Positions 1 to 64,000 of a stretch of DNA of 64,000 nt are shown piece by piece. The stretch is from Pseudomonas sp. B21-056. Its GTDB lineage: Bacteria; Pseudomonadota; Gammaproteobacteria; Pseudomonadales; Pseudomonadaceae. The position numbers and the translations under genes are program-made. The notes beneath the pieces are model-generated. The model was not told the origin of the DNA. It saw only the letters and a program-made list of their open reading frames with translations, and did no database searches. Every line of letters begins with the position of its first letter. Position 1 is the stretch's first letter. The DNA lies in NCBI RefSeq assembly GCF_026016325.1, contig NZ_CP087203.1, positions 2,852,001-2,916,000 on the forward strand, given 5' to 3'.

Positions 1-218
1 CTGATTTCGTCGGTTTGCTGAAGTCGGGCGCGACCCAATTGGGTGAGCAGACCGGGCAAGCCAGCGAGCTGCTGTCTGCTTATGCGTTGGGCGAAAACAT
101 TGCGCCTCACGATCTGGTCATGGCCATGGAGCAGGCGAAGCTGTCGCTGCAACTGGCTGTGGAAGTACGCAACCGTCTGGTAGATGCCTACCAGGAACTC
201 ACACGGTTGCAGATCTGA
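1..218 (+). CDS. fliE: FliE-like hook-basal body protein, 5' truncated by the window edge
   Basis: This is the C-terminal part of a FliE-type protein, which joins the MS ring to the rod of a flagellar basal body. The reading frame is open from the first full codon at position 3, so the true start lies to the left. The visible end, DLVMAMEQAKLSLQLAV then VRNRLVDAYQELTRLQI, follows the FliE C-terminal pattern of a helix ending in VRNKLVxAYQEIMxMxV. The stop is 3 bases before fliF, so it is the upstream member of the same operon. A type III secretion inner-rod protein is the alternative, but the FliE signature is much better. Confidence 0.8.
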   Translation, partial: DFVGLLKSGATQLGEQTGQASELLSAYALGENIAPHDLVMAMEQAKLSLQLAVEVRNRLVDAYQELTRLQI

Positions 219-221
219 CCC

Positions 222-1595
222 ATGGAGAATCAACCGGTGTCTTCGTTCCTCGCGGGTCGTACACGCATCTTTCTGATCGGCACCGTGCTGATTGCTGGCC
301 TGCTCGCCGCGTCGGTCTGGTGGGTATTGCGCCCGCAATACGTGGCCTTGTACCGCAATGCCGACGAAGCGTCCCAGGCTCAGATCCTGGCGACATTGAG
401 TCAGCGCCATGTGCCTTATCGGATCAATACGCAGCAGGGCGCGATCGAGGTTCTGGCCGATCACGCGGCCTCGGCGCGCATGTATCTGGCCGAGGCGGGT
501 ATTCCAACGCGAGGTGGCCCGGGGTTTGAATTGTTCGACAAGGCCGACTACGGCATGTCGGAGTTTAGTCAGAAGATCAATTACCAGCGAGCCATGGAGG
601 GAGAGTTGGCGCGCACGATCATGAGCATCTCCGAAGTGGAGTATGCCCGTGTGCACCTGACGTTCAAGAAAACCAGCCTCTACCAGCAGGCGGAAGAACC
701 GCCGAAGGCCTCGGTGATTGTGCGCCTGCGCGCCACGGGGACGTTGATGCCTCAGCGGGTCAGGGGTATCCAGCAACTGGTGGCGTCGGCGGTAGAGGGG
801 ATGACCCTTGAGCGGGTGTCAGTGCTCAATGAGGACGGGCAGGTACTCAGTGCTACCGATAGCACTGCGGCCGCTCCCGAACACTTGCAGTTGACTGCTC
901 AGGTCGAGCAAGCGTTGAAGCTCAAGGCCGAAGAGCTGTTGGCGCGTCCGCTCGGTCAGCATGGCGTCGATGTTTCGGTTCGGGTGCTGATGAACTTCGA
1001 CCGCGTCAAATCCATCAGCGAGCAACCGCTCACCAACAAAATACGTCGTGAAAAACGTACCGAGTCCACCGAAAACTCCAGCGGTGAGTCCACGAGCAAG
1101 CGCTTCCAGAACAATCGGGAAATCGATTATGAAGTGGGTAAGGCTCGTGCCGAAACCGAGCATGCGTCCGGCAAGATTGAGCGCATTACTGTCGGTGTAG
1201 TACTCAGCACCCCGGTCACGGACGCTCAACAGAAAGATATCCAGGCCTTGCTTGAAGCCGCATTGGGGCTGGACCTGAAGCGTGGCGATCGATTGGTGAT
1301 GGTGTATATCCCTGACATGCCCGTGCCGCAGGCTTCTGCTGTGGCGCAGGCATCGACAGAGCCCGCACCCGTGAGCCATGTCGAAGTCCCGGCACCCGTC
1401 AACGATGATCCCGCGTTGCCATGGACTCGCTGGCTGGGCATCGGATTAATGGTGCTCTTGGCTGTCATTCTTTTGTTCTGGGTGACAGGACGGCGCAGGA
1501 CAGTCTCTGTCCCCGCGACCGTGCCGCGACTGACGTCTGTCGAGCGTGAGCAACTGCTGGTCGATTTGCGCCGCTGGCTGTTGGAGGGGCGCTGA
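222..1595 (+). CDS. fliF: FliF-type MS-ring protein, short version
   Basis: FliF forms the inner-membrane MS ring on which the rod, export gate and rotor are built. The 457-residue product has an N-terminal membrane helix (about residues 16-36), YscJ/FliF ring-building domains (about 40-200), a FliF-specific third ring domain holding DYEVGKAR (about 310), a second membrane helix (about 402-422) and a 35-residue cytoplasmic tail. The DYEVGK block and second helix favour FliF over the secretion homologue SctJ. It is roughly 100 residues shorter than usual Pseudomonas FliF. The tail ends in REQLLVDLRRWLLEGR, which could still bind a FliG-like partner. Confidence 0.9.
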   Translation: MENQPVSSFLAGRTRIFLIGTVLIAGLLAASVWWVLRPQYVALYRNADEASQAQILATLSQRHVPYRINTQQGAIEVLADHAASARMYLAEAGIPTRGGPGFELFDKADYGMSEFSQKINYQRAMEGELARTIMSISEVEYARVHLTFKKTSLYQQAEEPPKASVIVRLRATGTLMPQRVRGIQQLVASAVEGMTLERVSVLNEDGQVLSATDSTAAAPEHLQLTAQVEQALKLKAEELLARPLGQHGVDVSVRVLMNFDRVKSISEQPLTNKIRREKRTESTENSSGESTSKRFQNNREIDYEVGKARAETEHASGKIERITVGVVLSTPVTDAQQKDIQALLEAALGLDLKRGDRLVMVYIPDMPVPQASAVAQASTEPAPVSHVEVPAPVNDDPALPWTRWLGIGLMVLLAVILLFWVTGRRRTVSVPATVPRLTSVEREQLLVDLRRWLLEGR

Positions 1596-1599
1596 CGTC

Positions 1600-2052
1600 A
1601 TGGAATTTTCAGAGCTTCGTAAAGCAGCAATCCGCCTTGCCTGTTCTCATGCCGAAGACCGTGACTGGATTCTCACGCGGCTGGAACCCGACGAGCGTCG
1701 CCAGGTTGAGGCGCTGTTGGAGGAGATCAACCTGCTGGGATTGACCAGCGATCCCTCCGTTGTCTCCGCCATGATGAGCGAATTAACGGTGGCACCGGCG
1801 ACGGTTCAGACGCCGCCCGACCACACACGGCTTAAATCCCTGCTCTCGAAAGCGACGCATCCCTTTTGGGGCGCGCTGGTACTTCAACTGGAAACACCAG
1901 CGGTACGCCGCGAAGTGCTAGGAGGGCTGGCCAACAGTGCCGATATCCGTCGATGGGACAGCAAGTTTGCCAAGCAGGTCCTGCCCCCGGCGCTGATGCG
2001 TAGTTTGAAAGCCCGGTTGGAAGCTCAGGAGGCGGGTGATGAGCGCTTATAA
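1600..2052 (+). CDS. Very short FliG-like protein
   Basis: The gene sits exactly where fliG belongs, between fliF and fliH, but encodes only about 150 residues instead of about 330. The N-terminal KAAIRLACSHAEDRDWILTR and LEPDERRQVEALLEE resemble the FliG N-terminal domain that binds the FliF tail. I see no EHPQ motif of the middle domain and no charged torque helix of the C-terminal domain that meets the stator. The ATG at 1600 follows GAGGGG at 1584-1589, and the end overlaps fliH by 14 bases, with no trace of a lost 3' part. It may be a stator-independent adaptor, comparable in place to SctK of type III secretion. Confidence 0.6.
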   Translation: MEFSELRKAAIRLACSHAEDRDWILTRLEPDERRQVEALLEEINLLGLTSDPSVVSAMMSELTVAPATVQTPPDHTRLKSLLSKATHPFWGALVLQLETPAVRREVLGGLANSADIRRWDSKFAKQVLPPALMRSLKARLEAQEAGDERL

Positions 2053-2779
2053 ACCGCCCGCGTCCTCGACGGTGTTGCGTCAGCCTTCGCAAAAACCGGG
2101 TATTCGACGTCTGCCCGGATTTGATGGCGACGTCCGAGCGAACATGCCGTTGAAGGAAGGGCGTCAACCAGATGCCAAGGCGATTCTACGAGAGACTTTC
2201 GCGCTTGAGTTTGCAGAAATCGAGCGTGAGTGCCGCGATAAAGCGATAGCGGAAGGGCTGCTGGAAGGTGGCAAACAGGCTCGTGCGCAACTGACCAAAG
2301 CCCTGGTTGAGCAGGAGCAGCAATGGCTGAAGAAGGAAGCCTCCTTGCGTGCCGCACTTGAAACGCAACGCCTTCACCTTGCTCAACTGGTCGAAGCGTT
2401 GGGCTTGCAACAGCAGCAATTGATGTCGGCCATGGAGCCCCTGGTCGGGCGACTGGCGCTGGCCGTGGTGACGCGCCTGCTGGGTCAGCATGACGACACG
2501 CACATGCTAGTTGCTGACCTGGCGAGGCGAGCGATCGATGAGTACAAATTGACCGAGCCTTTGCGCATTCGCGTCGCCCGCACCGATTATGAAGCGTTGC
2601 TTCGACTGGCACCGGATGATGCGTTGTTGCCGTCGTTTGTAGTCGATTCCCAGGCTTGCGCAGGCAGTTGTCTGATCGAGTTCGAGGGCGGCCGGCTGGA
2701 TGCGGGCGTGCACACTCAGTTGAGCAAAGCCGCGTCGGTGCTGACCGAACAAGGAGAGGGTCGTGTGGCAGGGGCTTGA
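2039..2779 (+). CDS. fliH: FliH-type regulator of the export ATPase
   Basis: FliH holds the export ATPase FliI at the C-ring and restrains it. The 246-residue product has the family layout: a variable proline-rich N-terminus, a long charged, Gln-rich helical region (about 50-130) and a compact C-terminal domain holding DLARRAIDEYKLTEPLRIRV. I chose the ATG at 2039, just after AGGAGG at 2028-2033, over the in-frame GTG one codon earlier. It overlaps both neighbours, which suggests translational coupling. Assignment rests on layout and position more than on strict motifs. Confidence 0.75.
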   Translation: MSAYKPPASSTVLRQPSQKPGIRRLPGFDGDVRANMPLKEGRQPDAKAILRETFALEFAEIERECRDKAIAEGLLEGGKQARAQLTKALVEQEQQWLKKEASLRAALETQRLHLAQLVEALGLQQQQLMSAMEPLVGRLALAVVTRLLGQHDDTHMLVADLARRAIDEYKLTEPLRIRVARTDYEALLRLAPDDALLPSFVVDSQACAGSCLIEFEGGRLDAGVHTQLSKAASVLTEQGEGRVAGA

Positions 2780-4109
2780 GAGTCGATTGCTGACACAGCT
2801 GGCCCAGACGCGCCTTTGCCGGCGCATCGGCCGTTTGAGCTCGATTCAGGGCATGGTGCTTCACGCGACCGGCCTGGACGCCCGGCTGGGTGAGTTGGTG
2901 GACATCCAGCCCGCCCAAGGCGGCGAGATTGTCGTGGCCGAAGTCGTCGGTCTACGCAGCGAATACACCTTGTTGATGCCTTACGCTCCGGTGGATGGCC
3001 TGTGCCTGGCCAGCGAAGTCCATCCCCGTGGGGCACCTTACACCGTTCCAGTGGGGGAGGGTCTGTTGGGACGTGTCCTGGATGCGACCTGTGAACCACT
3101 GGATGACCTGCCTGCCCCTGAAGGGTTGAAGCGGATGCCTCGTTTCGTGGCGCCGATCAATCCGCTGCATCGTTCGCCGATCAATACCACCTTGGTCACG
3201 GGCGTTAAGGCCGTCGATGTTTTCACGCCCCTTGGACGTGGTCAGCGGATTGGCATCTTTGCCGGCAGCGGCGTGGGCAAAAGCACCTTGCTGGGAATGA
3301 TGAGCAAGTATGCAGAAGCGGACGTGATCGTGATCGCCCTGATCGGTGAGCGCGGCCGTGAGGTAGGCGACTTCATTCGCGACAGCCTCGGGCCTGAAGG
3401 TCTTAAGAAAGCCGTGGTCATTGCTGCGGCCGCTGAGCAACCGGCCGTGCTACGGCGTCAGGCGGCCTACACCGCAACGACTATTGCCGAGTGGTTTCGG
3501 GCCCAGGGCAAGCATGTGCTGCTGATCATGGACTCGATTACCCGTTTCGCCCTGGCCCAACGTGAAATCGGACTCTCCACGGGCGAGCCGATGGGAAGCC
3601 GAGGCTACACGCCTTCGGTATTTGCCCTGTTGCCACCCTTGATGGAGCGAGCCGGTGCGTTGGAGGGGCAAGGTTCCATCACCGGGGTCTATACCGTGCT
3701 GGTCGAGGGCGACGATATGAATGAGCCGGTGGCTGACCATATGCGTGCCATTCTCGACGGGCATATCGTCCTGAGTCGCAGTGTTGCTGCGCGTGGGCAC
3801 TGGCCGGCCATCGACGTGCTGCATAGCATCAGTCGGTTGGCAGGCGCTCTGCACACCCGAGAGCAGAAAAGTCAGGTCGAGCGTCTTCGGTCGGCCCTTG
3901 GCACCTATCAGAACAGCGTGGATCTGATTGAACTGGGTGCCTATGAAAAGGGCTCTCAGCCCCTGCTGGACACAATGATCGAGTTGAAACCGGAGTTTGA
4001 CGGGTTGTTGCAGCAAACCCCCGAAGAGCATTTCCCGGCATCAAGTACCTGGAAAACCGTTCTCGAGTTGGTCCAGCGGCTGGGCAAGGGGGTGAGCAGT
4101 GCAAGATGA
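2763..4109 (+). CDS. fliI: FliI-type flagellar export ATPase
   Basis: FliI is the cytosolic hexameric ATPase that unfolds and delivers substrates to the flagellar export gate. The 448-residue product has the Walker A loop GSGVGKST (about residue 165), the Walker B region HVLLIMDSITRFALAQREIGLSTGEP (shown here in part as LLIMDSITRFALA) and the family signature PSVFALLPPLMERAG. Length and motifs are normal for FliI. The GTG start at 2763 lies a few bases after GGAGAGG and inside the end of fliH. The C-terminus overlaps fliJ. Confidence 0.93.
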   Translation: MWQGLESRLLTQLAQTRLCRRIGRLSSIQGMVLHATGLDARLGELVDIQPAQGGEIVVAEVVGLRSEYTLLMPYAPVDGLCLASEVHPRGAPYTVPVGEGLLGRVLDATCEPLDDLPAPEGLKRMPRFVAPINPLHRSPINTTLVTGVKAVDVFTPLGRGQRIGIFAGSGVGKSTLLGMMSKYAEADVIVIALIGERGREVGDFIRDSLGPEGLKKAVVIAAAAEQPAVLRRQAAYTATTIAEWFRAQGKHVLLIMDSITRFALAQREIGLSTGEPMGSRGYTPSVFALLPPLMERAGALEGQGSITGVYTVLVEGDDMNEPVADHMRAILDGHIVLSRSVAARGHWPAIDVLHSISRLAGALHTREQKSQVERLRSALGTYQNSVDLIELGAYEKGSQPLLDTMIELKPEFDGLLQQTPEEHFPASSTWKTVLELVQRLGKGVSSAR

Positions 4110-4560
4110 ACGACGCAAGTCACGACAACTGGATGCAGCGTCTCGTCTACGTGTCATGCAACGGGAGAAGGCAGAGCTCGCTTATGACCGCAGCCGTCGA
4201 GCGGTAGCACAGGCCGAGCGCCTCCTGAGTGAAGAGCAGCTTCGCTATGACAGCGTTCAGGCGAATTTCGAGCTGTTGGGGCGTATCGGCGCAATGCTCG
4301 ATCCTTCCCAGCATGAACAACGATTGCTGGCCCAGACAGCGGCCTTCCAGCGGCTTGAAGCGGCGCATAGACCCGTTGTGGAGGCGCGGCATTTGTCGCA
4401 TAGCGCCATGACCCAACTGCTCAAGTGCAAGGTTAACGAGGACCTGATCGACAAGGCCAAAGGTCGGTTGCAGGTACTGTTCGATCAGGCTGCGCATGAG
4501 CATGAAACCATCGACATTTTTGATGCGCAGCAGAGCCAGGGAGCGGGATATGGCCGTTAA
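4099..4560 (+). CDS. fliJ: FliJ-type export chaperone
   Basis: The 153-residue product is almost entirely charged alpha-helix, as expected for FliJ, the coiled-coil stalk that links the FliI hexamer to the export gate protein FlhA and recycles chaperones. It lies directly after fliI, overlapping it by 11 bases, starts with GTG, and has the usual length of about 150 residues. FliJ proteins are weakly conserved, so the call depends on the coiled coil, size and place. It overlaps the next gene by 11 bases. Confidence 0.75.
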   Translation: MQDERRKSRQLDAASRLRVMQREKAELAYDRSRRAVAQAERLLSEEQLRYDSVQANFELLGRIGAMLDPSQHEQRLLAQTAAFQRLEAAHRPVVEARHLSHSAMTQLLKCKVNEDLIDKAKGRLQVLFDQAAHEHETIDIFDAQQSQGAGYGR

Positions 4561-5323
4561 GGTTGGGGGATCGCTTTGGGCAGCGGCGGCTGATCAGCAA
4601 CGCCAACCTGTTCGCGAAGCGCAAGCCAGGGACTTTGAACGCAAGATCGGACTCGGTGATCATCCCCCCACGTCGAGCGAAAGCACAGGTCGGCAGCTAA
4701 ACGAGCAGAACCCCTCGAAGTACCGACTTCCCCATACGGAATTTTCCGAACTCGATCCAAGGCGGATCGTGCGGTCGGATTCGGGCGATGCCCCAAAGTC
4801 CAAGGCAGCAGGGACAGTGGAGCTATACGCGCTGGGTATACACGCAGGCCATCATCTTTCTTATCTGACTGATGGATTCCTGGCGGAGCAGGGCGCACGA
4901 GGCGTTATGCCGGCAGGGGCGGAGCAGAGTTCTCCAGCACTTTTGAGCTCTCTACTGATTACGTCGGCCAGTTCCTTTACGTCCAGTGAAGTCTTGATAA
5001 GGAATCCCTACGGCCAACCCGGCGAACCCGTTGGGCTCGAACCTCAAGAGGCTGGGAGTTCCGCAGGACGACAATTGTTGAGCTACCTGACATTGAAATG
5101 GCCGGACCGGCAGTTCCATTTCCTGCCTCGGGGCAAAGGCCTCGAGCTGGTTGTCCGGGACTATCAATTGTCGGCGCAAGAGCGCGATGAACTGATTGAC
5201 GAGTTATCTCGCCGAGCCTCGTCGATGCCCGAGCGTCCACAGCAGATTTGGCTCAATGGCCAGGAAGTCTGGCGCGCATCATCACTTTCGAACGATTACA
5301 CAGGTGGACATCATGGCTGTTGA
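4550..5323 (+). CDS. FliK-like hook-length control protein (by position)
   Basis: The gene occupies the fliK position between fliJ and flgD and encodes about 257 residues. The first two-thirds is low-complexity, polar and apparently disordered, as in the ruler part of FliK. The last about 75 residues are more ordered (PDRQFHFLPRGKGLELVV, then YQLSAQERDELIDELSRR) and could be the folded substrate-switch domain. I see no strong FliK motif, so the assignment is positional. The ATG at 4550 overlaps the fliJ stop (ATGGCCGTTAA); an upstream in-frame start is less likely. Confidence 0.5.
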   Translation: MAVKVGGSLWAAAADQQRQPVREAQARDFERKIGLGDHPPTSSESTGRQLNEQNPSKYRLPHTEFSELDPRRIVRSDSGDAPKSKAAGTVELYALGIHAGHHLSYLTDGFLAEQGARGVMPAGAEQSSPALLSSLLITSASSFTSSEVLIRNPYGQPGEPVGLEPQEAGSSAGRQLLSYLTLKWPDRQFHFLPRGKGLELVVRDYQLSAQERDELIDELSRRASSMPERPQQIWLNGQEVWRASSLSNDYTGGHHGC

Positions 5324-5735
5324 AGCGATTGGTAGTGAGCTGAGCACCACCACCTCGGAGTTGGCCCAGAGCCGTCTGGGACAGGAAGATTTCATCAAGT
5401 TGTTCTTGACCGAGCTGACATTCCAGGACCCGCTGGAACCCATCAACAACCGCGAGTTCCTGGCGCAGATGGCGCAATTCGCCAACCTCGAACAGACCCG
5501 GATCACCAACGAAAACACCAACAACCTGGTGTCCATGAATGCCACATCGCAGTCCCTGGGACTGCTGGGGCGTCAAGTTGAAGTCAGTACTACCACCGGT
5601 GGTTCAGTGATTGGTTCGGTGTCGGCGATTGCATTTTCGTCTACCGGCCCGGTGCTGTCCGTCAAGCAAGCCGATGGTTCAGTCCTGACGGATGTGCGTT
5701 TGTCTCAAATCAAATTGGTCAGGCAGGGGGCGTGA
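5313..5735 (+). CDS. flgD: FlgD-type hook-capping protein, short
   Basis: FlgD caps the growing hook and guides insertion of hook subunits. Residues 20-75 carry the FlgD N-terminal signature, with FIKLFLTELTFQDPLEPINN followed by REFLAQMAQFANLEQ. The C-terminal part (GLLGRQVEVSTTTGG onward) keeps only a short form of the hook-cap fold. The total of 140 residues compares with about 220 in most FlgD proteins. The ATG at 5313 lies inside the end of the fliK-like gene, with a GTGGA ribosome site just upstream. Its stop overlaps the flgE start. Confidence 0.88.
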   Translation: MAVEAIGSELSTTTSELAQSRLGQEDFIKLFLTELTFQDPLEPINNREFLAQMAQFANLEQTRITNENTNNLVSMNATSQSLGLLGRQVEVSTTTGGSVIGSVSAIAFSSTGPVLSVKQADGSVLTDVRLSQIKLVRQGA

Positions 5736-6913
5736 TGCTGCAAGCTTTCTTTAATGGAATGAGTGGCCTGTTTTCCTTCGCGAAGGGCCTGGATAACGTC
5801 TCCAACAACGTGTCCAACATGAACACGCCAGGCTATCGGGGCAGCGATACTTTCTATCGTGCCGTCAATGGACAGGACGGTCAGAGTTTCGGCTCGGGCA
5901 TTGCGGGCACGGAGGTGCGGATCAAGCCGGGCGAGAATCGTCAGACCGGAACCAACACCAATGTGGCAATCAATGGCGCGGGTTACTTCGTTGTGCGCGA
6001 TGAACATGGCGCCCTGTCGTATACCCGTGCCGGGCAATTTCAGATCGATAAGGACGGCTATCTGGTCGACACGATCAGCCAGCGTCGCGTCGCAGGCATC
6101 GACTCGGCCGGCAACCTGCGCGATATCAATATCCAGGGGCAGCGTACCCTGCCGCCGAAGGCAACCACTCGCATCGAAATGGTGGGGGCATTGGCCCGTA
6201 GCGGTGCTACGGATTCGACCCACCAGATCAGTTCGATCCAGGTGTTCGATGCCAGCGGTGGGACTCACACCTTGAGCGTCAAATTCGAGCCGCTGGCGAC
6301 GCCCGTCAATAGCTGGACCGTCACGGTATCGGATTCGAGCGGTGCGCAGTTGCAGACCGGTACCATCACGTTTGGCGCGGACGGCAGCCCCGTTGCCGGC
6401 TTCAATACCTTGTCCGTTCCGCTGACCAGCAACGGCGTGCTTCAAAACATCGTGCTGGATTTCGGTACGCCAGGAAGCTTCAATCTGGCCTCGCAGGTCG
6501 CCAGTGCCCCGAGCCATACGCTGGGCGCACGGGTCGTCGACGGCAGCGCGATCGCCGGCCTGAATACCTTTTCATTCGATGAGACGGGCATTCTCAAGTT
6601 TACCTACGCCAACGGTGAAAAACGTGACGGTAGTCAGCTGGCGCTGGCGGACTTTGCGGATGAAAGTGCATTGATCGCAGGGGCCAACTCGCTTTATCAC
6701 GCTCCCTCTTCCATGAAGGCTCAATTTGGTCGGGCTGGGGAAAAGCAGTTCGGTCGAATTCAGGGAGGGTACCTGGAGTTATCGAACGTCGATCTGGCCC
6801 AGGAGTTCGGCGACATTTTGATTATCCAGCGCGGATACCAAGCCAGCTCCAGGGTCATGACAGTTTCCAACGAGATGCTGGAGCAGTTGTACAACGGAAC
6901 GAGAGGGGGCTGA
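5735..6913 (+). CDS. flgE: FlgE-type flagellar hook protein
   Basis: This is the subunit of the hook, the curved tube exported through the basal body. The N-terminus holds the rod/hook/filament signature LDNVSNNVSNMNTPGYRG (residues about 20-37). The C-terminus holds the matching helix NVDLAQEFGDILIIQRGYQA then SNEMLEQL. The length of 392 residues suits FlgE better than the 250-260 residues of rod proteins FlgF and FlgG. The TGATG junction with flgD couples the two genes. An in-frame GTG at 5732 is a weaker alternative start. Confidence 0.87.
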   Translation: MLQAFFNGMSGLFSFAKGLDNVSNNVSNMNTPGYRGSDTFYRAVNGQDGQSFGSGIAGTEVRIKPGENRQTGTNTNVAINGAGYFVVRDEHGALSYTRAGQFQIDKDGYLVDTISQRRVAGIDSAGNLRDINIQGQRTLPPKATTRIEMVGALARSGATDSTHQISSIQVFDASGGTHTLSVKFEPLATPVNSWTVTVSDSSGAQLQTGTITFGADGSPVAGFNTLSVPLTSNGVLQNIVLDFGTPGSFNLASQVASAPSHTLGARVVDGSAIAGLNTFSFDETGILKFTYANGEKRDGSQLALADFADESALIAGANSLYHAPSSMKAQFGRAGEKQFGRIQGGYLELSNVDLAQEFGDILIIQRGYQASSRVMTVSNEMLEQLYNGTRGG

Positions 6914-6916
6914 CCG

Positions 6917-7654
6917 ATGAGGATGTTGGGTTTTGTCGGCACGACTCGCCTGCGCACTGCCTGTGATCGATTGCCTCCAGTCGTTCGGCATTGGTACGAG
7001 CAATGGTGCTTCAGTGATGGGCGCCATGCCTGTGAGGTGAGTTGTTCGGCGTTGAGCGATGCCCGTGAGGTGGCATCGAAGGAAGGATGGCTCTGTGCCA
7101 AATCAACCCCCGGAGCGATCAGCCTGGCGGGTGATTGGCGATCGATAGTATTCGGGCCTGTTTTTCATGACGTACCTGAAGATGAGAGCGCCAGATATCT
7201 GCTCCACGAAGCTCAACTGGCGTTGATCAACAACCTGCTCGAGGCCCTTGGGCAGAGCGGTGTTTCGCGCTTGGCAGCCGAACCATCCAGGCCATTTTCA
7301 GATGTGCTCAATGCTCAGGTTCTGCTGCAACTTCACGTGGGTCAGTTGACGCTGTCTTTGTTGCTGGACGCGGCATTGCTCAATGCTGAGCTTGAACAGT
7401 CAGTGCCTCGCAAGCCGCTGATCGAACGCAAGCAGGCATTGGGTAACGCCCGGGTAAAGCTATCTGTGCGTTTGCCCTTGGCGAGTCTCTCCATCGGTGA
7501 GATGAGAGACCTGCGTCCAGGGGATACCCTGCGGGCCAGCGCTTTGTTAGCTGATCCTGTCTCGTTACGAGTGGCCGACGGCCCCGTGGTGGTCAGCGGT
7601 TATTTGGCCAAACAGCACGACCAACTGGCCGTGCAGTTGATTTCCAATGAGTGA
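6917..7654 (+). CDS. Short FliM-like C-ring protein with a SpoA domain
   Basis: The gene sits where fliM belongs, ahead of fliN, but encodes 245 residues rather than about 320. The last about 80 residues (from VKLSVRLPLASLSIGEMRDL through VSGYLAKQHDQLAVQL) form a SpoA domain as in FliM, FliN and SctQ. The N-terminus lacks the EIDALL-type peptide through which FliM binds phospho-CheY, and no clear CheC-like middle domain is visible. In length it is closer to SctQ of type III secretion. It probably builds a cytoplasmic sorting or C-ring platform without chemotactic switching. Confidence 0.65.
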   Translation: MRMLGFVGTTRLRTACDRLPPVVRHWYEQWCFSDGRHACEVSCSALSDAREVASKEGWLCAKSTPGAISLAGDWRSIVFGPVFHDVPEDESARYLLHEAQLALINNLLEALGQSGVSRLAAEPSRPFSDVLNAQVLLQLHVGQLTLSLLLDAALLNAELEQSVPRKPLIERKQALGNARVKLSVRLPLASLSIGEMRDLRPGDTLRASALLADPVSLRVADGPVVVSGYLAKQHDQLAVQLISNE

Positions 7655-7669
7655 ACCAGGAGTTTGAGT

Positions 7670-7975
7670 GTGACTGCGACGGTAGATGCAATTGAGCTGG
7701 AAGAGGCCAGGGTAGTGGCCAATGATGAGATGTCGCCGCTGATCAAGCGTGACATGAACCTGATCAAGCATGTGGTCGTGGAATTGGTGGTCCAGATCGG
7801 TAACGCGTCAATGACGGTGGATGAGCTGTTCGCGCTCAAGGCCGGAGATGTCGTGAAACTGATGGAGCAGGTCCACGAACCGGCGTCCCTGTGCCTGGAT
7901 GGTAAACCGGTTGCCCGAGGCAATCTGGTGGCAGTCGACGACAATTTCGGCATTCAGTTGACGGAAATATTGTGA
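7670..7975 (+). CDS. fliN: FliN-type C-ring protein
   Basis: FliN forms the lower rim of the C-ring and helps dock the FliH-FliI export complex. The 101-residue product has the complete SpoA domain, with VELVVQIGNASMTVDELFAL, LKAGDVVKL and GNLVAVDDNFGIQLTEIL. That is the normal FliN pattern and size for a protein without a long N-terminal extension. I chose the GTG at 7670, about 7 bases after CCAGGAG, over a TTG at 7664 that is too close to the ribosome site. Its stop overlaps fliO (GTGA). Confidence 0.9.
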   Translation: MTATVDAIELEEARVVANDEMSPLIKRDMNLIKHVVVELVVQIGNASMTVDELFALKAGDVVKLMEQVHEPASLCLDGKPVARGNLVAVDDNFGIQLTEIL

Positions 7976-8319
7976 CGTCGGAAACCGTAGCCCAACCCCT
8001 GGCATTGCCGTTGCGCCAGGACGATCCGCTGTCACTGATGCTGATGATCAAGGTGATGCTGATCATGGTGTTGTTACTGGCGATCGCCTACGTAGCGATG
8101 CGTTGGTATGCCCGTCGCCATGTCGGAGCCACCGGAGCCTCCCCCGGCGCGGCTGAGCTGCAGTGTGTACGCGCATTGCGGTTATCGACCAAGACCAAGG
8201 TTTATCTGCTCAAGACAGAAACGTCGCAGGTCCTGGTCACTGAGTCGTCCAACGGAGCCACAGTGACCGTTCTGTCTCAACACGCCTCATCTTCTGCACC
8301 CTTGAAGTCTCCGATATGA
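7972..8319 (+). CDS. fliO: FliO-type export gate assembly protein
   Basis: FliO is a small membrane protein that helps FliP pentamers form during export-gate assembly. The 115-residue product has one membrane helix (about residues 20-45, LMLMIKVMLIMVLLLAIAYV) followed by a small basic cytoplasmic domain with LQCVRALRLSTKTKVYLLKT, the FliO fold. The GTG start overlaps the fliN stop and its own stop overlaps the fliP start (ATGA). The order fliN-fliO-fliP is the canonical flagellar one. Confidence 0.85.
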   Translation: MTSETVAQPLALPLRQDDPLSLMLMIKVMLIMVLLLAIAYVAMRWYARRHVGATGASPGAAELQCVRALRLSTKTKVYLLKTETSQVLVTESSNGATVTVLSQHASSSAPLKSPI

Positions 8320-9038
8320 CTCACCGCTTGTTGTTTATATGGCTGAGCTGCTTTGCCTCGTGTGCAACTGCGGCAGACGACTTCTCCGAATGGGGAAGTT
8401 TGCACATCAACCAGATCCAGTCCCCCGTCAGTATCGTTGTCTTGCTGACGGCGCTTTCTTTCCTGCCTTTCCTGGTCATTTCCCTGACGACATTCACGCG
8501 CAACATCGTGGTGTTGTCACTGACCCGGCAAGCACTGGGGTTGCAACAGACGCCGCCGAATATCGTGTTGATCGTGCTGTCGATGTTCCTGACGCTCTTT
8601 GCCATGGCTCCGACCCTGGAAAAAGCTTATGACGCTGGTATCAGGCCGTTCCTTGCAAACAAGGTGGGACTAGATGGCGCGGCGTTGCAAGGTTGGGTGC
8701 CGATCCGTGACTTCATGATCAGGCAGACCCATGAAGAGGATCTGCGTTTGGTCTATGAGTTGGCCAAGGATCCGCTGCCGCAGGAACCGGAAGGGCTGTC
8801 ACCGGTAAAGCTGATACCGGCCTTCATGTTGAGTGAGCTGAAACTAGCCTTTCAGATCGGTTTCATGATCTTCCTGCCGTTCCTGATCATCGACCTGGTC
8901 GTTGCGTCAATCTTGATGTCGTTGGGGATGATCATGGTGCCGCCCATCACCATTTCCCTGCCTTTGAAAATCATGCTGTTCCTGTTGATCGACGGTTGGG
9001 GACTGATCGCTCAGACGTTGATGCGCAATCTTGGGTAA
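8316..9038 (+). CDS. fliP: FliP-type export gate membrane protein
   Basis: FliP forms the core of the flagellar export channel. The 240-residue product begins with a signal-like segment ending CATAADD, then has the family blocks LLTALSFLPFLVISLTTFTR, ALGLQQTPPNIVLIVLSMFL and, near the end, IGFMIFLPFLIIDLVVASIL plus LGMIMVPPITISLPLK. These are hallmark FliP/SctR sequences and the length is normal. fliQ, fliR, flhB and flhA do not follow; if the system is complete they must lie to the left of the window. Confidence 0.94.
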   Translation: MTHRLLFIWLSCFASCATAADDFSEWGSLHINQIQSPVSIVVLLTALSFLPFLVISLTTFTRNIVVLSLTRQALGLQQTPPNIVLIVLSMFLTLFAMAPTLEKAYDAGIRPFLANKVGLDGAALQGWVPIRDFMIRQTHEEDLRLVYELAKDPLPQEPEGLSPVKLIPAFMLSELKLAFQIGFMIFLPFLIIDLVVASILMSLGMIMVPPITISLPLKIMLFLLIDGWGLIAQTLMRNLG

Positions 9039-9058
9039 GGCCGAAGGTGGAGCCTTCC

Positions 9059-9769
9059 ATGGCGACAGATGAAACCCCCAGGGACGGCAATGATGAGCAG
9101 GCCTTGTGGCGCACCTGGGTGGACAGTAAGACAGAGGCGGCCAGGAGTCGGCTGTTCTTCTTCTACGGCCAATGGCTTCGGATGATTGTCGGGCTTCTAT
9201 ATGCTCGTTATCCGCATCCGCTGGCGGAGTGGGGGGACTACGTGAATCTGGCTTCGATTGGCCTGTTGCAGGCAATCGACCGGTTCAACCCTGGACTGGG
9301 CACGCGTTTCCAGTCCTATGCCGAACCTTACGTAAAGGGCAACGTCCTCAAGGGGCTGTCTTGTTACGTCAGTGATCAACGTCGCTATTACCGGGAGCGG
9401 CTGGAAAGCATTTCCGGTTCACAGGAGGAGCGAGCGGAGTCCGATCTTGAACACGTGGCGAACGTCGCTATCGGCTTGGCCTTCGGCTTGTTTCTGGAGT
9501 CCGGTATCGTTGATCAGGAACCCAATGACAACAATCCGCTGAGTCTTTATGAAGTGGAGCGCGAAGGTGACACGTTGAACGAGTGCGTGAAGCTTCTTTC
9601 GGTGAACGAGCGACAGGTCATCGAGGGGCACTACCACCAGCATTTAAGCTTTACTGAGGTCAGTGAGCTGATGGGTATCTCAAAGTCGCGGGTTTCGCAG
9701 TTGCATGCTCAGGCATTGAGAAATATTCGGGCGAGCCATGAGAGGTTGATGGCGGGGGAGCGTTGGTAG
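9059..9769 (+). CDS. FliA-like (sigma-28 family) sigma factor
   Basis: The 236-residue product has sigma-70 family region 2 (about residues 40-105, with WGDYVNLASIGLLQAIDRFN) and region 4 (about 180-230, with LSFTEVSELMGISKSRVSQL). The size and layout match FliA-type sigma factors, which direct late flagellar transcription. The middle is unusual, with an acidic, hydrophobic stretch around EHVANVAIGLAFGLFLESG. The ATG at 9059 follows AAGGTGGA. As the last gene of the cluster it may be a dedicated sigma factor for genes of this apparatus rather than the housekeeping FliA. Confidence 0.75.
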   Translation: MATDETPRDGNDEQALWRTWVDSKTEAARSRLFFFYGQWLRMIVGLLYARYPHPLAEWGDYVNLASIGLLQAIDRFNPGLGTRFQSYAEPYVKGNVLKGLSCYVSDQRRYYRERLESISGSQEERAESDLEHVANVAIGLAFGLFLESGIVDQEPNDNNPLSLYEVEREGDTLNECVKLLSVNERQVIEGHYHQHLSFTEVSELMGISKSRVSQLHAQALRNIRASHERLMAGERW

Positions 9770-9862
9770 CACGATGAACTCGGATACACCAAAAATTGAT
9801 GTGATACAGGGCAAGCCTGTCTGCGTTTTCTTGACGTCAATGAATAATTCTGCTCTGCGGTA

Positions 9863-9889
9863 TCAAGCCCCCGACTAATGAGTCGATAG
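9863..9889 (+). promoter_or_regulatory. Putative sigma-28 promoter ahead of the chemoreceptor gene
   Basis: TCAAG at 9863-9867 and GTCGATAG at 9882-9889 are 14 bases apart. They match the FliA promoter pattern (TAAAG/TCAAG, then GCCGATAA at the same spacing) with two mismatches in the -10 element. The site is 46 bases upstream of the chemoreceptor ATG. Apart from this the gap from 9770 to 9935 shows nothing else. Confidence 0.5.
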
Positions 9890-9935
9890 CCCTATGAGGT
9901 CCGACTGATTGTGCAGTTTCGTCGAGGGGTACGTC

Positions 9936-11291
9936 ATGTTTAATACAACGCTAAAAAATGAACTGATGGCCAGGACAGCCGAATTGGCCACCTATAAGGG
10001 ATTGGTCGGCGCCTTGGAACGGTCGATGGCCGTTGTCGAGTTCAGCCCCGAGGGCAAGCTGCTTCGGGCGAATGAGCATTTTCTCAGCACGATGGGTTAC
10101 CGCGCAGATCAGTTGGCCGGGCTGTCCCATCGTGATTTCTGTACCCCCGCACTCTCAGGCAGCGCCGAGTACCGTGAGTTCTGGAACCAGTTGCGTGCCG
10201 GTCGATTTGTTTCCGGCACCTTTCAGCGCGTCAGCGGACAAGGCCAGCATATCTGGCTCGAAGCCAGCTATAGCCCGGTGATGGACGAAAATGGCCGCGT
10301 GGTGAAGGTGGTCAAGTACGCACTGGACGTCACTGCCAAAGTCGCGAGCGAGGCCGAAACCCGAGGCCGGCTGGTGGCGCTCGACCGGGCCATGGCGGTG
10401 ATCGAGTTCGACCTGGGCGGCAATATCCTGACCGCAAACGATAATTTCCTGAACGTCATGAATTACTCGCTGGCGGAGCTCAAGGGCAAGCATCACCGGA
10501 TGTTTTGTGAGCCGGAACTGGTCAGTCGTTCCGAGTACAGCGATTTCTGGCGTCGTCTCAACGCCGGTGAGTTTTTCAGCGGCCAGTTCAAACGTGTCGG
10601 CAAGCACGGCAAGGTGGTCTGGCTGGAGGCGAGCTACAACCCGGTCTACGACGCTGAAGGCAAGTTGAGCAAGATCGTCAAGTTCGCTACCGACATCACC
10701 GAACGGGTGGAGAAGTTCGAGGAAGATTCACGGGGGGCGTCTCGCGCCTACCACATCTCCGCCGAGACCGAGAGAGTCGCCGAGCAGGGCGCCCAGGTGA
10801 TCCACCAGACGGCCAAGGAAATGCGCCAGATCGCCGACAACATCGGCGCCTCCGCGCGTCTGGTCGGGCAACTGGGGGCGCGCTCGGAAGAAATCACGGC
10901 AATCGTCAATACCATTCGCGGCATTGCCGAGCAGACCAACCTGCTGGCCCTGAACGCCGCCATCGAGGCGGCGCGGGCCGGTGATCAGGGCAGGGGATTC
11001 GCGGTGGTGGCCGACGAAGTCCGGCAACTGGCCGGGCGTACCAGCCGTTCGACCTCGGAGATCGCGGAGATGATCGGCATGATCCTGTCCGAAACCCGTG
11101 AAGCGGTCGCCAGCATGAACGTCACCCATGAGGGTGCGTTGCGCGGGGTGACCCTGGCGGACCAGGCCGGATCGGTGATCGTGCAGATCAGGACCGGCAC
11201 CACGGATGCACTCGAGGCGGTGAGCATGTTTGCCTCCAAGCTCGATGAGTCCGAGGTCATTCCCAAGACGGCTGTCGGTTGGGTGGGTTGA
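9936..11291 (+). CDS. BdlA-like soluble chemoreceptor (PAS-PAS-MCP signalling domain)
   Basis: The 451-residue protein has two PAS domains (about 20-140 and 142-262), each ending in the WLEASYxPV(M/Y)D pattern, and then a methyl-accepting chemotaxis signalling domain. The conserved hairpin tip is [20 protein letters not shown]. There is no membrane segment, so it is cytoplasmic. This layout and size match BdlA of P. aeruginosa (two PAS plus MCP domain), which controls biofilm dispersal. The start at 9936 follows GAGGGG; a GTG at 9909 is in frame but lacks a ribosome site. A sigma-28-like promoter lies upstream. Confidence 0.85.
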
Positions 11292-11325
11292 GGCGGGCTG
11301 ATTCTTCTCCAGTCAGCCGCGGTGC

Positions 11326-12813
11326 TCAGTAGCGAATCATCACCGACTTCAGTTCAGTGTAGTCATCGATAAATGCGCTACCGAACTCCCGGCCGATCCC
11401 CGAGGCCTTGCTGCCGCCGAAAGGCACGGCCGGGTCGAGCAGGGTGTGCATGTTCACCCAGACGGTGCCGGCTTCGATGGCCGGTATCATGCGCAGGGCC
11501 TTGCCCAGGTCCTGGGTCCAGAGGCTGGCGCTCAGGCCGTAGGGGCTGTCGTTCATCAGCTCCAGCAGTTCCTCTTCGCTGTCGTAGGGGAAGAACGTCG
11601 CGATGGGGCCGAAGGTTTCTTCATGGAGCAGCGTGTCGTCACGACGGTTGGCGAGGATGATGGTCGGTTCGACGTAGCAGCCCGGCCCCTCGATCAGTTT
11701 GCCGCCGTGAATGATGGTGTTGTTCTGCGCCCGGGCCTTGGCGAAGAACTCGCCGAGTTTCTGTTGGTGCGGGCGGTTGGTGACCGGGCCGAATTCGGTG
11801 CGTTCGTCCAGGGGCGAGCCGATGTTCAGCTGGCTCAGGCGCTGGGACAGTTTGTCCATGATCGGCTCGATCTGTGAGCGGTGAACGAAGAACCGTTCTG
11901 CCGCGGCGCAGATTTGCCCCGAGTGCAGGAAACCCGCCTCGATAATCCCGTTGACCGCCACCTCCGGATCCACGTCCCGCAGGAACCCCGCCGCATTCTT
12001 GCCACCCAGCTCCAGGGTGGCACGCGTCAGCCCGGCGCCCATGGCCGTCTGGCCCACCGCGATGCCGGTCGGCACGGAGCCGGTGAACGAAACCTTGTCG
12101 GTGCCGGAGTGTTCGATCAAGCCTTTACCCACCAGGCCCCCACCGGTAACCACATTCAGGGCACCCGCCGGCAGACCGGCCTGCATGGCCAGCTCGGCGA
12201 TGCGCAGGATGGTCAGCGGGGTGAATTCACTGGGTTTGATGATGATGCTGCAGCCGGTCACCAGCGCCGAGGCGAGTTTCCAGATGGCGATCATGGTGGA
12301 GAAGTTCCACGGCACGATTCCCACCACCACGCCGACCGGTTCGCGCAGGGTGAACGCGGTATAGCGTTCGCCGGCGAAGGAGGGCAGCGACGGGGTGAGG
12401 GTCTGGCCGCTGATCTTGGTGGCCCAGCCGGCGTAGTAGCGCAGGAAGTGCGCGGCCTGGTCGACTTCGAACGCCCGGGAGATGTGGATGATCTTGCCCG
12501 ACTGACAGGTTTCAATCTGCGCCAGTTCTTCGCGGTTCTGCTCCAGCAGGTCGGCCAGTTTCAGCAGCACATGGCCGCGGACCGCGGGTGCCGTCTGGGA
12601 CCATTGCTTGAACCCGCGCCGGGACGATTCCACCGCCGCGTCGATATCGGCGGCAACGGCGTCGCTGACCTGGGCGATGACCTGGCCGGTGGCGGGGTTG
12701 ATGACGTCCAGGCTCTGATTGCCTTGGCTTTCGACGTAGCGGCCATCGATGAACAGCGCGTGACGCCGGCCGAGAAAGGCTTCGACCTGAGGCAGCAGGG
12801 CAATATCGCTCAT
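11326..12813 (-). CDS. Phenylacetaldehyde-type NAD-dependent aldehyde dehydrogenase
   Basis: The 495-residue product is an aldehyde dehydrogenase with the nucleotide-site PWNFS (near 175), the general-base motif LELGGKN (near 270) and the catalytic cysteine in GQICAAAER (near 305). Overall it resembles FeaB/PadA/StyD enzymes that oxidise phenylacetaldehyde or 4-hydroxyphenylacetaldehyde to the acid. A FeaR-like regulator, a permease and the 4-HPA pathway nearby support that substrate. The start at 12813 gives the usual family length; a longer in-frame extension to 13125 is not family-like. It is convergent with the BdlA-like gene and divergent from the short chemoreceptor. Confidence 0.85.
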   Translation of the reverse strand: MSDIALLPQVEAFLGRRHALFIDGRYVESQGNQSLDVINPATGQVIAQVSDAVAADIDAAVESSRRGFKQWSQTAPAVRGHVLLKLADLLEQNREELAQIETCQSGKIIHISRAFEVDQAAHFLRYYAGWATKISGQTLTPSLPSFAGERYTAFTLREPVGVVVGIVPWNFSTMIAIWKLASALVTGCSIIIKPSEFTPLTILRIAELAMQAGLPAGALNVVTGGGLVGKGLIEHSGTDKVSFTGSVPTGIAVGQTAMGAGLTRATLELGGKNAAGFLRDVDPEVAVNGIIEAGFLHSGQICAAAERFFVHRSQIEPIMDKLSQRLSQLNIGSPLDERTEFGPVTNRPHQQKLGEFFAKARAQNNTIIHGGKLIEGPGCYVEPTIILANRRDDTLLHEETFGPIATFFPYDSEEELLELMNDSPYGLSASLWTQDLGKALRMIPAIEAGTVWVNMHTLLDPAVPFGGSKASGIGREFGSAFIDDYTELKSVMIRY

Positions 12814-12878
12814 GAGTGTTTCCTGATCGCGAACAAGGGAAAGCCCGAGGTTAATCGCTGGACGGCGGCCCGGCTTGA

Positions 12879-12963
12879 CTGTGCCTGCCGCGTCGCATGT
12901 CTGTGCCTGCCAGGGGGCGGATCTGGCAGCCAGGAGCAAAACCCATTGCAGCCAGGAACAAGC
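12879..12963. promoter_or_regulatory. Two pairs of direct repeats with 22-nt pitch (candidate FeaR-like operators)
   Basis: CTGTGCCTGCC occurs at 12879-12889 and again at 12901-12911, exactly 22 bases apart; read on the minus strand each is GGCAGGCACAG. On the plus strand GCAGCCAGGAGCA at 12926-12938 and GCAGCCAGGAACA at 12948-12960 are also 22 bases apart. Two-helical-turn direct repeats are typical of AraC/XylS-family binding. They lie in the divergent gap between the aldehyde dehydrogenase and the short chemoreceptor, and the second pair matches a block at 15567-15606. Confidence 0.55.
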
Positions 12964-13022
12964 CAGCGCGGCCTGTTTGCGGTCAGATCGGTGTTTCGAC
13001 TTGATGGGCAAAGGGGCGGGCG

Positions 13023-13991
13023 ATGTTTCTCCAGACCAACAAACAGAAGCTGGCGTTGAGCGCCCAGGTGCAGCGGGCACTGGCTGGCGAAACCGGTGAC
13101 ACACCGCTGCTCGACGGGTATCCACAACTGCGAAGCTGCCTGGTCGGGCATGTCCGGGAGATGGCGAACACTACCGAACGCTATCGTCAGGTCGAAGCAC
13201 AGCTGGACGAGCAAACGGCGCGCGGGCAGCAAGGCGAACGCGAACTGGAGAGGGTGCGCCAGCAACTGACCCAGGCCGAGGTGCGCGAACGCGAACTGGA
13301 AATGCGGCTGGATGAGTACCGTCAGCAGTTGCAGCAGCAACGCCAGGAAGCGCAGATCTGGGAGTTGCTGCAATCGACCCTGACCGAAGGCTGCTGGGAT
13401 ATCACGGTGGTCAACGGCGATCTCCAGCACCCGGCCAGCGGCATGCGTTTCTCCAGCCAGTTCCGCTCGCTGCTGGGCTATGGGTTGGACGAGCTGCCCG
13501 ACGGTTGGGATGCCCAGGTCGGTATCACCCACCCGGATGACCTGCCGCAGATCATGGCGATTTTCGACCGGGAGATCCTCGGCGCCCAGGGCAGCGGCGA
13601 ATACGTCTTCGAATACCGCATGCGCCACAAGAGCCGGGATTACATCTGGTGCCGTGAGCGCGGGCGTGCAGTACGGGACGCCCACGGGCGACTGGTGCGG
13701 ATCATTGGCGCGGTGCGTGACATCAGCGATGAGCGCTCGGCCCAATCCACCCACCAACGCATGCTGGAGCAGAATCAGGTGACCTACGCCCAGATCGCCA
13801 CGGTGGTGGGGGTGATCAAGGGGATTGCCGACCAGACCAATCTGCTGGCCTTGAACGCCGCGATTGAAGCGGCCAGGGCTGGTGAGGTCGGACGCGGCTT
13901 CTCCGTGGTGGCCGACGAGGTACGCAAGCTGGCGGAGAGCACCCGCCAGGCGACGCACCAGATCCAGACCATGCTGCATCAACATAAATAA
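13023..13991 (+). CDS. Short soluble PAS chemoreceptor with a truncated MCP domain
   Basis: The 322-residue protein has a charged coiled coil (about 55-120), one PAS domain with PAC motif (about 125-245, [19 protein letters not shown]) and only the central part of a chemoreceptor signalling domain ([20 protein letters not shown], then [14 protein letters not shown]). The adaptation helices and the long hairpin legs are missing. No membrane helix is present. The start at 13023 follows AAGGGG. It lies within the aromatic catabolic region, so it may tune taxis or behaviour to those substrates, but no ligand can be read from the sequence. Confidence 0.75.
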
Positions 13992-14018
13992 CATCGCGTA
14001 AGTGCTGACGAACGATGT

Positions 14019-14114
14019 GTAGGAGCTGTCGAGCGAAGCGAGGCTGCGATCTTTCCCCAGACACTTGAATCTCCAGCGAAAGATCAAAAATTCACAGCCC
14101 TCGGCAGCCCCTAC
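14019..14114. repeat. GTAGGAGCTG-type palindromic repeat
   Basis: GTAGGAGCTG at 14019 is followed by CGAGGCTGCGATCTTT. A partly degenerate inverted arm ends in CAGCCCCTAC at 14114, with GAAAGATC inside. The same family occurs at 35860-35961. It lies between convergent genes. Confidence 0.6.
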
Positions 14115-14124
14115 AAAAACCGCA

Positions 14125-15453
14125 TCAGAACGGTACCGCCACCACCAACTGGCTGTAGACGTTGGTGCCGTTGCCGCCCACCTGGTTGCCGCCGTTGCTC
14201 TCGTCCTTATCCGGCTTGTACAGGCCCACCAGCGGCGTGACGATCAAGTGCTCGTTCAGCGCCCATTCCACATACAGGTCCAACTCACGCCCGTCGAGGT
14301 CCAGAGCCTGGCGGGTGTGCAGGGTCTTGTAGTCGAACAGCAGTGCGCCGAGGGTCACGGTTTCCACCGGCTTGAGCTTGAGGCCAATATGCTGGATGGC
14401 GGTGTTGCTGTTGAACGGACCGGAATAGTTGCCGGTCACTTCACCCTGGAACCAGGTGCCGTAGCCACGGCTGAGGCCGTTGAACATCGAGTCCCAGTTC
14501 TGCGAGTAGCGGCTGTAGCGATAGGTCAGGTCCGGCGTCCAGGGCAGGTCGGCGAAGGTGTAGCCGGCTTCGGTGTACCAGGCTTTCTCCGGCCCCGCGT
14601 CCTTGTCCTGCCAGGCGTATTCGAAGGCGAAGTGGGCGTTTTCGATGCCGGCGTTGCCGCTGCCGCGCAGGCTGTAGATGTTCATGCCTTCGCGCTGCTT
14701 CTGGAAGTCGCTGGCGTAGTGATCGTCGACGTCGATGCCATGGATGTAGGTCAGGCCCAGGGTGCCGGGCGCGCCGGTGTATTCCAGTGTACCGGCGGCC
14801 ATTTCGGTGTTGGCTTGGGCACGGTTGTCGGACTTGATCCACATCAGGCTGCCGTGCACGCCTTCCTTGCCGCCCAGGCGCAGCACGGCGGTCTTGTCGA
14901 AGGCATGGCGGGCCGCCAGGTAATAGGCGCCGCCGCGATTGAACTCGCCATCCGCCGGGCCTTTGCCCAGGTTCAAGCCGTCGTCGTTGATGATGAAACC
15001 ATCGCCGAGGGTGATCACCTGGCGACCATAGGAGAGGTCGACGCCATCCTTGCCCAGGAGTGGAAACAGATCCCCCGAGCGCCAGCCGGCGAAGGCTTCA
15101 TCGAATTTTGTGCTGCGTTCGGAGCCGTCGCTCAGGCCCGCCGGATCACCGTCGCCCCAGGTGCCGGAGCTGACCAGGTTGGCTGTGCCGTAGACGCTGC
15201 CGCTGCCTGCAAGTGTCTGCTCGATACTCAGGCCATACTTGATGAAGCCTTCCCGCCAGCTCGAACCACCGGCGGTGCCGTCGTAGTTCTTGCGGCTGTT
15301 GAACAGCCCGTAGACCGCCAGGAAGTTGCCGGTGACCGTGGTGTCTTCGTCGGCGTAAAGCGCATAGGCCTGTGCCGACGAATCGGCGACCAGCAAGGCG
15401 ATGCCCAGGCCGATGGCACTGCGCAGCGAAGGTGAATGGCGTGTGTGTTCCAT
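14125..15453 (-). CDS. Outer-membrane porin, alginate-export-like family
   Basis: The 442-residue product has an N-terminal signal peptide (LGIALLVADSSAQA, cleaved near residue 30), then alternating aromatic beta-strand segments and a terminal phenylalanine (VYSQLVVAVPF). These are the marks of an outer-membrane beta-barrel. The sequence looks like the alginate-export porin family, members of which often serve other small substrates. It is divergent from the APC permease and near the aldehyde dehydrogenase, so I infer uptake of the aromatic amine. I chose the start at 15453 because it begins the signal peptide. Confidence 0.7.
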   Translation of the reverse strand: MEHTRHSPSLRSAIGLGIALLVADSSAQAYALYADEDTTVTGNFLAVYGLFNSRKNYDGTAGGSSWREGFIKYGLSIEQTLAGSGSVYGTANLVSSGTWGDGDPAGLSDGSERSTKFDEAFAGWRSGDLFPLLGKDGVDLSYGRQVITLGDGFIINDDGLNLGKGPADGEFNRGGAYYLAARHAFDKTAVLRLGGKEGVHGSLMWIKSDNRAQANTEMAAGTLEYTGAPGTLGLTYIHGIDVDDHYASDFQKQREGMNIYSLRGSGNAGIENAHFAFEYAWQDKDAGPEKAWYTEAGYTFADLPWTPDLTYRYSRYSQNWDSMFNGLSRGYGTWFQGEVTGNYSGPFNSNTAIQHIGLKLKPVETVTLGALLFDYKTLHTRQALDLDGRELDLYVEWALNEHLIVTPLVGLYKPDKDESNGGNQVGGNGTNVYSQLVVAVPF

Positions 15454-15522
15454 GGTGTTTTCCCCAGTGTGGTTGGACGGTAGAGCACGCATTAAGGGGA
15501 GCAAGGGCCGGGGAAGTCTTTC

Positions 15523-15606
15523 ACCTGGCTGCCATGCAATTGACCCAGCCCGCCAGGTGGCGGACGCTGGCAGGCAGCAACAAAACCGGCGGCAGACATG
15601 GGCAAG
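15523..15606. promoter_or_regulatory. Candidate FeaR-like operator between porin and permease
   Basis: GGCAGGCAGCA at 15569-15579 and GGCAGACATGG at 15591-15601 are 22 bases apart. The whole block 15567-15606 lines up without gaps with 12924-12963, sharing CTGGCAG, CAAAACC, GCAG and the final CAAG or similar. A weaker minus-strand pair lies at 15523-15533 and 15544-15554. The gap 15454-15743 holds nothing else that I can identify. Confidence 0.55.
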
Positions 15607-15743
15607 ACGCCCGGGACGGGGCGGCGCAAAGTGAGGCTGCACGCAACGCCGTTTCGATCAGGGACTGGCTGGGGAGCTCGAATGCCGGCTCCTGGACGGC
15701 TGTGGCATCCATACTAAAAATCCGCTTTTCGAGGATCTGCACC

Positions 15744-17243
15744 ATGTCGATCAATGACCGGCTCACCGCCCACCTGAACCGGGGCACGGTGGGCTTTCCC
15801 ACCGCCCTGGCCAGCACCATCGGCCTGATCATGGCCAGCCCGGTGATTCTCACCGCGACCATGGGCTTCGGTATCGGCGGCAGCGCGTTTGCCGTGGCCA
15901 TGCTGATCGCCGTGGTGATGATGCTGGCCCAGGCGACCACGTTCGCCGAGGCCGCGTCGATCCTGCCCACCACTGGCTCGGTCTATGACTACATCAACTG
16001 TGGCATGGGGCGTTTCTTTGCGATCACCGGCACGCTGTCGGCCTACCTGATCGTGCATGTGTTCGCCGGGACCGCCGAGACCATTCTTTCCGGGGTCATG
16101 GCGCTGGTGAACTTCGAACACCTGAACACCCTGGCCGAGTCTGCCGGGGGCTCCTGGCTGCTTGGGGTCGGCTTCGTCATCGTCTTCGGGGTGCTCAATG
16201 CCTTCGGCGTCAGTGCGTTCGGCAGGGCCGAGATCATCCTGACCTTCGGCATGTGGACCACCTTGATGGTGTTCGGCGTGCTGGGCCTGATCGCTGCGCC
16301 GGCGGTGCAACTGGAGGGCTGGTTCGGCGTCTCGCTGGTGGGCACCGACCTGATCACCATTCTGTCGCTGGTGGGCATGGCGATGTTCATGTTTGTCGGC
16401 TGTGAGTTCGTGACGCCGTTGGCGCCGGACCTGCGCAATTCGGCCAAGGTCATGCCCAAGGCGATGACCCTGGGATTGCTGAGTGTCGCCTCGTGCATGT
16501 TCATCTACGGCGCGGCGATGAAACGCCAAGTGGAAAACGTGCTGCTGGATGCTGCCAGCGGCGTGCACCTGCTGGATACACCCATGGCGATTCCGCGCTT
16601 CGCCGAGCAGGTCATGGGCGACATCGGCCCGCTGTGGCTGGGGATCGGCTTTCTGTTTGCCGGTGCGGCGACCATCAACACCCTGATGGCCGGCGTACCG
16701 CGGATTCTCTATGGGATGGCGGTGGACGGTGCCCTGCCGAAGGTCTTCACCTACCTGCATCCACGTTTCAAGACGCCGCTGCTGTGCATCCTGGTGGCGG
16801 CGCTGATTCCGTGCCTGCACGCGCTGTGGCTCGGCGGCAACACCGACAACATCATGCACCTGGTGCTGGCGGCAGTGTGTGCCTGGAGTTTCGCCTACCT
16901 GCTGGTGACCGTGTCGGTGGTCAGCCTGCGGATCCGTCGTCCCGACCTGCCACGGGCCTATCGCTCGCCGTGGTTCCCGCTACCGCAGATCCTGTCCAGC
17001 GTCGGCATCGTGTTGGGCATGTGGTTCATCACGCCACCGGGCATGAACCCGGCGGACATCTACATCCCGTTCGCGGTGATGCTCGGTGGCACCGCCGCCT
17101 ATGCGTTGTTCTGGACCCTGGTGGTGCAGAAGGTCAATCCATTCACGCCGGCGTCGGTGGAAGACGTGCTGGCCAAGGAGTTCTCCCATGAGCCAGGGCA
17201 ACCTGTCGATGCGTTTGACGAGCGTGCTGCAAAAACTGTCTGA
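15744..17243 (+). CDS. APC-family amino acid/amine permease
   Basis: The 499-residue product has about twelve hydrophobic membrane segments and the amino acid-polyamine-organocation layout. The first helix holds ALASTIGLIMASPVILTAT, followed by an EAASILPTTGSVYDY loop. It would import an amine or amino acid across the inner membrane. The neighbours (dehydrogenase, porin, FeaR-like regulator) suggest phenylethylamine, tyramine or a related amine, by inference only. I chose the ATG at 15744, since upstream in-frame codons do not look coding. The C-terminal coding end overlaps the next gene by 56 bases. Confidence 0.8.
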   Translation: MSINDRLTAHLNRGTVGFPTALASTIGLIMASPVILTATMGFGIGGSAFAVAMLIAVVMMLAQATTFAEAASILPTTGSVYDYINCGMGRFFAITGTLSAYLIVHVFAGTAETILSGVMALVNFEHLNTLAESAGGSWLLGVGFVIVFGVLNAFGVSAFGRAEIILTFGMWTTLMVFGVLGLIAAPAVQLEGWFGVSLVGTDLITILSLVGMAMFMFVGCEFVTPLAPDLRNSAKVMPKAMTLGLLSVASCMFIYGAAMKRQVENVLLDAASGVHLLDTPMAIPRFAEQVMGDIGPLWLGIGFLFAGAATINTLMAGVPRILYGMAVDGALPKVFTYLHPRFKTPLLCILVAALIPCLHALWLGGNTDNIMHLVLAAVCAWSFAYLLVTVSVVSLRIRRPDLPRAYRSPWFPLPQILSSVGIVLGMWFITPPGMNPADIYIPFAVMLGGTAAYALFWTLVVQKVNPFTPASVEDVLAKEFSHEPGQPVDAFDERAAKTV

Positions 17244-17808
17244 GCTGTTCAGCGCCAGGCGTGCCCCGGCCGGTTATCGGCCTGGGGTGACCCTGGAGCA
17301 CCTGCGGCGCAACCTCGGGCTGGCACGATTTGAGTTGTCGGGACCGGCGACGGCAACCGTTGTCAGCGATGACGGCAGCCTTCACCTGGAGATTGTCGAA
17401 CGCACTGAATCGCAGTTGCTAATGCACCTGGTGATGACCGAGTTCGTGCTGCGCGTGCCGGCGTCGATGGAGGGTACGGCACGCCTGGAGTTGCACCACG
17501 GCGGGGCCATTCGGCGCAGCGGCATTCGTTGCCGGCAGCGGGGCGGGGACACGGCGCTGGCGGCCCGGCTGCTGGCGGTTGTGGAGCAGGATCCTGCGCT
17601 GTATCAGGCGCTCATGCCGCTGGACTTCAAGCGCTTGCGCATCGACCTGCAAGGGCGCCAGTGGTGTGTACGCCTGGAGCACATGGGCGGCAGCGAGGTG
17701 GTCAATCGCATGCCAGCCTTTCGTCGTTACATTCCTCTCGGACGCGAGCAGCGCATGGCCTTGCTGGCGGTCTTGAGCGGCTTGCAACGGGTCTTGGGGC
17801 GCTTCTGA
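17188..17808 (+). CDS. DUF3156-type protein of unknown function
   Basis: The 206-residue product resembles the DUF3156 family often found beside an APC permease in Pseudomonas; this family recall is from memory. It is soluble and mixed alpha/beta, with no signal peptide, membrane helix or catalytic motif that I recognise. It starts at the ATG at 17188, inside the end of the permease gene in another frame, so the two are probably translationally coupled. The pairing suggests an accessory role in amine uptake or breakdown, which is inference. Confidence 0.6.
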   Translation: MSQGNLSMRLTSVLQKLSELFSARRAPAGYRPGVTLEHLRRNLGLARFELSGPATATVVSDDGSLHLEIVERTESQLLMHLVMTEFVLRVPASMEGTARLELHHGGAIRRSGIRCRQRGGDTALAARLLAVVEQDPALYQALMPLDFKRLRIDLQGRQWCVRLEHMGGSEVVNRMPAFRRYIPLGREQRMALLAVLSGLQRVLGRF

Positions 17809-17874
17809 TTCTGTTGTGATGCCCTGGCATCAATCCTGCTACTGCTCTGGCGATCAGGTACTTGTTGCGCGCAT

Positions 17875-17894
17875 ATAGATAACATGTTAACTAT
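17875..17894. promoter_or_regulatory. HpaR-like inverted repeat upstream of the FeaR-like gene
   Basis: ATAGATAA, spacer CATG, then TTAACTAT form a near-perfect inverted repeat (7 of 8 positions pair) 38 bases before the start codon. The right arm and architecture match sites at 34797-34816 and 26724-26747 near hpa genes. Confidence 0.55.
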
Positions 17895-17931
17895 TGCCGT
17901 ACAAAAACAATAAGCCACTGCGGAGAGCGCC

Positions 17932-18894
17932 ATGAGCATGCAACAGGTTGGGCAAGACGGGCTGGAGACCTGGAACCGGGATCTGCGCGCCACTTGCGGT
18001 CACTTCGAGACGGAGTTGGCGTTTAATCGTGCGTTGTTTATCGGCCAGGTATCGAATTTCTGCCGCGGCGGTCTATCCCTGTCCAACCTGCGCACCAACG
18101 CCGGTTCCATCAAGCGTCATTCACCCAATCCGGATCACGACGATGACCAGGATTGCATGCTGGTGAGTCAGCGCAGTGGCTATTGCCGCATCACCCAGAA
18201 CGGCCTGAGCATCCAGTTGGCCCCCGGTGAGCTGCTGTTGATGGATTCGGCCGGCTCCCTTGAGATCAGCCCGTTCGGCCTGATTGAACATGCTGTGCTG
18301 TCCTTGTCTCGCCAGGATGTGTCGAGACAACTCGGCGGGGAAAGCAGGACCTTTGGCAAAATCTCGTCGAGCAAAGCCTGCGGGCGGATGCTGCATGTGC
18401 TGATGGACCAGTTGTGCAAGGACACCCCGGACGGCGAGGGCGTGGCGGGCGAGGGTGAGGCCTTGCAGAGTGCCTTTGTCTCGCTGCTGGGTTCGGCGCT
18501 GGAACACACCACCGATGCCCGTGACGACGGCGCGACGCTCCAGGGCAGCCATCTGCGCAGCTATGTACAGAAGGTCATCGACGAATCCTTGACCCAGCCC
18601 GGCCTCAGTCCGGTGGGGTTGGCCAATCGCCTGAACATCTCGGTGCGGCACCTGTACCGTTTGTTCGAAGAACAGGATGACAGCGTCTGCCGCTACATCC
18701 AGCGGGCCCGGCTCAAGCGCAGCGCCGATGACCTGAGTAACCCGTTCCTGCGGGATGAATCCATCACCTCGATCGCCTACAAATGGGGCTTCACCGACTC
18801 GGCGCACTTCAGCCGTTCGTTCAAGAAGCAGTTCGAACAGTCACCCAAGGATTTTCGCTCCAGCCATTTGCAGCAGGCGTTGGGGATGGTTTGA
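17932..18894 (+). CDS. FeaR-like AraC/XylS family regulator
   Basis: The 320-residue protein has an N-terminal effector-binding half like FeaR-type regulators (about 20-190, with LAPGELLLMDSAGSLEIS) and a C-terminal pair of AraC helix-turn-helix motifs (about 215-315, with LNISVRHLYRLFEEQ and SITSIAYKWGFTDSAHFSRS). FeaR of E. coli activates amine oxidase and phenylacetaldehyde dehydrogenase genes in response to aromatic amines. The matching dehydrogenase, porin and permease lie upstream with shared 22-nt-pitch repeats. It probably senses tyramine, phenylethylamine or their aldehyde. Confidence 0.8.
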   Translation: MSMQQVGQDGLETWNRDLRATCGHFETELAFNRALFIGQVSNFCRGGLSLSNLRTNAGSIKRHSPNPDHDDDQDCMLVSQRSGYCRITQNGLSIQLAPGELLLMDSAGSLEISPFGLIEHAVLSLSRQDVSRQLGGESRTFGKISSSKACGRMLHVLMDQLCKDTPDGEGVAGEGEALQSAFVSLLGSALEHTTDARDDGATLQGSHLRSYVQKVIDESLTQPGLSPVGLANRLNISVRHLYRLFEEQDDSVCRYIQRARLKRSADDLSNPFLRDESITSIAYKWGFTDSAHFSRSFKKQFEQSPKDFRSSHLQQALGMV

Positions 18895-18919
18895 GTCGGG
18901 AGGGTTGTTGACCGAACTA

Positions 18920-19140
18920 CCGCCATCGCGAGCAGGGGGGGTGTACGCGATTGCTATGAACGCCTCGAACAAATGTGGGAGCGAGCCTGCTCGCGATGGC
19001 GGTGGCACATTCAACATTTCTGTAGCAGACACACCGCTATCGCGAGCAGGCTCGCTCCCACAGGGAGTTGTGGCGCATGCGATTGCTATGAACGCCTCGA
19101 ACAAGTGTGGGAGCGAGCCTGCTCGCGATGGCGGTGGCAC
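18920..19140. repeat. Cluster of GAGCGAGC REP repeats
   Basis: Alternating REP copies are seen: a degenerate inverted copy near 18924, TGTGGGAGCGAGCCTGCTCG at about 18973, the inverted form at about 19035-19062, and a forward copy at about 19108. The linker GCGATTGCTATGAACGCCTC occurs twice (about 18947 and 19079). The cluster fills the gap between the convergent FeaR-like and SDR genes. Confidence 0.8.
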
Positions 19141-19168
19141 TGTCACCACCCTCGCAAGCCGACCCGCT

Positions 19169-19936
19169 TCAAACCTCCGGCAAGGTCGAGCCGCCGTCGA
19201 CCACCAGGGTCTGGCCGGTGACATACGTGGCCAGGTCTGAGGCGAGGAACAGCATGGCGCCGGCGATGTCGGTCGGTTTGCCCAGTCGGCCCAGGGGGAC
19301 CCGTCGGGCGATGTCCTGGTTGAGGTCGTCGTCACCGAGGTTAGCCATCGCCGGTGTCGCGATCATGCCGGGTTCGACGCCGTTGACCCGGACATTTTCA
19401 GCCGCCAGTTCCAGCGCCGCGTTGCGGATGAAGCCGTTGACCCCGGCCTTGGACGCGGCGTAATGGCTGAGCCCCGGGTACGCCACCCGCGGGCCGGTGA
19501 CCGATGACGTCACCAGCACGCAGCCCTGGCCCTGGCGCCGGAACATCGGCAGCGCCGCCTGGGTCAGCCAGAACAGCGCTGACAGATTCACCGCCAGCGT
19601 CCGTTCAAGCACCGCTGGCGTAATCTGCGCGAAAGCCGTCAGCGGAAAGTACCCGGCGTTGTGCACCAGCACATCCAGCCGTCCCAAGCGCTGCTCCAGC
19701 CCGGCCATCATTGCGGAAATCGCCGTGGCGTCCGCCAGGTCAACACCCACGGCTTCTACCTGGCAGCCGTCGGCAATCAACTCACTGGCGAGCGCTTCGG
19801 CCCGCGCCAGGCCCAGGTCGGCGATCACCACACGGGCCCCGCGCCAGGCGAAGCCTTCGACAATGGCCCGGCCGATGCCTTGGGCGCCGCCCGTCACCAA
19901 CACCGTTTTACCGCTGAAATCCAGATCATTCGGCAT
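19169..19936 (-). CDS. Short-chain dehydrogenase/reductase (first SDR)
   Basis: The 255-residue product is a classical SDR with the NAD(P)-binding TGGAQGIGRA (residues about 14-23), NAG in VLVHNAGYF, the catalytic serine in VTSSVTG and the YAASK tyrosine-lysine pair (about 157-161). An aspartate after the second beta strand (VVIADL) favours NAD. It is the last gene of a minus-strand operon with an 11-base overlap with the second SDR. The substrate is unknown; oxidation of a hydroxyl on an aromatic amine or acid side chain is a guess from context. Confidence 0.8.
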   Translation of the reverse strand: MPNDLDFSGKTVLVTGGAQGIGRAIVEGFAWRGARVVIADLGLARAEALASELIADGCQVEAVGVDLADATAISAMMAGLEQRLGRLDVLVHNAGYFPLTAFAQITPAVLERTLAVNLSALFWLTQAALPMFRRQGQGCVLVTSSVTGPRVAYPGLSHYAASKAGVNGFIRNAALELAAENVRVNGVEPGMIATPAMANLGDDDLNQDIARRVPLGRLGKPTDIAGAMLFLASDLATYVTGQTLVVDGGSTLPEV

Positions 19937-20729
19937 GGGCTGTCTCCATTCGACTGAAGGCCAATGTCGGCACGTCGACGATGCTGGAACCGCCATCGGC
20001 TACCAGCGCCGCGCCGGTGATGATCGATGCGTCCCTGGAGGCCAGGAAGCGGCAGACCTGGGCGATTTCCTCGGCACTGGCGGCGCGGCGCAACGGCACA
20101 TCGGCGCAGACCCGCTCGTAGGCCTGTTGCAGAGTTTCGCCATGGAACTGCATCAGCACCTGCATTTCCTCATCGGCCATCGGCGTGCGCACCCAGCCTG
20201 GGCAGACGGCGTTGACCCGCACGCCTTTCGGGCCGTAATCCCGCGCCAAGGAACGGTTCAGGCCCAGCAGCGCGTGCTTGGCGGTGGTGTAGCCGCAGAC
20301 CTGCGGTCCCGCCGCCAACGACGCAATCGACGCCACCAGCACAATGTTGCCGGCGCTTTCCTGCAGCAGCGGCAAGCACGCCCGCGCACTGTAGAACGCG
20401 CTGTCGAGGTTGCTGCGCATCGCTGCATCCCAGGCTTGCGGGCTAGTCTCGGTGGCGCTGCCCTGGCCCATGCCACCGGCACAGGCCAGCAACACATCGA
20501 GCCGGCCGAAACGCTGGCGAATCTGCGCGACGAAACCGTCCCAGGTCTCCGGGCAAGCCGCATCGCCCACCAGCACCAGGCCACCGATTTCTGCGGCCAG
20601 TTGCTCCAGGGGCTCGCGGCGTCGACCAATCAATACCAGGTTGGCGCCTTCGGCGGCCTGCAACCGGGCACAGGCGGCGCCGATGCCGGTGCCGGCGCCG
20701 GTAATCACTACGGTGCGTGATTCAGGCAT
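19926..20729 (-). CDS. Short-chain dehydrogenase/reductase (second SDR)
   Basis: The 267-residue product is a classical SDR with TGAGTGIGAA near the N-terminus, LLACAGGMG in place of NAG, and YTTAK as the catalytic tyrosine-lysine pair. The C-terminus GAALVADGGSSI is typical. It overlaps the moaF-like gene upstream by 8 bases and the other SDR downstream by 11, so the three are co-translated. Two different SDRs in one operon suggest two successive oxidations or opposite stereochemistry. The start at 20729 gives the normal family length. Confidence 0.8.
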   Translation of the reverse strand: MPESRTVVITGAGTGIGAACARLQAAEGANLVLIGRRREPLEQLAAEIGGLVLVGDAACPETWDGFVAQIRQRFGRLDVLLACAGGMGQGSATETSPQAWDAAMRSNLDSAFYSARACLPLLQESAGNIVLVASIASLAAGPQVCGYTTAKHALLGLNRSLARDYGPKGVRVNAVCPGWVRTPMADEEMQVLMQFHGETLQQAYERVCADVPLRRAASAEEIAQVCRFLASRDASIITGAALVADGGSSIVDVPTLAFSRMETAHAE

Positions 20730-21543
20730 CGGGATACTCCGTGCGGTTGAGGACCTGGCAGTAGGAACTGACCGGGAAGTTGGAGAACTCATCGAACGAC
20801 GCACCGGCGTAGCCGAAGATCTTGCCGTCGCTGCGATGCTGCTTGAGGTCGATCAGCACCAGGCCGAGGGTCGGGATGATCTTTTCCCGCCAGACGAACA
20901 GGTACAGCTCATCGGCAACCTTGTAGGTGTCGCAACGATCGGTGTCGCACAGGCCTTGCTCCACGCCCTTGAGGCACTGCCAGGCATAGAACCGGTCGTT
21001 GAGGTAGATGTGTTCGTAGACTTCACTCGGGCTGTAGCGATACAGGTTGCGCAGGCCCACCAGTTCGCTGCTCGGTGCATGTGGGCAGAGGCCTGGCTGC
21101 CAAGGGCGGTCAAGGCTGCCGTGGAGGAACTCGACGCTGACGCTGGTCAGCGGCTGACCCGCCAATGCGCGGCCGTAAAGGCCTTCGCGGGTTTGCGCCT
21201 GCTCGGGCATGCGGCCGATTACGGCGGTGAACGCAGCGTTGGCGGTGTCGAGCACCAGGCTGACCGACAGGGTTTGCGCGCCTTCACCCTTTAGGAAGTC
21301 CACCAGGTACAACCCCGGGCGCACCGATGTGGCCCGATACGCCGCCGTGCCGCTGGAGTGCCCGTCGGCCGCATGCCAGGACAACGTGTCCTGCTCGAAT
21401 CGATGCTCGATCTGCCAGCCATTGGCGAAATTCAGGGTAAAGGTCTTGCCGCTCAGGTCCGCCAGGTTGGGCAGGATGAAGGCTTCGGGGGCAAAGCCAT
21501 CGGCCAGCGCGCCGACGGTGATCCAGTCTGTAGATGTGCTCAT
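20722..21543 (-). CDS. MoaF-like protein
   Basis: The 273-residue protein resembles the MoaF family, described next to amine-catabolism genes in Klebsiella and of uncertain biochemical role. It looks like two lipocalin-like halves (about 20-120 with FTLNFANGWQIEHRF, and about 140-270 with RNLYRYSPSEVYEHIYLN and GLVLIDLKQHRSDGKIFGYA). No signal peptide or membrane helix is present. It overlaps the downstream SDR by 8 bases. Despite its name there is no other molybdenum cofactor gene here, so I treat it as a catabolic helper or binding protein. Confidence 0.65.
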   Translation of the reverse strand: MSTSTDWITVGALADGFAPEAFILPNLADLSGKTFTLNFANGWQIEHRFEQDTLSWHAADGHSSGTAAYRATSVRPGLYLVDFLKGEGAQTLSVSLVLDTANAAFTAVIGRMPEQAQTREGLYGRALAGQPLTSVSVEFLHGSLDRPWQPGLCPHAPSSELVGLRNLYRYSPSEVYEHIYLNDRFYAWQCLKGVEQGLCDTDRCDTYKVADELYLFVWREKIIPTLGLVLIDLKQHRSDGKIFGYAGASFDEFSNFPVSSYCQVLNRTEYPDA

Positions 21544-21628
21544 TGCAAGGCTCCGGTTGGATGAAGTGTCCATCCGGATCATGGAGGCCTGGGTCCTCGC
21601 GGACTATCAACCGAATGGTTGAACCGTG

Positions 21629-22288
21629 TCAGAGAAACAGCGTGCTGACCAACTCGGTGCGGCTGCTCACGCCGACCTTGCGGAACAGGTTGATCAGGTG
21701 CGTCTTGATGGTCGGCAAGCCCACATCCAGCTCCCGGGCCAGGTGCTTGTTGCTGACACCTTGGCGCAGCAGCAACGCGATCTGGCGTTCCTTGGGCGTC
21801 AAATCGCTCAAGGCATCCTCGTGGGTGGGCAGGTGGGCGACGGCCAGTTGCAGCAGGGCCTGCAACGCCGTGAGTTGGGTCAATTGCTGGCAGGTGAAGG
21901 GGCCTTGTTCGGCAGTGCGCAGCAGCGAAATGGCGGCTTGCGGTTGACCGTCCCGACGGGCGAAGACTTCCACCACATCCACGACGCCGTGGCGCTGCAA
22001 GAAGCTGCGATAGCGCTGGTTGTCCCGTACCGGTTGTCGGGTCATCGCCAGCTCCAGGGGCATCACCGCCTGCTCGCTGGACACCCAGTTGCGCGGTTGC
22101 AGCGGGTCGAACTGGCGGTAATTGTCCAGGTAGTCGCGGTGCATCTCGCCGCTCATGCCCTGCAGGCTGAAATCATGGGCTTGCAGGTGCCGGTCGACGC
22201 AATAGAAGGCCGCCCGGCTGGCCGGGATCAGCTGGGTGAATGCGTGCAGACAGTGGCCGGCGATGTCCTGGGTGGGGATGAGGGTCAT
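21629..22288 (-). CDS. LuxR-family transcriptional regulator
   Basis: The 219-residue protein has an N-terminal sensor-like region without a receiver-domain aspartate pattern (residues 1-145) and a C-terminal LuxR/GerE helix-turn-helix (about 155-215, LTPKERQIALLLRQGVSNKH, then TIKTHLINLFRKVGVSSRTE). It sits inside the minus-strand operon between the cupin and moaF-like genes and probably regulates that operon. The ligand is unknown. It lacks the usual acyl-homoserine-lactone-binding signature as far as I can see. Confidence 0.75.
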   Translation of the reverse strand: MTLIPTQDIAGHCLHAFTQLIPASRAAFYCVDRHLQAHDFSLQGMSGEMHRDYLDNYRQFDPLQPRNWVSSEQAVMPLELAMTRQPVRDNQRYRSFLQRHGVVDVVEVFARRDGQPQAAISLLRTAEQGPFTCQQLTQLTALQALLQLAVAHLPTHEDALSDLTPKERQIALLLRQGVSNKHLARELDVGLPTIKTHLINLFRKVGVSSRTELVSTLFL

Positions 22289-22339
22289 GGACGTAACCTT
22301 CGCAAGCGGGCCGCCGGCGATTCCAGCGGCCCTGTCCGG

Positions 22340-22705
22340 TCAGGCTACCGCGAAGTAGTGCTTGACGAAACTCTCGCTGACCACTTCCCACAGCACCGGC
22401 GTGCCCTTGGTCACGAACCAGCTGTCACCGGCCTTGTAGCGGGAGCTCTGGCCGGTGGCTTCGTCGGTGAGCACCACTTCGCCGGTGACCACGGTGGCCT
22501 GTTCGGCGAAGGGGTAGACCATGCGGAACTTGCCCTGTGTGGTGCCGAAGTAGGCACTGCTGATGGCATCGGTCGGGGCGCCGAAGGTCATCTTGCCGAA
22601 GGCCTTGACTTCGCCTTCGAGAATTTGCGAACCCAGGTCGGCAACGGTGCCCCAGGCGTCGAGCTCGGACAGCTGGATGTCTTTCTTGAGGGTGATGAGG
22701 GACAT
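22340..22705 (-). CDS. Single-domain cupin protein
   Basis: The 121-residue product is a small cupin of the DUF861 type, with VVTGEVVLTDEATGQSSRYK and a GDSWFVTKGTPVLWEV strand pair forming the barrel. Such cupins are commonly encoded next to DAO-family FAD oxidoreductases in Pseudomonas, as here (42 bases between the genes). Their role is unclear; they may handle an imine or aldehyde product. No clear metal-binding histidine triad is visible, so catalysis is doubtful. Confidence 0.7.
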   Translation of the reverse strand: MSLITLKKDIQLSELDAWGTVADLGSQILEGEVKAFGKMTFGAPTDAISSAYFGTTQGKFRMVYPFAEQATVVTGEVVLTDEATGQSSRYKAGDSWFVTKGTPVLWEVVSESFVKHYFAVA

Positions 22706-22747
22706 GGCAATGACTCCTGATGATTGAGATAGAGAGCGGTGTGGCTG

Positions 22748-24046
22748 TCAGCGACGCCCATTCCAGTATCCCGACAACTGATGCCAAGACTTGCCGGCGG
22801 TCAGCAGCAACGGGCGGATGGCGTCTTTGCCGATGATGGTCGGGCGCTTGATGGAGCTGACCAGGTCGTAGCGCGCCGAGCCTTCGCTCATGCCTTCGGC
22901 CAGCACCTTGCAGATGATGTGGCTCGGCGTGACGCCAAACCCGGAATAACCCTGGACGAAAAACGCATTGCGACGGCCGGGCAGGGTACCGATCTGCGGG
23001 AACAGGTTCGGGCTGCACGCCATCGGGCCGCCCCAGGCCAGGTCGATCTTCACGTCCTTGAGGTACGGGAAAATCTTCAGCATCAGGTGCCGGTTCCAGG
23101 CCTTGAGGTCCTGGGGGATGTGCTCCACCAGCGGCGTGGCGGCGCCGAACAGCAGGCGGTTTTCGTTGGTGACACGGTAGTAGTCGATCACCGGGCGGAT
23201 ATCGCTGTAGGCACCGCGAATCGGGCTGATGCGCTGGATCAGCTCGTCCGACAACGGCTCGGTCATCATCTGGAAGGCGTAGGTGTTGATGGTCGAGCGA
23301 TGCAGCTCCGGCTCCAGCTTGTTGAGGAAACTGTCGCATGCCCACAGCAGCTTGCTCGCCTTGACCGAACCGCGCCCGGTGCGCACGGTGATGCGCTCGC
23401 CGTAGCTGACTTCCAGGGCCGGGCTGTTTTCGAAGATGCGCACGCCGTGGCCGGCCAGTGCCTTGGCTTCGCCCAGCAGCAGGTTCAACGAATGCACGTG
23501 TCCGCCGCCCATGTGCAGCAGGGCGCTGCCGTAGGCCTTGGAGCCGATGATCTGCTGGACGTCGGAGCCGCCGAGAAAGCGGATCTCGTGCTTGCTGTTG
23601 ATCGACTTGAAGTCTTTTTCCCAGGCCCGCAGGGTTTTCTCCTGGCGAGCGTTGAAGCCCATGTAGCCGTAACCGTGGCAGAAGTCGGCGTCGATCGCGT
23701 ATTTGGCGATGCGGTCCTTGATGATGTCCGCACCGAGGTCGCTGATCTCGAAGACCTGGCGCAGGCCGTCTTCACCGACGTCCTTCTTGATCTTCTCCAG
23801 GTCATGCCCGATGCCGGCCATGATCTGCCCGCCATTGCGCCCGGTACCGCCGAAGCCCAGGTAACGCGCCTCGAGCACCACGATATTGGTGATGCCTTTT
23901 TCAGCCAGCTCCAGCGCGGTGTTGATGCCGGAGAAGCCGCCGCCAATCACCACGACATCGGCTTCCACGTCCTGCTCCAGGGTCGGGAAGCTGAGGTTGT
24001 ACTTCTTGGTGGCGGTGTAATAGGTGGGCGTTTCGATATTGATCAT
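22748..24046 (-). CDS. DAO-family FAD-dependent oxidoreductase (amine or amino acid oxidase type)
   Basis: The 432-residue protein has the FAD-binding GGGFSGINTALELAEKG (about 38-54) and ends in a second flavin-contact region (YSGFGVTPSHIICKVLAEG). The family includes PuuB-like gamma-glutamylputrescine oxidases and glycine/sarcosine-type oxidases, which take a C-N bond to an imine. It starts the minus-strand operon and is divergent from the 4-HPA hydroxylase. It is therefore the best local candidate for the primary oxidation of an aromatic amine, by inference. The start at 24046 gives the family length. Confidence 0.75.
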   Translation of the reverse strand: MINIETPTYYTATKKYNLSFPTLEQDVEADVVVIGGGFSGINTALELAEKGITNIVVLEARYLGFGGTGRNGGQIMAGIGHDLEKIKKDVGEDGLRQVFEISDLGADIIKDRIAKYAIDADFCHGYGYMGFNARQEKTLRAWEKDFKSINSKHEIRFLGGSDVQQIIGSKAYGSALLHMGGGHVHSLNLLLGEAKALAGHGVRIFENSPALEVSYGERITVRTGRGSVKASKLLWACDSFLNKLEPELHRSTINTYAFQMMTEPLSDELIQRISPIRGAYSDIRPVIDYYRVTNENRLLFGAATPLVEHIPQDLKAWNRHLMLKIFPYLKDVKIDLAWGGPMACSPNLFPQIGTLPGRRNAFFVQGYSGFGVTPSHIICKVLAEGMSEGSARYDLVSSIKRPTIIGKDAIRPLLLTAGKSWHQLSGYWNGRR

Positions 24047-24345
24047 GACGCAACCTGACAAAGTGAAAGGAAACTCCGTGCAGAGCCCTGCACGCAATGC
24101 CTCTATTAAGGGCCCAGGCGAGGGTACTTGTCTTGACCATCCGTGCCGCGGGACTTGATCGAGCGCGCCATCGCGCGGTTTCATCGCCATGAAAAGTACA
24201 ATCTTGGCTCCGGAACGTGCATTTTTCGACTGCCCATGAATGCCCATACTGGACCGGCCTTAATCATTTGATCCCGCCGTTTCTGCGGCACGAACCTGCA
24301 AGTCCAGGTGGGATCGGCAGACGCCAATAATAAAAGAGCCCGTCC
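24047..24345. other. Divergent intergenic region, no gene seen
   Basis: This 299-base gap separates the FAD oxidoreductase from the hydroxylase oxygenase gene and must hold both promoters. GGCGTTTCATCGCCATGAAA-like inverted elements near 24176-24198 are weak. A GGCAC-N4-TGC sequence near 24286 resembles a sigma-54 promoter but has wrong spacing. I see no copy of either catabolic operator motif. Confidence 0.4.
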
Positions 24346-25515
24346 ATGAAAAAGCCAAATCCGCTGCTCGAAGACCTCAAGCCCATCCTCCCTGCGATTG
24401 CCGCCAATGCCTTCCAGGCGGAACAGGACCGTAGCGTTCCGGCCGAGAACATCGCCTTGCTCAAGGGCATTGGCATGCATCGGGCCTTCCTGCCGAAGAA
24501 ATACGGCGGCATGGAGATTTCCCTGCCGCAGTTCGCCGATTGCATCGCGCTGCTGGCCGGTGCCTGTGCCAGCACGGCTTGGGCCATGAGCCTGCTGTGC
24601 ACCCACAGCCATCAGTTGGCGATGTTTCCGGCCAAGGCCCAGGAAGAAATCTGGAGCGATGATCCCGATGCCACGGCCAGCAGCAGCATCGCACCCTTTG
24701 GCCGTACCGAAGAGGTCGAGGGCGGCGTGATGTTCAGCGGCGAAATGGGTTGGAGCAGCGGTTGCGACCACGCCGAGTGGGCGATTGTCGGGTTTCGCCG
24801 CAAGAACGCTGAAGGCACCCAGGACTATTGTTTCGCGGTACTGCCTCGCAGCGATTACGCCATTCGCGATGACTGGTTCGCGGTGGGCATGCGCGGCAGC
24901 GGCAGCAAGACGTTGATCATCGACAACGCGTTCGTGCCGGAACACCGGATCCAGAAAGCCAAGGACATGATGGAAGGCACGTCCGGCGGCTTCGGCCTTT
25001 ACCCCGATAGCAAGATTTTCTACTCGCCGTATCGGCCGTACTTCGCCAGCGGTTTTTCCACCGTCAGCCTGGGCGTGGCCGAGCGCATGCTCGAGGTGTT
25101 CCGCGAGAAAACCCGCAACCGCGTGCGCGCCTACACCGGTGCGGCCGTCGGCGCGGCGACTCCGGCGCTGATGCGCCTGGCCGAGTCCACGCATCAAGTG
25201 GCGGCGGCCCGGGCTTTCCTCGAGAAAACCTGGCAGGAGCATGCCGAACACGGCGAGCGCCACGAATACCCCAGTCGGGAAACCCTGGCCTTCTGGCGGA
25301 CCAACCAGGCCTATGCCACCAAGATGTGCATCCAGGCGGTGGATCGGCTGATGGAAGCGGCCGGCGGTGGCGCCTGGTTCGAGACCAACGAACTGCAACG
25401 ACTGTTCCGCGATGCGCACCTCACGGGCGCCCATGCCTACACCGACTACGACGTCTGCGCGCAGATCCTCGGGCGTGAACTGATGGGCCTGGAGCCCGAC
25501 CCCACTCTGGCTTGA
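24346..25515 (+). CDS. 4-Hydroxyphenylacetate 3-hydroxylase, oxygenase component (C2, acyl-CoA-dehydrogenase fold)
   Basis: The 389-residue protein is a group D flavin monooxygenase with the acyl-CoA dehydrogenase fold. It resembles the C2 oxygenase of the Acinetobacter baumannii 4-HPA hydroxylase rather than E. coli HpaB. Visible family features are the FLPKKYGG motif (about 48-55), ACASTAWAMSLLCTHSHQLA, the central RGSGSKTLIIDNAFVP block and a C-terminal arginine-rich helix. It would use reduced FMN to convert 4-HPA to homoprotocatechuate. The next gene encodes the matching reductase. Confidence 0.83.
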   Translation: MKKPNPLLEDLKPILPAIAANAFQAEQDRSVPAENIALLKGIGMHRAFLPKKYGGMEISLPQFADCIALLAGACASTAWAMSLLCTHSHQLAMFPAKAQEEIWSDDPDATASSSIAPFGRTEEVEGGVMFSGEMGWSSGCDHAEWAIVGFRRKNAEGTQDYCFAVLPRSDYAIRDDWFAVGMRGSGSKTLIIDNAFVPEHRIQKAKDMMEGTSGGFGLYPDSKIFYSPYRPYFASGFSTVSLGVAERMLEVFREKTRNRVRAYTGAAVGAATPALMRLAESTHQVAAARAFLEKTWQEHAEHGERHEYPSRETLAFWRTNQAYATKMCIQAVDRLMEAAGGGAWFETNELQRLFRDAHLTGAHAYTDYDVCAQILGRELMGLEPDPTLA

Positions 25516-25587
25516 TCGCCCGTTCGCCGAGCCCCGCTCATCAAACAATAAATCGAGGCCGTCACCTGAGGCGGCCGGGAGTCTTGC

Positions 25588-26529
25588 ATGTCCAGTATGT
25601 CCGATAGCCCCTTCGATACCCGCGCATTCCGCCGCGCCCTGGGTAACTTTGCCACCGGTGTGACCGTGGTTACCGCCGCAGCTGAAGATGGCCGCAAGGT
25701 CGGCGTGACGGCCAACAGTTTCAACTCGGTGTCCCTGGACCCGCCACTGATTCTCTGGAGCATCGACAAGCGTTCCAGCAGCCACAGCGTGTTCGAAGAC
25801 GCCAGCCATTTTGCCGTGAACGTGCTGGCCGCCGACCAGATCGATCTGTCTAACAACTTCGCCCGACCCAAGGAAGATCGCTTCGCCGAGATCGAATTCG
25901 ACAACGGCGCTGGTGGGGCACCGGTATTCGCCGATTGCGCGGCGCGTTTTCACTGTGAAAAATTCCAGCAGGTTGACGGCGGCGATCACTGGATCATGAT
26001 CGGTAAGGTCGTGGCCTTCGACGACTTTGGGCGCTCGCCGCTGCTCTATCACCAGGGTGCCTACTCGATGGTCTTACCCCACACGCGCATGACCCGACGG
26101 GAAGAGGGCCAGCCGCCCAGCAGTCACTTCCAGGGTCGCTTGAGCCACAACCTCTACTACCTGATGACCCAGGCGCTGCGGGCGTATCAGGCCAGCTACC
26201 AGCCACGGCAACTGTCCACCGGGTTACGCACCAGCGAAGCGCGGATGTTGATGGTGCTGGAGAACGACGCCGGATTGAACCTGGTGGACCTGCAACGGGA
26301 AGTGGCAATGCCGGTGCGCGAGATCGAAGAGGCCGTGGCCAACCTCAAGCGCAAGGGCCTGGTGAGCGATGACGGCGACCGGGTGCGCCTGACGGTCAAG
26401 GGCATCGACGAAACCGAAGGGCTCTGGGCCATTGCCAGGGAGCAGCAAGACAAGGTGTTCGGTCAGTTCGGTGAGGGGCAGGTCGAGCATTTCAAGACGG
26501 TGCTCAAGGGGGTTATCAAGGGCGCTTGA
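25588..26529 (+). CDS. 4-Hydroxyphenylacetate 3-hydroxylase, flavin reductase component (C1) with a MarR-like C-terminal domain
   Basis: The 313-residue protein has an N-terminal flavin reductase domain (about 1-165, with FRRALGNFATGVTVVTA and GVTANSFNSVSLDPPLILWS) and a C-terminal MarR-like winged-helix domain (about 185-313). This is the architecture and length of the C1 reductase of Acinetobacter 4-HPA hydroxylase, where the extra domain binds 4-HPA and stimulates flavin reduction. E. coli HpaC, at about 170 residues, lacks it. The gene lies 72 bases after the oxygenase and is surely cotranscribed. Confidence 0.85.
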   Translation: MSSMSDSPFDTRAFRRALGNFATGVTVVTAAAEDGRKVGVTANSFNSVSLDPPLILWSIDKRSSSHSVFEDASHFAVNVLAADQIDLSNNFARPKEDRFAEIEFDNGAGGAPVFADCAARFHCEKFQQVDGGDHWIMIGKVVAFDDFGRSPLLYHQGAYSMVLPHTRMTRREEGQPPSSHFQGRLSHNLYYLMTQALRAYQASYQPRQLSTGLRTSEARMLMVLENDAGLNLVDLQREVAMPVREIEEAVANLKRKGLVSDDGDRVRLTVKGIDETEGLWAIAREQQDKVFGQFGEGQVEHFKTVLKGVIKGA

Positions 26530-26573
26530 TACAGTTCCGACGCCGAACACAAAAGGCAGGAACACCCCAGTAC

Positions 26574-26667
26574 CCTGTGGGAGCGAGCCTGCTCGCGATA
26601 GCGGTAGGTCAGTCAATTATCTTGCGACAGACACACCGCCATCGCGAGCAGGCTCGCTCCCACAGGG
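26574..26667. repeat. REPIN: inverted pair of GAGCGAGC REPs
   Basis: CCTGTGGGAGCGAGCCTGCT begins the element and its inverse, ending CGCTCCCACAGG, closes it, separated by about 35 bases. It lies just after the reductase gene and could fold as an mRNA 3' hairpin. Confidence 0.8.
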
Positions 26668-26723
26668 GTTCCCGGGTGCTCGATTTCACTCACCACGGAC
26701 AACCGGGCAGCGGTGATGCTAAG

Positions 26724-26747
26724 ATTTAGTTAACTCATTAACTAAAT
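26724..26747. promoter_or_regulatory. Perfect 10-bp inverted repeat, putative HpaR operator
   Basis: ATTTAGTTAA, spacer CTCA, TTAACTAAAT: the arms pair perfectly. The site is 20 bases before the hpaR start codon, where a MarR-family protein would repress its own gene. Related TTAA-N4-TTAA sites occur at 34778, 34797 and 17875. Confidence 0.75.
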
Positions 26748-26766
26748 CCCCTGGCGAACACCCTCC

Positions 26767-27189
26767 ATGCCCAAACCGCGCCAATCCTTGACCCTGACCC
26801 TGCTACAGGCCCGTGAAGCGGCCATGGGGTTTTTCCGTCCTTCCCTCAATCAACATGGCCTGACCGAGCAGCAATGGCGGGTCATCCGGATTCTCAGCCA
26901 GCACGACGAGCTGGAGATCAACCGACTGGCCGAACTGGCCTGCATCCTCAAGCCCAGCATGACCGGCGTGCTGGTGCGCATGGAGGCAGCGGGCATGGTG
27001 GTGCGGCGCAAGGCCGAGCAGGATCAGCGCCGGGTACTGGTGCGCCTGGCGCCCCAGGGGCAGGCGTGCTTCGACTCGATGAGCCAGAGCATGGAAGCCA
27101 ATTACCAGCGATTGCAGGAAAAGTTGGGGGAGGAGAAGCTGCAGACGTTGTTGGGGTTGCTGAATGAGTTGAAGGCGGTCAGGCGTTGA
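26767..27189 (+). CDS. hpaR: HpaR, MarR-family repressor of homoprotocatechuate catabolism (first copy)
   Basis: The 140-residue protein is a MarR-family winged-helix regulator matching HpaR/HpcR. Its N-terminus SLTLTLLQAREAAMGFFRP and the DNA-binding region INRLAELACILKPSMTGVL are typical. HpaR represses the meta-cleavage operon until 4-HPA or homoprotocatechuate binds. A perfect inverted repeat lies 20 bases upstream. A clear paralogue is at 36006. This copy sits between the hydroxylase genes and the convergent hpa operon. Confidence 0.88.
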   Translation: MPKPRQSLTLTLLQAREAAMGFFRPSLNQHGLTEQQWRVIRILSQHDELEINRLAELACILKPSMTGVLVRMEAAGMVVRRKAEQDQRRVLVRLAPQGQACFDSMSQSMEANYQRLQEKLGEEKLQTLLGLLNELKAVRR

Positions 27190-27214
27190 GATTTGAACTG
27201 TGTGGCGACGCTTC

Positions 27215-27347
27215 TGTGGCGAGGGGATTTATCCCCGCTGGGCTGCGCAGCAGCCCCAAGAGAGTCCAACTCAATCTGCCTGATACACCGAGGTGTCAGG
27301 CTTTAGGGCTGCTTTGCAGCCCAGCGGGGATAAATCCCCTCGCCACA
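27215..27347. repeat. Large palindromic GTGGCGAGGGGAT-type repeat
   Basis: TGTGGCGAGGGGATTTATCC at the left is inverted at the right, ending CCCCTCGCCACA. Inner arms CTGGGCTGCGCAGCAGCCCC and GGCTGCTTTGCAGCCCAG are also inverted. It lies between the convergent hpaR and hpaI genes. The same family is at 31701 and 54319. Confidence 0.75.
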
Positions 27348-27364
27348 AAAGCGCTCGACTTAGC

Positions 27365-28162
27365 TCAGTAAACCCCACCAGTCGCAGGCTTCGGCGCATC
27401 CTTGAACGTCGCCGCCAGGCTCTGCAGGCCGCGCATCAACACCGTCGTATCCACCCCCACCGCCACAAACGCTGCCCCCAGCTCGATGTAGCGCCGAGCC
27501 AGTTTCTCATCGGCGCTGAGAATCCCGGCGGCCTTGCCGGCCTGGCGAATGCGGGCGATGGCGTCCTCGATGGCCGCCTGCACCTCCGGATGCCCCGGAT
27601 TACCGCGAAAGCCCATGGACGCGCTCAGGTCCGCCGGACCGATGAACACACCGTCGACACCTTCCACGGCGGCAATGGCATCGAGGTTGGCCAGGCCCTC
27701 GCGGCTCTCGATCTGCACCAGCAGGCACATCTGCTCGTCGGCCTTGTCGAGGTAACCGGGAATGCTGTTCCAGCGCGAAGCCCGAGCCAGCGCGCTGCCA
27801 ACGCCACGTACACCGCTGGGAGGGTAGTGAATAGCGCGCACCAGTTCGCGAGCCTGCCCAGCGCTTTCCACCATCGGCACCAGCAGGGTTTGCACGCCGA
27901 GGTCGAGCACCTGCTTGATCAGCGCGGTGTCGCCAACCACCGGACGGATCACCGGCTGGGCGGGATAGGGCGCTACGGCCTGGAGCTGACCGAGCAGGCT
28001 GCGCACATCGTTGGGTGCGTGCTCACCGTCGAGCAGCAGCCAGTCGAAACCGGCATTGGCCGCCAGTTCGGCGCAGTAGGCGTCGGCCAGGCCGAGCCAC
28101 AGGCCAATCTGCGCCTCGCCGCTTTGCAGGCGTTGTTTGAAATGATTGATGGGCATGTCCAT
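27365..28162 (-). CDS. hpaI: 4-Hydroxy-2-oxoheptanedioate aldolase
   Basis: HpaI is the last enzyme of the pathway and splits 4-hydroxy-2-oxoheptanedioate into pyruvate and succinate semialdehyde. The 265-residue class II aldolase follows the E. coli protein closely: [50 protein letters not shown] and [18 protein letters not shown], with the metal-binding acidic residues in the last block. I chose the ATG at 28162; another two codons later is possible. It is the last gene of the minus-strand hpa operon, 16 bases after hpaH. Confidence 0.92.
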
Positions 28163-28178
28163 TGAACAGTCCTCCAGG

Positions 28179-28982
28179 TCAGACGAAACGGCAGGCGATG
28201 GAACCGAGCATGTCGTAGTCGACATGGAAGGTATCGCCCGGGTTGGCCGCCACCGGGCGGGTGAAGGAGCCGCCGAGGATGACCTGGCCCGGTTGCAGGG
28301 TGACGTCATAGGCCGCCAGCTTGTTCGCCAGCCAGGCCACGCCTTTGGCCGGGTGATTGAGCACCGCCGCCGAGACGCCGGACTCTTCGATCACGCCGTT
28401 GCGGTAGAGCACCGCCGGCACTTTGCGCAGGTCGATCTCGGTGGGGCGCACCGCGCGACCGCCCATGACCACGCCGGCGTTGGCCGCGTTGTCGGAGATA
28501 GTGTCGAAGACCTTGCGGGTGGCCTTGGTCTGCGGGTCGACCTGCTGGATCCGTGCGTCGATGATTTCCAGCGCCGGGATCACCCATTCGGTCGCATCCA
28601 GTACGTCGAACACCGTCACGTTCGGGCCTTTCAGCGGTTTGCCGAGGATGAATGCCAGTTCCACTTCCACCCGCGGGACGATGAAGCGCTCGAAAGGAAT
28701 GTCGGTGCCTTCGTCGAAGAACATGTCGTCGAGCAGCGCGCCGTAGTCCGGTTCGGTGATGTTTGAAGAAACCTGCATGGCCCGGGAGGTCAGGCCGATC
28801 TTGTGGCCGACCAGCTTGCGTCCGTCCTTGATCTTTTGCGCCACCCAGGCGCGCTGGATGGCGTAGGCGTCATCGATAGTGATGTTCGGGTGATCGAGGG
28901 AAAACTGCCGCACCTGTTCCCGTGAGCGCTCGGCGTGGTCGAGGCGGGTGGCGGCTTGTTGGATGAGGCTTTGATCGAGCAT
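28179..28982 (-). CDS. hpaH: 2-Oxo-hept-4-ene-1,7-dioate hydratase
   Basis: HpaH adds water to 2-oxo-hept-4-ene-1,7-dioate. The 267-residue protein belongs to the hydratase/decarboxylase family, with [38 protein letters not shown] and the C-terminal [13 protein letters not shown]. The acidic metal ligands (E in VEVELAF, E in PALEIID) are in place. Length and order (between hpaX and hpaI) are as expected, with 10 bases to hpaX. Confidence 0.92.
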
Positions 28983-28992
28983 GACAAGGTCC

Positions 28993-30297
28993 CTATTGAG
29001 GATTAACGACGGCGGCCCGGGTGCGCAGCACCAGCAGGCCGCCCAGGGTGATGAACAGCGCCAGGACGTAAAGGGCCAAGCTGGCGCTCTGGGTGGTGTC
29101 GCGCATCCAGCCGATGAGGTAGGGCGCGAAGAATGAGGCGATGCTGCCGAAGGAACTGATCAGGGCAATTCCCGCGGCCTGGGTGTGGTTGGAGAGGAAG
29201 GCCGGCGGCAATTGCCAGAACATCGGCAATGCCGCGCTGGCGCCCATGCCGGCGACAATCAGGCCACCGAGCACCAGGGTCGGATTGGCGGGGGAGAGCC
29301 CGGCGATGGCAATGCCGGCCGCCGCCATCAGCAGCGGCACGCAGAGGTGCCAACGGCGTTCACGATTGCGATCCGAAGAACGACCACAGCCGATCATGAA
29401 GAAACAGCCGGCCAGGTACGGCACCGCACTGAGCAAGCCGACCTTGCCATCGCTGCCGATGCCGGCGCCGTGGATCAGGGTGGGCATCCAGAAGGCCAGG
29501 GTGTTTACCGCCAGCATCACGGCGAAGTACACCGCCACCAGCAACCAGACCTGCGGGTTATTGAGGATCGCCGAGAACGAGGTGATGGATTTTCGCTGCT
29601 CTTCAACGCTCAGTTGTTCGCGCAATTGCTGCTTGGCATGGGACGTCAGCCAACTGACCGTCTCGAAACTATCCGGCAGGCACTTGAGCACCACCAGGCC
29701 CAGCAGGATCACCGGCAGCCCCTCGATGACGAACATCCACTGCCAGCCGCGCAGGCCGCCCACCTCGTGGAAGTGTTCGAGAATCCCGCCGGACAACGGC
29801 CCACCGATCACACCCGCCATCGGCACGGCGATGGCGAATAGCGCGGTCACCTGGGCCCGACGCCTGGCCGGGTACCAGCGGTTGAGAAACACCAGGATGC
29901 CCGGGAAGAAACCGGCTTCGGCCACCCCCAGCAGAAAGCGCAGCACATAAAAACCGCTGGCGCTTTCAATCAGGAACATGCCGGTGGACAAGGCCCCCCA
30001 GACTACCATCAGCGTGGCGATCCAGCGGCGTGGCCCGACCCGGTCCAGGGCCATGTTGCTCGGCACGCCAAACAGCGCGTAGGCGATGAAGAACAGGCCG
30101 GCGCCGAAGCCGTAGACGGTGTCGCTGAACTGCAGGTCGGCGCTCATCTGCATCTTGGCGAAGCCGATGTTGATGCGGTCCAGATGGGCAAACAGGTAGC
30201 AGACCAGCAGCAACGGCATCAGCCGCCAGGTGATGGTGGCGTGGGTGCGGTCGTGCGCGACGGTGCCGGCAGTGCCAGCGGGATTGGCTGTGCTCAT
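28993..30297 (-). CDS. hpaX: 4-Hydroxyphenylacetate MFS permease
   Basis: The 434-residue protein is a twelve-helix major-facilitator transporter of the anion:cation symporter group. It has the signature loop [18 protein letters not shown] after helix 2 and [20 protein letters not shown]. Within an hpa operon this is HpaX, which brings 4-hydroxyphenylacetate into the cell. I took the ATG at 30297; an in-frame upstream codon at 30333 lacks support. It follows hpaF by 49 bases. Confidence 0.87.
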
Positions 30298-30346
30298 GAT
30301 CTTGTACTTTTTGTCAGAGAGGCCGATGGGCAACTAGCAGGCGCGC

Positions 30347-30739
30347 TTAGCTTGTCTGGGCCTTGAGAAAGGCGTGGACGTTGTTGGCCTTGAAGTTGAG
30401 GTGCTCGTGCAATTCGATCATCTCGAACGACAGGGCCAGCAGGCGCTGGGCCTGGAGCTCGGCGAAGTGCGCGGTGATGACCTCGAAGAGTTTTTCCGCG
30501 ACTTTCTGGCGGGTGGCGAGGTCGCGACCGTGACCGACCTTCAACGTCATGTGCACGAAGGCATAGTCATGCTTGCCGTCGGCCATACGCCAAGTGTCCA
30601 GGCGCACACCACGGCTGCGGATGCCGCCGAGGGGAAACACGCCGCTGTCGCCCAGCAAGCCGTGGACTTTTTCAAACAGGCCGGGCAGGTCGGCCTGTTG
30701 TTCGATGTTGTCGGTGTACTCAGCGATGAAGTGCGGCAT
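30347..30739 (-). CDS. hpaF: 5-Carboxymethyl-2-hydroxymuconate delta-isomerase
   Basis: The 130-residue product starts MPHFIAEYTDNIEQQADLP, where the proline after the initiator methionine is the catalytic base of the tautomerase-like CHMI family. The rest (GVFPLGGIRSRGVRLDTWRM, then FVHMTLKVGHGRD) fits HpaF. It isomerises 5-carboxymethyl-2-hydroxymuconate before decarboxylation. The family length is about 125-130. It lies between hpaD and hpaX, 24 bases after hpaD. Confidence 0.9.
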   Translation of the reverse strand: MPHFIAEYTDNIEQQADLPGLFEKVHGLLGDSGVFPLGGIRSRGVRLDTWRMADGKHDYAFVHMTLKVGHGRDLATRQKVAEKLFEVITAHFAELQAQRLLALSFEMIELHEHLNFKANNVHAFLKAQTS

Positions 30740-30763
30740 CGTCAGCTCTCCTGGGCAGGCGGG

Positions 30764-31621
30764 TCAAACCGGGAAAATGGCGTTGATCTGGCCGGTGCCG
30801 GAGCTGCCGAATGGCTCGGTGATGATTTCCGCCGGCTTGTCGTAATCCGGCCCACCCAGCAGCCCCAGGAGCATCGCGGTGTCATGCATCTTGCCCTCGC
30901 CAAAGCAGTGTTCGGCGTAGTCCGGGAGCATGGCGCAGAATTCTTTCCAGCGGCCCTCGCGCCACATCTGCACGACGTGCAGGTCGACCTGTTTGTCGAA
31001 CTCCCGCGTCCAGTTATGGATGTTGGCCTCGGCATTGCGATCGTCGGAGAAACGGTGGGACAGCGAACCGGAGGCCAGCACCAACACCTTGCGGTCGCTT
31101 TTTTCGATGGCCCGGCGCACGGCGGCGCCGAAGGTGAAGCTGTCTTGCAGGCGATGCCAGGCACACCAGGCGGCAATCGACACCACGTTGAGTTGCTGTT
31201 CCGGCGGGACATCCATGTGCATGTAGCGCATGGGCACCAGGGTGCCGTATTCCAGTTCAAGGCTGGGGATGTTGTGGGCCAGGGTGCGGACATCGGCGGC
31301 ATTGGCTTCAGCGGCGATCAGCTCGCCCAGTTCCGGTGCGCCCGAGTATTCGTACTCCATGTTCTTGATGAAGTGCGGCAACTCGTTGCTGGTGTAGATG
31401 CCCTTGAAATGCTCGCCGCTGTTGACGTGGTAGGCGCTGTTGACCAGCCAGTGCACGTCGAACACCACGGCGGTGTCGGCGCCCAGCTCGCGGGCGCGCC
31501 GGCCGATTTCCTTGTGCCCGGCAATCGCCGCCGCACGACAGCCATGGTGCTTGCCGGGCAGCTCCGACAGGTACATCGAGGGTACGTGGCAGATCTTCGC
31601 AGCCAGGACGACTTCGCCCAT
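30764..31621 (-). CDS. hpaD: 3,4-Dihydroxyphenylacetate 2,3-dioxygenase
   Basis: HpaD opens the homoprotocatechuate ring by extradiol cleavage using iron (or manganese). The 285-residue protein belongs to the class III (LigB-type) extradiol family. Candidate metal and acid-base residues are the histidines in KICHVPSMY (near 12) and VVFDVHWLV (near 57), with a glutamate further on, and LASGSLSHRFSDDRN is characteristic. Length and operon position match. A palindromic repeat separates it from hpaE upstream. Confidence 0.92.
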   Translation of the reverse strand: MGEVVLAAKICHVPSMYLSELPGKHHGCRAAAIAGHKEIGRRARELGADTAVVFDVHWLVNSAYHVNSGEHFKGIYTSNELPHFIKNMEYEYSGAPELGELIAAEANAADVRTLAHNIPSLELEYGTLVPMRYMHMDVPPEQQLNVVSIAAWCAWHRLQDSFTFGAAVRRAIEKSDRKVLVLASGSLSHRFSDDRNAEANIHNWTREFDKQVDLHVVQMWREGRWKEFCAMLPDYAEHCFGEGKMHDTAMLLGLLGGPDYDKPAEIITEPFGSSGTGQINAIFPV

Positions 31622-31700
31622 GATGATTCTCCTGAAAAATTGTTTTTGTTGAGGCTTGATAACGGGTGAATCACAACCTGTTCTGAATGAGCACAGCCCC

Positions 31701-31794
31701 TGTGGCGAGGGAGCTTGCTCCCGCTCGATTGCGCAGCAATCGCCAAAAAGCAGGGGATGCTTCGCATCCCAGCGGGAGCAAGCTCCCTCGCCAC
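31701..31794. repeat. Palindromic GTGGCGAGGGAGC-type repeat between hpaE and hpaD
   Basis: TGTGGCGAGGGAGCTTGCTC at the left is inverted at the right (GAGCAAGCTCCCTCGCCAC), with inner arms GATTGCGCAGCAATC and GGGATGCTTCGCATCCC. It sits in the 202-base gap inside the hpa operon and could form a stable hairpin in the transcript, altering hpaD-I levels relative to hpaG-E. Confidence 0.75.
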
Positions 31795-31823
31795 GGGTTC
31801 ATCACTGGCCCTATGGCACCGAC

Positions 31824-33284
31824 TTACACGCCCCACCTTGGAATATGATGACCGCCCATGGAAATGCAAACGTTCTTGATCTCGGCAAACACCTCGAAGC
31901 TGTACTGTCCACCTTCGCGGCCGGTTCCGGAACCCTTAACACCACCGAAAGGTTGGCGCAGGTCGCGGACGTTCTGGCTGTTGATGAACACCATGCCGGC
32001 CTCGATGCCATAGGCCAGGCGATGGGCCTTGCCGATGTCCTGGGTCCAGATGTACGACGCCAGGCCATATTCGGTGTCGTTGGCCAGTTGCAAGGCTTCG
32101 GCTTCGTCCTTGAACGGGATCAGGCAGACCACCGGGCCGAAGATTTCCTCCTGGGCGATGCGCATCTTGTTGTTCACATCGGCGAACACCGTCGGCTGGA
32201 TGAACTGGCCGCGGCTCAGGTGCGCCGGCAGGTTGGCCGGGCGTTCCAGGCCACCGGCCAGCAGGGTGGCGCCTTCTTCGAGGCCGATCCTGATGTAGCC
32301 GGTGACCTTGTCGTAGTGGGCCTGGGTGATCATCGAGCCGACCTGGGTCTTCGGGTCCTTTGGATCACCGACGATCAGGCGCTTGGCGCGGGCCGCGAAC
32401 TCGGCGACGAACTGCGGGTAGACGCTTTCCTGGATGAAGATCCGGCTGCCGGCGGTGCAACGCTCGCCGTTGAGCGAGAAGATGGTGAATAGCGCCGCGT
32501 CGAGGGCTCGTTCCAGGTCCGCGTCTTCGAAAATCAACACCGGCGACTTGCCGCCCAGCTCCATGGAGTACTTCTTCAACCCGGCGGTCTGCATGATCTT
32601 CTTGCCGGTGGCGGTGCCGCCGGTGAAGGAAATCGCCCGCACATCCGGGTGCCGCACCAGGGCGTCGCCGGCGGTGGCGCCGTAACCCTGGATCACGTTC
32701 AGCACGCCGTTGGGAATTCCCGCTTCGACGGCCAGGCGACCCAGCTCGTTGGCGGTGAGGGGCGACAGCTCGGACATCTTCAGCACGGCGGTGTTGCCCA
32801 GGGCCAGGCACGGCGCGGTCTTCCAGGTCGCGGTCATGAACGGCACGTTCCACGGCGATACCAGGCCGCAGACACCCACCGGCTGGTACAGGGTGTAGTT
32901 GAGCATCTGGTCGTCGACCGGGTAGGTGTGGCCGTCCATGCGGGTGCAGACTTCGGCGAAGAAATCGAAGTTGTGGGATGCCCGCGGGATCAGCACATTC
33001 TTGGTCTGGTGGATCGGCAAACCGGTGTCGAGGGTTTCCAGCTCGGCCAGCTTCGGCACGTCCCGATCGATCAATTCACCGAGCTTGCGCATCAGCCGGG
33101 CGCGCTCCTTGGCAGGGGTGTTGGCCCACTTCGGAAAGGCTTCCTTGGCCGCGGCTACCGCCTGGGCGACTTCCTCGGCGCCGCCGCTGGCGACCTCGCC
33201 AATGGCTTCGCCGGTGGCCGGGTTGTAGTTGACGAAGACGTCTTTGCTTTCGACCTCACGGCCGTTGATCCAGTGTTTGATCAT
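31824..33284 (-). CDS. hpaE: 5-Carboxymethyl-2-hydroxymuconate semialdehyde dehydrogenase
   Basis: HpaE oxidises the ring-cleavage semialdehyde with NAD. The 486-residue protein is an aldehyde dehydrogenase with LVSPWNVPFMTATWK, the MELGGKSP glutamate and the catalytic cysteine in NGERCTAGSR. The C-terminus KNVCISMGGHHIPRWGV is typical of HpaE. I preferred the ATG at 33284, with AAGAGG about 10 bases upstream and the usual length. A TTG at 33293 overlaps the hpaG2 stop and is the alternative. Confidence 0.93.
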   Translation of the reverse strand: MIKHWINGREVESKDVFVNYNPATGEAIGEVASGGAEEVAQAVAAAKEAFPKWANTPAKERARLMRKLGELIDRDVPKLAELETLDTGLPIHQTKNVLIPRASHNFDFFAEVCTRMDGHTYPVDDQMLNYTLYQPVGVCGLVSPWNVPFMTATWKTAPCLALGNTAVLKMSELSPLTANELGRLAVEAGIPNGVLNVIQGYGATAGDALVRHPDVRAISFTGGTATGKKIMQTAGLKKYSMELGGKSPVLIFEDADLERALDAALFTIFSLNGERCTAGSRIFIQESVYPQFVAEFAARAKRLIVGDPKDPKTQVGSMITQAHYDKVTGYIRIGLEEGATLLAGGLERPANLPAHLSRGQFIQPTVFADVNNKMRIAQEEIFGPVVCLIPFKDEAEALQLANDTEYGLASYIWTQDIGKAHRLAYGIEAGMVFINSQNVRDLRQPFGGVKGSGTGREGGQYSFEVFAEIKNVCISMGGHHIPRWGV

Positions 33285-33289
33285 CTTGC

Positions 33290-34060
33290 TCAAGCCTCTT
33301 TACGGGATGCGAAGAACTCGGCTTCGCTGACAATTCGGTTGACCAGACGGCCGACGCCTTCCACTTCCACTACCACTTCATCCCCTGGCACCACGTCCGC
33401 CAGGCCTTCCGGCGTGCCGGTGGCGATCATGTCGCCGGGTTGCAGGGTCATGAAGCTGGACAGGTACTCGATCAGGTAGGGGATATCGAAAATCATGTCC
33501 TTGGTGCTGCCTTCCTGGCGCAGTTCACCGTTGATCCAGGTACGCAGCTTCAGGTCGGCCGGGTCCGGCACATCGGCGACGTCGACGATCCACGGGCCGA
33601 CAGGGGTCGTGGCATCGCGGTTCTTCACTCGCAGGTTGGGGCGGTAGTAATTTTCCAGGTAATCGCGGATCGCGTAGTCGTTGCACACCGTGTAGCCGGC
33701 CAGGTAGTCCAGGGCATCCTCGCGCTTGACGTTGCGGGCGGCTTTGCCGATGACCGCCACGAGTTCGCACTCGTAATGCATGTAGGCGACGTTGTCGGGG
33801 CGCCAGGTCTGCTGGTTGTGGCCGGTGTAGGTGCCGGGCGACTTGATGAACGCCAGGGGCTCGGTCGGCGGCTTGAAGGCCAGCTCGGCGGCGTGGTCGG
33901 CGTAGTTCAGGCCCAGGGCGAACATGCTGCCGGTGGCTGGCGGCAGCCACTCGACCCGGTCCTCGGCCAGCAGGCGACCGTCGGCCAGGCGCACGGTGTT
34001 GCCGGCCTCGACGGTAACGGCGTGGACCTGGCCTTCAAAACGAATGCGTGCGTGTTTCAT
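33290..34060 (-). CDS. hpaG2: HpaG C-terminal-type subunit (isomerase/decarboxylase)
   Basis: The 256-residue protein belongs to the fumarylacetoacetate hydrolase family and corresponds to the second half of the E. coli bifunctional HpaG. Visible motifs are ALGLNYADHAAE, YECELVAVIGKAARNV, VCNDYAIRDYLEN and FMTLQPGDMIATGTPEGLAD. It decarboxylates or isomerises 5-oxo-pent-3-ene-1,2,5-tricarboxylate. Pseudomonas often has the two halves as separate genes, as here. It overlaps hpaG1 by 4 bases. Confidence 0.9.
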   Translation of the reverse strand: MKHARIRFEGQVHAVTVEAGNTVRLADGRLLAEDRVEWLPPATGSMFALGLNYADHAAELAFKPPTEPLAFIKSPGTYTGHNQQTWRPDNVAYMHYECELVAVIGKAARNVKREDALDYLAGYTVCNDYAIRDYLENYYRPNLRVKNRDATTPVGPWIVDVADVPDPADLKLRTWINGELRQEGSTKDMIFDIPYLIEYLSSFMTLQPGDMIATGTPEGLADVVPGDEVVVEVEGVGRLVNRIVSEAEFFASRKEA

Positions 34061-34734
34061 GAACGGGCTCCTGGCTGCTCGGCCACGACGGTATTGATGA
34101 GACGGCCCAGGCCGCCGATGTCCACTTCGACGCGATCCCCGGGCACCACGTCGACGCGGCCTTCAGGCGTGCCGGTGATCAGCACGTCACCGGCGTGCAG
34201 GGTCATGAACTCGCTGATCTCTGCGATCAGTTGAGGGATGTTGCGAACGAAGTTGGCGGTGCTGTTCTGTTGGCGCACCTCGCCGTTGACGTACAGCGTG
34301 ATCGCCAGGCTGTGGGGATCGGCGATGTTGGTGCTCGGCACCAGCTCCGGGCCGATGGCGCAGAAGCCATCCCGGCATTTGGCCTTGACGGCGGGGCGGT
34401 AGTAGCTGTCTTCCGGCAGGCTGAATTCATTGACGACGGTGTAGCCGGCCACGTAGTCCAGGGCCTCGGCGGCGCTGACGCGGCTGGCCGACTTGCCCAT
34501 CACCACGCCCAGGGCGGGTCCCGGTTGCAGCCGTTCGCCGTGGCCGGGATGGACCACCTCGGCGTCGTGCCGGTTACGGGTGTTGGGCGTCTTGATGAAC
34601 AGCACCGGCTTGACCGGCGGCTTCTGGTAGGGCGGTTGCTCGAACTCGGCGAGGCGCTGTTTCAGCAACCCCCGGTAGTTCAGCGCGACCCCGAACAGGG
34701 TGCCGGTTGCGACGTCATGCAGGGCACGGCTCAT
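34057..34734 (-). CDS. hpaG1: HpaG N-terminal-type subunit (isomerase/decarboxylase)
   Basis: The 225-residue protein is the other fumarylacetoacetate-hydrolase-fold half of HpaG, with FGVALNYRGLLKQR, PVLFIKTPNTRN, LGVVMGKSASRVSAAEALDY and FMTLHAGDVLITGTPEGRVD. It is the first gene of the minus-strand hpa operon, with two TTAA-type inverted repeats in the divergent promoter region toward hpaA. It acts together with the next gene after ring cleavage. Confidence 0.9.
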   Translation of the reverse strand: MSRALHDVATGTLFGVALNYRGLLKQRLAEFEQPPYQKPPVKPVLFIKTPNTRNRHDAEVVHPGHGERLQPGPALGVVMGKSASRVSAAEALDYVAGYTVVNEFSLPEDSYYRPAVKAKCRDGFCAIGPELVPSTNIADPHSLAITLYVNGEVRQQNSTANFVRNIPQLIAEISEFMTLHAGDVLITGTPEGRVDVVPGDRVEVDIGGLGRLINTVVAEQPGARS

Positions 34735-34777
34735 GCTTGTCTCCTGGCAGTGCAGAGGGATGAGGGCTCTGCGATAT

Positions 34778-34816
34778 TGTTAATGTGTTAACAGTTATAA
34801 TTAAGATGTTAACTAT
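34778..34816. promoter_or_regulatory. Tandem HpaR-like operators in the hpaG1/hpaA divergent promoter
   Basis: Site 1 is TGTTAA, spacer TGTG, TTAACA (34778-34793), a perfect inverted repeat. Site 2 is ATAATTAA, spacer GATG, TTAACTAT (34797-34816). Both have the TTAA-N4-TTAA layout of the perfect repeat upstream of hpaR. The right arm of site 2 is identical to that of the site before the FeaR-like gene. Confidence 0.7.
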
Positions 34817-34918
34817 CGTCAAGCGTGACAGAATGACCGGCACTGGTTGCCTTCCCGGATTCGGTGCAGGATGAGCCCCAGGCGTTACCTGAATCAGAAT
34901 AAAAACGAGTACTGCGTG

Positions 34919-35824
34919 ATGACCGATCGTCAGCCGATCCCGAACATCAACATTGGTCAGGTCTACGACCAGCGCTACAGCGATGCCGAAGTGCATTACG
35001 ACCGGCTCGCCAACCTGGCGGGCTTTTTCGGTCGGAACATGCCGGTGCACCGCCACGACCGGTTCTTTCAGGTGCACTACGTCAAGAGCGGCACCGTGCG
35101 GGTGTATCTGGACGATCAGCAGTACGTCGAATCCGGGCCGATGTTCTTTCTCACGCCGCCGACCATCCCCCATTCCTTCGTGACCGAGGCCGACAGTGAC
35201 GGGCACGTGCTGACGGTGCGCCAGCAGTTGGTCTGGCAGTTGATCGACGCCGACCCCGGACTCGCGCCAGCCGGCGTGCAACTACCTGCGGCCTGTGTGG
35301 CGCTGGCGCAGTTGGGGCCGGAGCAGGCCGGGGAGGTACGGCGGTTGGAGTATCTGTTCGAGGAATTGAGCGAGGAGGTGTCCGCCGGTCGGCCGGGGCG
35401 CAGCGTGGCGCTGGACGGTTTGACGCGGCTGATCATGATCAGCCTGTTGCGGCTGTGCTCCAACTCCCTGGAAGCGCGGCCGGCGCGGCATGAGGACCTG
35501 AAGATCTTCCACCGCTTCAACGAACTGATCGAAGCGCACTACCTGCAACACTGGCCGCTGTCGCGCTACGCCGAGGGCATCGGGGTGACCGAGGCGCGCC
35601 TCAACGACGTGTGCCGACGCATTGCCGACCTGCCTTCCAAGCGACTGATCATGGAGCGGTTGATGCAAGAGGCCAAGCGCCTGCTGCTGTTCACCGGCAG
35701 CTCGGCCAATGAAATCTGCTACCAGCTCGGCTTCAAGGACCCGGCCTATTTCAGTCGGTTTTTCCAGCGCTATGCGCAGCTCACCCCAGGGGAGTATCGC
35801 CAGCGGCAGTCGGGGTTGCGCTGA
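34919..35824 (+). CDS. hpaA: HpaA, AraC-family activator of 4-HPA genes
   Basis: The 301-residue protein has an N-terminal cupin sensor half (PNINIGQVYDQRYSDAEVHY, HRHDRFFQVHYVKSGTVRVY, PTIPHSFVTE) and a C-terminal AraC helix-turn-helix pair (LSRYAEGIGVTEARLNDVCR, then ANEICYQLGFKDPAYFSRFF). HpaA of E. coli activates the 4-HPA hydroxylase genes with 4-HPA or phenylacetate. I chose the ATG at 34919 because MTDRQPIPNINIG starts like the family; an in-frame ATG at 34871 is possible. It is divergent from hpaG1. Confidence 0.87.
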   Translation: MTDRQPIPNINIGQVYDQRYSDAEVHYDRLANLAGFFGRNMPVHRHDRFFQVHYVKSGTVRVYLDDQQYVESGPMFFLTPPTIPHSFVTEADSDGHVLTVRQQLVWQLIDADPGLAPAGVQLPAACVALAQLGPEQAGEVRRLEYLFEELSEEVSAGRPGRSVALDGLTRLIMISLLRLCSNSLEARPARHEDLKIFHRFNELIEAHYLQHWPLSRYAEGIGVTEARLNDVCRRIADLPSKRLIMERLMQEAKRLLLFTGSSANEICYQLGFKDPAYFSRFFQRYAQLTPGEYRQRQSGLR

Positions 35825-35859
35825 GAGCCGGTTTCATGGCGTGGGCTGCCGCTGTGGGT

Positions 35860-35961
35860 GTAGGAGCTGGCGAAGCCTGCGATCTTTTGATTGTGATCTT
35901 TCGCTCGCGACTTAAATGTAAGGGGAAAGATCGCAGCCTCGTTGCACTCGACAGCTCCTAC
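35860..35961. repeat. GTAGGAGCTG-type palindromic repeat
   Basis: GTAGGAGCTG at the left and CAGCTCCTAC at the right bound an inverted element, with GCGATCTTT and AAAGATCGC as inner arms. It lies between hpaA and the second hpaR and belongs to the same family as 14019-14114. Confidence 0.75.
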
Positions 35962-36005
35962 ATGAGGCCTCTAAGCTGCCCATTTGTTCATCAGGCAGTC
36001 CAAAC

Positions 36006-36428
36006 ATGGCCAACCCCAGACCTTCACTGACGCTGATCCTGCTGCAAGCCCGCGAAGCGGCCATGGCTTTTTTTCGCCCCGCATTGAACCAGCACGACCT
36101 CACCGAGCAGCAATGGCGGGTGATCCGCATCCTGCATCAGCAAGGTGAACTGGAAAGCCATCAGCTCGCCCAACAGGCCTGCATCCTCAAGCCCAGCATG
36201 ACCGGCGTGCTCAGCCGCCTGGAGCGCGATGGCCTGGTGCGCCGGCAGAAATCCAGCCAGGACCAGCGTCGGGTGTTCGTCGGCCTGACCGAACGCGGCG
36301 AGCAGTGTTTCGTGTCCATGAGCGAGGGAATGGAAGGCAACTATCGGCGGATCGAAGAGCAATTCGGCGAGGAAAAGATGCAGCAGTTGATGGCGTTGCT
36401 CAATGAGCTGAAGAACATCAAGCCTTGA
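36006..36428 (+). CDS. HpaR-type MarR-family repressor (second copy)
   Basis: The 140-residue protein is a close paralogue of the HpaR at 26767. It shares SLTLILLQAREAAMAFFRP, LTEQQWRVIRIL, ACILKPSMTGVLSRLE and a similar C-terminal helix, with the same length. It follows hpaA on the same strand. No TTAA-type operator lies upstream, unlike the first copy; a palindromic repeat does instead. It may be a second effector-specific repressor or a redundant copy. Confidence 0.82.
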   Translation: MANPRPSLTLILLQAREAAMAFFRPALNQHDLTEQQWRVIRILHQQGELESHQLAQQACILKPSMTGVLSRLERDGLVRRQKSSQDQRRVFVGLTERGEQCFVSMSEGMEGNYRRIEEQFGEEKMQQLMALLNELKNIKP

Positions 36429-36557
36429 CTTCACGAGGCGCCTTTATCGGGCCCTGAGCTGCACGCCAGCGAACCATGTTCGTAAGGGGGTGATCTTGGT
36501 GCCCGAACAGTTCGACACACCGTACCGCCGCGAACTCATCAAAAGGTTGGGTTGGAG

Positions 36558-36803
36558 ATGATGAACGCCGATAGCAAAGACAGAGTCGCGCAGATATTCG
36601 ACCAGCTCCGGGCTCTGCGCGAAAGCGTGAACGAGCTTCAGGAAAAAGAGTTGCGCAGAGGAATAGCGCTTCGTGGCCAGCAAACCGTAGACGTCGACGA
36701 AGCGGTCCATCAGTCTTTTGCAGACCTTCAGAGTCACATCGCGGGAATGGAAGAGGTGCTGGCGACGATTGCCGAGGCCACCGGGATTATCCCGAAGCTC
36801 TGA
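36558..36803 (+). CDS. Small hypothetical coiled-coil protein
   Basis: I do not recognise this 81-residue product. It is soluble, charged and probably helical (RVAQIFDQLRALRESVNELQ, then an acidic second helix from DVDEAVHQSFADL), with no cysteine, signal or membrane helix. Two ATGs (36558 and 36561) follow GTTGGAG, so either could start it. The next unrecognised gene follows after 109 bases on the same strand. Confidence 0.5.
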   Translation: MMNADSKDRVAQIFDQLRALRESVNELQEKELRRGIALRGQQTVDVDEAVHQSFADLQSHIAGMEEVLATIAEATGIIPKL

Positions 36804-36912
36804 CGGTCCTTTGCGACTTTCGATGAATCTGATCGCCGAATGGAATTCACCAGGGCGTTGAGCCTGAACGGGCGAACACTGTATCGGCGCACAAACAACA
36901 GGCAGCCATTTA

Positions 36913-37695
36913 ATGCACACCCGATTCCACGGTAACGGAACGCCAGGAAACCCATCTGCAGGCACATGCGATGAGTACCGCCTCAGTTCAATTTCCTGCC
37001 TGGATGATCTGATCGAGGCACATCGCAAGATCGCTGCCGACCACCCCGGATTCAGACCGCTCTTCTCATTGGATGATCTGGCCCAGGCGCGCTACACCTC
37101 CGGGCATGCGCGCGATAATCTGCGGCTGGACGAGGCCACGGAACAGGAGATTGCCGGGTTGCCTGCGGAATGCTTCGAGCAGGGTGAGTACCTGGGCTAT
37201 CCAACGACGAAGGCCGAATTCGCCATCTGCTTGCGCAATTTCACAGAATTGGTTGAAACCGCCTCGTTCGAAAACGCTTGTGCTCACGGCTTGACCCTCG
37301 ATGAGCAGGCGCTGCAAGAGTGGATCGGCTATCAGGACAACCCTGTTTCCCTTCTCGACCAACCCGTATCGGCACTTCTGGTTCCGGTCGAGCAGGCCTG
37401 TCAGGCGCTTGCCGCGTTTCCCAACGGCTATTTCAGTTGCGACCTCGACCCCGCGCAGAACTTTGCGGTTGCACGGCATTTTTCCCTTGCCTATGGTTAT
37501 GAGTTGATAGGGGTTGGGGCGGCTTATCTCGGCTTCCTGCGTGCAGAGCCTCCCAGTCCCTCCATCGTCAGTGCTGTGGCGGCGGATTTCTGTGTGCTCT
37601 ACAACACCCCTGATGAAAACCGGCAAGCATTGGTTTCAGCCGTCACAAAGGCTCTCTCTGGCCGGACACATTTGTGGCTGCGCTACACGGAATGA
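36913..37695 (+). CDS. Hypothetical protein of unknown family
   Basis: The 260-residue frame is coding-like from about residue 30 (LDDLIEAHRKIAADHPGFRP to LSGRTHLWLRYTE). I recognise no family, catalytic motif, signal peptide or membrane helix; it is acidic and probably cytoplasmic. The first about 28 residues look poor. ATGAGTACCGCC at 36971 in another frame would begin a more natural N-terminus (MSTASVQFPAW) that joins the main frame only through a one-base shift near 37005. So either the start is upstream or the gene carries a frameshift. Confidence 0.5.
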   Translation: MHTRFHGNGTPGNPSAGTCDEYRLSSISCLDDLIEAHRKIAADHPGFRPLFSLDDLAQARYTSGHARDNLRLDEATEQEIAGLPAECFEQGEYLGYPTTKAEFAICLRNFTELVETASFENACAHGLTLDEQALQEWIGYQDNPVSLLDQPVSALLVPVEQACQALAAFPNGYFSCDLDPAQNFAVARHFSLAYGYELIGVGAAYLGFLRAEPPSPSIVSAVAADFCVLYNTPDENRQALVSAVTKALSGRTHLWLRYTE

Positions 37696-37745
37696 AGCCC
37701 GACGAAAGGACATGACAGGCGCGGGTTGCAGGTTCACGACAAAAC

Positions 37746-37836
37746 CTGTGGGAGCGAGCCTGCTCGCGATAGCGGTGGGCCTGCTTGTATCGATGCTGAA
37801 TGTGCCACCGTATCGCGAGCAAGCTCGCTCCCACCA
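37746..37836. repeat. REPIN: inverted pair of GAGCGAGC REPs
   Basis: ACCTGTGGGAGCGAGCCTGC at the left and CGAGCAAGCTCGCTCCCACC at the right flank a linker (GCTTGTATCGATGCTGAATG) also found in other copies here. The element ends 9 bases before the ribosome site of the chorismate mutase gene. Confidence 0.8.
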
Positions 37837-37858
37837 TGGTCGAAGAAGGAGATAAAGA

Positions 37859-38158
37859 ATGGAATTACGCTGCACATCAATCGAAGAAGTCCGCCAGCAG
37901 ATAGACCAGATCGACCGCGAGGTCGTTGCGCTCCTCGCCAGGCGCGGCAACTTCGTCACCCAGGCGGCAGGCTTCAAGAAAACCACGGATGATGTGCGTG
38001 CGCCGGCGCGGGTCGAGCAGGTCATCAGCAAAGTGCGCGGGATTGCGAATGAAGCCGGTGCCTCGCCGGATGTCGTGGAGCGGGTCTACCGGGCCATGAT
38101 CGCTGCGTTCATTGACGAAGAACTGAAAACCCACTCGGCCCTGACAGCCCAGTCCTGA
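37859..38158 (+). CDS. Monofunctional AroQ-type chorismate mutase
   Basis: The 99-residue all-helical protein matches the AroQ chorismate mutase fold: IEEVRQQIDQIDREVVALLA with the arginine of helix 1, then ARRGNFVTQAAGFKKTTDDV with the lysine, and RVEQVISKVRGIANEAG. Such free-standing domains convert chorismate to prephenate; isochorismate pyruvate lyases (PchB) share the fold and are the alternative. No signal peptide is seen. The ATG follows AAGGAG at 37846-37851. Its neighbours give no pathway link. Confidence 0.8.
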   Translation: MELRCTSIEEVRQQIDQIDREVVALLARRGNFVTQAAGFKKTTDDVRAPARVEQVISKVRGIANEAGASPDVVERVYRAMIAAFIDEELKTHSALTAQS

Positions 38159-38377
38159 CGCCATCGGCGTTCATCATCACTCAGGCTCAGCGAGGCTGGA
38201 AACCCGGCTTCGCGACGCCAGGGCACGCAACTATTGTTAGAACTAATAGTGACCATCACTAAACGCATGTTCTGCTTTGTCGCCAGCCGTTGGACAATCG
38301 CACCCATCGAACAAGTGGCTCAAGACATACGCAACACTGTTCCGTAGTCCTGCGAGCCTGATCCTTTTATTTTCTGG

Positions 38378-38728
38378 ATGAAACTGATGCGCTTTCTATT
38401 CGTGCCTGTCATGGCGTTTGCCTCTTTGCTGCTCGCCGGTTGTGCCTCCGCGCCAAACGATCCGACGCTGACCCTGCAGACCCAGAAGACCCCGGCCCAG
38501 TATGCCGAGTGCGTTGTGCCGAAATTGCAGGACAGTCAGTTGAACCCGACCGTCTCACAGACCCAGCGCAGCTACCGGATCGTCGTGCCGAGCAAAGTCT
38601 CCGCGGACAACGTGCTGGAGGCCTACAAGGCCGGGAACGGCGGCAAGGTGTTCATCTACGAGCGGCACCTGCTGGCCTCGAACCTGCTGCCGTCGAGTTT
38701 TGAGCGTGCCGCAGAGGACTGCATCTGA
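38378..38728 (+). CDS. Small lipoprotein of unknown function
   Basis: The 116-residue product has a lipoprotein signal peptide with lipobox LLAGC (cysteine near residue 22), then about 95 residues ending FERAAEDCI. The mature part has two more cysteines (YAECVVPKL and the C-terminal EDC) that could form a disulphide in the periplasm. The residue after the lipid cysteine is alanine, so outer-membrane sorting is likely. A strong terminator follows at 38782. Confidence 0.75.
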   Translation: MKLMRFLFVPVMAFASLLLAGCASAPNDPTLTLQTQKTPAQYAECVVPKLQDSQLNPTVSQTQRSYRIVVPSKVSADNVLEAYKAGNGGKVFIYERHLLASNLLPSSFERAAEDCI

Positions 38729-38781
38729 TCTCGTCGCTTTTCACAGAGCTCCTTTGGTTGGCCGCAACCAACCAATTCCTT

Positions 38782-38814
38782 GCCCCGTGACCCATTTGGT
38801 TACGGGGCTTTTTT
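38782..38814 (+). terminator. Rho-independent terminator after the lipoprotein gene
   Basis: GCCCCGT at 38782-38788 pairs with ACGGGGC at 38802-38808, and T-rich sequence (TTTTTT) follows. From here to 39093 only a single degenerate REP (about 38858-38880) and a GGATATTTCCTACAGG motif near 38954 are seen. Confidence 0.85.
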
Positions 38815-39093
38815 ATGCCGGTGGAAAAGTACTGCAATCATGCCCACCCCCAATCCCCTGTGGGAGCGGGTTTGCCAGTTCTTCACGCGGGTACGTCAAC
38901 CCTCGTTTCAGCCGTCACCAATCGTGGCAGACACTCCCACTGCAATCATGCTTCGGATATTTCCTACAGGCTGTTCGGACATTTCCAAATGCTTCTGTGA
39001 TTGTCGACATTGAGAATAGCGCCGGACTGACTTGGTGGCGGTTTGGGTGGCTGGCCGAGCGGGATCTCTTTCTTGCCGAGTCCGGGAGTGTTG

Positions 39094-39651
39094 ATGTGCA
39101 AGTTCAATGACCACGAGGAACCGGCGAAAAATGCCGGGCGCCGAAACTTCCTGTTTCTTCTGGGTAATACGACTGCCTGGGTAGCGGCAGGCGCTTTGTT
39201 GGTGCCATTGTTTTCGGCAACGCAGGCAGTTGCTGGCGAGGAAGCCATGCCCCGATTGATGGATGGTAATCAGCGCTATGTGGCTGACAGCGGGGCGGTC
39301 AAGGTCACCCAGTTGCTGAAAACATCGACCAGTTGGGACGGCCAACCGCTTGTCTATCCACGCGGGGCAGCCCAGGTGACCGGAATGCTGGTCGAACTCA
39401 GTGCGGGTGCTGAAACCGGTTGGCACCTGCACCCTGTGCCGTCGTTTGCGCTGTTGCTGGAAGGGGAGTTGGAGGTAACCCTCAAGGATGGGAGCAAGAA
39501 ACGACTGAAGGCCGGAGAAGCAGTGGCCGAGGTAGTGGGTACTTGGCACAACGGGCGTAATCCGGGGTATACGCCGGCCAAACTGGTGGTGTTTTATGCG
39601 GGGGTCGAAGAGATGCCGTTGACGACGCCCGCCGCTCGACCTCTTCAGTAG
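39094..39651 (+). CDS. Exported cupin protein with a Tat-like signal
   Basis: The 185-residue product begins with a twin-arginine-like signal (GRRNFLFLLGN, hydrophobic core VAAGALLVPLFSA, cleavage after about residue 48) and carries one cupin domain (about 95-170, with GWHLHPVPSFALLLEGELEV). The histidines in WHLHPVPS and WHNGRN could bind a metal. It is probably periplasmic. The substrate is unknown. I chose the ATG at 39094 because it opens the signal peptide. It is convergent with the LysR gene. Confidence 0.7.
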   Translation: MCKFNDHEEPAKNAGRRNFLFLLGNTTAWVAAGALLVPLFSATQAVAGEEAMPRLMDGNQRYVADSGAVKVTQLLKTSTSWDGQPLVYPRGAAQVTGMLVELSAGAETGWHLHPVPSFALLLEGELEVTLKDGSKKRLKAGEAVAEVVGTWHNGRNPGYTPAKLVVFYAGVEEMPLTTPAARPLQ

Positions 39652-39676
39652 TTCAACCACACAAAACCGGTCGTGA

Positions 39677-40561
39677 TCAGATCTGTTCCAACAACCAACT
39701 ACGAAACGCCCGCAACGACGGTAGCATTTCGTTGCGTGGCGGATAGGTGAGGTAGTAACTGCGCCGGCTGGCGAAGGGCAGGTCGAGGCCGATCAGCTCG
39801 CCGTTGGCCAGCTCGTCGGCCACCAGGATACGCGGCACCAGGCCGATGCCGATATCCGCCCGCACCGCCTGGATCAAGTGCGAGGTGAGTTCGAAACTCG
39901 GGCCCAGGCGCATCCTGGCGTGGGGCAGGCTGTAATGACTGAACCAGTCGCCCCAGACGTTGGGGTTGTTCGCCACGTTGAGCAGCATCTGCTCACTGAT
40001 CCGTTCCGGCGTCCACGCCTGGTGGGCCTTGGCTGCCTGTGCCGAGATGACCACGATCAGTTCTTCGGCGTGCAGGCGGTGGCTGATCAGGCCCGGCAGG
40101 TCGGCGGTGCCGACGACGATGGCGGCGTCGATGCCGCTGGTGTCGAAGTCGATGGCATCGATGCGGGAGCTGATGTGTACGAGGATGCCGGGGTGGGTTT
40201 TGTAGAACTCATGCAGGCGTGGCAGCAGCCACTTCGAGCCGAAGGTCGGCAACGTCGCCAGGCGCAGGGTGCCGCTGCCGGATTGATACGCCATCGCCTG
40301 TAGCGTTGCGCTGCGGATGCGGCCGAGGGCTTCGCTCATCTCGCGCTGATAGAGGCGACCGACATCGGTCAGCCGGACCTGGCGGCCTTCGCGACGAAAC
40401 AGCGTCAGCCCCAGTTGTTCTTCCAATGCCTGGACTTGCCGGCTGACCGCGCTTTGCGTCAGCGAGAGTTCAACCGCGGCCCGGGTGTAGCTTTCATGTC
40501 GAGCGGCGGCTTCAAACGCCAGCAGCAGTGACATGGACGGAGTAAGGTGACGGTAATTCAT
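39677..40561 (-). CDS. LysR-family regulator, GcvA-like
   Basis: The 294-residue protein has the LysR N-terminal helix-turn-helix (about 8-65, YTRAAVELSLTQSAVSRQVQ, then LEEQLGLTLFRREGR) and a periplasmic-binding-like effector domain. The form of the N-terminus (SLLLAFEAAARHESYTRAAV) is that of the GcvA/AmpR subgroup. It is divergent from the YdiJ-type dehydrogenase gene with 144 bases between the two, so it probably controls that gene. Confidence 0.83.
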   Translation of the reverse strand: MNYRHLTPSMSLLLAFEAAARHESYTRAAVELSLTQSAVSRQVQALEEQLGLTLFRREGRQVRLTDVGRLYQREMSEALGRIRSATLQAMAYQSGSGTLRLATLPTFGSKWLLPRLHEFYKTHPGILVHISSRIDAIDFDTSGIDAAIVVGTADLPGLISHRLHAEELIVVISAQAAKAHQAWTPERISEQMLLNVANNPNVWGDWFSHYSLPHARMRLGPSFELTSHLIQAVRADIGIGLVPRILVADELANGELIGLDLPFASRRSYYLTYPPRNEMLPSLRAFRSWLLEQI

Positions 40562-40705
40562 TCGTAAAAGTCATCGATAGCGGCAGGAATATCCGTTTGT
40601 CCAGGCACAGAACCTGAAGGAACATTGAGCCAGGTCGTTCCGAGCCTGACCTATTCATGCGCAGGCGACAAGTATTTACGTGATTAGCCCCCCAAGAGGC
40701 CGTTA

Positions 40706-43700
40706 ATGATTGCCCAACTGCCCGTTGTAGCCCCTGCGGCCCACTACCCGGAATTTCTCGAAGCCCTGCGCGCCAGTGGCTTTCGTGGTCATCTGAGCGC
40801 CGACTACGGCACCCGTACCGTGCTGGCGACCGACAACTCGATCTACCAGCGCCTGCCGCAAGCAGCGGTGTTTCCCCAGGACGCTGACGACGTTGCGCGC
40901 ATCGCCACCTTGATGGCCGAGCCGCGGTTTCGCCAGATCAAGCTGACACCCCGGGGCGGTGGCACCGGGACCAACGGCCAGTCGCTGACCGACGGCATCG
41001 TGGTCGATCTGTCGCGGCACATGAACACCATCCTCGAAATCAACGTGGCCGAGCGTTGGGTCCGGGTGCAGGCCGGTGTGGTCAAGGACCAACTCAACGC
41101 CGCGCTCAAGCCCCACGGCTTGTTTTTCGCGCCAGAACTGTCGACCTCCAACCGCGCCACTGTGGGCGGTATGATCAACACCGATGCCAGCGGCCAGGGC
41201 AGTTGCACCTACGGCAAGACCCGCGACCACGTGCTGGAACTGCACAGCGTGCTGCTCGGCGGTGAGCGCCTGCACACTCAGCCGCTCTCCGATGCCGAGC
41301 TGGAAACGGTGTGCGCTGAACCGGGTCGCATCGGCGAGGTGTACCGCACCGCACGGCAGATCCAGGAAACCCAGGCCGAGTTGATCGAGTCGGTATTCCC
41401 CAAGCTCAATCGCTGCCTGACCGGTTACGACCTGGCGCACCTGCGCGATGACAACGGTCGCTTCAACCTCAACAGTGTGCTGTGCGGCGCCGAGGGTTCG
41501 CTGGGTTTTGTGGTCGAGGCCAAGCTCAACGTACTGCCGACTCCCAAGTATTCGGTGCTGGTGAATGTGCGTTACGGCAGCTTCATGGATGCCCTGCGCG
41601 ACGCCAATGCGTTGCTGGCCCACAAGCCGCTGTCCATCGAAACGGTGGACTCCAAGGTGTTGCTGCTGGCGATGAAAGACATTGTCTGGCACAGCGTCGC
41701 CGAGTATTTTCCGGCCGACGCCGAGCGCCCGACCCTGGGCATCAACCTGGTGGAGTTCAGCGGTGACGACGTCGCGCAAGTGAACGCCGATGTGGCGGCT
41801 TTCGTGACGCATCTGCAGAGCGACACGACCATCGAGCGCCTGGGCCATACGCTGGCGGAAGGGGCCGGAGCGGTGAACCGCGTCTATGCCATGCGCAAGC
41901 GTTCGGTCGGGTTGCTGGGTAATGTCGAAGGCGAGGTCCGTCCACAGCCGTTCGTGGAAGACACCGCCGTGCCGCCGGAGCGGCTGGCCGACTACATCGC
42001 CGAGTTTCGCGCATTGCTGGACGGTCATGGCTTGAGCTATGGCATGTTCGGTCACGTCGACGCCGGTGTGCTGCACGTGCGGCCGGCACTGGACATGAAA
42101 GACCCGGCCCAGGCCGCGCTGGTCAAGCCGATTTCCGATGCCGTGGCCGAACTCACCCAGCGTTATGGCGGCTTGCTCTGGGGTGAACACGGCAAGGGTT
42201 TGCGCTCGGAGTACGTGCCGGCGTTTTTTGGCGATCTATACCCGGCGCTGCAATCGCTCAAGGGCGCGTTCGATCCGCACAACCAGCTCAACCCCGGCAA
42301 GATCTGCACGCCGCCGGATGCCGCCGAAGGTTTGCTCAAGGTCAACGAGGTGACGCTGCGCGGTGACCTGGATCGGCAGATCGACGAGCGCGTCTGGCAG
42401 AGCTACGGCACCGCCGTGCACTGCAACGGCAATGGCGCCTGCTACAACTTCGATCCCGACGACGCCATGTGCCCGTCGTGGAAAGCCACCCGCGAACGCC
42501 AGCATTCTCCCAAGGGGAGGGCGTCGCTGATGCGTGAATGGTTGCGCCTGCAAGGTGCGGCCAATGTCGATGTACTGGAAGCGGCGCGGGGCGGTGCGTC
42601 GTGGCTGAAAGGCTTGCCGGCGCGGCTGCGTAACAATCGTGCGCGTTCCCAGGGCGAGGCGGATTTCTCCCATGAAGTCTATGACGCCATGGCCGGCTGT
42701 CTGGCCTGCAAGTCCTGCGCGGGACAGTGTCCGATCAAGGTCAACGTGCCGGAGTTCCGCTCGCGTTTCCTGCAGCTCTACCATGGCCGCTATCAACGGC
42801 CACTGCGTGATTACCTGATCGGTTCGCTGGAATTCACCATTCCCTACATGGCCTATGCACCAGGGCTCTACAACGCGGTGATGGGCTCGACATGGCTGAG
42901 TCGTCTGCTGGCGGGCCAGGTGGGCATGGTCGACAGCCCGCTGATCAGCCGCTACAACTTCCAGGCCACGTTGAGCCGCTGCAAAGTATCGGTCGCCAGC
43001 GTGCCGGCCCTGCGCGAACTCACGCCCGCGCAACGGGAGCGCAGTGTGGTGCTGGTGCAGGATGCTTTCACCCGCTACTTCGAGACGCCGTTGTTGGCCT
43101 CGTTTATCGAACTGGCGCATCAGTTGGGCTACCGGGTGTTCCTGGCGCCGTACAGCGCCAACGGCAAGCCGCTGCATGTGCAGGGTTTCCTGGGGGCATT
43201 CAACAAGGCGGCGATCCGCAACGCCACCCAGCTCAAGGCTCTCGCCGACTGCTCGGTGCCCCTGGTCGGCCTCGATCCGGCCATGACCCTGGTCTACCGC
43301 CAGGAATATCAGAAGGTGCCAGGGATCGGTGATTGCCCGAAAGTCCTGCTGCCTCAGGAATGGCTGGTCGATGTGGTTCCCCAACAGCCGGATCCCGCTG
43401 CCCGGACCTTCCGCCTGCTGGCGCACTGCACCGAAAAGACCAACGTGCCCGCCAGTACGTCCCAGTGGCAAAGCGTGTTCGCCAAGTTGGGGCTCACGCT
43501 GGTGACCGAGGCGACGGGCTGCTGCGGGATGTCCGGTACTTACGGCCATGAACTGCGCAACCAGGAGACTTCGCGGACTATTTTCGAACAGTCCTGGGCC
43601 GGCAAGCTGGACAAGGAAGGGGAGGCATTGGCGACGGGGTATTCGTGCCGCAGTCAGGTGAAGCGGTTGGCGGACAAGCAGTTGCGGCATCCGTTGGAGG

Positions 43701-43738
43701 TGGTGTTGGAGCAGGTGTTGGTGGCGCGGCGCGGTTAA
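40706..43738 (+). CDS. YdiJ-type D-2-hydroxyglutarate dehydrogenase (FAD plus Fe-S)
   Basis: The 1010-residue protein joins an FAD-binding PCMH domain (about 50-270, PRGGGTGTNGQS), a FAD-linked oxidase C-terminal domain (about 290-540), a ferredoxin-type 4Fe-4S motif (CLACKSCAGQCPIKVNVPEF near 665) and a CCG domain (ATGCCGMSGTYGHE near 935). This layout and length match YdiJ, which oxidises D-2-hydroxyglutarate and passes electrons to the respiratory chain. D-lactate is a possible alternative substrate. The divergent LysR gene probably regulates it. Confidence 0.87.
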   Translation: MIAQLPVVAPAAHYPEFLEALRASGFRGHLSADYGTRTVLATDNSIYQRLPQAAVFPQDADDVARIATLMAEPRFRQIKLTPRGGGTGTNGQSLTDGIVVDLSRHMNTILEINVAERWVRVQAGVVKDQLNAALKPHGLFFAPELSTSNRATVGGMINTDASGQGSCTYGKTRDHVLELHSVLLGGERLHTQPLSDAELETVCAEPGRIGEVYRTARQIQETQAELIESVFPKLNRCLTGYDLAHLRDDNGRFNLNSVLCGAEGSLGFVVEAKLNVLPTPKYSVLVNVRYGSFMDALRDANALLAHKPLSIETVDSKVLLLAMKDIVWHSVAEYFPADAERPTLGINLVEFSGDDVAQVNADVAAFVTHLQSDTTIERLGHTLAEGAGAVNRVYAMRKRSVGLLGNVEGEVRPQPFVEDTAVPPERLADYIAEFRALLDGHGLSYGMFGHVDAGVLHVRPALDMKDPAQAALVKPISDAVAELTQRYGGLLWGEHGKGLRSEYVPAFFGDLYPALQSLKGAFDPHNQLNPGKICTPPDAAEGLLKVNEVTLRGDLDRQIDERVWQSYGTAVHCNGNGACYNFDPDDAMCPSWKATRERQHSPKGRASLMREWLRLQGAANVDVLEAARGGASWLKGLPARLRNNRARSQGEADFSHEVYDAMAGCLACKSCAGQCPIKVNVPEFRSRFLQLYHGRYQRPLRDYLIGSLEFTIPYMAYAPGLYNAVMGSTWLSRLLAGQVGMVDSPLISRYNFQATLSRCKVSVASVPALRELTPAQRERSVVLVQDAFTRYFETPLLASFIELAHQLGYRVFLAPYSANGKPLHVQGFLGAFNKAAIRNATQLKALADCSVPLVGLDPAMTLVYRQEYQKVPGIGDCPKVLLPQEWLVDVVPQQPDPAARTFRLLAHCTEKTNVPASTSQWQSVFAKLGLTLVTEATGCCGMSGTYGHELRNQETSRTIFEQSWAGKLDKEGEALATGYSCRSQVKRLADKQLRHPLEVVLEQVLVARRG

Positions 43739-43740
43739 GG

Positions 43741-44027
43741 AGTGGGTGGGTCAGCTTGCATTGATGTTGGATGTACCATCGCCATCGCGAGCAGGCTCGC
43801 TCCCACAGTTTTCCGAGGTGGCCACAGAAATAAGGTCCACCCCAGATCCCCTGTGGGAGCGAGCTTGCCCGCGAAAGCGGTGGGTCAGCTTGCATCAGGC
43901 TTGAGTGTACCGCCGCCATCGCGAGCAAGCTCGCTCCCACAGTTTTCCGAGTCGGCCAGGGAAATCATGCCCACCGCAAATCCCCTGAGGGAGCGGGCTT
44001 GCTCGCGAAGGCGGTGGGTCAGCTTGT
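43741..44027. repeat. Cluster of GAGCGAGC REP repeats downstream of mgtC
   Basis: Copies are an inverted REP at about 43779-43806, an inverted pair at about 43851-43942 and a forward copy at about 43986-44010. The linker GGTGGGTCAGCTTGCAT recurs before or within them and is shared with the cluster at 46800-47050 on the other side of mgtE-mgtC. Confidence 0.8.
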
Positions 44028-44034
44028 ATCGTAT

Positions 44035-44763
44035 TCATCCTGTTGTACTCGGACTCCAGAACGCCTGTCGTACACCCGGCAAAGCCGTCAACTTGAGCAT
44101 CAGCGCATCCAGCTCATCGCCATCAATTGAAGTCACGGTGAGGGTGGCCTCGATTTCCACATCGTCCTCACCGAAAGCGTTGACCTCCAGGTCGTGCACC
44201 GGGTAACGGCCACTTTCCAAACTGACCTCCAATGCCTTCATGATTTCCTTCTGGCGCTCCTTGTCGGCAATCACATACACCGTGTTGGTAACCTCCACCG
44301 ATTCCACGTCGAGCGGTTGCCGGTTGATGGCGTTGACGATGGGGCGCAGCAGCGTGTTGGCCGATAGCACGAACAACGTACCCAGCACGGCCTCGATCAG
44401 CATGCCGGTACCGGCGGCTACGCCAACGGCGGCCGACCCCCAGAGCGTCGCGGCGGTATTGATGCCGCGGATATTGCCCTCTTCGCGCATGATCACGCCG
44501 GCCCCCAGAAAGCCCACGCCCGAGACTACATAGGCCACCACGTGCAAAGGGCTTGCCGGGCCGCCATAGATGGCGTGAAAACGCATGGCGACATCGACGA
44601 ACAGCGCGGCTCCTACTGCAACCAGCACGTTGGTGCGCAAGCCCGCCGTGCGCTGGCGATACTGGCGCTCCAGGCCAATTACGGCGCCAAGGAGGAAAGC
44701 AGTCAGCAGGCTAGCCAGTGTATTGAGCGACGCAGTCAGATCCATATGTTGAGTGATGTACAT
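44035..44763 (-). CDS. MgtC/SapB-family membrane protein
   Basis: The 242-residue protein has five hydrophobic helices in its first 145 residues with the MgtC signature (LLTAFLLGAVIGLERQYRQR, LRTNVLVAVGAALF, GVGFLGAGVIMREEGNIRGI, NTAATLWGSAAVGVAAGTG) and a C-terminal ACT-like soluble domain. MgtC proteins are induced by low magnesium and modulate ATP synthase or phosphate handling. The ATG at 44763 follows GAGGGGG. It lies 59 bases after mgtE on the same strand and is probably cotranscribed with it. Confidence 0.87.
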   Translation of the reverse strand: MYITQHMDLTASLNTLASLLTAFLLGAVIGLERQYRQRTAGLRTNVLVAVGAALFVDVAMRFHAIYGGPASPLHVVAYVVSGVGFLGAGVIMREEGNIRGINTAATLWGSAAVGVAAGTGMLIEAVLGTLFVLSANTLLRPIVNAINRQPLDVESVEVTNTVYVIADKERQKEIMKALEVSLESGRYPVHDLEVNAFGEDDVEIEATLTVTSIDGDELDALMLKLTALPGVRQAFWSPSTTG

Positions 44764-44822
44764 AATGTTCCCCCTCAATAATGAGGCCCAGCATGGCTGG
44801 GCTTCATTACAGAATTGCTGAA

Positions 44823-46208
44823 TCAGACCGATGTTTGCGTCAGCAGGTCACCCAGGAAGGCATAGGCGAAGCCGAAGTAGATGAATACGCCCAGCAGGTC
44901 CATGATCGAGGTGATCAACGGTGAGGACAGCGTGGCCGGATCGGTGCCGATGCGGCGCGCAAGGAACGGCAGGAGCGCGCCAATGATGCCGCCGAGCACT
45001 GTACAGACCAGCATGCTCAAGCCAACCACCATCAGCACATCGAAACCGACGCCCTTGGCGAAGTAGGCCAGAACGACTTCCACCACCGCGACCACCACGC
45101 CCAGCGCTGCCGCCACTGGCAGCTCACGCTTGATGATGAACCCCACATCGGACCATTTGAGCTTGAGTTCTCCCAGCGCCATCGCACGAATCACCAGGGT
45201 GGCTGACTGGCTGCCGGTGTTGCCGCCCATGTCCACGATCGGTGCAATGAAGGCCGCCAGTACGATGACCTGTGTCAGGATTTCTTCCTGCGCAGCGACG
45301 AAAGTACTGGTCAGGATGCCGAAGATAGTGAGTATCACCAGCCAGAACACGCGCACTGTGAACATCTGCTTGAACGACGAGGCTATGACGTCCAGATCGG
45401 GGCCGCCCAGGTTGGCCGTACCGCCGAAGCGGGCGAGCTGGGTAGCGTCCTGTTGCTTTTCGATATCCATGGCGTCATCGACCGTGACGATACCTATCAT
45501 CCGCTCGCCGCCATTGGTTACCGGCAACGCGAGCAGGTCGTAATGGCGAATCAGTTCGGCGGCTTGCTCACGTGGCCACTGGGCACGAGCGAACACTGGG
45601 TCGCGGCGCATGATCGCGCCGATGCTTGTGGACGCGTCAGCCAGTACCAGGTCGCGCAACGATACGGTGCCGTTGAGCCGATGATCCTGATCGAGCACAT
45701 AGATGCTATAGATGGTTTCCTTGTCAGGGGCCGTGGCACGGACATGGGCCAGCGCCTCGGCCACCGTCATGTCCGGTGAAACATGAACGTAATCCGAAGT
45801 CGTTGCCGAGCCGGCGGTTCCTTCCGGATAGGCTGCCAGGTTCAGGATGTCATCGCGCTCGACCTTGGCCAGTGCAGGCAAGAGCTTCTGCTTGGCTTCC
45901 TCGCCCAGACGGTTATAGAGATCGGCACGGTCGTCCGAAGGCATGTGCTCGAACAGCATGACCACGGCCTCGCGCGGCATTGCGCGCAGCAAGGCGTCCT
46001 GGCGTTTCCCGGGAAAATGGGCGAACAGCTCGGCGCGCGCGAGCGGGGCGAGGGTGAGTAGCAGAGAGGCCGTGTCCTTCGTGTTCAAGACATCAAGAGC
46101 CTCGACCAGATCGGAAGGGTGGATGTATTTGGCAAGGTTGATGAAGCCCGCTGCATCGAGCGAGTGGGACAGGGTACGAACAGAAAACAGGAGGTCTTCG
46201 CGGTTCAT
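44823..46208 (-). CDS. mgtE: MgtE-type magnesium transporter
   Basis: The 461-residue protein has the N-terminal helical domain (about 10-130, HPSDLVEALDVLN), two CBS domains (about 135-260) and five membrane helices holding the pore signature DMGGNTGSQSATLVIRAM (near 330). The soluble domain closes the pore at high internal magnesium. The ATG at 46208 has AAGGAG 7-8 bases upstream; an in-frame earlier start at 46247 has no ribosome site. A short MDPDP leader ORF ends 49 bases upstream. Confidence 0.92.
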   Translation of the reverse strand: MNREDLLFSVRTLSHSLDAAGFINLAKYIHPSDLVEALDVLNTKDTASLLLTLAPLARAELFAHFPGKRQDALLRAMPREAVVMLFEHMPSDDRADLYNRLGEEAKQKLLPALAKVERDDILNLAAYPEGTAGSATTSDYVHVSPDMTVAEALAHVRATAPDKETIYSIYVLDQDHRLNGTVSLRDLVLADASTSIGAIMRRDPVFARAQWPREQAAELIRHYDLLALPVTNGGERMIGIVTVDDAMDIEKQQDATQLARFGGTANLGGPDLDVIASSFKQMFTVRVFWLVILTIFGILTSTFVAAQEEILTQVIVLAAFIAPIVDMGGNTGSQSATLVIRAMALGELKLKWSDVGFIIKRELPVAAALGVVVAVVEVVLAYFAKGVGFDVLMVVGLSMLVCTVLGGIIGALLPFLARRIGTDPATLSSPLITSIMDLLGVFIYFGFAYAFLGDLLTQTSV

Positions 46209-46257
46209 GGGGATGCTCCTTTCCGGCCTTTTGATGACCGTGGGCATGCCCGATCTT

Positions 46258-46350
46258 TCAGATCATGGGCAAGCCTCGGCGGTTGAAGGCCAATAACGGG
46301 GTGAAAAAATTGATATTCAAGCGACAAGATCTACTAGGGTCAGGGTCCAT
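46258..46350 (-). CDS. MgtL-like leader peptide upstream of mgtE
   Basis: A 30-codon ORF begins MDPDPSRSCR and ends with TGA at 46258, 49 bases before the mgtE start. GGAG lies 6 bases ahead of its ATG. In Salmonella and E. coli the MgtL leader of mgtA starts MEPDP, and the alternating acidic/proline codons destabilise the ribosome when magnesium is low, which changes mgtA transcription. The same start motif at the same kind of position here suggests an analogous sensor for MgtE. Translation and function are inferred. Confidence 0.6.
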   Translation of the reverse strand: MDPDPSRSCRLNINFFTPLLAFNRRGLPMI

Positions 46351-46720
46351 GACGGTCTCCGGTAGGTTGATGAAATGCCACGGGCGCAGGCGTCCGAGGC
46401 GCGACTGAGTTCCAGCCGAGGTGCTCCTGGCAACAGGGCGGAATCAGGCGCGAAACAATAAACAGGTTCGTGCGTCATCCTTCGACGGCGCATACAGGCG
46501 CGCAGCCGCGAAGTCGCTGCCAACATTCATGGCAACAAATCAGATGCATATGGGAAGAAGCAAAAGGCGACCGGAGCCCGGTCGTTTGATACCACTACCC
46601 GCCAGATCGGCAAGGCAGTAGCGAGAGAAGAACCCGCGATTACCTTACCTGTGGTTAGTCGAATGGAATCGACTACTGAAACTGTCCACGGTAAGCACTC
46701 CAAGATTTAAACGGGCGGCA
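46351..46720. other. Intergenic region upstream of the mgtE leader, no gene seen
   Basis: This 370-base stretch should hold the mgtE promoter on the minus strand and the remaining leader RNA. Several possible small frames lack ribosome sites. I see no recognisable riboswitch consensus and no repeat copy. Confidence 0.4.
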
Positions 46721-46799
46721 TCATAGCCCTCTGGATAGGGCCTGACAACCTGTTTTGGGTGAAAAATGGCGACAGCTTGCACCCATGCTGAATCTGCCG

Positions 46800-47050
46800 C
46801 TGCCATCGCGAGCAGGCTCGCACACAGTTTTTCCGCGTCGCCCGCAGAAATCATACCCACCCCAGCCCCCCTGTGGGAGCGAGCTTGCCCGCGAAAGCGG
46901 TGGGTCAGCTTGCATTGATGTTGGATGTAATGCCGCCATCGCGAGCAGGCTCGCTCCCACAGTTTTTCCGCGTCGTCCGCAGAAGTCATGCCCACCCAGA
47001 TCCCCTGTGGGAGCGAGCTTGCTCGCGAAAGCGGTGGGTCAGTTTGCTGC
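46800..47050. repeat. Cluster of GAGCGAGC REP repeats upstream of mgtE
   Basis: A truncated inverted copy at about 46803-46826 is followed by an inverted pair at about 46870-46963 and a forward copy at about 47003-47030. Linkers (GGTGGGTCAGCTTGCATTGA, then TGTTGGATGTA) match those of 43741-44027 almost exactly. Confidence 0.8.
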
Positions 47051-47165
47051 GATGTTGGACCTGGCGGAAGCGGGCTGAGAAAACCGGCTATCAGACAAAT
47101 CTTGGAGACTCAAGTTCAGATTTATACTGTCGATACAGTTCTTACAACAAGAAGGAGCGTTTCGA

Positions 47166-47537
47166 ATGAATACCCGACTTAGTTCTGTAGGCACTTTGCT
47201 TTTCTTCAGTATGGCTGGGACCTGTCTCGCAGCTCCACCACCGCCGTCACATGGCGTCATTCACTTTGTCGGCAATATCGTTGAGCCTCCCTGCAGTGTC
47301 GGCGGCCAATCGGCGACTCTCAGCCTGAAGGCGTGTCCCAGCCTGGCGCGAGGAAACGTCATGAGCGTACGTCCCGTGGGCACCGTCAGCAGCCTGGACA
47401 ACTCCCCGGTAAACGTCCGGCTGGTCGCGGACAGTGGCAAGGGCGGGCGCTATTTCAATCAGGACTACGTCCTGGAGGACAGCGCAGGCAAACCCATCAC
47501 CCGTGGTGCCTACCTGGTGACACTGACCTCGCCTTAG
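47166..47537 (+). CDS. Small type 1-like fimbrial subunit
   Basis: The 123-residue product has a signal peptide (cleaved near residue 22, CLAAP) and a compact fimbrial-like fold. Two cysteines (EPPCSVGG and LKACPS) can form the usual pilin disulphide, and VIHFVGNIVEPPC is the typical first strand. It lacks the C-terminal aromatic beta-strand motif of a chaperone-bound pilin, so it may be a minor or odd subunit. The ATG follows AAGGAG. It stands apart from the main fimbrial operon, ahead of the regulatory genes. Confidence 0.6.
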   Translation: MNTRLSSVGTLLFFSMAGTCLAAPPPPSHGVIHFVGNIVEPPCSVGGQSATLSLKACPSLARGNVMSVRPVGTVSSLDNSPVNVRLVADSGKGGRYFNQDYVLEDSAGKPITRGAYLVTLTSP

Positions 47538-47559
47538 GCCGCGCTGCCGTAGCGTATGT

Positions 47560-47579
47560 CTTGGGAATTTTCCTACAAG
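47560..47579. promoter_or_regulatory. Near-palindromic motif, candidate RocA1-type binding site
   Basis: CTTGGGAATTTTCCTACAAG, 82 bases before the RocR-like gene. It differs by one base from the copies at 54464 and 61158. Confidence 0.5.
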
Positions 47580-47661
47580 CCCTTGGGAGCGCAGTCATTC
47601 TGATGCTCCCTCCCTCTCTGTAAAAATCGTCGCATCAGCCCAAGGCATTGGCAGGCGACAG

Positions 47662-48864
47662 ATGACCTCTCTGCGTGTTCTCGTTCTAGACAAGCATTCT
47701 TTACAGCGCGATATGGTCATCCATGCATTGCAGCGTTCGGGTGTTTCAGACATTTTGCCCGCCAGCAGCGGTGGGCAGGCACTGGTTTCGCTCCAGAAAC
47801 AGGGGGGGGTGGACGTCGCCCTCTGTGATTTGAGCGGTCAAGGCATGGATTGCCTTGATTTTCTTAACTGCGCAAGTCGGCTTTCCCTGATTCAGGCGGT
47901 CATCCTCTATTGCGAATTCCAACCGCAATTGCGCCGGGCCATCGAGCAGATGGCGTCGTTTACCGGCCTCAAGTTGCTCGGGATCCTGAGCACGCCGATA
48001 CAGGTCAAACCCCTACAGAAAATGCTGCTGCGCTACCGGCGTGAACGGGCGCTGAGTCCTCGTGTCCCGATCCCTGTCACCTTGCCCACTGAAAGTGACA
48101 TTCGCCGTGGGCTGGCCCTGGGGGAGTTTTGTGCGTTCTTCCAGCCAAAGTTCAGGCTGGCCGACGGTGAGGTGGCCGGTGTCGAGGTCCTGGCGCGCTG
48201 GCAGCATCCGGTCCATGGCCTGCTTCTGCCCAAGGATTTCCTCGCGGCAGTGCTGGCTTACGACCTGATCGATGAGATGTTCAAGCAGTTGTTGAAGAAA
48301 GGCCTCGGTCTGCTGGGCGTGCTGGACCGGGAGAAGCAGCCGCTGGAGTTGTCCTTCAATCTGCATGCGTCACAACTGAAGGGCGCGGCACTGATTGACC
48401 ACATTCGTCAGGTCTTGCGCTTCCATAACCTGTGCGGAACAAAACTGACCTTCGAGTTGGCCGAAAACGGCCTTCTGGAAATGCCTCCGGACGTCCAGGA
48501 GAACCTGCTACGGCTGCGAATGATGGGCTGTGGGCTTTCAATCGACGATTTTGGCGTCGGGTTTTCCTCACTCAAGCTGCTTTGCCAACTGCCATTCACC
48601 GAAATCAAGCTGGACGGCGAATTCGTCCAGAGCCTCGATGAGCCGCGAAGCAGGGCCGTCATCCTGAGCACCATCGCCCTGGCGCGCTCATTGGACATGG
48701 CACTGGTCATCGAAGGCGTCAGCGAGGAAAAACAATGCCGCACGCTGATTGAAATGGGCTGTGTGTTGGGGCAAGGGTTTTATTACGCAAAACCCATGTC
48801 CTCCCACGAACTGTTGCTCTGGCTACAAAGCCCGGCCATTGCTTTTCGCAGAAGCCAAACCTGA
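47662..48864 (+). CDS. rocR: RocR-like response regulator with an EAL phosphodiesterase domain
   Basis: The 400-residue protein has a receiver domain (about 4-125; phospho-acceptor aspartate in VALCDLSGQG, lysine in TPIQVKPLQK) and an EAL domain (about 150-390). The EAL motif reads EVL (GVEVLARW), but the other catalytic parts are present: NLHASQL, FELAENG, SIDDFGVGFSS, EIKLDGEF and GQGFYYAKP. This is the RocR layout of P. aeruginosa, where c-di-GMP hydrolysis modulates the Roc fimbrial system. RocA1- and RocS1-like genes follow. Confidence 0.83.
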   Translation: MTSLRVLVLDKHSLQRDMVIHALQRSGVSDILPASSGGQALVSLQKQGGVDVALCDLSGQGMDCLDFLNCASRLSLIQAVILYCEFQPQLRRAIEQMASFTGLKLLGILSTPIQVKPLQKMLLRYRRERALSPRVPIPVTLPTESDIRRGLALGEFCAFFQPKFRLADGEVAGVEVLARWQHPVHGLLLPKDFLAAVLAYDLIDEMFKQLLKKGLGLLGVLDREKQPLELSFNLHASQLKGAALIDHIRQVLRFHNLCGTKLTFELAENGLLEMPPDVQENLLRLRMMGCGLSIDDFGVGFSSLKLLCQLPFTEIKLDGEFVQSLDEPRSRAVILSTIALARSLDMALVIEGVSEEKQCRTLIEMGCVLGQGFYYAKPMSSHELLLWLQSPAIAFRRSQT

Positions 48865-49056
48865 TTTCTTTCGAGTTGATCTACGGACAGAGTCTTTTTT
48901 GATAAGGATATGAGGGCTGGCGCACGACATACAGAAAATTATCTGACAGCTATTCACGCCGATAAGGCATGCGTTTATCTTGTCTGACTATCTGCCTGAA
49001 AAACGGTTTTTAGCTTCGCTCGATATTGTCAGGTTATTGATTTTTCAGGGGTTCAT

Positions 49057-49683
49057 ATGCTGAAGGCCATAGTAGTAGACGATCACCCGTTCATTCGTTC
49101 CGCGGTGAGAGCCATTCTGAAGCAGGAACAATATGAAATCGTCGCCGAAGCAGGCAACGGCGCCGAAGCGGTGCAGTTGATCCGCGAGCATGTGCCGGAT
49201 CTGGTCCTGATGGACATCGCCATGCCGGGTGTCGACGGACTGGACGCCCTGGGCCGGATTGCGAGCCTGAAGCTGCCGGTCAAGACCCTGGTCCTGACAT
49301 CGTTGTTGCCGGTGTTCTTCTCCATGCGCTGCATGCGGGCCGGGGCGTCGGGCTATGTGTCCAAGGCCGATGACCTGGAAGAACTGGTCAAGGCGATCAA
49401 CGCCATCAAGTCCGGCTACACCTTCTTTCCCGACCTGACGGTGACCTCGGTGTGCCGCGACGATGTCCAGGCGACGGAGCAGGCGCTGATCCAGAAGCTT
49501 TCCGACCGTGAACTGTCGATCCTGCAGCAGCTTGCCAGAGGCTTGTCGAACAAGCAGATCGGCGAAGAAATGCTGTTGAGCAACAAAACCATCAGTACCT
49601 ACAAGGCGCGCCTGATCGAGAAGCTCAACTTGAAATCGCTGGTGCACCTGTCGGATATGGCCAAGCGTAACAGCCTGATTTGA
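49057..49683 (+). CDS. rocA1: RocA1/BvgA-like NarL-family response regulator
   Basis: The 208-residue protein has a receiver domain (about 1-120; VVDDHPF, the aspartate in VLMDIAMPG, VLTSLLP, and lysine in YVSKADD) and a LuxR-type helix-turn-helix (about 145-205, LSDRELSILQQLARGLSNKQ). It matches the RocA1/BvgA/EvgA type, which activates fimbrial genes after phosphorelay from a BvgS-type sensor. Such a sensor follows directly with a TGATG overlap. Repeated GGGAAATTTCC palindromes in the locus are candidate targets. Confidence 0.83.
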   Translation: MLKAIVVDDHPFIRSAVRAILKQEQYEIVAEAGNGAEAVQLIREHVPDLVLMDIAMPGVDGLDALGRIASLKLPVKTLVLTSLLPVFFSMRCMRAGASGYVSKADDLEELVKAINAIKSGYTFFPDLTVTSVCRDDVQATEQALIQKLSDRELSILQQLARGLSNKQIGEEMLLSNKTISTYKARLIEKLNLKSLVHLSDMAKRNSLI

Positions 49684-52600
49684 TGGGCCTTTATCGTCGA
49701 TTTTGCCTGGCATTGCTGCTGGCCCTGTGGTCTGTTTGCGGCTGGGTGCACGCGGCGGCGAAGTTCGAGCCGCAAGCCGAAGCCTTCCAGCTGTTCGGAC
49801 GTTCAACTGTCGATGACTATGAAGTCGAGCTCGATGAGTCGGACTGGGGCTGGCTGCGGCACAAGGGCGCCTTGACCCTGGGGATCTCCGCGCCGGATTA
49901 CCCGCCGTTCGACCTGACCACCAACGGCCATGACTACGAAGGGCTCACCGCCGATTACGTCGGCCTGATTGCGCAGTTGCTGCATGTCCAGGTGCACATC
50001 CGTCGCTACGATTCGCGGTCGGAACTCATCGAGGCGTTGAAAAAAGGCGAGATCGACCTGCTCGGCACCGCCAATTCCTTCGAGGCAAAGGACTCGGGCG
50101 TAGCGATGTCCAACGCCTATGCCGAAGACCAGCCCATGCTGGTCACCCGTGGTGATGACAAGAAGGCACTGACAGCGGACCTGGCGGACAAACGAATCGC
50201 CATGTTGTATCACTACTTGCCTTCGCAGGATGTCCACGCGTTCTATCCCGGGGCGCACCTGGTGCTCTATCCGTCGACGTTGAGCGCCATCAGCGCCGTG
50301 GCGTTCGGTCAGGCGGATGTCTATCTGGGCGATGTCATCAGCGCCAACTACCTGATCGAAATGAATTATCTGAACAACATACAGTTGACGGATTTTTCCG
50401 CGATGGAGGGCGGTCGCTTTGCCTTTGCCTTACCCGTGCACAACGAGCGCCTGCTGCGCATCATCAACAGTACGCTGAGCGCGATCCCCCTGGGCGAACG
50501 CATGAGCATCCTGCGCCGCTGGGGCGCGGCCGAAATGAACATCCAGGCGCAGCACCGCCTGCACCTGAATGCCCGGGAGCAACGCTGGCTCGAACAGCAC
50601 CCCCGGATCAAGGTCTCGGTGATGGAGAACTTCCTGCCGCTTTCATTCTTCGACGAGATCGGCCGGTTTCGCGGCGCCAGTGCCGATGTGCTGGCAAAAA
50701 TCACTGCGCGCACCGGTTTGCAGTTCGATGTCGTGCGCAGCAATTCGATGGTCAGGCAAGTGGATGACGTCGAGGCCGGCAGGGCGGACCTTATCGCCGG
50801 CATGACCCCCAGCAGCGAGCGGGAAAGCAAGGTCCGGTTCAGCCGGCCCTATCTGACGACGCCTTTCATCCTGGTCAACCGGACAGGCGCCGATAGCTCG
50901 CAGACCCTGGAGGATATGGCCGGCAAGCGGGTTGCGCTGACGCAGGGAGTCATGTCCCAGGACTACTTCCAGAACAACTTTCCGAACGTCCAACTCGTTT
51001 ACACCCAGAACAACGACCAGGCCATGGGCATGGTAGTCAAGGGTGAAGCCGATGCGGCGATCAATACCCTGATCAGCGCCCGCTATACCATTGCGCAGCG
51101 CTATCAGGGCCGTTTGCAGATGACCAGCACCGTCGGCTCCGAGCCCGCCCGGGTCGCGTTCGCCACCAATCGAGGTGCCCTGGAGTTGTACTCGATCCTG
51201 GATAAGGCCTTGCTGAGCATCACGCCCGAGGAAATGGCCGAGATCAGCAACCGCTGGCGCAACGATGTGGTGGTCAACGACAGCTACTGGTTGCGTAACC
51301 GCGAGGCGATCATCCAGGGCTTCATGATTGCCGGCGGGTTGTTGTTGCTGGCCTTCTTCTGGATCGCCTACCTGGCAAGACAGATCCGTCGCCGGAAAGC
51401 GGCGGAGCGAGCCCTTGGCAATCAGCTGGAGTTCATGCGTGTCTTGATCGATGGAACGCCTCATCCCATCTACGTCCTGGACGGTGAAGGTCGCATCCTG
51501 ATCTGCAACAACGGCTATCTGGAGGCGGTCGGGCTGGCCCTCGACGAGGCTCTGGGCAAATGGGCCGCCGACAGCATGTTTGCCGATCCGGCCGAGGCCA
51601 CGAACTACCACACCGAATACCTTCAGGTCATGGCCGAAGGCGTCGCCCGTACCGAAGACCGTGAGCTGACCCTGACGGATGGGCGCGTGCTGACCATCTA
51701 CCACTGGATGCTGCCGTACCGCGACAGCGACGATGCGATCATCGGCATGATCGCCGGCTGGATCGACGTCAGCGAGCGCCAGCAGTTGCTTGGCATGGTG
51801 CAGGAAGCCAACCGGGCCAAGACGACCTTCCTGGCGACCATGAGCCATGAGATCCGCACACCGATGAACGCCGTCATCGGCATGCTGGAACTGACCCTGA
51901 AAAAAGCCGATCAAGGCGTGCTCGATCGTTTCGCCATTGAGGTGGCGTCCGGGGCCGCCCATGGCCTGCTGGACCTGATTGGTGACATCCTCGACATCGC
52001 GCGGATCGAGTCGGGCAAGTTGTCGCTGACCCCGGAGCGGGCGAACCTGGCAGACATGCTCAAATCCCTGGGCAACATTTTCGATGGGTTGGCCCAACAG
52101 AAACATCTGGCGCTGGTGCTGGCGCTGGACGCCAAGGTCGATTGCGACGTGTTGATCGATCCGTTGCGGTTCAAGCAGATCATTTCCAACTTGCTGAGCA
52201 ATGCGATCAAGTTCACCGCCGAGGGTGAGGTCCGGCTGATGGTCGAGGTCTTGCCGTCCAGCACCGCCGAGCAATTGTCCATCCGGTTGCGGGTGGAAGA
52301 CACGGGCACCGGGATCTCCGAAGCAGACCAACAGCAACTGTTCAGCCCCTTCAGCCAGGCCAGTAACAACAACCAATCGGCCCGCAGCGGTTCGGGGTTG
52401 GGGCTGATGATCAGCCGGACCTTGTGCGAAATGATGGGCGGGCAGTTGCACTTGCACAGTGTGCTGGGGCAGGGCACGCAGATCGAGGTGCAGTTGCAGT
52501 TGCCGGTGCTGGAGCCGGTTCCGGCGGAGCTGGCGTCTGTTATTGAAGAGTCCTCCTCGCAACACACGCTGGCGATCCTGGTGGTCGATGACTACCCGGC

Positions 52601-53318
52601 CAATCGGCTGCTGCTGTCCAAGCAACTGGGTTACCTCGGCCACAAGGTGGTCGAAGCCCAGGACGGCGCCCATGGGCTGCGGGCCTGGCGCAGCAAGCAT
52701 TTCGATGTGGTGATTACCGACTGCAACATGCCGATCATGAATGGTTACGCCCTTGCCCGCGCCATCCGTGACGAAGAGGCGCAACGGGGCACCTCCCGTT
52801 GCCTGATCATCGGCTTTACCGCCAACGCCCAGCCTGACGAAAAAGACCGCTGCCTGGATGCGGGCATGGACGACTGCCTGTTCAAACCCATCAGCTTGAA
52901 AGAGCTGGGCAAGCGCCTGGACCAGGTGGAAACCGAGGCGGTGGACGCCTTCATGGACCCGCCCGAGCCCGAACCGAGCGGCAGTATCGACCTCGTCAGC
53001 CTTGAACAACTGGTGCGCGGTGATGAGGTCGCCATGCAAGCCCTGGTGAATGACCTGGCGGTGAGCAACCAGGAAGACTTCGAAAGCCTGTCGGGCATGC
53101 TGCTGGAGCAGGACCTGCCGGCACTGTCGAACCTGGCGCACAAGATCAAGGGCGGCGCCCGCATCGTCAAGGCCTGGCGACTGATTGCCGCTTGCGAACA
53201 GATGGAGGCTGTTTGTGAGGCGAGGGATCTGCATCTGCTCGAAGAGGTCGGCGCTAGCTTGCAACTCGAAATGTCGGCATTGGCCGATGCCCTGAACATC
53301 TACAGCCGCAAGGCCTAA
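49683..53318 (+). CDS. rocS1: RocS1/BvgS-like hybrid sensor kinase
   Basis: The 1211-residue inner-membrane sensor has a signal peptide, two periplasmic solute-binding-like (Venus flytrap) domains (about 58-280 and 300-515), a membrane helix (about 540-560), a PAS domain (about 580-700), HisKA with FLATMSHEIRTPMNAVIGML (histidine near 725), HATPase, a receiver (VVDDYPANRLLL; VVITDCNMP) and a C-terminal HPt (NLAHKIKGGARIV). That is the unorthodox BvgS/EvgS/RocS1 plan. With rocR and rocA1 upstream and a fimbrial operon downstream, it is the sensor of this fimbrial switch. Confidence 0.88.
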   Translation: MGLYRRFCLALLLALWSVCGWVHAAAKFEPQAEAFQLFGRSTVDDYEVELDESDWGWLRHKGALTLGISAPDYPPFDLTTNGHDYEGLTADYVGLIAQLLHVQVHIRRYDSRSELIEALKKGEIDLLGTANSFEAKDSGVAMSNAYAEDQPMLVTRGDDKKALTADLADKRIAMLYHYLPSQDVHAFYPGAHLVLYPSTLSAISAVAFGQADVYLGDVISANYLIEMNYLNNIQLTDFSAMEGGRFAFALPVHNERLLRIINSTLSAIPLGERMSILRRWGAAEMNIQAQHRLHLNAREQRWLEQHPRIKVSVMENFLPLSFFDEIGRFRGASADVLAKITARTGLQFDVVRSNSMVRQVDDVEAGRADLIAGMTPSSERESKVRFSRPYLTTPFILVNRTGADSSQTLEDMAGKRVALTQGVMSQDYFQNNFPNVQLVYTQNNDQAMGMVVKGEADAAINTLISARYTIAQRYQGRLQMTSTVGSEPARVAFATNRGALELYSILDKALLSITPEEMAEISNRWRNDVVVNDSYWLRNREAIIQGFMIAGGLLLLAFFWIAYLARQIRRRKAAERALGNQLEFMRVLIDGTPHPIYVLDGEGRILICNNGYLEAVGLALDEALGKWAADSMFADPAEATNYHTEYLQVMAEGVARTEDRELTLTDGRVLTIYHWMLPYRDSDDAIIGMIAGWIDVSERQQLLGMVQEANRAKTTFLATMSHEIRTPMNAVIGMLELTLKKADQGVLDRFAIEVASGAAHGLLDLIGDILDIARIESGKLSLTPERANLADMLKSLGNIFDGLAQQKHLALVLALDAKVDCDVLIDPLRFKQIISNLLSNAIKFTAEGEVRLMVEVLPSSTAEQLSIRLRVEDTGTGISEADQQQLFSPFSQASNNNQSARSGSGLGLMISRTLCEMMGGQLHLHSVLGQGTQIEVQLQLPVLEPVPAELASVIEESSSQHTLAILVVDDYPANRLLLSKQLGYLGHKVVEAQDGAHGLRAWRSKHFDVVITDCNMPIMNGYALARAIRDEEAQRGTSRCLIIGFTANAQPDEKDRCLDAGMDDCLFKPISLKELGKRLDQVETEAVDAFMDPPEPEPSGSIDLVSLEQLVRGDEVAMQALVNDLAVSNQEDFESLSGMLLEQDLPALSNLAHKIKGGARIVKAWRLIAACEQMEAVCEARDLHLLEEVGASLQLEMSALADALNIYSRKA

Positions 53319-53335
53319 GACCAGTCACCACAAAA

Positions 53336-53565
53336 CCCTGTGGGAGCGAGCCTGCTCGCGATAGCGGTGGATCAGCTTGCATCAATGCTGAATGCTCTGC
53401 CGCCATCGCGAGCAAGCTCGCTCCCACAGTTTCCCGGGGTGCCCTCGGTATTTGTATTCACCACAACTCCCCCTGTGGGAGCGAGCCTGCTCGCGATAGC
53501 GGTGGGTCAGCTTGCCTCAATGCTGAATGTACCGCCGCCATCGCGAGCAGGCTCGCTCCCACAGT
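53336..53565. repeat. Two REPINs between the sensor kinase and the fimbrial genes
   Basis: Two inverted REP pairs, at about 53338-53429 and 53471-53563, share the linkers GGTGGATCAGCTTGCATCAA or GGTGGGTCAGCTTGCCTCAA and ATGCTGAATG. The gap 53319-53729 otherwise holds only the motif at 53609. Confidence 0.8.
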
Positions 53566-53608
53566 GTCCCAGGGTGTTCACGATACTTGTGTTCACCACA
53601 ACTAGTCG

Positions 53609-53624
53609 CAGGAAAATTCCTACA
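53609..53624. promoter_or_regulatory. Core of the fimbrial palindromic motif
   Basis: CAGGAAAATTCCTACA, 105 bases before the small fimbrial subunit gene. It keeps the GGAAAATTCCTACA core of the copies at 47560, 54464 and 61158 but lacks the outer CTTG and CAAG arms. Confidence 0.4.
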
Positions 53625-53729
53625 TTATCTTGGGCCGAAGCGCCTACGTCCAAATCCACCCCAACCTTATCCTGAAGTTCAGATGAAAGAACTCTCTTTC
53701 GCCTACTTCCATTAACGGGGTGTTATTGA

Positions 53730-54221
53730 TTGCGTGCTTTAAACAAGTTCACCTTATCGTTTCTAGCCATCATGGCCGCCAGCACGGAGCAGGTATTTGC
53801 ACAGGAATGCGATGTAACGCTAACGGAATCCAACCGCAATGTTGGCTACCTGATCACACTCAAGTCGAAAACAAAGGACACCCGGATCATCACCCTGGAA
53901 GCCACCTGTCCACGGTCATCGCAATTGGTCGTGTCGATAGAAGGCGAGCTGGGGGACGCCGGGTTATTCGCCCAGACCGGTCCCCTGAATGTGCGCCTGA
54001 GCCACACCCAACTCGATGGCCGCTACGTCGATCTGGCCCAACCACGCTCATCCAAGGCGCCGCGGGGCGCTTATGCTTCCTCGGTCATGGCGGTACCGGG
54101 CGATCTGATCATCCCCATCGTCAGCGGACGCCCCGTCAAGGGCAGGGTCCTTACGATGCAGATTGAAGTCAGCGCAGTAAAAGCCGATGGGCTTCTGTCT
54201 TTTCTGGTGAATGGCTATTGA
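53730..54221 (+). CDS. Minor fimbrial-type subunit, TTG start
   Basis: The 163-residue product has a signal peptide (MRALNKFTLSFLAIMAASTE, cleaved after VFA) and a mature domain with two cysteines (QECDVTL and EATCPRS), as in fimbrial subunits, and ends SFLVNGY. Only a TTG at 53730 keeps the signal peptide intact; ACGGGG lies upstream. It has its own terminator (54245) before the main pilin, so it is transcribed apart from the chaperone-usher genes. No firm family is recognised beyond the fimbrial-like fold. Confidence 0.6.
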   Translation: MRALNKFTLSFLAIMAASTEQVFAQECDVTLTESNRNVGYLITLKSKTKDTRIITLEATCPRSSQLVVSIEGELGDAGLFAQTGPLNVRLSHTQLDGRYVDLAQPRSSKAPRGAYASSVMAVPGDLIIPIVSGRPVKGRVLTMQIEVSAVKADGLLSFLVNGY

Positions 54222-54244
54222 ACGAGTAACAGGCTTCCCCTTTG

Positions 54245-54268
54245 CCCAACGTCAGTTGGGTTTTTTTT
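54245..54268 (+). terminator. Rho-independent terminator
   Basis: CCCAAC, loop GTCA, GTTGGG, then eight T residues, 24 bases after the preceding stop codon. Confidence 0.9.
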
Positions 54269-54318
54269 ATCTGCGATTCAAGACAGGTATCGGTTAACTC
54301 CAGTCCAGCGCAAAACCC

Positions 54319-54442
54319 TGTGGCGAGGGGATTCATCCCCGCTGGACTGCGCAGCAGTCCCAACTACTGAACTCCCGGTGTATCGGGCGATTTGAATGGG
54401 GGCCGCTTCGCGACCCAGCGGGGATAAATCCCCTCGCCACAG
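54319..54442. repeat. Large palindromic GTGGCGAGGGGAT-type repeat
   Basis: TGTGGCGAGGGGATTCATCC at the left and GGATAAATCCCCTCGCCACA at the right are inverted, with inner arms GCTGGACTGCGCAGCAGTCC and GGGGGCCGCTTCGCGACCCA. Same family as 27215 and 31701. Confidence 0.75.
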
Positions 54443-54463
54443 AAAAAGTGATGCTCAGATTTC

Positions 54464-54483
54464 CTTGGGAAATTTCCTACAAG
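54464..54483. promoter_or_regulatory. Near-palindromic motif upstream of the major pilin gene
   Basis: CTTGGGAAATTTCCTACAAG, 127 bases before the pilin start. It is identical to the copy at 61158-61177. Confidence 0.55.
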
Positions 54484-54610
54484 TGCTACGGAAACCCGAC
54501 CTATAGAGGCAAGGCTAGACCTGCGAATATTCACACAGCTCTCCTACAGAACAAACGAGAGTTCAGGCGCTGTTACAAGCGCTCGTTTCTTAACTTCAAG
54601 GAATACCGAA

Positions 54611-55132
54611 ATGAAAAAGACTCTGATCGCTGTAACCCTGCTGGCTGGTGCCGGTGTTGCTGGCCTGGCTAATGCCGCCGACGGTAAAATAAACTTTACC
54701 GGTACTGTAACTTCTGCGGCCTGCACCATTACTCCAGCCACCGCCACCCAGTCGGTCGCCTTGGGTACCGTCAATACATCGGCTCTGGCAACTGTAGGTA
54801 GTGTCGCTTCTCCGACCAAGTTCAGCATCGTATTGAGTTCTTGCCCGGTCGCAGTTACCAGCGCCACCGTGAAGTTCGATGGACCGACCGATGCAACTAA
54901 CAAAAACCTGTTGGCACTGACAGCCGGTACCGGTGTGGCTACTGGTGTGGGTGTCGGCTTGTATGAAAGCGATGCAACCACTCAGATTGCGGTGGGCAGC
55001 CCCTCGGCAAGCAAACCCCTTTCGGCCAGCGCCGACACCACCTTCCAATTCGTCGCCAAATACATGGCTACCGGCACCGTGGCCGCCGGTACCGCGAACG
55101 CTGTAAGTGACTTCACCGTCAGCTACAACTAA
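54611..55132 (+). CDS. Major chaperone-usher fimbrial subunit
   Basis: The 173-residue product has a clear signal peptide (MKKTLIAVTLLAGAGVAGLA, cleaved after NA) and a type 1 pilin domain. GKINFTGTVTSAACTITPAT contains the first cysteine and SSCPVAV the second. The C-terminal FTVSYN is the penultimate-tyrosine beta-zipper recognised by the chaperone. Repetitive Ala/Thr/Val composition and size mark the shaft subunit. AAGGAATACCGAAATG gives a good ribosome site. A chaperone and usher follow. Confidence 0.88.
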   Translation: MKKTLIAVTLLAGAGVAGLANAADGKINFTGTVTSAACTITPATATQSVALGTVNTSALATVGSVASPTKFSIVLSSCPVAVTSATVKFDGPTDATNKNLLALTAGTGVATGVGVGLYESDATTQIAVGSPSASKPLSASADTTFQFVAKYMATGTVAAGTANAVSDFTVSYN

Positions 55133-55138
55133 GCAAAA

Positions 55139-55169
55139 GGGCCGGGCATCAATAGTTAATGCCCGGCCT
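55139..55169 (+). terminator. Hairpin between pilin and chaperone genes, likely attenuator
   Basis: GGCCGGGCAT pairs with ATGCCCGGCC around the loop CAATAGTTA, right after the pilin stop. No T-run follows, so it is more likely a partial attenuator or mRNA-stabilising stem than a full terminator. Confidence 0.6.
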
Positions 55170-55233
55170 GCTCTGGCTATTCAAAGTTGTATCCCTGTGA
55201 ATGACTGCAACGCTATTCAAGGAGAATTTATCA

Positions 55234-55902
55234 ATGCATTGGCTAAAATCCGTTTGTATCGCCACTTGTCTTGTAGGGGTCGTTAATACCTCTTGGGCCG
55301 GCGTGGTGGTCGGTGGAACACGCGTTGTGTATGACGGTTCGAAAAAAGAAGCGTCGATTTCCGTGAGCAATCCGGAAAAGAAAACCCCTTACCTGATTCA
55401 GTCCTGGGTCGAGGACGGCACTAAAAAGGCGCCGTTCATCATGACGCCGCCGTTGTTCCGTCTCGACGCGGGGCAGGAAAACATGCTGCGCATCATCCGT
55501 ACCGGCGGCCAGTTTCCGGATAACCAGGAATCAGTTTTCTGGGTCAACGTCAAGTCGATCCCCGCCTCAGAGAAGACTGATGCCAATGAACTGCAGATTT
55601 CTGTAAAGACCCGCATCAAGCTGTTTTATCGTCCGGCCGGTTTGCCGGGTGACGCGGGTGAAGCATACAAGTCGTTGAAGTTCACCCGCAGCGGTGGTCA
55701 GTTGGTGGTCAACAATCCTACGCCTTACTACGTTTCTTTTTATAACGTGAGTGTGGGTGATAAGGAAATCAGCGACGCCGGTATGGTCGCGCCAAAAAGT
55801 TCATTGACCTGGACCTTGCCTGCCGGTGCGGGCGGTGCTGTCAGTTGGACGGCGATCAATGATTACGGTGGCATTTCCCCAGCGGCTAATGCACCGCTCT
55901 GA
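55234..55902 (+). CDS. Periplasmic fimbrial chaperone
   Basis: The 222-residue product is a PapD/FimC-type chaperone with a signal peptide cleaved after SWA. The N-terminal immunoglobulin domain has the conserved TRVVYDGSKKEASISVSN and PYLIQSWVEDG, and FIMTPPLFRLDAGQENMLRI carries the G1-strand pattern. The catalytic-site lysine/arginine and LFYRPAGLPG before the second domain are in place. It delivers pilins to the usher by donor-strand complementation. The ATG at 55234 follows AAGGAG at 55219; an upstream start at 55201 is less likely. Confidence 0.92.
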   Translation: MHWLKSVCIATCLVGVVNTSWAGVVVGGTRVVYDGSKKEASISVSNPEKKTPYLIQSWVEDGTKKAPFIMTPPLFRLDAGQENMLRIIRTGGQFPDNQESVFWVNVKSIPASEKTDANELQISVKTRIKLFYRPAGLPGDAGEAYKSLKFTRSGGQLVVNNPTPYYVSFYNVSVGDKEISDAGMVAPKSSLTWTLPAGAGGAVSWTAINDYGGISPAANAPL

Positions 55903-56020
55903 TGATATGGCTGCAACGCATCAAGTATCTATCTAGTTCAAATTTCAATTGCCGGATCGACTGCCTGCCGGGTGTGGGGGTGGCTTGCATTTATACGTTA
56001 GTTGGGTGGAGAATTTTTAT

Positions 56021-58597
56021 ATGAGAGTGGAATGTCAGGGCCAGGCGCGACAGTGTGAATACAATACGCGCTCTTCTATTTTTACTCCCTCCCGTCTGGC
56101 AATGTTGATCACGGCCCATTGTATGGTGGGGTTCAGTTTGCAACCGGTCGTGGTAATGGCCGAGGATTATTTCAACCCCCATGCGCTGGAAATTGACACC
56201 ACCGGCCAAGGCTCCGTTGATCTCCAGCATTTTTCCAGCCAGGGCGGGCAACTTCCCGGTACGTATCGGGTGGATATCTACGTGAACGACAACCGGGTCA
56301 CCCAACGTGACGTGACCTTTGTCGACGTCGAAGGTAAGTTGCAACCCGAAGTGACCCCGCAGCAATTGCAAGAGATGGGCGTCAAGCTTGAAGCGCTGCC
56401 GAATCTGCAGAAACTGCCGGCCACGCAAATCATTACCCGCCTGCAGGACTATATTCCCGACGCCAGCAGCCGCTTCGACTTCAGCCGGCAGCGGCTGGAC
56501 ATCAGTATTCCGCAAGCGGCGCTCACCAGCGAGGCCCGTGGCTACGTCGACCCTGCCACCTGGGACCAGGGGATCACCGCCGGGCTGTTGAACTACAACT
56601 TCAGCGGCGCCAATACCTCGCGGGATGGTCGCTCGGGCACGGACGACAACTATTACCTGAACTTGCGCAGCGGCGTGAACCTGGGCGAATGGCGCTTGCG
56701 CAACTATTCCGCTTTCAACCAGAGCAATGGCCAAAGCAACTGGGACAACGTCAACACCTACGCGCAACGGGACGTCCAGTCGCTGAAGGGTCAATTGACC
56801 CTGGGTGACAGTTCCACCCCGAGCGATGTGTTCAACAGCGTGCAATATCGCGGTGCGCAACTGGCGTCGGACGACAACATGTTCCCCGACAGCCTGAAAG
56901 GCTTTGCGCCAGTGGTGCGTGGTATTGCCCAGAGCAATGCCCAGGTCACCGTGCGGCAGAACGGTTACATCATCTACCAGACCTATGTGGCGCCTGGTGC
57001 CTTCGCCATTACCGACCTGTATCCGACCTCGTCGAGCGGTGATATGGAAGTCACGATCAAAGAGGCCGACGGCACTGAGCGTCGTTCTCTGCAACCGTTC
57101 TCCGCCGTGCCGGTGATGTTGCGTGAGGGGCGGCTGAAATACTCGGCGACCGCCGGTGAATACCGTTCCAATGCCAGCGAAAGCAGCAATCCGACATTCG
57201 CCCAGGGCACGCTGATCTACGGCATGCCCCACGACACCACGTTGTATGGCGGCCTGTTGGGCTCCGATAAATATGCGGCAAGCAGCCTGGGTGTCGGCCA
57301 TGGCTTTGGCGATTGGGGTTCGATTTCCACCGACGTGACCCAGGCCAAGACCGAACTGCGCGACGGTTCCAAGCATAGCGGCCAGTCCTATCGCTTCCAG
57401 TACGCCAAGGACATCGCTGCCACCGGCACCGCGTTCACCCTGGCGGGCTATCGCTATTCCACCAGCGGCTACTACGACTTCCAGGAAGCCAATGAGATCG
57501 ATCCGGGCAACTTCAACAACTGGCGTGGGCTGTATAACAAGCGCAGCAAGGCACAGATCAACGTCAGCCAGTCCCTGGGCGAGTACGGCAACTTCTACGT
57601 CAACGGTTATCAGCAGGACTTCTGGCGCCAGAAGGGTTACGAGCGCAGTGTGAGTGCCGGTTATACCGCCGGTTATAAAGGCGTGACCTATGGCGTGGAT
57701 TACACCTATACCCAGGCCCCGACCTATGAAGGCCGCAACAGCAAGGACCAGCAACTGTCCGTGAGCGTGCAGGTGCCTCTGGAGAAAGTGCTGCCCAACA
57801 GTTGGGCGCGCTACAACCTCAGCACCAGCAAACGGGGCAACACCACCCAGGATGTGGGCTTGAGCGGCACCGCGCTGGCGGATAACAACCTGAACTACAA
57901 CGTGCAGCAGAGCTATGCCAACCAGGGAGTCGGCGGCAGCGGCGGTGCCAGCGCCAACTATAAGGGCACTTACGGCGAGGCGATGGCCGGCTACAACTAC
58001 GACCGCAATTCCCAGCAGGTGAACTACGGGTTGCAGGGCGGCGTTGTCGCTCACCCTTATGGCGTGACGTTCTCTCAGCAACAGGGTGAAACCCTGGCGC
58101 TGGTGCGGGCACCGGGCGCTTCGGGCGTGAAGGTGCAAAACAATACCGGGGTCAAGACCGACTGGCGCGGTTACGCGGTGGTGCCGTACGTGAGTACCTA
58201 CCGTCAGAACCGCGTCACGTTGGACGGTGAAACCTTGGCCGACGATGTCGACATCGAAAGCACCACCAAGACCGTCATCCCGACCAAGGGCGCGGTGGTA
58301 CTGGCCAACTTCCAGACCCGTTCCGGTAGCCGGGCCATGATCACCCTCAAGCACCAGGGCAAACCGGTGCCGTTCGGGGCCACCGCCACCGTGGTGGAAG
58401 ACACCATGGCAACGCCGAACAGCGCCATCGTGGGGCTGGATGGCGAGGTCTTTCTCGGTGGCGTACCGGATGCAGGGCAATTGCAGGTCAAATGGGGCGA
58501 CCGCGCCGACCAGCAATGCAAGGTGGACTTCACATTGCCGAAGGTTTCCAAGGACGCGATTTCGACGGTGCGTACATTCGAGGCATCTTGTAAGTAA
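56021..58597 (+). CDS. Outer-membrane fimbrial usher
   Basis: The 858-residue protein is a FimD/PapC usher that assembles and exports pilins. After an unusually long N-terminal segment (signal near 30-50, LAMLITAHCMVGFSL, then AEDYFNPHALEID), it has the N-terminal domain, the 24-strand barrel, the plug inside it (PVVRGIAQSNAQVTVRQNG) and two C-terminal domains ending in RTFEASCK. Length and motifs are normal. The ATG at 56021 is preferred over 55949, though the ribosome site is weak. The coding base composition is closer to that of the chromosome than the adhesins. Confidence 0.92.
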   Translation: MRVECQGQARQCEYNTRSSIFTPSRLAMLITAHCMVGFSLQPVVVMAEDYFNPHALEIDTTGQGSVDLQHFSSQGGQLPGTYRVDIYVNDNRVTQRDVTFVDVEGKLQPEVTPQQLQEMGVKLEALPNLQKLPATQIITRLQDYIPDASSRFDFSRQRLDISIPQAALTSEARGYVDPATWDQGITAGLLNYNFSGANTSRDGRSGTDDNYYLNLRSGVNLGEWRLRNYSAFNQSNGQSNWDNVNTYAQRDVQSLKGQLTLGDSSTPSDVFNSVQYRGAQLASDDNMFPDSLKGFAPVVRGIAQSNAQVTVRQNGYIIYQTYVAPGAFAITDLYPTSSSGDMEVTIKEADGTERRSLQPFSAVPVMLREGRLKYSATAGEYRSNASESSNPTFAQGTLIYGMPHDTTLYGGLLGSDKYAASSLGVGHGFGDWGSISTDVTQAKTELRDGSKHSGQSYRFQYAKDIAATGTAFTLAGYRYSTSGYYDFQEANEIDPGNFNNWRGLYNKRSKAQINVSQSLGEYGNFYVNGYQQDFWRQKGYERSVSAGYTAGYKGVTYGVDYTYTQAPTYEGRNSKDQQLSVSVQVPLEKVLPNSWARYNLSTSKRGNTTQDVGLSGTALADNNLNYNVQQSYANQGVGGSGGASANYKGTYGEAMAGYNYDRNSQQVNYGLQGGVVAHPYGVTFSQQQGETLALVRAPGASGVKVQNNTGVKTDWRGYAVVPYVSTYRQNRVTLDGETLADDVDIESTTKTVIPTKGAVVLANFQTRSGSRAMITLKHQGKPVPFGATATVVEDTMATPNSAIVGLDGEVFLGGVPDAGQLQVKWGDRADQQCKVDFTLPKVSKDAISTVRTFEASCK

Positions 58598-58633
58598 GTG
58601 CACGCCATCCATTTATTTTAGAGTGACAATGAC

Positions 58634-59638
58634 ATGAACATACTCAAGAAAGCACTGTTGACAGTGTTGGCATTAGGAGGGGCATCCGCCAGCGTTTCGG
58701 CCTATGCCGACTGTACTTTTGTGGCCGGTTATTCTGCTGATACACAAGAATTGATTAACTTCGGCACCGTGACAGCCCCACTTTCCACACCCGTTGGTAC
58801 GGTGGTGGCTACGAAAACATCGACAGTACTTATGAATCGCAATCTCTTTATTACAGGGTGTACAACATTCAACCAGCAGGATTGGCGCTCCCCAGGGTTG
58901 ACACCCGTTTCCTATGGAGGCCAGGTTCTTTATCAGTCTGGTGTCGCCGGCTATGCGATTCGTATCGTCACTCCAGGGGCAGGCTCAACAACTGGTCAGT
59001 TTGGCAGCGGTGCATTTGATCGAATAATAACTAGTAATTTTTGTACTACCTCTGGAACTCCATGGGGTTACTGCGGTGGCTCATGGGGAACTGTAACGTT
59101 TGAACTGGTTAAGATATCTCCCAGTGTTGGTGCTGGACAAATGTCGGCTGGGACACTAGTCAGAGCCAGCATACGTGGCTGGAACTGGATTTATACAGCC
59201 AATCTGACGAGTTCTAGCATTGTCAGCCCCGGGTGCACCGTAACCAATACATCCATCCCTATTGCTATGGATAAAGTATCAACAAAAGACTTCACTGGTG
59301 TAGGCGCTACAGCGTCCCCAAAAACAGTCACGATTCCGCTCAATTGCAACGCAGGTACTAAAGTCAGCGTGACGTTGGACGGCACCCGTCACAGTTCCGG
59401 CATAGCCGGTGTGCTGGCTCTGGATTCGTCGGGCTCTACTAGCGTTGCGACCGGTCTGGGGTTACAACTGCTTTACAACAACACCGCTGTTACTTTGGGA
59501 TCGGCGACTTCCGTGGGAGCGACAACCAGCAACGGCACTTACAATGTTGGCTTGACTGCTCGTTATTACCAGACGGCCGCGACGGTCACCGCAGGGCAAG
59601 CGAACAGCACTGCAACCTTTACCATGACGTATAACTAG
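58634..59638 (+). CDS. Two-domain fimbrial tip adhesin (first copy)
   Basis: The 334-residue product has a signal peptide (cleaved after YA, residue about 25), an N-terminal binding domain (about 26-195, rich in Ser, Thr, Gly and aromatic residues with several cysteines) and a C-terminal pilin domain (about 200-334; PGCTVTNTSIPIAMDKVSTK, IPLNCNAGTKV, and C-terminal TFTMTYN). This is the FimH/PapG-type layout, tip subunit with a donor-strand groove. It follows the usher by 36 bases. The DNA looks AT-richer than its neighbours. A paralogue lies downstream. Confidence 0.82.
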   Translation: MNILKKALLTVLALGGASASVSAYADCTFVAGYSADTQELINFGTVTAPLSTPVGTVVATKTSTVLMNRNLFITGCTTFNQQDWRSPGLTPVSYGGQVLYQSGVAGYAIRIVTPGAGSTTGQFGSGAFDRIITSNFCTTSGTPWGYCGGSWGTVTFELVKISPSVGAGQMSAGTLVRASIRGWNWIYTANLTSSSIVSPGCTVTNTSIPIAMDKVSTKDFTGVGATASPKTVTIPLNCNAGTKVSVTLDGTRHSSGIAGVLALDSSGSTSVATGLGLQLLYNNTAVTLGSATSVGATTSNGTYNVGLTARYYQTAATVTAGQANSTATFTMTYN

Positions 59639-59676
59639 GTTTAAAAAAGTGTTCATAGGGGCTAGTGCCTGGGTAG

Positions 59677-59810
59677 CTAATTCGTTTACTCAACTTCGGC
59701 GCCAGGACTTGCCACGCTGCGTTGCCATTCCTCGCCGTAGCGGGGCTACGACTCGTCATGGCGCCTTGCTTGGCAAGCCCTGACACTCGAATTTGAGTAC
59801 TCGAATTAGC
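59677..59810. repeat. 134-bp imperfect palindrome between the two adhesin genes
   Basis: GCTAATTCG and ACTCAA at the left are inverted at the right as TTGAGTACTCGAATTAGC. Further in, CAGGACTTGCCA pairs with TGGCAAGCCCTG, and TACGGCGAGG-like sequence with its complement around GCGGGGC. Arms of about 65 bases pair along most of their length. It is unlike the REP families here and could be a MITE-like element or a long transcript hairpin. The rest of 59639-60006 is AT-rich and shows no gene. Confidence 0.65.
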
Positions 59811-60006
59811 CGTGCAGACCACTAGTTGCCGGCCTTTTTGGGCTGCAAGTCCATTGAGGTGGAGAGTGACTAATAATAAATAATGCTGATAAGTGTTTGC
59901 GGTGCTGTTCGGTATTACTGTGACAAGGCTGAAGGTCGATGCGGGATAAACTCGCCACTCTTTGGCAAATGGAAGACCACAAAAAATATGGAAGAATTAA
60001 ATCGAT

Positions 60007-61011
60007 ATGGACAGAAAGTATCTGACTGCTGTGCTGTGCCTGACTGGAAGCTATTCAGTTTTTTCACAGGCATCATGTACGTTTCTATCGGGCTCGGCGT
60101 CGGACAGCGAGACTGTAACGTTCGGTAATTTTGTGGTGCAGCGGGATGCGGCTATTGGTACGACATTGGCCGCTTATACCTCAACCCGATTCAGTTCCAG
60201 GGGGAGTTTCCTACAGTGCAGCAGGCCAACCCCAAGCACTGTTTTCGTAGCCCGTTGGGGGGTATCAGGCCTTACGTCGGTCATGTTCAATGGAGAGCAA
60301 CTGTTTACTACGGGTACGGCTGGAATCGCGATGCGCGTCATAACGCCCAGCACGGGTTATACGCTTCCATTTATCGGTCCGTTTCCAAGGGATGTAACCA
60401 ATACCGGCCAACCTGGTTGTTTCTGGGGGACGGCGTATATCTGGTACTGCGGCAACAATTGGGGGGCTACCACGTTCGAGTTGGTCAAGATTGCCGATGT
60501 GACCGGCAGCGGAAAAATTACTTTGCCGGGGCAGATTCAAGCCAGTCTCGTTAGCCAGACTTTCGTATATAGCTTCAATTTTGGTACGTCCTCGGTATCC
60601 ACCGTTGCATGCTCCGTCACCAATACATCCATTGTGGTGCCGATGGGGAGCGTATCAACCAAGGATCTGACCACTTTAGGCACTACAACACCGGAAAGAA
60701 GTTTCAATATCCCACTCAATTGCGACGCTGGTACCCGGGTTCAAGTAATGTTGAATGGTGTTCCCCATGGTTCCGGGGTCGTAGGAGTGCTGGCGCTGGA
60801 TACGGCTGCCACTTCGATTGCCACGGGTGTGGGATTACAGCTGCTTTACAACGGCACCCCCGTTACGTTGGGCATCCCCATTGCCGTGGGGACGGTGGCG
60901 GGTAGCGGTTCTTACAATATCGGTTTGTCTGCTCGCTATTATCAGACAGCCGCTGCTGTCACCGCGGGTCAAGCCAATAGCACTGCAACCTTTACCATGA
61001 ATTACAACTAA
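60007..61011 (+). CDS. Two-domain fimbrial tip adhesin (second copy)
   Basis: The 334-residue product is the same length as the first adhesin and parallel to it: signal peptide (cleaved near residue 21, FSQA), a diverged binding domain and a conserved pilin domain (ACSVTNTSIVVPMGSVSTKD, IPLNCDAGTRVQVML, VGLQLLYNGTPVTLG, ARYYQTAAAVTAGQANSTAT, ending FTMNYN). The C-terminal half is clearly closer to its paralogue than the N-terminal half. It lies 368 bases beyond the first adhesin, past a palindrome, and ends the operon before a terminator. Confidence 0.8.
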   Translation: MDRKYLTAVLCLTGSYSVFSQASCTFLSGSASDSETVTFGNFVVQRDAAIGTTLAAYTSTRFSSRGSFLQCSRPTPSTVFVARWGVSGLTSVMFNGEQLFTTGTAGIAMRVITPSTGYTLPFIGPFPRDVTNTGQPGCFWGTAYIWYCGNNWGATTFELVKIADVTGSGKITLPGQIQASLVSQTFVYSFNFGTSSVSTVACSVTNTSIVVPMGSVSTKDLTTLGTTTPERSFNIPLNCDAGTRVQVMLNGVPHGSGVVGVLALDTAATSIATGVGLQLLYNGTPVTLGIPIAVGTVAGSGSYNIGLSARYYQTAAAVTAGQANSTATFTMNYN

Positions 61012-61106
61012 GCGTGCAGGTTGGATTGTTCGTAGGGCATTTGCCTGTGTCCATTCATGCAAGCGCCATTGCTACGCAATGGCGCACACCGAGTTTCCTC
61101 CCTTTT

Positions 61107-61131
61107 AACCAGCATTCGCTGGTTCTTTTTT
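61107..61131 (+). terminator. Rho-independent terminator of the fimbrial operon
   Basis: AACCAGC, loop ATTC, GCTGGTT, then CTTTTTT. Confidence 0.9.
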
Positions 61132-61157
61132 ACCCAACATTTTTGCTTGCCTCACCC

Positions 61158-61177
61158 CTTGGGAAATTTCCTACAAG
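61158..61177. promoter_or_regulatory. Near-palindromic motif downstream of the fimbrial operon
   Basis: CTTGGGAAATTTCCTACAAG, identical to the copy at 54464. It is 258 bases before the next gene on the plus strand, a DUF4398 lipoprotein. Between 61178 and 61435 I see no gene. Confidence 0.5.
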
Positions 61178-61435
61178 GATTGAGGCCGTTACCTCGGTTG
61201 TTACCTTGGGGCATCAGACAGAATAAGCCCCATGCACTTACGTCAACGCCAGTTCGAAGTGCCAATAGTTTCGTAGGACTGCACTTGCCAATTTCCCGTT
61301 ACTGCAAGTGTCTTTAATGCGCGAGGTGACAACCATTCAATAAACCATGTTGGTAGGTGAAACGCTGTGTGCCGGTTAAGTGCACACATCAAGTGTTCGA
61401 AAAACAGTTGACCTGAAAAACTTGGAGAGTCCCTT

Positions 61436-61852
61436 ATGAAAAATCAACACCTTTACAGCCGGGCCGGCTTTGCGGGCCTGATTATCGTCATGACCACCGT
61501 GTTGGGCGGCTGCTCCAGCGCGCCGATGCCCAATGAGCAAATCGCCTTGTCCACCGATGCGGTCAATCGGGCGGTGGCGGCCGGTGCCACTCAATATGCG
61601 CCGCTGGAAATGAAAACCGCCCAGGACAAAGTGTTCGAAATGCAACGCGCCATTGGCGAAAAGAAATACGTAGAAGCCAAGGCCCTGGCCGAGCAGATCG
61701 AAGCCGATGCCAGTCTGGCTGAGCGCAAGGCCCGGACGGTGAAAACCCAAAAGGATCTGGAAGCGGCGAAGCAGGGCATTCAAGTACTGAAGAACGAAAT
61801 GCTCAATGCCCCGAACTCCGGCATCAACCCAACTTCTACTCAAACTAACTGA
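61436..61852 (+). CDS. DUF4398-type lipoprotein
   Basis: The 138-residue product has a lipoprotein signal with lipobox LGGC (cysteine near residue 26) and a short alpha-helical mature part (AVNRAVAAGATQYAPLEMKT, AQDKVFEMQRAIGEKKYVEA, then a charged helix), the DUF4398 pattern. In Pseudomonas such genes usually precede an OmpA-type lipoprotein, as here, 10 bases upstream. It probably sits in the outer membrane facing the periplasm. Function is not established. Confidence 0.8.
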   Translation: MKNQHLYSRAGFAGLIIVMTTVLGGCSSAPMPNEQIALSTDAVNRAVAAGATQYAPLEMKTAQDKVFEMQRAIGEKKYVEAKALAEQIEADASLAERKARTVKTQKDLEAAKQGIQVLKNEMLNAPNSGINPTSTQTN

Positions 61853-61862
61853 GGACGCATCC

Positions 61863-62636
61863 ATGCGAATTTCTTTGCTGGTACCCATGGTTTCGATGTT
61901 CGGCCTGACCCTGGTGGGCTGCGCCGCGACCCCGGAAAATGCCAATCTGGTTGAGGCCCGCTCGCAGTTCTCGACCCTGCAGAGCAACCCGGCGTCAAGC
62001 ACCCTGGCGGCCATTGAAACCAAGGACGCTTTCAACGCGCTGAACAAGGCCGACCTGCTGTCGAACCAGGACCGCAAGGCACCGGCTATCGATCAGCTGG
62101 CCTACATCGCCCAACAGAAAATCGCCCTGGCCGAGCAGACCATTGCCGGGCGTCAGGCCGAAGCCGGCCTGAGCAACATTGCTGTGGAACGCACCCAGGT
62201 TCAACTGGACGTACGCACCCAGCAGCTCAAGGCGTTGCAAGCGCTCAACGCCAAGAATACCGATCGCGGTCAGGTGGTGACCTTTGGCGATGTACTGTTC
62301 GATACCGGCAAGTCTGACCTCAAGTACGGTGCGAACAACAACCTGCGTCAGCTTGCTGACTTCCTGGCTGCCAACCCGGAGCGCAAGGTGCGCATCGAAG
62401 GCTTTACCGACAGCGTGGGTAATGACGCTTCCAACCAGCGCCTCTCCGAGCGTCGCGCCGACAGCGTTGCCTTTGCACTGCAACGCCTGGGTGTCGACCC
62501 AAGCCGTCTGATCACTGCCGGCTATGGCCGGGAGTATCCGGTGGCCGATAACTCCAGCGCCAGCTCGCGGCAGCTCAATCGTCGGGTGGAGGTGATCATC
62601 TCCAACGGTTCGGCGATGGTTCAAGGTCGCGGTTGA
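61863..62636 (+). CDS. OmpA-family peptidoglycan-binding lipoprotein
   Basis: The 257-residue product has a lipobox (LVGC, cysteine near 20), a helical region of DUF4398 type (about 25-130, FNALNKADLLSNQDRKAPAI) and a C-terminal OmpA domain (about 145-250; FGDVLFDTGKSDLKYGANNN, IEGFTDSVGNDASNQRLSER with the conserved aspartate and arginine that bind diaminopimelate, RRVEVIIS). It links the outer membrane to the cell wall. The ATG at 61863 starts the lipoprotein signal. Confidence 0.88.
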   Translation: MRISLLVPMVSMFGLTLVGCAATPENANLVEARSQFSTLQSNPASSTLAAIETKDAFNALNKADLLSNQDRKAPAIDQLAYIAQQKIALAEQTIAGRQAEAGLSNIAVERTQVQLDVRTQQLKALQALNAKNTDRGQVVTFGDVLFDTGKSDLKYGANNNLRQLADFLAANPERKVRIEGFTDSVGNDASNQRLSERRADSVAFALQRLGVDPSRLITAGYGREYPVADNSSASSRQLNRRVEVIISNGSAMVQGRG

Positions 62637-62652
62637 TTCCGGTTGGCGGGCA

Positions 62653-62673
62653 GGGCAGCAGGAGCTGCCCTTT
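62653..62673 (+). terminator. Terminator hairpin after the OmpA-family gene
   Basis: GGGCAGC, loop AGGA, GCTGCCC, then TTTC, 17 bases after the stop codon. Confidence 0.65.
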
Positions 62674-62734
62674 CATAGGGGAATCGCCCGCGCAACTACC
62701 GGAATAGCGGGATGTTCGCTTTGAACAGAGTAGG

Positions 62735-62756
62735 GCCCACGCCACGCGGCGTGGGC
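62735..62756. other. GC-rich hairpin upstream of nhaA
   Basis: GCCCACGCC, loop ACGC, GGCGTGGGC pair perfectly. No T-run follows. It may be a bidirectional terminator remnant or part of the nhaA leader. Confidence 0.5.
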
Positions 62757-62854
62757 TATCTGGCCATTTACCATCTGTGTAGAATTCCCGTTCGGCTGTT
62801 CCTGAAGAGCGGTCTGATCTGCGCAGGTCCGCCATCGAATGGAGTTTCGTGCTT

Positions 62855-64000
62855 ATGAGTGTCAATCCCTCAAGTTTGCCCAAGACCCAGGATGGTCGTG
62901 AGTCATCTTCCTCCGCTGCAAGTTTTCTTTCCCGTTTCTTCGCCGCCGAATCCTCCGGTGGCCTGATCCTGATGGCCGCGGCATTCGTCGCGCTCGTCGT
63001 TGCCAACTCTCCCTGGTCCGCTGCTTACTTCGCGACACTGCAAGTCAAGGTGGCCGGCCTGTCGATTGAGCATTGGGTGAACGATGGCCTGATGGCGATT
63101 TTTTTCATGTTGGTGGGCCTGGAGATCAAGCGTGAAATGCTGGTGGGTCAGTTGTCCACCTGGAGTGATCGCGCACTCCCGGGCTTCGCCGCGCTGGGCG
63201 GCATGCTGATACCGGCTTTCATTTATATCGCCGTCAACTGGGGCAGCGCCGACACCCTCAGTGGCTGGGCGATTCCTGCTGCAACCGATATCGCGTTTGC
63301 CTTGGGGATACTGTCGCTGCTGGGTAAGCGGGTTCCTGTTTCCTTGAAGATCTTCTTGTCGGCGCTGGCGATTCTCGATGACCTCGGTGCGGTGCTCATC
63401 ATTGCTCTGGTTTACACCACGGGGTTGTCGGTCGGCATGCTGCTGGCTTCGCTGGGGGCTGTCGTTGTCCTGGTGGTGATGAACCGTTGCGGGGTGCGGG
63501 CGCTGTTGCCCTATCTGGTAGTGGGGGCGCTGCTCTGGTTCTTCATGCTGCAATCGGGCGTCCATGCGACCCTGGCCGGGGTGATTCTGGCCCTGTGCAT
63601 TCCGCTGGGTGACCCGGCCAACGAACACACGTCGCCGCTGCTGCACCTCGAAGAAAAACTGCACCCGTGGGTGGCCTTCGCGGTGGTGCCGATCTTCGGC
63701 TTTGCCAATGCCGGGGTGTCCCTGGCCGGTATCTCTCCCGGTGACCTGATCAAACCAGTGCCGTTGGGGGTGACGCTGGGGTTGCTGGTGGGCAAGCAGA
63801 TCGGTGTGTTTGGTCTGGCGGCGCTGGCGATCCGTGCCAGGTTGGCGAAGCTGCCCGAGGGGTGTGGCTGGCTTCAGTTGTATGGTGTTGCGCTGTTGTG
63901 CGGTATCGGCTTCACGATGAGTCTGTTCATCGGCGCGCTGGCGTTTCCGAATGCTCCGGCGTTGATTGATGAGGTCAAGGTTGGGGTTCTGCTGGGGTCG
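62855..64000 (+). CDS. nhaA: NhaA-type Na+/H+ antiporter, 3' end cut by the window edge
   Basis: The frame is open from the ATG at 62855 to the end of the window (382 codons), so only the last few residues are missing. It has the NhaA membrane layout with [35 protein letters not shown] and the ion-binding aspartate pair in [17 protein letters not shown], then [13 protein letters not shown] and [15 protein letters not shown]. NhaA exchanges sodium or lithium for protons and protects against salt and alkali stress. The gene runs in the same direction as the lipoprotein pair but is separated by a terminator-like hairpin. Confidence 0.93.

Follow-up and report, generated by a model that had tools for sequence, protein, structure and literature searches.

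In addition to an ordinary flagellum, some soil bacteria carry a flagellum-like apparatus that lacks the parts required for spinning and is seemingly a third variety of type III secretion machinery. In Pseudomonas sp. B21-056 it is encoded by a 25-gene operon (~18.7 kb, fliQ to a sigma factor gene), half of which lies to the left of the window, i.e., the 64,000-nucleotide stretch analysed here. The operon encodes an export gate, rod, P and L rings and hook, with profile matches for FliE, FliF, FlgD, FlgE, FliP and FlhA. We consider it probable that it specifies a self-contained, non-rotating type III machine of flagellar descent, exporting giant YD/RHS toxins via its hook in a sigma-timed manner. 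We also lean, by a narrow balance, towards a broader reading: a third functional type III class beside flagellum and injectisome, formed by a non-rotating Beta- to Gammaproteobacterial lineage which exports giant YD-shell toxins against bacteria and whose sigma relay has been rewired to the toxin. No description of such a system was found in the literature searched, which takes in few subscription papers.

Operon layout and the reduced rotor

The operon genes located in the window are close-packed open reading frames on the + strand:

1..218, +, fliE, 3′ part (TIGR00205, 3.5e-20; the gene starts 105 bases left of the window, full ORF 107 aa)
222..1595, +, fliF, short MS-ring protein, 457 aa (TIGR00206, 4.4e-58; C-terminal FliG-binding-type helix kept, tail read by eye)
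1600..2052, +, FliG-like protein, 150 aa, FliG_N and FliG_M, no FliG_C
2036..2779, +, fliH (PF02108, 2.3e-07)
2763..4109, +, fliI, export ATPase (PF00006, ATP-synt_ab, 4.8e-86; PF18269, 4.8e-16)
4099..4560, +, fliJ-like, 153 aa (named solely from position and length; family matches do not exceed chance)
4571..5323, +, fliK-like, 250 aa (by position only; no Pfam match; conserved in relatives)
5313..5735, +, flgD, hook cap (PF03963, 2e-17)
5732..6913, +, flgE, hook protein, 393 aa (PF22692, PF06429, PF07559)
6917..7654, +, FliM-like protein, 245 aa, single SPOA domain, no PF02154 (only PF01052, FliMN_C, 5.4e-09)
7664..7975, +, fliN (TIGR02480, 3.1e-19)
7972..8319, +, fliO (TIGR03500, 1.6e-05, below the cut-off of that model)
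8316..9038, +, fliP (PF00813, 3e-71)
9059..9769, +, FliA/WhiG-type sigma factor (TIGR02479, 4.9e-22, below cut-off; Sigma70_r2/r4)

The sigma factor more likely starts at ATG 9059 than at TTG 8996, which opens the ORF. Reading the left extension adds fliQ, fliR, flhB, flhA, flgF, flgG, flgA, flgH, flgI, flgB and flgC; of these, flhA is named by profile, and the other names follow gene order, homology to relatives and the way two plasmid relatives are annotated. The flagellar gene order from fliE to the sigma factor, noted in a preliminary description of this DNA, thus holds for every gene listed there, and the gate, rod and P/L-ring genes that it proposed to look for upstream are in place.

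The counterparts in this genome's primary flagellum are a FliF of 594 aa (457 aa in the operon), a FliG of 339 aa with FliG_N, FliG_M and FliG_C (150 aa for the FliG-like protein) and a FliM of 322 aa with PF02154 (3.2e-73, a positive control) and FliMN_C (245 aa for the FliM-like protein). Since these copies are longer and full-domain, the rotor reductions are real, as the preliminary description had held. The FliM middle domain PF02154 is missing in all eight FliM-like proteins scanned (the window's and seven others). FliG_C has a single match in the genome, at 1733050, and a Flagellin_N profile search of the genome gave two matches, both at 1.71–1.72 Mb; all three fall in the primary flagellar cluster, and none of the flagellins belongs to the operon. 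The missing domains suggest an absence of rotation, and together with the lack of a cluster flagellin and the separate FlhA clade described below they favour the original proposal, in which a hook-making secretion apparatus has been released from rotation.

The FliG-like protein has no Pfam or NCBIfam match naming it. Among 61 members compared with these collections, the best match is MgtE_N (0.0026; in 12/61), with FliG_N found in four and FliG_M in three. The protein aligns to FliG residues about 2–189 only, and the single PDB match of its profile at E ≤ 10 is FliG (E 6.5). FliG also ranks first among its fold matches (Foldseek/VIA); SctK is not among the matches listed, an absence that excludes nothing. 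The structure model has moderate confidence (pLDDT 66), and a second one with 61 rows is no better (65).

FlhA phylogeny and spread across genomes

In an FlhA tree built without Myxococcales sequences, 14 rows form one clade (100/99) spanning Beta- and Gammaproteobacteria and including the operon's FlhA. It stands apart from the flagella and the two injectisome-type rows in the tree, the Hrp row from this genome and G447_b, the latter typed only by its place; the operon FlhA falls with flagella rather than with these rows. Because it spans both classes, the putatively non-rotating lineage would be old.

The gene order is shared by Pseudomonas, a Moraxellaceae MAG and the lineages G905/G927, G749, G1255 and G1297 of the same class, the G1255 and G1297 operons being read from flgG or flgF to fliP. 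It is also present on plasmids of Undibacterium, Burkholderia and Variovorax, with a small difference in Undibacterium, where fliH sits after the sigma gene. Such recurrence in distant genomes argues that the order is not chance, and the same reduced proteins in the same order are retained by lineages sharing only about 50% FlhA identity. The FlhB NPTH site is found on 10 of 14 contigs, with NPTR in G905 and no site recovered in three. Searches with the FliG-like protein undercount operons, since tblastn with it gave no match on plasmids, though divergent operons are present there; G793 was likewise negative, yet its second FlhA falls in the operon clade. The GM48 (L007) and P. uvaldensis (L008) contigs are those already present as G246 and G112, and each was counted once.

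Giant YD/RHS proteins and their upstream box

The operon is accompanied by giant YD/RHS proteins of ~3,700–12,900 aa with a common N-terminus (MVAIV-G--LG), by two TPR proteins (TPR-A and TPR-B) and by a small protein of 94–155 aa. Across 398 Pseudomonas genomes, a giant YD gene is found in 6/6 operon-positive genomes versus 1/392 others (Fisher p 1.3e-12), the lone operon-negative case being a truncated remnant. In G319 no giant gene lies within 16 kb to the left of fliQ, and the three copies are on contigs other than the operon's. In the reverse direction, each of the three plasmids found via FlhA has a giant gene whose product starts with this N-terminus. The giant N-termini are homologous from Beta- to Gammaproteobacteria (1e-21 to 1e-26 for Pseudomonas versus Undibacterium and Burkholderia), and so is each of TPR-A and TPR-B across lineages; TPR-A fits a PEP-CTERM TPR model (6.1e-26) better than SctY, a T3SS chaperone model (4.2e-13), with neither match reaching its cut-off.

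The genome studied here has two giant genes, with 22 and 24 PF05593 RHS/YD stretches. Giant 1 ends in a Tox-SHH nuclease domain (4e-30) and neighbours a SUKH immunity-type gene (SMI1_KNR4, 2.2e-13); neither the C-terminus of giant 2 nor its neighbour gene has a family match. No PAAR or other delivery domain was detected in the two proteins at E ≤ 0.01; for giant 2 the scan began after residue 32.

Of 369 genomes sampled across the class, eight encode related giant YD proteins whose N-terminus is longer and altered; the operon was not seen on the stretches read in six of these eight. Plasmid records with the giant N-terminus number six, and the operon was seen in three. Two of the other records show no operon where read (one partly, one for 16 kb each side), and the 40 FlhA matches listed include none of these three records.

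A sigma28-like box, CTAAAC-N16-G[CG]AT, which was first noticed in Pseudomonas and given its final form after the Betaproteobacterial stretches were read, lies upstream of 12 of the 14 giant genes outside the LuxR-type lineage. It was found at 0/4 giant genes inside that lineage, 0/24 other upstream stretches, no fliQ upstream stretch and 0/9 loci of giants with the longer, altered N-terminus; shuffles gave 0.003 per set. With a stricter form, the 6.4 Mb genome yields two perfect matches, and these lie at its two giant genes. Three one-mismatch matches elsewhere, two of them inside long open frames, look like chance, because a reversed control pattern gave 12 at the same tolerance. In G905 and G927 there is a LuxR-type gene but neither box nor sigma match; G1255 has no box and no recognised sigma next to fliP, and in G1297 box and sigma match are both present. 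We infer that the operon's sigma factor reads this box, and operon and giants are retained together and apparently activated together.

Proposed mechanism, alternatives and known systems

We hypothesize that the operon makes a basal body consisting of an MS ring, a cytoplasmic complex of FliG_N/M, FliM-SPOA and FliN, the FliHI ATPase, the FlhAB-FliPQR gate, rod, and P and L rings, and that a hook would be built on it with neither motor coupling nor filament. After the operon is made, the sigma28-type factor encoded by its last gene would activate the giant YD/RHS genes via the CTAAAC-N16-G[CG]AT promoter. The common N-terminus, M-V-A-I-V-x-G-x-x-L-G, is probably an export signal, and the two TPR proteins and the small protein are probably chaperones or sorters of the giants. 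These would exit through the hook in flagellin's place and then fold outside, and their variable C-terminal toxin may be delivered against other bacteria and kill them, an immunity gene adjoining. A 12,948 aa protein threading the hook channel would be extreme, a point against the model.

The retained hook, cap and rod proteins would also suit a hook-only surface appendage for adhesion, surface sensing or as a nanotube base, with the giants merely co-regulated and either exported otherwise or anchored at the hook tip; related giants were also met without an operon on the stretches read, and export of the giants is a prediction from gene content. We regard such an appendage as unlikely, given that giant genes, TPR proteins and small proteins accompany the operon across Beta- and Gammaproteobacteria, that the giants have an upstream box of their own and that this genome's two giants yielded no delivery domain at E ≤ 0.01. 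The same machine could also serve as an injectisome-like weapon aimed at eukaryotes: eukaryotic targets are known for non-flagellar type III systems, and the genome also encodes an Hrp-type injectisome. However, a toxin nuclease C-terminus with an adjacent immunity gene is the pattern of toxins against bacteria, and giant 1 displays it (giant 2 is uninformative), which makes a eukaryotic target quite unlikely.

A true second flagellum, using the flagellin and stators of the primary one, agrees with the presence of export, rod, ring and hook parts, but is very improbable with a FliG devoid of FliG_C, a FliM devoid of its middle domain and an FlhA of separate lineage. The short rotor genes might be taken for the decaying relic of a flagellar cluster; open, close-packed ORFs, and the same reduced proteins and order at about 50% FlhA identity, leave that reading barely credible.

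If the toxin-exporting machine is real, it would represent a flagellum that nature has reduced to protein export, on its own branch apart from the injectisome rows in the tree, and the conversion of a motility organelle into a weapon would become testable in living descendants. It would also offer an export route for giant YD/RHS proteins without T6SS domains, a test of the size limit for type III export and a case of the flagellar sigma checkpoint reused for timing toxin production. This probable purpose, suggested by toxin-like giant cargo, TPR proteins and a sigma-linked promoter, goes beyond the preliminary description.

With the flagellum the operon shares gate, ATPase complex, MS ring, rod, P/L rings, hook, hook cap and a FliA-type sigma factor; FliG_C, the FliM middle domain and flagellin are missing from it, and in their stead it has giant YD cargo and TPR proteins. 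Delivery of proteins by flagellum-derived machinery that confers no motility would be common to it and the injectisome, and its single-SPOA FliM plus FliN recalls split SctQ. In contrast to the injectisome, it keeps the FlgB/C/F/G rod, FlgH/I rings and FlgE hook, encoding FlgH/FlgI and FlgE for the roles of secretin SctC and needle SctF, and its FlhA lies on another branch. Non-flagellar T3SS, including a Myxococcales intermediate, are covered by Abby and Rocha 2012 (PMC3459982).

The second flagellum of Pseudomonas fluorescens F113 is complete and Azotobacter-like, encoded by a 41 kb locus with flhDC, whose overexpression increases swimming (PMC3570484). Both are second flagellar clusters in Pseudomonas of the fluorescens complex; unlike the F113 type, the operon is reduced, without flagellin and without full FliG, in line with the earlier view of a different class. 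T6SS Rhs/YD polymorphic toxins (PMC8636562) resemble the giants in YD repeats, variable C-terminal toxin and immunity gene, whereas the giants have no PAAR found, an N-terminus of their own, a length of 3,700–12,900 aa and a tie to a flagellar operon. Finally, a Pectobacterium bacteriocin has been proposed to leave via the flagellar T3SS, a system with fliC and fliG (PMC9144310). An antibacterial protein leaving by flagellar-type export is a proposal common to both cases, but the one for Pectobacterium concerns the flagellar system itself, whereas the operon would encode a dedicated machine without flagellin.

The flagellum-like operon and its lineage

The genome of Pseudomonas sp. B21-056 (6.45 Mb, one contig) encodes the operon in the order fliQ fliR flhB flhA flgF flgG flgA flgH flgI flgB flgC fliE fliF fliG* fliH fliI fliJ fliK flgD flgE fliM* fliN fliO fliP sigma, where asterisks mark the reduced FliG-like (no FliG_C) and FliM-like (SPOA domain only) genes. 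It starts with fliQ at about 2843024, and window positions 1–9769 hold its right half. The preliminary description had proposed looking further left, where flhA, flhB, fliQ, fliR and the rod and P/L-ring genes are indeed present; in that part flhA alone was named via profile search, the others from order, homology to relatives and the annotation of two plasmid relatives, while fliJ and fliK were named from position. The proposed freedom from rotation withstood profile searches of the genome for flagellin and full-length FliG: Flagellin_N (two matches) and FliG_C (one) are confined to the primary flagellar cluster at 1.71–1.75 Mb. FliG_C is likewise single-copy and away from the operon in 9/9 other genomes examined (eight operon carriers and G332, a Pseudomonas genome without a FliG-like match). 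The operon's FliG-like protein matches its P. mediterranea counterpart at 89%.

Three FlhA/SctV proteins were found, belonging to the primary flagellum, the operon and a Hrp-type injectisome at 2.17 Mb. The injectisome gene set (2170000–2180700, outside the window) brings the total to three type III machines. The FlhB switch site NPTH is kept in 10 of 14 contigs; it reads NPTR in G905, and was not recovered in G054, G927 and Burkholderia ubonensis.

A PAS-domain methyl-accepting protein gene (window 9909–11291) lies immediately 3′ of the sigma gene; it is represented by two ORFs in strain SJZ074, and no ORF matched at the same place in GM48 and P. uvaldensis. A near-palindrome, GYAACATNNTGTTGC, just upstream of fliQ (left of the window) is common to B21-056 and the loci L006, L022 and L032, and may be where a regulator of the operon binds.

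The FliG-like protein was detected in 6/398 genus genomes (operon order confirmed in all six), 2/398 phylum genomes and 3/293 order genomes (B21-056 counted in both latter samples, the other two of the order confirmed via gene order), all low estimates because G793 scored negative, yet its second FlhA belongs to the operon clade. A FliF search recovered SJZ074, GM48 (G246), P. uvaldensis (G112) and one Moraxellaceae MAG. In a tblastn search of 72,556 plasmids, the top FlhA matches were Variovorax PDNC026 (51.6%), Undibacterium YM2 (49.9%) and B. ubonensis pMSMB2035 (48.5%), all three carrying the operon; ordinary flagella followed (Thermomicrobium, 46.6%; mostly near 40% among the matches listed). 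The Undibacterium flgI (L097:25291-26423) is annotated as two adjacent CDS.

In a first FlhA tree, which left out G792_b (no frame recovered), 11 cluster rows formed one clade (support 100/99); once six outside flagella and the three plasmid sequences were included, the clade held 14 rows at the same support. The clade groups with flagella, apart from two injectisome-type rows; the tree contains long branches and does not settle the clade's sister group.

Giant YD/RHS genes accompanying the operon

Genes left of the operon in B21-056 (contig coordinates)
2813446–2813817, minus strand: 123 aa protein, divergent from giant 1
2813817–2814374, minus strand: TPR-B (ORF), divergent from giant 1
2814385–2815569, minus strand: TPR-A, 394 aa, divergent from giant 1
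2815819–2827938: giant 1, RHS/YD, 4039 aa, small gene next after
2829907–2841024: giant 2, RHS/YD, 3705 aa, small gene next after

Giant 1 contains 22 RHS repeats, a LysM and a Tox-SHH domain (residues 3935–4033), and its neighbour is a SUKH-1 immunity-type gene. Giant 2, about 2 kb from fliQ, contains 24 RHS repeats and a LysM; its C-terminus and neighbouring gene gave no family match.

Searching 398 genus genomes with giant 1 residues 1–169 found this N-terminus in seven: all six operon carriers and G332 (Fisher exact p 1.3e-12, which assumes independent genomes, but relatives are not). The G332 copy, a short RHS gene (G332:C16:538523), lacks residues 1–38 and is perhaps cargo decaying once the machine was lost. 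A giant gene adjoins the operon in B21-056, G112 and G296; in G246 a C-terminal part adjoins fliQ, with the N-terminus on a different contig. G319 has no giant gene within 16 kb left of fliQ and three copies on other contigs, and the G054 operon contig is too short to judge.

Outside the genus, G905 and G927 encode giant YD proteins whose N-terminus is related. In G749, C-terminal pieces of giant-type proteins lie left of fliQ on a contig beginning within one, and the Pseudomonas N-terminus found no match genome-wide; no giant gene was seen at the Moraxellaceae locus. The same giant N-terminus occurs on all three plasmids found by FlhA alone, in proteins of 4897 aa (B. ubonensis), 6182 aa (Variovorax) and 12,948 aa (Undibacterium). 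The last (L100:1784-40630, 38.8 kb, YD motifs) is annotated as a tandem-95 repeat protein. These are three of the six plasmid records, among 72,556, with the N-terminus. Undibacterium KW1 showed no operon at 42.8–75.3 and 83–132 of 135.6 kb, though one CDS there is annotated as belonging to the FliJ family. An Eleftheria terrae record lacks it within 16 kb to either side, and the sixth is a second E. terrae record.

In the class sample, 14/369 genomes matched, B21-056 included. G1255 and G1297 have operon and giant on the same contig, while G1331 contigs end before the operon could be seen; matches in G1180 and G1112 begin only after residue 40. Eight (G1049, G1066, G1071, G1131, G1139, G1209, G1312, G1338) have a longer, altered N-terminus, and in six of these the stretches read lack the operon; the N-terminal family is therefore wider than the operon, and the short MVAIV-like form accompanies it wherever visible. 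The longer-N-terminus giants, which may use a different export route, lie in gammaproteobacterial genomes of 1.0–2.6 Mb (loci L116–L123, L128).

TPR-A is homologous across Pseudomonas, G905/G927, B. ubonensis and Variovorax (E 1e-22 to 1e-39 between lineages), and TPR-B across Pseudomonas, G749, G905, B. ubonensis and Variovorax (E down to 2e-7); TPR repeats inflate these values, and location next to the operon or a giant gene weighs more. Homology of the small protein spans Pseudomonas, B. ubonensis, Variovorax and Undibacterium; matching pairs had E-values from 3e-4 to 7e-22. As TPR-A matches a PEP-CTERM TPR model (6.1e-26) better than SctY (4.2e-13), both below cut-off, a chaperone role is a guess.

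A promoter-like box upstream of the giants

Upstream of the giant genes lies a box, CTAAAC-N16-G[CG]AT, resembling a sigma28 promoter (consensus TAAAGTTT-N11-GCCGATAA). Outside the lineage with a LuxR-type gene in place of sigma, it occurs in 12/14 giant upstream stretches, a partly descriptive count because the box, first noticed in Pseudomonas, took its final form after Betaproteobacterial stretches were read. These comprise 11/12 copies in operon carriers (G054 has a near-match) and 1/2 from Eleftheria and Undibacterium KW1 (near-match in KW1), neither a known operon carrier. It is absent from 24 stretches upstream of TPR, small-protein and fliQ genes; among the other spacers of 10 to 22, only 20 gave a match (one), and Markov shuffles gave 0.003 matches per set. 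The stricter CCTAAAC-N16-GCATA has two perfect matches in B21-056, each upstream of a giant gene.

Among genomes seen later, the box is present in G1297 (sigma present) and G1331, and absent from both copies in G1255 (no sigma match on stretches read) and all nine longer-N-terminus loci. In G1255 (L131:14545-19444), the place after fliP taken by sigma elsewhere holds a 1381 aa ORF, and 4.6 kb further on lies an ORF judged AraC-like by eye. G905 and G927 gave no sigma match and have after fliP a LuxR-type gene (L037:3012-4631, L038:10526-12148; 68% identical); the box is absent from their three giant upstream stretches (0/4 with locus L057 added).

Proposed export route and known systems

For the steps beyond the box, we infer the following route. 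Expression of the operon would assemble basal body and hook, after which the sigma factor, its last gene, would transcribe the giant genes. The TPR and small proteins would deliver the unfolded giant to FlhA, and it would exit via rod, rings and hook; since FliG_C is missing, a stator would have nothing to push against. Outside the cell the giant would fold and free its C-terminal toxin toward competitors.

For the teneurin-like YD toxins of bacteria, a paper from 2026 points out that obvious delivery machinery is lacking (PMC13018210). The operon's parts and lineage are flagellar; should export be demonstrated, the system could fairly be called a third functional class. The literature searched contained no description of such a system. 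The closest known systems are the flagellum, injectisomes, the second flagellum of F113 and the T6SS Rhs effectors; to our knowledge, no known system combines these features.
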